The notes under the pieces are model-generated. The model was given only the letters and a program-made list of their open reading frames with translations. It was not told the DNA's origin and made no database searches. Of a stretch of 12,522 bases of DNA, positions 1 to 12,522 are shown piece by piece. Position 1 is the first letter of the stretch. Each line of letters begins with the position of its first letter. The position numbers were made by a program, and so were the translations under genes. Origin of the DNA: Bryobacterales bacterium (GTDB lineage Bacteria; Acidobacteriota; Terriglobia; Bryobacterales; Bryobacteraceae); NCBI GenBank assembly GCA_016789785.1, contig JAEUQE010000248.1, forward strand, positions 1 to 12,522. Reading direction: 5' to 3'.

Positions 1-1476
1 ATCGAGTTCTTTCTGCTGATCTTCACTGAGAATCAGTTCCATCAGCGGTGTATCATCCCGGAAGTAACCCATCACGTTATGGAAGCCGGCGCTGAGTAAG
101 CGGCCCTTGTCTTCGGAGTCGTCAGGATAGAAACGCCCGCGTTCACGGATGTAGAAGGCATCGGGAAAGACGTTTGCGAAACGGGCAAATGAAGCCTCGT
201 AGCGCGCCCGCTGGCCCGCGGGCACAAGTAACTCGGGGTCACCGGCTCGAAGCCGCGCGGCGATGGCTGCATTGCGCAGACCCACCTGATCTTCGGTCGG
301 CACCCCTCCCGCACGAACCATCACGGGCATATCCAGAGGCGGTTCGCCCTCCACCTGAAGCGCCGTGCGGTCGAAGTCGCGGCGGTGTGAAGCGTAGGCC
401 CGCAGTTTCCAATTCATCAGGGGCTGTGAAGTACCTGAAAGTCCCTGCACCTTCGGGCTCCGAAACTGCCGCGCCGTCAACTTACGCACTTTCACCACGT
501 AGTCGCGCATTTTGAGGCACGCTTCGCGAACTAACTCCGGCTGTTTGTGAGCAGGTCCGGGAAGCATGCGCCACATCATTTGCAGTTTCGCGACTGGACC
601 CACATCTTCCTGGGCATTCTCCAGGATGTCCCACACAAGCGGCAGATACTTCGGACTGATCCGGGACTCCTCCGCCAGCGACGCCAGTGTGGCATCCGCT
701 CTGCTTAGTTCGGCGCGATGCTTGTAACGCCAGGCTGCAAGGAAGTAATCGGTATAGTCGGTGGGCTGGCGGTCATAGAAGTCGACGATGCGCTGAATGG
801 TGTACTTTTCGCGGTCCGTTTCCACCAGCACCGGATGCATCGCGAAGCGGATGCCGTTCGCGCCAAGGACAAGATGGCTGGATACTTCGCGGGCCGCCTG
901 CAAGTACTTATTGAGCAGAGCCGGCGACATGGAAAGCGACTCGCCGGAATTATCGAAGCCCGCCGCGTTCGAGGGATCGATCGGGAATTCGCGTGCGGGG
1001 CGTATGTCGACGCCGGTCAGATCGCGCACGGAATTGTTGTATTCCGCATTGCTGAGCCGGCGCGCCAGCACGATCCCCGGATCCCCCGCGTGTTTGCGGG
1101 CCTCGGTCTGCCGGACCGAGTCCACCCACCGGGCCACCTGCTCGCGCTCCACCGGTGATGGCTGCTTCATCCCCTTGGGCGGCATCTCTCCCGAGCGTAA
1201 CTTCGCCGATACCAAGGCCCAGGCATGGTGGTCGCGAATGACATCGGAAACCGTGGCGTACTGGCGCAGGTTGAACTGCGCCGCGGGATTCGCCGCGCCG
1301 TGGCACGAAACACAGTAGGTGTTGACGAACGGACGGACAGTTTGCGTGAACTGCCTTGCCGGATCGGCGTCCGCCGTCTGCGCCAGCGCCAGACATGGCA
1401 GCATCACCGCCGCCGCGCACAACAATTGCGCGGCGCTCGACGCCCGTGGCTGAAACGTGGATTGCCCGATCTTCAT
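1..1476 (-). CDS. Exported c-type cytochrome / DUF1587-domain protein, C-terminus cut by window edge
   Basis: 492 codons are open from an ATG at 1476 to the window edge, with no stop, so the C-terminus is missing. Residues 1-35 look like a signal peptide: a basic start, then a hydrophobic Ala/Leu/Cys/Val stretch ending in LALAQT. A single haem-c motif CVSCH lies at residues 55-59, and an MPPKG motif with Met98 is the likely distal haem ligand, as in planctomycete-type cytochrome c domains. Residues about 137-200 match the DUF1587 pattern (RRLSNAEYNNSVRDLTGVD). Beyond that lies a long region that I cannot assign to a named domain. Such proteins are exported, abundant in Planctomycetes and Acidobacteria, and have no established reaction; electron transfer in the periplasm is an inference. 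A GGGA element lies about 10 bases before the ATG. A weak promoter-like pair (TGCACA, 16 bases, AATAAT) lies at 1503-1530 on this strand. Confidence 0.88.
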   Translation of the reverse strand, partial: MKIGQSTFQPRASSAAQLLCAAAVMLPCLALAQTADADPARQFTQTVRPFVNTYCVSCHGAANPAAQFNLRQYATVSDVIRDHHAWALVSAKLRSGEMPPKGMKQPSPVEREQVARWVDSVRQTEARKHAGDPGIVLARRLSNAEYNNSVRDLTGVDIRPAREFPIDPSNAAGFDNSGESLSMSPALLNKYLQAAREVSSHLVLGANGIRFAMHPVLVETDREKYTIQRIVDFYDRQPTDYTDYFLAAWRYKHRAELSRADATLASLAEESRISPKYLPLVWDILENAQEDVGPVAKLQMMWRMLPGPAHKQPELVREACLKMRDYVVKVRKLTARQFRSPKVQGLSGTSQPLMNWKLRAYASHRRDFDRTALQVEGEPPLDMPVMVRAGGVPTEDQVGLRNAAIAARLRAGDPELLVPAGQRARYEASFARFANVFPDAFYIRERGRFYPDDSEDKGRLLSAGFHNVMGYFRDDTPLMELILSEDQQKELD

Positions 1477-1802
1477 CGCGCTGAGTTCCCAGGAATCTTC
1501 TGATTATTTCAAAGTCAGCGCGATTGTGCAGGCGGGGCTCAGGATGTGCAACTCAGGATGCGGACACCTCCCGCACAATCGACTCCATAGTCATGATCGG
1601 AAAGCGCGCGTAGAAGTGGAGGTGGTTCTTGAGGTACCTTTGCTCCAAACGGAACCGGAGAGCTCAGGCGAGGAGGTTACGCGCGAAACAGTGCTCGCAT
1701 GATCGCACAAAACGACTGAGTGGCGCGCCTGCTTTCCAGGCTCGCCACCCGGCACGCTCCTCCGATACGCATGCGCGTACTTCTCGCTGCGTAATTCTGT
1801 TG
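1477..1802. other. Non-coding stretch between two minus-strand genes
   Basis: About 326 bases with no convincing gene; the short open frames across it have the Arg/Ser/Pro-rich composition of chance frames. It would contain the 5' leader and perhaps a promoter of the cytochrome gene. A small perfect inverted repeat TACGC-ATGC-GCGTA (1766-1779) lies 24 bases after the stop of the upstream minus-strand gene, but has no T-run, so I do not call it a terminator. A nine-base direct repeat, CTCAGGATG, occurs twice near 1538 and 1552, without evident meaning. Confidence 0.5.
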
Positions 1803-2216
1803 CTACGAACCTTTGAAGAGAAGTCCCTTTTGGAAATGGCGCGGAAAGCCTGAAACCGTCACCTGCACCAAGCCCAACCACGATGAAGTGGTAACGCAGT
1901 CCACTTCCATACAGTTGCACTTTCGCCTCACGGTATCACCGATGACGGAATCCAATGCAGACTCGAAAACGCGCTGGCGATTGAAACCGAAGGCGCGGCG
2001 CCGGACCCTGGCAGGGATGAAAAACAGAGTCCAACCCGCGGCCTTCAGTTCGGATTCCTGCCAGCGCCTGTCGCCCGGTGGAGTCACACGGTTCCATCCG
2101 GCGGAACCCGGCTGATCACTCCTTGGCCATTCGAAGGGAAGAAGCGCATCACTGGCCACCAGGAGGCAACCGGCAGCCACGGGGGGCCAGGCCGCCGAAG
2201 CTTCATTTCGGTTCAT
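1803..2216 (-). CDS. Conserved hypothetical protein, 137 aa
   Basis: Function unknown. The C-terminal two-thirds has balanced, protein-like composition: a segment WNRVTPPGDRRWQESELKAA, then GWTLFFIPARVRRRAFGF, then CNCMEVDCVTT, and an end PRHFQKGLLFKG. From memory this resembles a family of small cytoplasmic proteins common in Acidobacteria that share a Trp-x-x-[VI]-TP start, a C-N-x-[LM]-E-[IV] core and an RHIQKG end; I cannot name a Pfam entry. The first 40 residues are less protein-like, and no clear Shine-Dalgarno precedes the ATG at 2216, so the true start may be internal. There is no signal peptide or convincing membrane segment. It lies 68 bases downstream of the small membrane-protein gene on the same strand and may share its promoter. 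Four close cysteines/histidines are not arranged as a zinc ribbon. Confidence 0.6.
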   Translation of the reverse strand: MNRNEASAAWPPVAAGCLLVASDALLPFEWPRSDQPGSAGWNRVTPPGDRRWQESELKAAGWTLFFIPARVRRRAFGFNRQRVFESALDSVIGDTVRRKCNCMEVDCVTTSSWLGLVQVTVSGFPRHFQKGLLFKGS

Positions 2217-2236
2217 TGGCGAAACCCCGCCCGGTT

Positions 2237-2271
2237 GGCAGCGCGGGCATTCTTCCGGCCCTGATCTGTGC
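2237..2271. repeat. Possible remnant of a dispersed GC-rich palindromic repeat
   Basis: The segment GGCAGCGCGGGCATTCTTCC and its continuation reads 'GSAGILPAL' when translated on the plus strand. I recall that peptide as the hallmark of a dispersed hairpin-forming repeat that produces many spurious small ORFs in Acidobacteria, Chloroflexi and related genomes. Here the palindrome is degenerate (GGGC at 2245-2248, GCCC at 2258-2261). It sits in the 68-base gap between two minus-strand genes, the usual location for such elements. Only one copy is visible, so repeat status rests on recollection rather than on this window. Confidence 0.25.
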
Positions 2272-2284
2272 GGCCTTCACCCAA

Positions 2285-2530
2285 CTACCGGTCATGCCGC
2301 CTCCCTCGCGCGACTTCCCGCGTTTGAATCAGGGTGCGGGACTCCATCACCCACATCGTCCGGGCTAACCCCAGGACCGCCGCGCTGAAGCCGGCTGCCA
2401 GCAATCCGTGGAGGGCGACGGGCGGCCCGGAAATGTAGAGCAGCGCCGGGGATCCCACGATAGCGAGCAGACTGAGGGCGACGATGGCCGTATAGTCTCT
2501 CTCGTCTGGGGAATGAAAGTTCTTGAACAT
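2285..2530 (-). CDS. Small two-helix membrane protein, 81 aa
   Basis: Unknown function. The ATG at 2530 is preceded by a strong AGGAGG (2535-2540) four bases upstream, which makes this a real gene despite its size. The protein has a charged, probably cytoplasmic start (MFKNFHSPDERD), a hydrophobic segment at about residues 14-33 (Ala/Leu/Ile/Val-rich, ending LLYISG), a second at about residues 37-58 (VALHGLLAAGF through LGLA), and a basic tail rich in Arg, so both termini are probably cytoplasmic. It is the first gene behind the leftward promoter at 2636-2664, with a leader of about 100 bases, and is divergent from the XRE regulator gene. Shared operators between them suggest it is a target of that regulator. 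It could be a small envelope-stress or accessory protein, but nothing in the sequence says which. Confidence 0.75.
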   Translation of the reverse strand: MFKNFHSPDERDYTAIVALSLLAIVGSPALLYISGPPVALHGLLAAGFSAAVLGLARTMWVMESRTLIQTREVARGRRHDR

Positions 2531-2532
2531 GC

Positions 2533-2546
2533 ACCCTCCTGAGGGT
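2533..2546 (-). promoter_or_regulatory. Inverted repeat covering the Shine-Dalgarno of the small membrane-protein gene
   Basis: ACCCTC-CT-GAGGGT is a perfect inverted repeat. In the leftward mRNA it could fold with a five-base-pair stem and four-base loop that contains or pairs most of the AGGAGG ribosome-binding site four bases before the start codon. It may lower or condition translation; equally, a short palindrome can arise simply because a strong GGAGGG site has a chance complement beside it. Confidence 0.35.
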
Positions 2547-2629
2547 CTGGTCAGAGCGACTAGGGAAGGGGGAACTGGAGGGCTGCCTTAGTTCAGGGCC
2601 TGCAGTCACTGAGCGGTGTGCCCAGCTAC

Positions 2630-2647
2630 TTAACCATAATAGGTTAA
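2630..2647. promoter_or_regulatory. Operator 1, inverted repeat TTAACC-N6-GGTTAA
   Basis: The two six-base arms (2630-2635 and 2642-2647) are perfectly complementary around a six-base spacer, ATAATA. Read leftward, the spacer is TATTAT, the -10 hexamer of the promoter at 2636-2664, so a bound dimer would cover it. The same arms recur at 2695-2712 with one mismatch. Size and symmetry fit a dimeric XRE-type regulator, and the adjacent gene encodes one. Binding by that protein is inferred. Confidence 0.65.
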
Positions 2648-2664
2648 TTCTTGTTGTCTGTCAA
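2636..2664 (-). promoter_or_regulatory. Leftward sigma70-type promoter
   Basis: On the minus strand TTGACA (2659-2664) is followed, after exactly 17 bases, by TATTAT (2636-2641). The -35 is a perfect consensus match and the -10 matches five of six positions, with optimal spacing. Transcription would start near 2629 and give a leader of about 100 bases before the small membrane-protein gene. Operator 1 is centred on the -10, which predicts repression. Confidence 0.7.
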
Positions 2665-2680
2665 CCCAGCCATGTGGGAT
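2651..2680 (+). promoter_or_regulatory. Weak candidate promoter for the regulator/glycan operon
   Basis: TTGTTG (2651-2656), 18 bases, TGGGAT (2675-2680) is the best rightward pair visible before the regulator gene, but both hexamers are poor. It would start transcription near 2687 and place operator 2 just downstream of the start point. A poor promoter lying between two operators could require activation, or the true promoter may belong to another sigma class. Confidence 0.25.
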
Positions 2681-2694
2681 CATGGAGATGCAAC

Positions 2695-2712
2695 TTAACC
2701 AGATTCGGTTTA
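2695..2712. promoter_or_regulatory. Operator 2, inverted repeat TTAACC-N6-GGTTTA
   Basis: The arms TTAACC (2695-2700) and GGTTTA (2707-2712) repeat those of operator 1 with one mismatch and the same six-base spacer; the spacer sequence itself (AGATTC) is different, which argues that the arms are what is conserved. The centres are 65 bp apart, about six helical turns. The site ends one base before the GTG start of the regulator gene, a typical position for autoregulation. Confidence 0.6.
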
Positions 2713-2713
2713 T

Positions 2714-3595
2714 GTGAAAAAGAAAGGGCTTTCGGTGGACGTATCCCTCATCATCCGCCAACGACTCAAGGAAATGGGCCTCGATCAGCGGCAACTGGCG
2801 GCGGCGGTTCAGGTGACTGACTCCTACGTTTCTCAGCTTCTTACCCGCAAAAAGCCGCCGCCAGCGCCGGGACGGACGGACCTTTACGAGAAGATCAGTC
2901 AATTTCTCGATTTGCCGGCGGGCCAACTGGAAGAGCTCGCGGTTGAGCAGAGGAAGGAGGATTTGAAGCGCCGGGTCCTTGATGTGCCTAATCCGCTCTT
3001 CAAGGGGTTCCGGGAACTGATCCTCCGGAAATGCGACCCTGAAATCCGGAAGGAAGTGCGCCGGATCGTGGAGAAGGACGCATTTGGCGAACTTGAGCGG
3101 CTCGTCACCCAGAAAATCCTGGATGTCACGCAAGGGTTGGCCCGGGAGGAACTGCGCAGCGAAACCTGGCTTCAGTCGCTGGCACAGATTCGGGGTTGGA
3201 GTTATGAGCAGATGCGCGTGGCGGTGCTCGACTTCCTGGACACTGACGTCGCCGGAGTCTCCACCGAACACTGTGCCGCGTTTCTGGATCCGATGATCCT
3301 TGCCTGGGACATTGATCTGCGGACGTTCGCCCTGGAGATCACGTTGAATCCGCGGGTCGCGCCCGGAGGCACCAGGCGTTTCGAGTTCATGGAGAAGTTG
3401 CCCGCTCCGCTGCCAGAACCGGGCCTCGATCAGTTCCTCGCAGACGAGTTCCTGAGAAGCGGCGCAACACCTGAGGAAATCGGGTTTCTAAAGCGGCTGT
3501 CCTTCGGCGGCCGCCGGCCAGCGCCGCTCTACTACTACCGGGAGCTTCAAAATCTGCGCGATCCTTTGCACTTCCCTGAATTGAGGCAGGCATGA
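2714..3595 (+). CDS. XRE-family transcriptional regulator with long C-terminal domain, 293 aa
   Basis: Residues about 10-66 form a helix-turn-helix of the XRE/Cro-CI class: an IIRQRLKEMGLDQRQLAAAV scaffold followed by the recognition-helix region VTDSYVSQLLTRK. The remaining 220 residues are a charged, helical, conserved-looking domain ending LYYYRELQNLRDPLHF. I recall this full-length architecture from Acidobacteria but know no ligand. It is far longer than a bare Cro-type repressor, so the C-terminal part probably senses a signal or mediates oligomerisation. GTG at 2714 is the only start upstream of the domain before an in-frame stop; GTG at 2735, with AAGGG before it, is an alternative that removes seven residues. 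No clear ribosome site precedes 2714. Its stop overlaps the next ATG (ATGA, 3592-3595), so it is cotranscribed with the glycan genes. Two matching inverted repeats upstream suggest autoregulation. Confidence 0.9.
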   Translation: MKKKGLSVDVSLIIRQRLKEMGLDQRQLAAAVQVTDSYVSQLLTRKKPPPAPGRTDLYEKISQFLDLPAGQLEELAVEQRKEDLKRRVLDVPNPLFKGFRELILRKCDPEIRKEVRRIVEKDAFGELERLVTQKILDVTQGLAREELRSETWLQSLAQIRGWSYEQMRVAVLDFLDTDVAGVSTEHCAAFLDPMILAWDIDLRTFALEITLNPRVAPGGTRRFEFMEKLPAPLPEPGLDQFLADEFLRSGATPEEIGFLKRLSFGGRRPAPLYYYRELQNLRDPLHFPELRQA

Positions 3596-5880
3596 CAGAT
3601 CCCTCCAAGCCCGGCAAGATCGCCTTTGTGGGCAATCACACTCCGCGAAAGTGTGGAATCGCGACCTTTACCTCCGATCTCATGGAATCCGTGAGCAACG
3701 CCTATCCGCAGAGCCACTGCTTCTGCGTGTCCGTCAACGACTTGAAAGACGGTTACGAATACCCCGAGTCCGTCCGTTTCGAGATCGAAGAACAGGATTT
3801 GTCGAGTTACCTCCGGGCGGCGGATTATCTAAACATCAACAACGTCGACGTTGTCTGCCTCCAGCATGAGTTCGGCATTTACGGAGGACTGTCGGGGGCC
3901 CACGTGCTCACCTTCCTGCGCGAACTGCGGATGCCGGTGGTAACGACACTCCACACGGTTCTGCGCGAGCCGCGCGCCGACCAGAAGAAGGTGATGCAAG
4001 AACTGATCGCGCTTTCCACGCGTGTGGTTGTGATGGCGGAACGCGGGCGCGAAATGCTGATGGACATCTACGGAGCGCCAGCCGGGAAGATTGAGGTGAT
4101 CAGCCATGGGATCCCCGATGTCGGCTTTGTCGATCCTGCCTTTTTCAAGGATCAGTTCGGCGTGGAAGGCAAGACCGTTCTGCTGACGTTCGGACTGCTA
4201 TCACCCAACAAAGGAATCGAGCATGTGCTGAACGCTCTGCCGGAAATCCTCTGCGAGTATCCCGACGTTGCATACATCGTGCTTGGAGCGACCCATCCGA
4301 ATCTGGTGCGGGAGCATGGGGAAACGTACCGGCTGAGCCTGGAACTCCTGGCGAAAAAAAACCGCATCGACCGGAACGTGATCTTCTACAACCAGTTTGT
4401 GGATATCGCCGTGCTCAAGGAGTTCATTGGCGCGACGGACCTCTATATCACGCCCTATCTCAACGAAGCGCAGATTACTTCGGGTACGCTTGCGTATGCG
4501 TTCGGAGCGGGAAAGGCGATTGTCTCCACGCCTTACTGGCACGCCGCGGAGTTATTGGCAAAGGACCGGGGCGTGCTTGTGCCTTTTGGCGACTCGCGGG
4601 CAATCGCGCGGGAGGTGATCGCCCTGTTGAAGGACGATCCCCGGCGTCACGCGATGCGCAAGAACGCCTATCGCATGGGACGTGACATGATCTGGAGCAC
4701 CGTTGCGCAGTGCTACATGAAGTGCTTTGAGACGGCGCGGATGGATAGTGCGGCGCACTCCCGCAGATCGGCCAGCGTCAAGACCCTTGACCGGCGTCCA
4801 AGGCAGTTGCCGGATCTGCGGCTCGATCACTTAGCCCGCATGACAGACTCCACGGGAGTATTTCAACATGCGGTCTTTAATGTGCCGAACTATGCCGAAG
4901 GCTATTGCACGGACGACAACGCCCGGGGGTTCATTCTTGCCGTTCTCCTCGGTGAATTGGATGAGGATCGAGAAGGAGTGCGCAGACTGGCGACCACCTG
5001 CGGCGCATTTCTGAATCACGCCTTTGCGGACAAGGCGGGACGGTTCCATAACCACTTGAGCTTCGATCGCCGGTGGCTGGACGAATGCGGCTCGGAGGAT
5101 TGTCACGGACGCGCGCTCTGGGCCCTTGGCGTGGGTGTCGGGAGATCGCCCTTAAGGGGATTCCAGATGATGGCGGGGCAGCTATTTCCGCGCGCGCTGC
5201 CGGCATTCCGGGAATTCACTTCCCCGCGCGCATGGGCATTCGGTCTGATTGGCATTCACGAATACCTTCGCCGGTTGGGCGGCGATAGCCTGGTGAATCA
5301 GACGCGCGACTTGCTTGCAGGCCGGTTAACGGGGCTGTTTGACCGGAACGCCAAGCCGGGGTGGCTATGGTTCGAGGATGAACTCTCCTATGACAATGCG
5401 AAGCTGGCGCACGCATTGATACTCAGTGGACGCGCAACCCGGCAGCCGGAGGTTTTGGAAAAGGGCTTGACGGCGCTGCGGTGGCTCACTGAGCTTCAAG
5501 TGTCGGAGAAGGGGCACTTCCGCCCGATTGGCAGCAACGGCTTCTATCGCAGGGGCGGGGTTCGGGCGGACTTCGATCAGCAGCCGATCGAGGCGCAGGC
5601 CACGGTATCGGCGTGTTTGGAGGCTTATCGGGCTACGGGCGATACGTGGTGGTACGAGCAGGCGCAACGCGCCTTCGACTGGTTTATCGGATGGAACGAT
5701 TTGGGTCAGGCGCTCTACGTGCCGGACAGCGGCGGGTGCGCTGATGGGCTGCATATGGACCGGGTGAACTGGAACCAGGGCGCCGAATCCACTCTTGCCT
5801 TCCTGCTTTCGCTTGTCGAATTGCGCCTTGCTCGAGACATGGTGACCAGCTTCAAGGAACCGGTGGCCATTGAGGCGTGA
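3592..5880 (+). CDS. GT4-type glycosyltransferase fused to an (alpha/alpha)-barrel-like domain, 762 aa
   Basis: Residues about 10-385 are a GT-B fold glycosyltransferase of the GT4 type: a GNHTPRKCGIATFTSDL loop (14-30), LQHEFGIYGG (90-99), and a donor-site half with GLLSPNKGIEHV (201-212) and EAQITSGTLAYAFGAGKAI (292-310). The second Glu of the usual E-x7-E pair is Leu300. Residues about 400-750 form a helical domain with acidic motifs YCTDDNARG (438-446), GSEDCHGRALWALG (500-513), WFEDELSYDNAKL (593-605) and FDQQPIEAQ (661-669). The alternation of helices with conserved acids resembles six-hairpin glycosidase or epimerase barrels, so the domain may act on the same sugar; its activity is unknown. 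No signal peptide or membrane segment is seen, so it is probably cytoplasmic. The donor could be GDP-mannose, inferred only from the GH130 neighbours. The start overlaps the regulator stop by four bases. Confidence 0.9.
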   Translation: MTDPSKPGKIAFVGNHTPRKCGIATFTSDLMESVSNAYPQSHCFCVSVNDLKDGYEYPESVRFEIEEQDLSSYLRAADYLNINNVDVVCLQHEFGIYGGLSGAHVLTFLRELRMPVVTTLHTVLREPRADQKKVMQELIALSTRVVVMAERGREMLMDIYGAPAGKIEVISHGIPDVGFVDPAFFKDQFGVEGKTVLLTFGLLSPNKGIEHVLNALPEILCEYPDVAYIVLGATHPNLVREHGETYRLSLELLAKKNRIDRNVIFYNQFVDIAVLKEFIGATDLYITPYLNEAQITSGTLAYAFGAGKAIVSTPYWHAAELLAKDRGVLVPFGDSRAIAREVIALLKDDPRRHAMRKNAYRMGRDMIWSTVAQCYMKCFETARMDSAAHSRRSASVKTLDRRPRQLPDLRLDHLARMTDSTGVFQHAVFNVPNYAEGYCTDDNARGFILAVLLGELDEDREGVRRLATTCGAFLNHAFADKAGRFHNHLSFDRRWLDECGSEDCHGRALWALGVGVGRSPLRGFQMMAGQLFPRALPAFREFTSPRAWAFGLIGIHEYLRRLGGDSLVNQTRDLLAGRLTGLFDRNAKPGWLWFEDELSYDNAKLAHALILSGRATRQPEVLEKGLTALRWLTELQVSEKGHFRPIGSNGFYRRGGVRADFDQQPIEAQATVSACLEAYRATGDTWWYEQAQRAFDWFIGWNDLGQALYVPDSGGCADGLHMDRVNWNQGAESTLAFLLSLVELRLARDMVTSFKEPVAIEA

Positions 5881-5887
5881 GTATCCA

Positions 5888-7363
5888 ATGACGCATGTTT
5901 CCGTGACTCGAACCAACATCTTATTGACGCCCGATCCGTCCAGAGTGCTGTTGCGCCCCTTCGTTCCCGGCGATGCTGGCCGGATGCGCGACATCGCGGC
6001 CCGGGTCCTGGCGATCCCCGAAGAGCAGGCGCACGAGCTACTGGCGGAGGTGCTTGCCGGCTTTGCATCCCGCCATCAGCATCTGTCCGCCATCATGCGC
6101 GAGCGCTTTGAGCAAGTCCGGGAATATCTGCCACAAGGCGTTACGCCTTCGGAAACGCAGCGGCTCCTCATCGGCGCTTACTTCCTGGCGGAGTATGCCG
6201 TGGAGTCGGCCGCCTTGTTCAATCCGTCGCTGGTGCCGCATCCGGATCAGAGCGGCGTTCCCGACGGCGCGGTGCGAATCGTTCTGAGCCTGCGCGCCAC
6301 TGGCGAAGGCCACATCTCTTCCGTCACTTTTCGCTGCGGCACCATCCACTCGGATCACAGGATCGATCTAGTCACGCCCGCGGGCATGTTGACCGAAGCG
6401 CGCCAGATCCCGAACCCGGTGTACGAAAACGGCCTCTTCGCAAGGAGGCTTCGGGAGATGGGACTCACGGGCAACTTCGTCAACGAAGTAATGGGGATGC
6501 TGCGGGAGACTTTCTCGCTGGATGAACTTCGCGCCACCCTTGATATCCGCCTTCATCAGGCAGAACTGGCGCAAGGCCTGCTGCATGAGGACAAGGTCAC
6601 CGCGGATGGCATCTGGGCGTTGGCGCGATCGAACTACGAAGTACAATTCCGGCCTGACCAGCAGCTCTCCGAGAGAATCCTGTTCCCCGCCACGCCATCG
6701 CAGCGCAACGGGATTGAGGACGCACGTTTCGTCCACTTTCGCGACGAGGATGGCGCAGGCATTTACTATGCGACCTTCACCGCCTTTGATGGAAGGGCTG
6801 TCGTTCCCGAACTCGTGGAGACGGCGGACTTCGCGAGGTTCCGGTTCATCACACTGAACGGCCCCGCCGCGCAGAACAAGGGCATGGCTCTGTTTCCGAG
6901 GAGAATCAACGGACGCTTCGCCATGCTCTCCCGCCAGGACAACGAGAGCATCTCGATCATGTATTCAGACAACGTCCACTTCTGGAACGAGAGGCAAGTA
7001 CTGATGAGGCCATCGGCCCCATGGGAGTTGATTCAGATTGGGAACTGTGGCTCTCCCATGGAAACCAGTGCCGGCTGGCTGGTGCTGAGTCACGGTGTGG
7101 GGCCCATGCGGCGGTATTGCATCAGTGCGTTCCTCCTGGATCGTGACGACCCTGGCGTGATCATCGGATGCTTGCGGGAACCTCTGCTTCAGCCCGACCA
7201 CCGCGAACGCGAGGGTTACGTGCCGAATGTGGTCTATTCTTGCGGAGCCATGATTCACAACGGTGTCCTGGTCATCCCCTACGGGCTGTCCGATCGGGCT
7301 ACGGGCTTCGCCACGGTCCCGCTGGACGACGTGCTGGCGGCGATGGAGCCGCTTGGCCCGTGA
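5888..7363 (+). CDS. Long GH130-family protein (putative mannoside phosphorylase), 491 aa
   Basis: The catalytic five-bladed propeller appears to span residues about 110-491. GIEDAR (275-280) carries Asp278, the counterpart of the general acid in the GVEDPR motif of GH130. GNCGSPMETSAGWLVLSHGV (385-404) and GYVPNVVYSCGA (443-454) correspond to later family blocks, seen almost unchanged in the shorter paralogue at 8397-9344. An N-terminal region of about 110 helical residues and further inserts make it longer than the roughly 300-350 residues of simple members. GH130 enzymes mostly phosphorolyse beta-mannosides (beta-1,4 or beta-1,2) to mannose 1-phosphate; some are hydrolases. Which applies here cannot be read by eye. 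No signal peptide. I chose ATG 5888, seven bases after the previous stop, over an in-frame TTG at 5870 that would overlap it. Confidence 0.87.
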   Translation: MTHVSVTRTNILLTPDPSRVLLRPFVPGDAGRMRDIAARVLAIPEEQAHELLAEVLAGFASRHQHLSAIMRERFEQVREYLPQGVTPSETQRLLIGAYFLAEYAVESAALFNPSLVPHPDQSGVPDGAVRIVLSLRATGEGHISSVTFRCGTIHSDHRIDLVTPAGMLTEARQIPNPVYENGLFARRLREMGLTGNFVNEVMGMLRETFSLDELRATLDIRLHQAELAQGLLHEDKVTADGIWALARSNYEVQFRPDQQLSERILFPATPSQRNGIEDARFVHFRDEDGAGIYYATFTAFDGRAVVPELVETADFARFRFITLNGPAAQNKGMALFPRRINGRFAMLSRQDNESISIMYSDNVHFWNERQVLMRPSAPWELIQIGNCGSPMETSAGWLVLSHGVGPMRRYCISAFLLDRDDPGVIIGCLREPLLQPDHREREGYVPNVVYSCGAMIHNGVLVIPYGLSDRATGFATVPLDDVLAAMEPLGP

Positions 7364-8400
7364 GCGCGATCTACCGGAAGCGGAACCGTATCGCCGTGCT
7401 GTCGCCTGTGGCATGGCGCACGCCGCCACGCCATTACGGGGCGTGGGAGACAGTGGCAAGCAACATCGCGGAGGGGCTGGTCGCGCGTGGATGGGAAGTG
7501 ACCCTATTTGCCACCGGCGACTCCGTCACGCGGGCAAAGCTCCACTCGGTGGTGGAACGCGGCTATGAGGAGGATTCCTCGCTTGATCCCAAGGTGTCGG
7601 AGTACACGCACATCTCCGAAGCCTTCGAACAAGCTTCCGCTTTCGATTTGATTCATAGCCACTACGACTTCATGGCGCTGACTTATTCGCGTTTGGTGAG
7701 GACACCGGTACTCACAACAATTCACGGTTTCTCTTCCCCGCAGATCATGCCCCTTTACCGCAAGTACGGCGGAGGCTATTTCGTTTCGATTAGCAATTCG
7801 GACCGCGTGGCCGGGCTCAACTATGTGGCGACGGTTCACAACGGAATCGATCTGTCCCTTTACCCTCTCCAGCGCCAGCGGGGAACGGATCTGGTCTTTC
7901 TCGGCCGCATTCACCCGGACAAGGGATTGCACCTGGCAATCGCCGTGGCGCGGGCCGTGAACCTGCCTCTTCTCATCGCCGGCATCATCCAGGACCGTGT
8001 CTACTTCGAAGAGCAGGTGGCGCCGGAGCTGGATGATCAGATTCGATACTTGGGCGCGGTGGACGTAGCCGGAAAGAATGAGTTGTTTCGCCGCGCTCGA
8101 GCCGTGCTGCATCTGAACACCGTGGCGGAACGCTTCGGCCTTGTATTGGCGGAAGCGAACGCCGCCGGTGTTCCCGTCATCGCCATGGACCTGGGGTCGT
8201 GCCGGGAGGTAATCGAGGATGGCAGGACGGGATTCCTCGTCCATGACGTCCGCGGAGCCGTGGAAGCGGTGGCGCGCACTGGAGAGATCGCGGCAACTCT
8301 CTGCCGCGAGCGCGTGGCACAGAGGTTCTCGACCGAAACGATGGTCCGGGGCTACGAGCAGGCTTACGAACGAGTATTCGAAATGGAAGGCTGGTCATGA
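7360..8400 (+). CDS. GT4 family glycosyltransferase, 346 aa
   Basis: Retaining GT-B glycosyltransferase, probably cytosolic and using a nucleotide-sugar donor. The N-terminal half has the GT4 acceptor-domain start SPVAWRTPPRHYGAWETVAS (15-34), IHSHYDFMAL (98-107) and TTIHGFSSPQ (119-128). The C-terminal half has VHNGIDLSLYP (159-169), FLGRIHPDKGL (180-190) and the complete E-x7-E motif ERFGLVLAE (Glu257 and Glu265), followed by VIEDGRTGFLV (284-294). Length is normal for the family. The GTG at 7360 overlaps the previous stop (GTGA, 7360-7363), which implies translational coupling and rules out upstream starts in the open frame, since these would run through the GH130 gene. Acceptor and linkage are unknown. 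Unlike the first glycosyltransferase in this operon, it keeps both glutamates, so the two are unlikely to be redundant. Confidence 0.92.
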   Translation: MSAIYRKRNRIAVLSPVAWRTPPRHYGAWETVASNIAEGLVARGWEVTLFATGDSVTRAKLHSVVERGYEEDSSLDPKVSEYTHISEAFEQASAFDLIHSHYDFMALTYSRLVRTPVLTTIHGFSSPQIMPLYRKYGGGYFVSISNSDRVAGLNYVATVHNGIDLSLYPLQRQRGTDLVFLGRIHPDKGLHLAIAVARAVNLPLLIAGIIQDRVYFEEQVAPELDDQIRYLGAVDVAGKNELFRRARAVLHLNTVAERFGLVLAEANAAGVPVIAMDLGSCREVIEDGRTGFLVHDVRGAVEAVARTGEIAATLCRERVAQRFSTETMVRGYEQAYERVFEMEGWS

Positions 8401-9344
8401 AAACCGAGATCATCAGGCGCTATGTCCACAACCCGATCCTCACCAAGGCCGCCGTTCCCTATCCGGTCGAGACCGTTCACAATGCGGCGGTGGTGAAACA
8501 CGGCAACGAGTACATCATGTTGTTTCGGTCGCATCTGCGGACGGGCAGGTCAATTCTTGGCCTCGCCCGCAGTGCGGACGGCTATCACTTTGAAGCTGAT
8601 GAGGCGCCGTTCCTGACGCCTGCAACCACAGGCCCATTCGCGGGGGAGGAAGCGTTCGGCGTCGAAGACCCTCGCATCACGCTGGTCAACGGTGAGTATC
8701 TGATCACCTACAGCGCCTACTCTTCTCACGGAGTGCGCACGGGGCTCGCCAGAACCACTGATTTCCTCAGCGTTGAACGGATCTCGCTGATCACCCAGGC
8801 CGACTACCGCAACACCGTCCTGTTTCCCGAGACGTTCAACGGGCTTTATGCCAGATTGGATCGCCCGCACTCGGGCATCGCTCCGTGGTCGATCTGGATC
8901 TCGTATTCTCCGGATCTGCGGTTCTGGGGAGAATCCAGGCTTGTGATGCAGCCACAGCCGTACCATTGGGACGAGGCGAAGATCGGCCCAGGCGCGCCGC
9001 CGATCAAGACCGCGGCGGGTTGGCTCTCCATTTATCACGGGGTATTTCAAACGATGGCCGGAGCAGTGTATCGTCTTGGTGTTGCGCTTCACGACCTTCA
9101 GGATCCTTCGATCGTCCTCGGTGCCGGCGACGAATGGATCCTCCAACCCGAAGCGCCGTGGGAGATCACGGGATACGTTCCGAACGTCGTGTTCTGTTGT
9201 GGAGCGGTTCCTGAGCCGGACGGCACGGTGAAGATCTACTGGGGAGGCGCGGACAGCGTGATGTGTGTGGGCGAGGCTTCACTGGCCGATCTGGTCGGGG
9301 TCTGCATCGAAAAGGGCAGGCCGCCGAGAGCGGCGGCGGTGTAG
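8397..9344 (+). CDS. GH130-family glycoside phosphorylase (mannoside-active, putative), 315 aa
   Basis: A canonical-length GH130 enzyme. Motifs in order: HNPIL (11-15), PVETVHNAAVV (23-33), FRSHLRTGRS (43-52), GVEDPRIT (88-95) with probable general acid Asp91, NTVLFPE (139-145), KIGPGAPPIKTAAGWLSIYHGV (start 195, His214), GYVPNVVFCCGAV (259-271) and IYWGGAD (280-286). Basic residues where phosphorylases bind phosphate (Arg44, Arg153, Lys204, His214 are candidates) remain, so phosphorolysis is more likely than hydrolysis; this is inferred. The expected reaction is reversible cleavage of a beta-mannoside to alpha-mannose 1-phosphate, beta-1,4 or beta-1,2 being the known options. No signal peptide, so the substrate must be intracellular or imported. 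ATG overlaps the preceding stop (ATGA, 8397-8400); last gene of the operon. Confidence 0.92.
   Translation: MKTEIIRRYVHNPILTKAAVPYPVETVHNAAVVKHGNEYIMLFRSHLRTGRSILGLARSADGYHFEADEAPFLTPATTGPFAGEEAFGVEDPRITLVNGEYLITYSAYSSHGVRTGLARTTDFLSVERISLITQADYRNTVLFPETFNGLYARLDRPHSGIAPWSIWISYSPDLRFWGESRLVMQPQPYHWDEAKIGPGAPPIKTAAGWLSIYHGVFQTMAGAVYRLGVALHDLQDPSIVLGAGDEWILQPEAPWEITGYVPNVVFCCGAVPEPDGTVKIYWGGADSVMCVGEASLADLVGVCIEKGRPPRAAAV
9320..9337 (+). terminator. GC-rich hairpin at the end of the glycan operon, weak terminator candidate
   Basis: GCCGCC-GAGAGC-GGCGGC forms a six-base-pair GC stem inside the last codons of the GH130 gene. There is no T-run after it, so intrinsic termination is doubtful; it may only stabilise the 3' end, or be a by-product of Ala/Arg codons. 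Confidence 0.18.
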
Positions 9345-9355
9345 TATCCGTCGTG

Positions 9356-9384
9356 TTGATGCTTCGCAAGAGTCAGCGTAACCT
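9356..9384 (+). promoter_or_regulatory. Weak candidate promoter for the ACT/HExxH gene pair
   Basis: TTGATG (9356-9361), 17 bases, TAACCT (9379-9384), about 31 bases before the TTG start of the ACT-domain gene. The -35 is good and the -10 poor. The 71-base gap here, after a series of overlapping genes, is the natural break between transcription units. Confidence 0.25.
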
Positions 9385-9415
9385 GCACTCTGCCGGAACG
9401 CGCTAAGCTCTTGGA

Positions 9416-9784
9416 TTGCGGATCCAGATCCAACCTGAACCGCTTGCAATCTGCCGGCTCGCGCCTGACGCGGCACCGCCAGAGTGGGCACGAGGCGCAT
9501 TCTGTTCCATCACGCGCAACGAAGACGAACTCTCGATCGTATGCGATGAATCCGAGATCCCCGCGGAGATTCATGCCGAGCGTGGCTTCCGCGCGCTCAA
9601 GGTGGTTGGACCTCTCGACTTCTCGCTGGTCGGTGTGCTGGCATCGATCGCAACGCCGCTGGCTCAGGCAGGCATCAGCATTTTCGCCATCTCGACATTC
9701 GATACCGACTACATCCTGATCCGCGAGCAGCAGCTTCCTTCCGCTGTGGCGGCACTGCGCGAAGCGGGGCACGAGGTTTCATGA
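9416..9784 (+). CDS. ACT-domain protein (CASTOR/ACT_7-like), 122 aa
   Basis: Residues about 58-122 have the beta-alpha-beta-beta-alpha-beta pattern of an ACT domain: LKVVGPLDFSLVGVLASIAT, then PLAQAGISIFAISTFDTDYI, a short helix PSAVAALREAG and a final strand. The N-terminal 55 residues, including WARGAFCSITRNEDELSIVC, fit the companion ACT-like domain of the small bacterial two-ACT proteins related to CASTOR. Such proteins are thought to bind amino acids; no ligand is established for this one. Probably a cytoplasmic sensor or allosteric partner. The start is a TTG at 9416 with little ribosome-site support, so it may be misplaced by a few codons, but the domain itself is complete. Its stop overlaps the ATG of the HExxH gene (ATGA, 9781-9784), which implies linked function. 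Confidence 0.82.
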   Translation: MRIQIQPEPLAICRLAPDAAPPEWARGAFCSITRNEDELSIVCDESEIPAEIHAERGFRALKVVGPLDFSLVGVLASIATPLAQAGISIFAISTFDTDYILIREQQLPSAVAALREAGHEVS

Positions 9785-10530
9785 AGCCAACGGTTGCGTC
9801 GTGGCTCGCGGAGGTTGAGGAACTCTCGGGCGGGCGGGCGGTGATTGTGCCTGTGGAGACCGATCGCGTGCAGAACACCATCTCCATTCCACCGCTTTTT
9901 CCAGGGCGCGATCTTGTCCGCGAGTTGCTCATGCAGGAGAGCTTCGTTGCGCAACTCATTCGCGCACATGCGCTGACGGTGAATACGGAGCGCAATGGCC
10001 AGCGCTTTCATTTCGTGCTGTTGAACATGGCGCTCGCGGATCAATGGGAGGCGCATCGCGAGCAGTTGCTGGCGCATGAGGCCGGACATTTGTGGCTCAA
10101 CGCGCTTGGCTACCGCTCGTTGAATGCAGATCCATCGAGCCCGCGGGCCTGCATCGCGACGCACGCCGCCGACATTGTGCAGCACGTTCTGATTCGCCAT
10201 GAGATGCAGCGCCGGGGCTTTGACATGAGCTTCTGGATTCGCAATCAGCAGGCGTGGTTGAAGCAGCTCGGCGACGCCGGCCGCGCGACGGTTGTGGGTT
10301 GCGAGCGGGCGCAAGCCGTCAGCCTGTGGGTGGACGGTGCGCTCGGCCTGAACGCGGAACTGTGGGCTGAGTGGCCGGAGTGGAATGCTCGAACGCGCGA
10401 AGCGTTCCCTGATCTGGTCCCGATTGGCGAGCGCATCGCGCGGTTTCTCAGCGGAATGGATCTGTGGGATCGATCGTTGTATGAGGCGGCGCTGGCGAGG
10501 GTGCTGGCAGAGCTTCAGCCGCTGGTGTGA
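9781..10530 (+). CDS. HExxH-motif protein, putative cytoplasmic metallopeptidase-like, 249 aa
   Basis: A single strong motif is visible: HEAGH at residues 99-103 inside a predicted helix (LLAHEAGHLWLNALG), the zinc-binding signature of gluzincin and related metallopeptidases. Candidate third ligands on the following helix are His128, His135, His140 and Glu141 (HAADIVQHVLIRHE). There is no signal peptide or membrane segment. I cannot assign a peptidase family, and a single HExxH is insufficient proof of proteolysis; a non-peptidase metal protein remains possible. It is translationally coupled to the ACT-domain gene upstream, raising the possibility that the two form a ligand-controlled pair. 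A long open frame on the other strand across this region is rejected because its composition is that of an antisense frame. Confidence 0.75.
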   Translation: MKPTVASWLAEVEELSGGRAVIVPVETDRVQNTISIPPLFPGRDLVRELLMQESFVAQLIRAHALTVNTERNGQRFHFVLLNMALADQWEAHREQLLAHEAGHLWLNALGYRSLNADPSSPRACIATHAADIVQHVLIRHEMQRRGFDMSFWIRNQQAWLKQLGDAGRATVVGCERAQAVSLWVDGALGLNAELWAEWPEWNARTREAFPDLVPIGERIARFLSGMDLWDRSLYEAALARVLAELQPLV

Positions 10531-10557
10531 GCGAGGCAGAGCCGCTATCGTGGATGT

Positions 10558-11319
10558 ATGCGACGGGCATTCGCAGCACTCTTGCTTGTGGCGATGCGGC
10601 TCGCAGCCGTGGACGAGGATCCGGCGTGTTTCGGGAAGCCGGGCATCGCGTGGACATGGGTGGAAGGCAAGGGCGGCGAATGCGGGGCATCGGAACCAGC
10701 GGCTCTCGACACCCTGAAAGACGCCAAATACTGGCTGCGAAGCAAGGATCGGTTTGCGGGAGAGTTGGGCTGGAGTTTCCGATCGGCCAATGTACAACTG
10801 AATGCTTTCTTCGAAGACCTCGGCGCACTCGGTGTTCACGACATCAAGATGATCCGCTATCGAGATGGTGAGAACGAGTGCGCTGGTGTGCTGGTGGCGC
10901 GAGGCAACGATGGCCGCTACCGGGCGTTGTTGAAATGGAGCGGCGACATGCCGGCACCCGAGATCCATGACACTGGCTATGGCAAGGTGCTCGTCCTGCA
11001 ACGGAACTTCGGAGTCCTCTACCCACTGGTGAGCACCTGGGCTTGGCTTGACACGCCCGTGGGCCCGGTGCGCGTTGACACGGCTGGCGCGATGCGGGAA
11101 GCGCTCGACAAGGTTTCGAAGAACCACAATCATTACCACACGGCGTTTGATTGGAAAGCTCTGCACTGCGCCGCCGGCGCGTGGGAAGGGGCTCATCGCA
11201 ACAAGATCAGCGTAAACAAGACGCTGAGTGTATTGTTCACGATCGAGGCCGCGCGTTTGGTTCCGAAGCGGGTAGTGCTCACGGTCCGGGATTCAAAAGA
11301 GCGCAGTGAGTGGCCATGA
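10558..11319 (+). CDS. Secreted protein of unknown function, 253 aa
   Basis: I do not recognise the family. The start MRRAFAALLLVAMRLAAVDE is a short signal peptide with probable cleavage near residues 16-18, so the mature protein is periplasmic or secreted. The mature part is mixed alpha/beta with Cys24, Cys42, Cys108 and Cys204, enough for two disulphides. Notable is the His/Asn cluster SKNHNHYHTAFDWKALHC (187-204), which might bind a metal. Residues 222-245 (TLSVLFTIEAARLVPKRVVL) form a final hydrophobic strand region. It follows the HExxH gene by 27 bases, possibly in one transcript, with no good Shine-Dalgarno next to the ATG; GAGG lies about 20 bases upstream. The 63-base gap after the stop contains a TACAAT (-10-like, 11351-11356) for the next gene, without a matching -35. 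Confidence 0.72.
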   Translation: MRRAFAALLLVAMRLAAVDEDPACFGKPGIAWTWVEGKGGECGASEPAALDTLKDAKYWLRSKDRFAGELGWSFRSANVQLNAFFEDLGALGVHDIKMIRYRDGENECAGVLVARGNDGRYRALLKWSGDMPAPEIHDTGYGKVLVLQRNFGVLYPLVSTWAWLDTPVGPVRVDTAGAMREALDKVSKNHNHYHTAFDWKALHCAAGAWEGAHRNKISVNKTLSVLFTIEAARLVPKRVVLTVRDSKERSEWP

Positions 11320-11382
11320 CAGCGTAGCACACACGCACGCACCGCCACGGTACAATAGCCGAAACAAGTCGTAAGGGTCCCT

Positions 11383-12522
11383 ATGCGTTTTCGTCCGAAC
11401 TACACTGCGCTTCCCGCGTTTTTCGTATGGGCCATTCTACAGGCTCAGGAATGCCGCCTCATTCCGATCACTCCGTCGCAGCCCGTTCCGAAAGTAGAAG
11501 AGGGCGAGCGGGCACTCGCGTCGGCAACGTTCCGCAGCACCGTGTTCGCTTTCGCGCTTTCTCCCCGCAACGAACCCTACTTCTTCGACACAGTGAATCG
11601 CATCCGGCGCGTGGACGCATCGGGGCGCATTGTCACCGTAGCAGGCAATGGAGACCGCGCGGAAACCATGGAGCCTGGGCCCGCACTGCAAACTGCGTTG
11701 CCCCCCGTTGGTCAAATGGCGTTCTCGCCGTCGGGCGTATTGCACTTCAGCTCGGCTGGCCGGGTGATGCGCGTTGTGGAGGGGCGCATCGAAGTGGTAG
11801 CGGGTTCGGGACGTCCTGGCTTCAACCTGGAAGAAGGGCTGGCCGCCGATGTGAATCTCGGTAGTATTGCGAGCATTGCTTTTGCTCACAACGGCGACCT
11901 CATGCTCACCGATGGCTACAATCGCGTACGGCGGCTCGGTTCGGATGGCGTACTGAAGACGGTGGCGGGATCGGCTCGCATTGCGGCAGCCGCGGGACGC
12001 ACCGGCGATGATGGACCCGCCACGGAAGCCGCGCTCTCGTCGCCTCGCGAGATCTTTCCATTTCGCGACGGCTCGTTCTGGATCAAGGATCTTTCAGGCC
12101 GCCATCTGCGCATTGTCACTCCCGATGGCATCATTCGCACAGTGAACCAGAACTTCGTCGCCACTGTGAATCTGCTCGCGCTGGCCGATGGCTCGCCCGG
12201 AGCATTCACTGCGAATCTGGTCTATCCCGTGCGTGCGAATGGAACCATCGAGACGGGCGCCAGACCTTTCCCCGCATTCACTGGAACGCCACTTGCCGTG
12301 AGCAACGATGGCGCACTTTACTTCCTGGGCAATGAGCGCCCCGAGCAACGCAATCCTCTCGTGCGGCTGCACAACGGTGTACAGACGGTTGTGGCCGCGG
12401 CGCCGTCCGCACCGATCATCGACGGCCAGGCTGCGCCTTTCGGTACCTGGCTTGCCCGCAGCGGATCGTTGCTGTATGCAACGACACTGGAAAACCGTAC
12501 CGGCATTGTGGAACTGCGCCCT
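11383..12522 (+). CDS. Secreted beta-propeller (NHL-like) protein, C-terminus cut by window edge
   Basis: 380 codons are open from ATG 11383 to the end of the window. AAGGG lies five bases before the ATG. A hydrophobic start (residues 8-22, ALPAFFVWAILQAQ) suggests a signal peptide. Repeated blades follow: strands ending in TVAGNG (85-90), VVAGSGRPG (138-146) and TVAGSAR (193-199), separated by about 55 residues, with blade-core phrases RIRRVDASGRI (74-83) and NRVRRLGSDGVL (180-191) and GRHLRIVTPDGIIRTV (239-254). This spacing and the D-G/S-G-x-I/L turn fit NHL-type propellers, typical of secreted Solibacter/Bryobacter proteins, which often carry a C-terminal immunoglobulin-like domain that would lie beyond the window. 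Role unknown: binding or structural. No catalytic motif is visible. Confidence 0.85.
   Translation, partial: MRFRPNYTALPAFFVWAILQAQECRLIPITPSQPVPKVEEGERALASATFRSTVFAFALSPRNEPYFFDTVNRIRRVDASGRIVTVAGNGDRAETMEPGPALQTALPPVGQMAFSPSGVLHFSSAGRVMRVVEGRIEVVAGSGRPGFNLEEGLAADVNLGSIASIAFAHNGDLMLTDGYNRVRRLGSDGVLKTVAGSARIAAAAGRTGDDGPATEAALSSPREIFPFRDGSFWIKDLSGRHLRIVTPDGIIRTVNQNFVATVNLLALADGSPGAFTANLVYPVRANGTIETGARPFPAFTGTPLAVSNDGALYFLGNERPEQRNPLVRLHNGVQTVVAAAPSAPIIDGQAAPFGTWLARSGSLLYATTLENRTGIVELRP

Follow-up and report, generated by a model that had tools for sequence, protein, structure and literature searches.

A conserved block of GT4-type and GH130-type genes that may build and recycle a mannose-containing sugar inside bacterial cells

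What would a bacterium do with two GT4-type and two GH130-type proteins encoded in one tight block? The question is raised by a 12,522-nucleotide stretch of a Bryobacterales contig (JAEUQE010000248.1; hereafter the window), in which four plus-strand genes, delimited by open reading frames and Pfam matches, occupy positions 3592-9344. GT1 (3592-5880, 762 aa) consists of a GT4-fold domain (3601-4755, residues 4-388) fused to a YPO2471-like (alpha/alpha)6-barrel domain (4798-5856, residues 403-755); it is followed by GHA (5888-7363, 491 aa), a long GH130 protein with helical insertions, GT2 (7360-8400, 346 aa, GTG start), a TeGSS-like GT4, and GHB (8397-9344, 315 aa), a compact GH130. By Pfam, GT1 and GT2 carry GT4-type domains, and GHA and GHB match Glyco_hydro_130. 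A 7-base gap (5881-5887) separates GT1 from GHA, and the two further junctions are 4-base overlaps, GTGA at 7360 and ATGA at 8397; the alternation and the junctions of the original prediction were recovered exactly. That prediction had also denied the four proteins a signal peptide, and their N-termini are indeed not hydrophobic, the maximal 12-residue mean hydropathy near the start being 0.75-0.93, compared with 2.51 in a secreted-looking protein encoded at 1-1476 on the minus strand. Judged from sequence, all four are cytoplasmic-looking. The nearest relatives of the block proteins, among the matches listed (the best 120 each, from 7999 candidates sharing most words), mostly carry titles of Bryobacterales, Bryobacteraceae or other Acidobacteria.

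An HTH (XRE-type) regulator gene (2714-3595, plus strand, 293 aa; PF01381 26.7 bits, cut-off 23) overlaps the start of GT1 by ATGA and is a possible regulator of the operon; of the 28 close relatives with at least 1.5 kb of sequence upstream of GT1, 11 have a homologue within that distance. The secreted-looking comparison protein at 1-1476 is of PSD3/PSCyt1 type (DUF1587, planctomycete-type cytochrome) and runs off the window end. Downstream, an ACT-domain gene (9416-9784) begins 71 bases after the block and is overlapped by a gene for a 249-aa protein (the pair spanning 9416-10530) that neither Pfam nor NCBIfam matched at E 0.001; no link of either gene to the block was found.

Is this arrangement a local accident? 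GHB was searched against genome contigs, and the best 80 out of 399 loci by closeness to GHB were compared. The order GT1-GHA-GT2-GHB was found by tblastn in 36 of the 80 (rows with one gene split into two hits being counted), in line with the conservation of gene order that the original prediction had looked for. Ten loci, with titles of Bacteroidota, Balneolota and KSB1, had the order GT1-GHB-GT2-GHA, six of them having GHA, alone or along with GT2, on the opposite strand, and many of the remaining 34 were cut by contig ends. The loci that contributed a GHA or GHB to the tree described below carry titles from Acidobacteriota, Planctomycetota, Bacteroidota, Balneolota, KSB1, Bacillota, Nitrospirota, Omnitrophota, Fidelibacterota, Chloroflexota, Myxococcota and Eiseniibacteriota, many of them being MAGs whose phylum names may reflect binning errors, as with a Gammaproteobacteria bin that holds a close relative. 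Of the 57 loci in which the GT2 and GHB hits are same-strand neighbours, 40 have an overlap of exactly 4 bases between them, and the recurrence of this overlap, together with the association of GT1 and GH130 genes, is more than chance. The overlaps do not imply the fixed stoichiometry once read from them, because some loci lack GHB or GT2 or have GHA inverted. Six stretches show GT1 and GHA alone (L089, L091, L092, L094, L095 and L096), so the neighbourhood of GT1 and GHA need not include GT2 and GHB, and no GHB was seen in the stretches of L097 and L098.

Several variants of the block were also observed. Four loci forming one cluster (L015, L032, L049 and L052) have an extra gene between GHA and GT2, which is transglutaminase-like in the two that were scanned (L015:8035-8880 and L032:8125-8973). 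In two Planctomycetaceae-titled MAGs (L003:3299-5640 and L038:5087-7425), the two domains of GT1 are separate genes with a TAATG overlap; GT1 is just 36-37% identical there, yet GHA, GT2 and GHB are close to those of the window. On the minus strand of L007 (4127-7413) and L037 (3897-7337), a second GT1-like gene and a small Lys-type GH130 gene lie inverted beside the main block, possibly a two-gene version of the system. A Cpn60 chaperonin-like gene of one cluster (one member identified by Pfam) lies near the block in L015, L018, L025, L040, L052 and L058, and L035:2924-4000 encodes a Cpn60/response-regulator protein.

Genome-wide counts indicate which genes form the core. Among 199 genomes from the phylum of Acidobacteriaceae bacterium KBS 96 (G001, the genome of L035), GT1 occurred in 38; a GH130 gene was present somewhere in 37 of these, within 2 kb of GT1 in 32, and the other six of the 38 had no GH130 on the same contig as GT1. 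By comparison, only 16 of the 161 genomes without GT1 had GH130 (Fisher p about 2e-26, with kinship ignored), so the co-occurrence of GT1 and GH130 is far above expectation. GH130 alone is not diagnostic, because four out of 14 named control genomes had the family as well. At E below 1e-125, long matches to GHA were found in 22 of the 199 genomes, all 22 with GT1, and on the same contig in 21; in the exception, G114, the GHA match begins at contig base 8. Strict GHB (E up to 1e-80) occurred in five and strict GT2 (E below 1e-100) in six of the 199, every GT2 on a GT1-bearing contig. In a second set of 148 genomes, from the phylum of G004 (the genome of L051, with a Bacteroidales title), near-full-length GHA was present in 17, a GT1 relative in 15 of these 17 and on the same contig in 12; GT1 was found in 27, 12 of which had no near-full-length GHA. 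These counts indicate that GT1 plus a GH130 protein constitute the core, with GT2 and GHB as frequent, not constant, partners. In six genomes of the second set (G227, G282, G239, G294, G272 and G324), the match was confined to the C-terminal half of GHA, roughly residues 241-486, and the open frames have 418-464 codons, a shorter GHA-like type.

Conserved residues were read from alignments of 27, 25, 34 and 23 chosen rows, a subset of the relatives; the GHA alignment is without L043 (stop in range), the range of L070 was shortened and one L013 open reading frame range was omitted. GH130 phosphorylases feature a catalytic Asp and three basic phosphate-binding residues and are cytoplasmic, whereas hydrolases of the BT3780 type have a Glu pair in place of phosphate-site basic residues and are secreted (PMC4599007). 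GHB (Glyco_hydro_130, 174.8 bits, cut-off 26), whose best match is TM1225 (183 bits) with others close behind, keeps Asp91, Arg138, Arg156 and Lys195 in 26 of 26 orthologues, the columns being assigned by alignment, and is predicted to have a complete phosphorylase-type site. GHA scores 91.5 bits against the same profile (PF04041, cut-off 26) over residues 261-486 of 491 only. Its catalytic Asp278 is kept in 27 of 27 aligned sequences, as are Lys331 and Arg349 at the phosphate site, but the third position, mapped by alignment, is Gln383 in all 27 (codon CAG, 7034-7036, plus strand), where aligned phosphorylases have Lys or Arg. GHA does not therefore carry the three basic residues of a GH130 phosphorylase and is not a standard one; of the two phosphorylases originally predicted, GHB stands as a putative one and GHA, at least as a simple phosphorylase, is ruled out by its residues.

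Neither does GHA resemble an ordinary GH130 hydrolase. The BT3780 and BACOVA_03624 mannosidases carry the Glu pair and are secreted, whereas GHA has two basic residues and Gln with no signal peptide: the Glu-pair positions, mapped from spacing, correspond to Arg349 and Gln383. An invariant Glu392 lies near Gln383, and TM1225 also has Glu there. In the alignment, Lys331 falls on the NKD lysine found in the Teth514 enzymes and, by our column mapping, the beta-1,2 lysine (Lys199 of BT3780) is kept in 27 of 27; GHB has Arg at this position, and the eight smaller GH130 paralogues near related blocks all have the Lys-type motif. The original prediction had proposed placing the GH130 proteins in a GH130/GT108 tree, and GHA formed a separate GH130 clade in a single tree with flagged long branches and five reference rows that are aligned segments, not full chains. 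The fold match of GHA to GT108 is well below that to GH130, and GT108 membership seems unlikely and was not adopted; the Leishmania GT108 mannogen enzymes (MTP) share a five-bladed propeller, beta-mannoside chemistry and a storage glycan, as described in the accessible part of PMC8950772.

GT2 (PF00534, 78.1 bits) has the glucosylsucrose synthase TeGSS as its best solved relative (chains 8x3q and 7fg9, E 1.3e-73 and 1.4e-73), with 44% identity in the alignment. Tyr26, Arg183, Lys188, Glu257 and Glu265 of GT2 are intact, and the corresponding TeGSS residues (Tyr18, Arg179, Lys184, Glu256 and Glu265) are kept in 22 of 22 aligned GT2 proteins, a likeness in these five residues to the TeGSS/alr1000 type of GT4. 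GT2 is thus predicted to be a GT4 with intact UDP-site residues. Within the GT4 fold lies one hydrophobic segment, with a 19-residue mean hydropathy of 2.14 at residue 192. In the accessible part of its description, TeGSS makes glucosylsucrose, a salt-stress oligosaccharide, from UDP-glucose and a soluble sugar acceptor, and its Trp10 stacks on the fructose of sucrose (PMC9909042). The Trp10 column has another residue in GT2, with an invariant Trp one position off, and GT2 lies beside GH130 genes, whereas the same source places TeGSS beside a sucrose-phosphate synthase gene.

GT1 has the GT4 fold, and its closest solved GT4 relative by sequence is PimA. In 25 of 25 aligned sequences, the donor-site Arg is replaced by Leu, Ile or Phe and the second EX7E Glu by Tyr or Cys; we take both residues to be canonical for GT4, in agreement with GT2 and TeGSS. 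The first EX7E Glu aligns to Gln294 or Ala293, and the nearby Glu292 is not invariant. The cleft has an invariant set of its own, namely Lys207, Gln294, Ser297, Gly298, His92-Glu93 and His172. The altered donor site could mean that the domain transfers no sugar. The C-terminal domain has the (alpha/alpha)6 fold and is related to YPO2471 (7tem), although the window's copy gave no Pfam match. The structure entry calls YPO2471 a putative exported protein, and no statement of its function was found in the literature searched, whereas here the domain is fused to, or encoded beside, a GT4 domain. Asp441, Asp442, Asp503, Asp718 and Glu732 are invariant in 25 of 25, and weak profile matches to GH88 (10 of 25, best 2.8e-5) and to D-glucuronyl C5-epimerase (2 of 25, best 3e-5) were found. 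AGE and cellobiose 2-epimerases use a catalytic His pair; the only invariant His residues of the domain are His413 and His426, both near its start, and a cellobiose-epimerase function, suggested by the fold alone, was not adopted.

How could these proteins work together? GT4 enzymes are retaining and form alpha bonds, and GH130 enzymes are inverting and act on beta-mannosides (partly after PMC4599007 and the accessible part of PMC8950772). The transferases therefore cannot make the bonds that the GH130 proteins break, and beta-mannosyl bonds must arise either from GH130 working in reverse, with mannose 1-phosphate, or from another source. Most simply, the transferases would make an alpha-glycosidic part, to and from which the GH130 proteins would add and remove beta-mannose. 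On the one hand, GT2, as a canonical UDP-sugar-type GT4, would place alpha-linked glucose onto a small sugar acceptor, and GT1 might add a further residue, with its (alpha/alpha)6 domain trimming or isomerising the glycan. On the other hand, GHB would transfer beta-mannosyl groups reversibly between acceptor and phosphate, yielding or using alpha-mannose 1-phosphate, and GHA, with the beta-1,2 lysine and without the third phosphate-binding residue, may make or trim a beta-1,2-mannosyl bond. The resulting sugar would serve as a reserve or protect against stress, the XRE-type regulator perhaps controlling the block in some lineages; only the TeGSS parallel and the cytoplasmic location point to either role.

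A mannose-containing sugar is thus the probable product of the block, which would make and recycle it within the cell. In its fuller form, that of a cytoplasmic module which stands by itself and both builds and recycles a soluble mixed-linkage oligosaccharide with beta-linked mannose, we give this reading a probability of about 45%, with substrates, direction and role inferred. A cytoplasmic module is favoured because the order is conserved, signal peptides are absent and the GHB phosphate site is intact throughout. Evidence against it comes from the lack of alignment at Trp10, the altered donor site of GT1, the stretches with GT1 and GHA alone, and individual neighbours in five loci: exporter-type ABC gene pairs adjoin L061 (where Wzt_C matched the ATPase weakly, under its cut-off) and L076, genes for a PIG-L-type deacetylase and a further GT4 come after the L062 block, an amino-acid-permease/PTS-EIIA protein is encoded directly upstream of GT1 in L066, and L035 has a GH38-like gene at 4.7 kb and a sugar transporter at 8.3 kb from the block.

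The genes of L035, both within 10 kb, would suit the use of imported beta-mannosides, in which the block would be the last, cytoplasmic stage, with GHB and GHA releasing mannose 1-phosphate and mannose and the transferases reusing the sugar. The complete phosphorylase site of GHB is consistent with this, and so is the closest described system, the Thermoanaerobacter cluster of the beta-1,2-mannoside phosphorylases Teth514_1788/1789, in which, according to the accessible part of PMC4264767, two GH130 phosphorylase genes cluster with a GT4 gene and salvage feeding GDP-mannose was proposed. That cluster also encodes five ABC transporter proteins, a GH5 protein and a guanylyltransferase, none of which had a match in the window; the accessible text mentions no GT1-type fusion, and the tree puts both GHA and GHB apart from the Teth514 enzymes. 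Mannan-utilisation loci likewise contain an importer or SusC/D and a secreted mannanase, whereas the block is without either. The predicted absence of transporter, porin and glycanase was borne out for the window and for 49 proteins in and beside related blocks (four of them inside blocks; a sample of neighbours), among which Pfam found no SusC/D, sugar-binding importer or mannanase, but not for L035, although neither of its genes is directly beside the block. GH26, the one mannanase family searched for, had no match in 21 of the 22 GHA-bearing genomes and was present in the other. No flanking gene cluster was common to more than two of 15 further loci (the rows of L090, L093 and L100 being incomplete), so that a conserved transporter or pathway gene in the flanks was rejected and the module seems to stand alone. 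Taken together, the salvage of imported mannosides appears unlikely.

The ABC genes of L061 and L076 and the PIG-L and GT4 genes of L062 would fit an exported or lipid-linked glycan, for which the transferases would build part of a polysaccharide or glycolipid and beta-mannose caps would be added or edited by the GH130 proteins. A role in surface glycans is common among GT4 enzymes, and PimA as the nearest solved relative of GT1 points the same way. However, no flippase, polymerase or lipid-carrier transferase was matched in the window or among the 49 sampled proteins, and the best solved match of GT2 acts on a soluble sugar (PMC9909042, accessible part), leaving this explanation doubtful as well. 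It is improbable that GT1 is no working transferase, its GT4 domain serving in glycan binding or regulation and its (alpha/alpha)6 domain forming with the partner GH130 a two-step internal degradation enzyme: the missing Arg and Glu, the five invariant acids and the GH88 or C5-epimerase matches in some relatives would agree with it, but the cleft's own invariant set suggests retained chemistry, not decay. Equally speculative is a bolder extension, in which GT1 would be a new GT4-fold enzyme whose donor is not a nucleotide sugar but a sugar 1-phosphate, in the likeliest case the mannose 1-phosphate that the partner GH130 handles. GT1 and GH130 would then together synthesise and recycle glycan without nucleotides, and the (alpha/alpha)6 domain would represent a new glycan-modifying enzyme family.

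We therefore return to the cytoplasmic making and recycling of a mannose-containing sugar as the preferred reading. The original prediction had put the system forward as a candidate undescribed one, and no description of the block was found in the literature searched, which was mostly without subscription papers. The enzyme families are known, their combination was not found described and is kept across phyla, and, as far as sequences can tell, GT1 and GHA stand outside the residue rules of their families. With active sites that are altered, and invariantly so in aligned relatives from several phyla, GT1 and GHA offer clear targets for studies of mechanism, and the block as a whole is an enzyme set open to direct expression and assay. 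Beta-mannosides are hard to make chemically (accessible part of PMC4264767), so the new GH130 types and the (alpha/alpha)6 domain could be useful for enzyme discovery. If the preferred reading is true, many uncultured soil and sediment bacteria would make an internal mannose-containing sugar of which we found no report.
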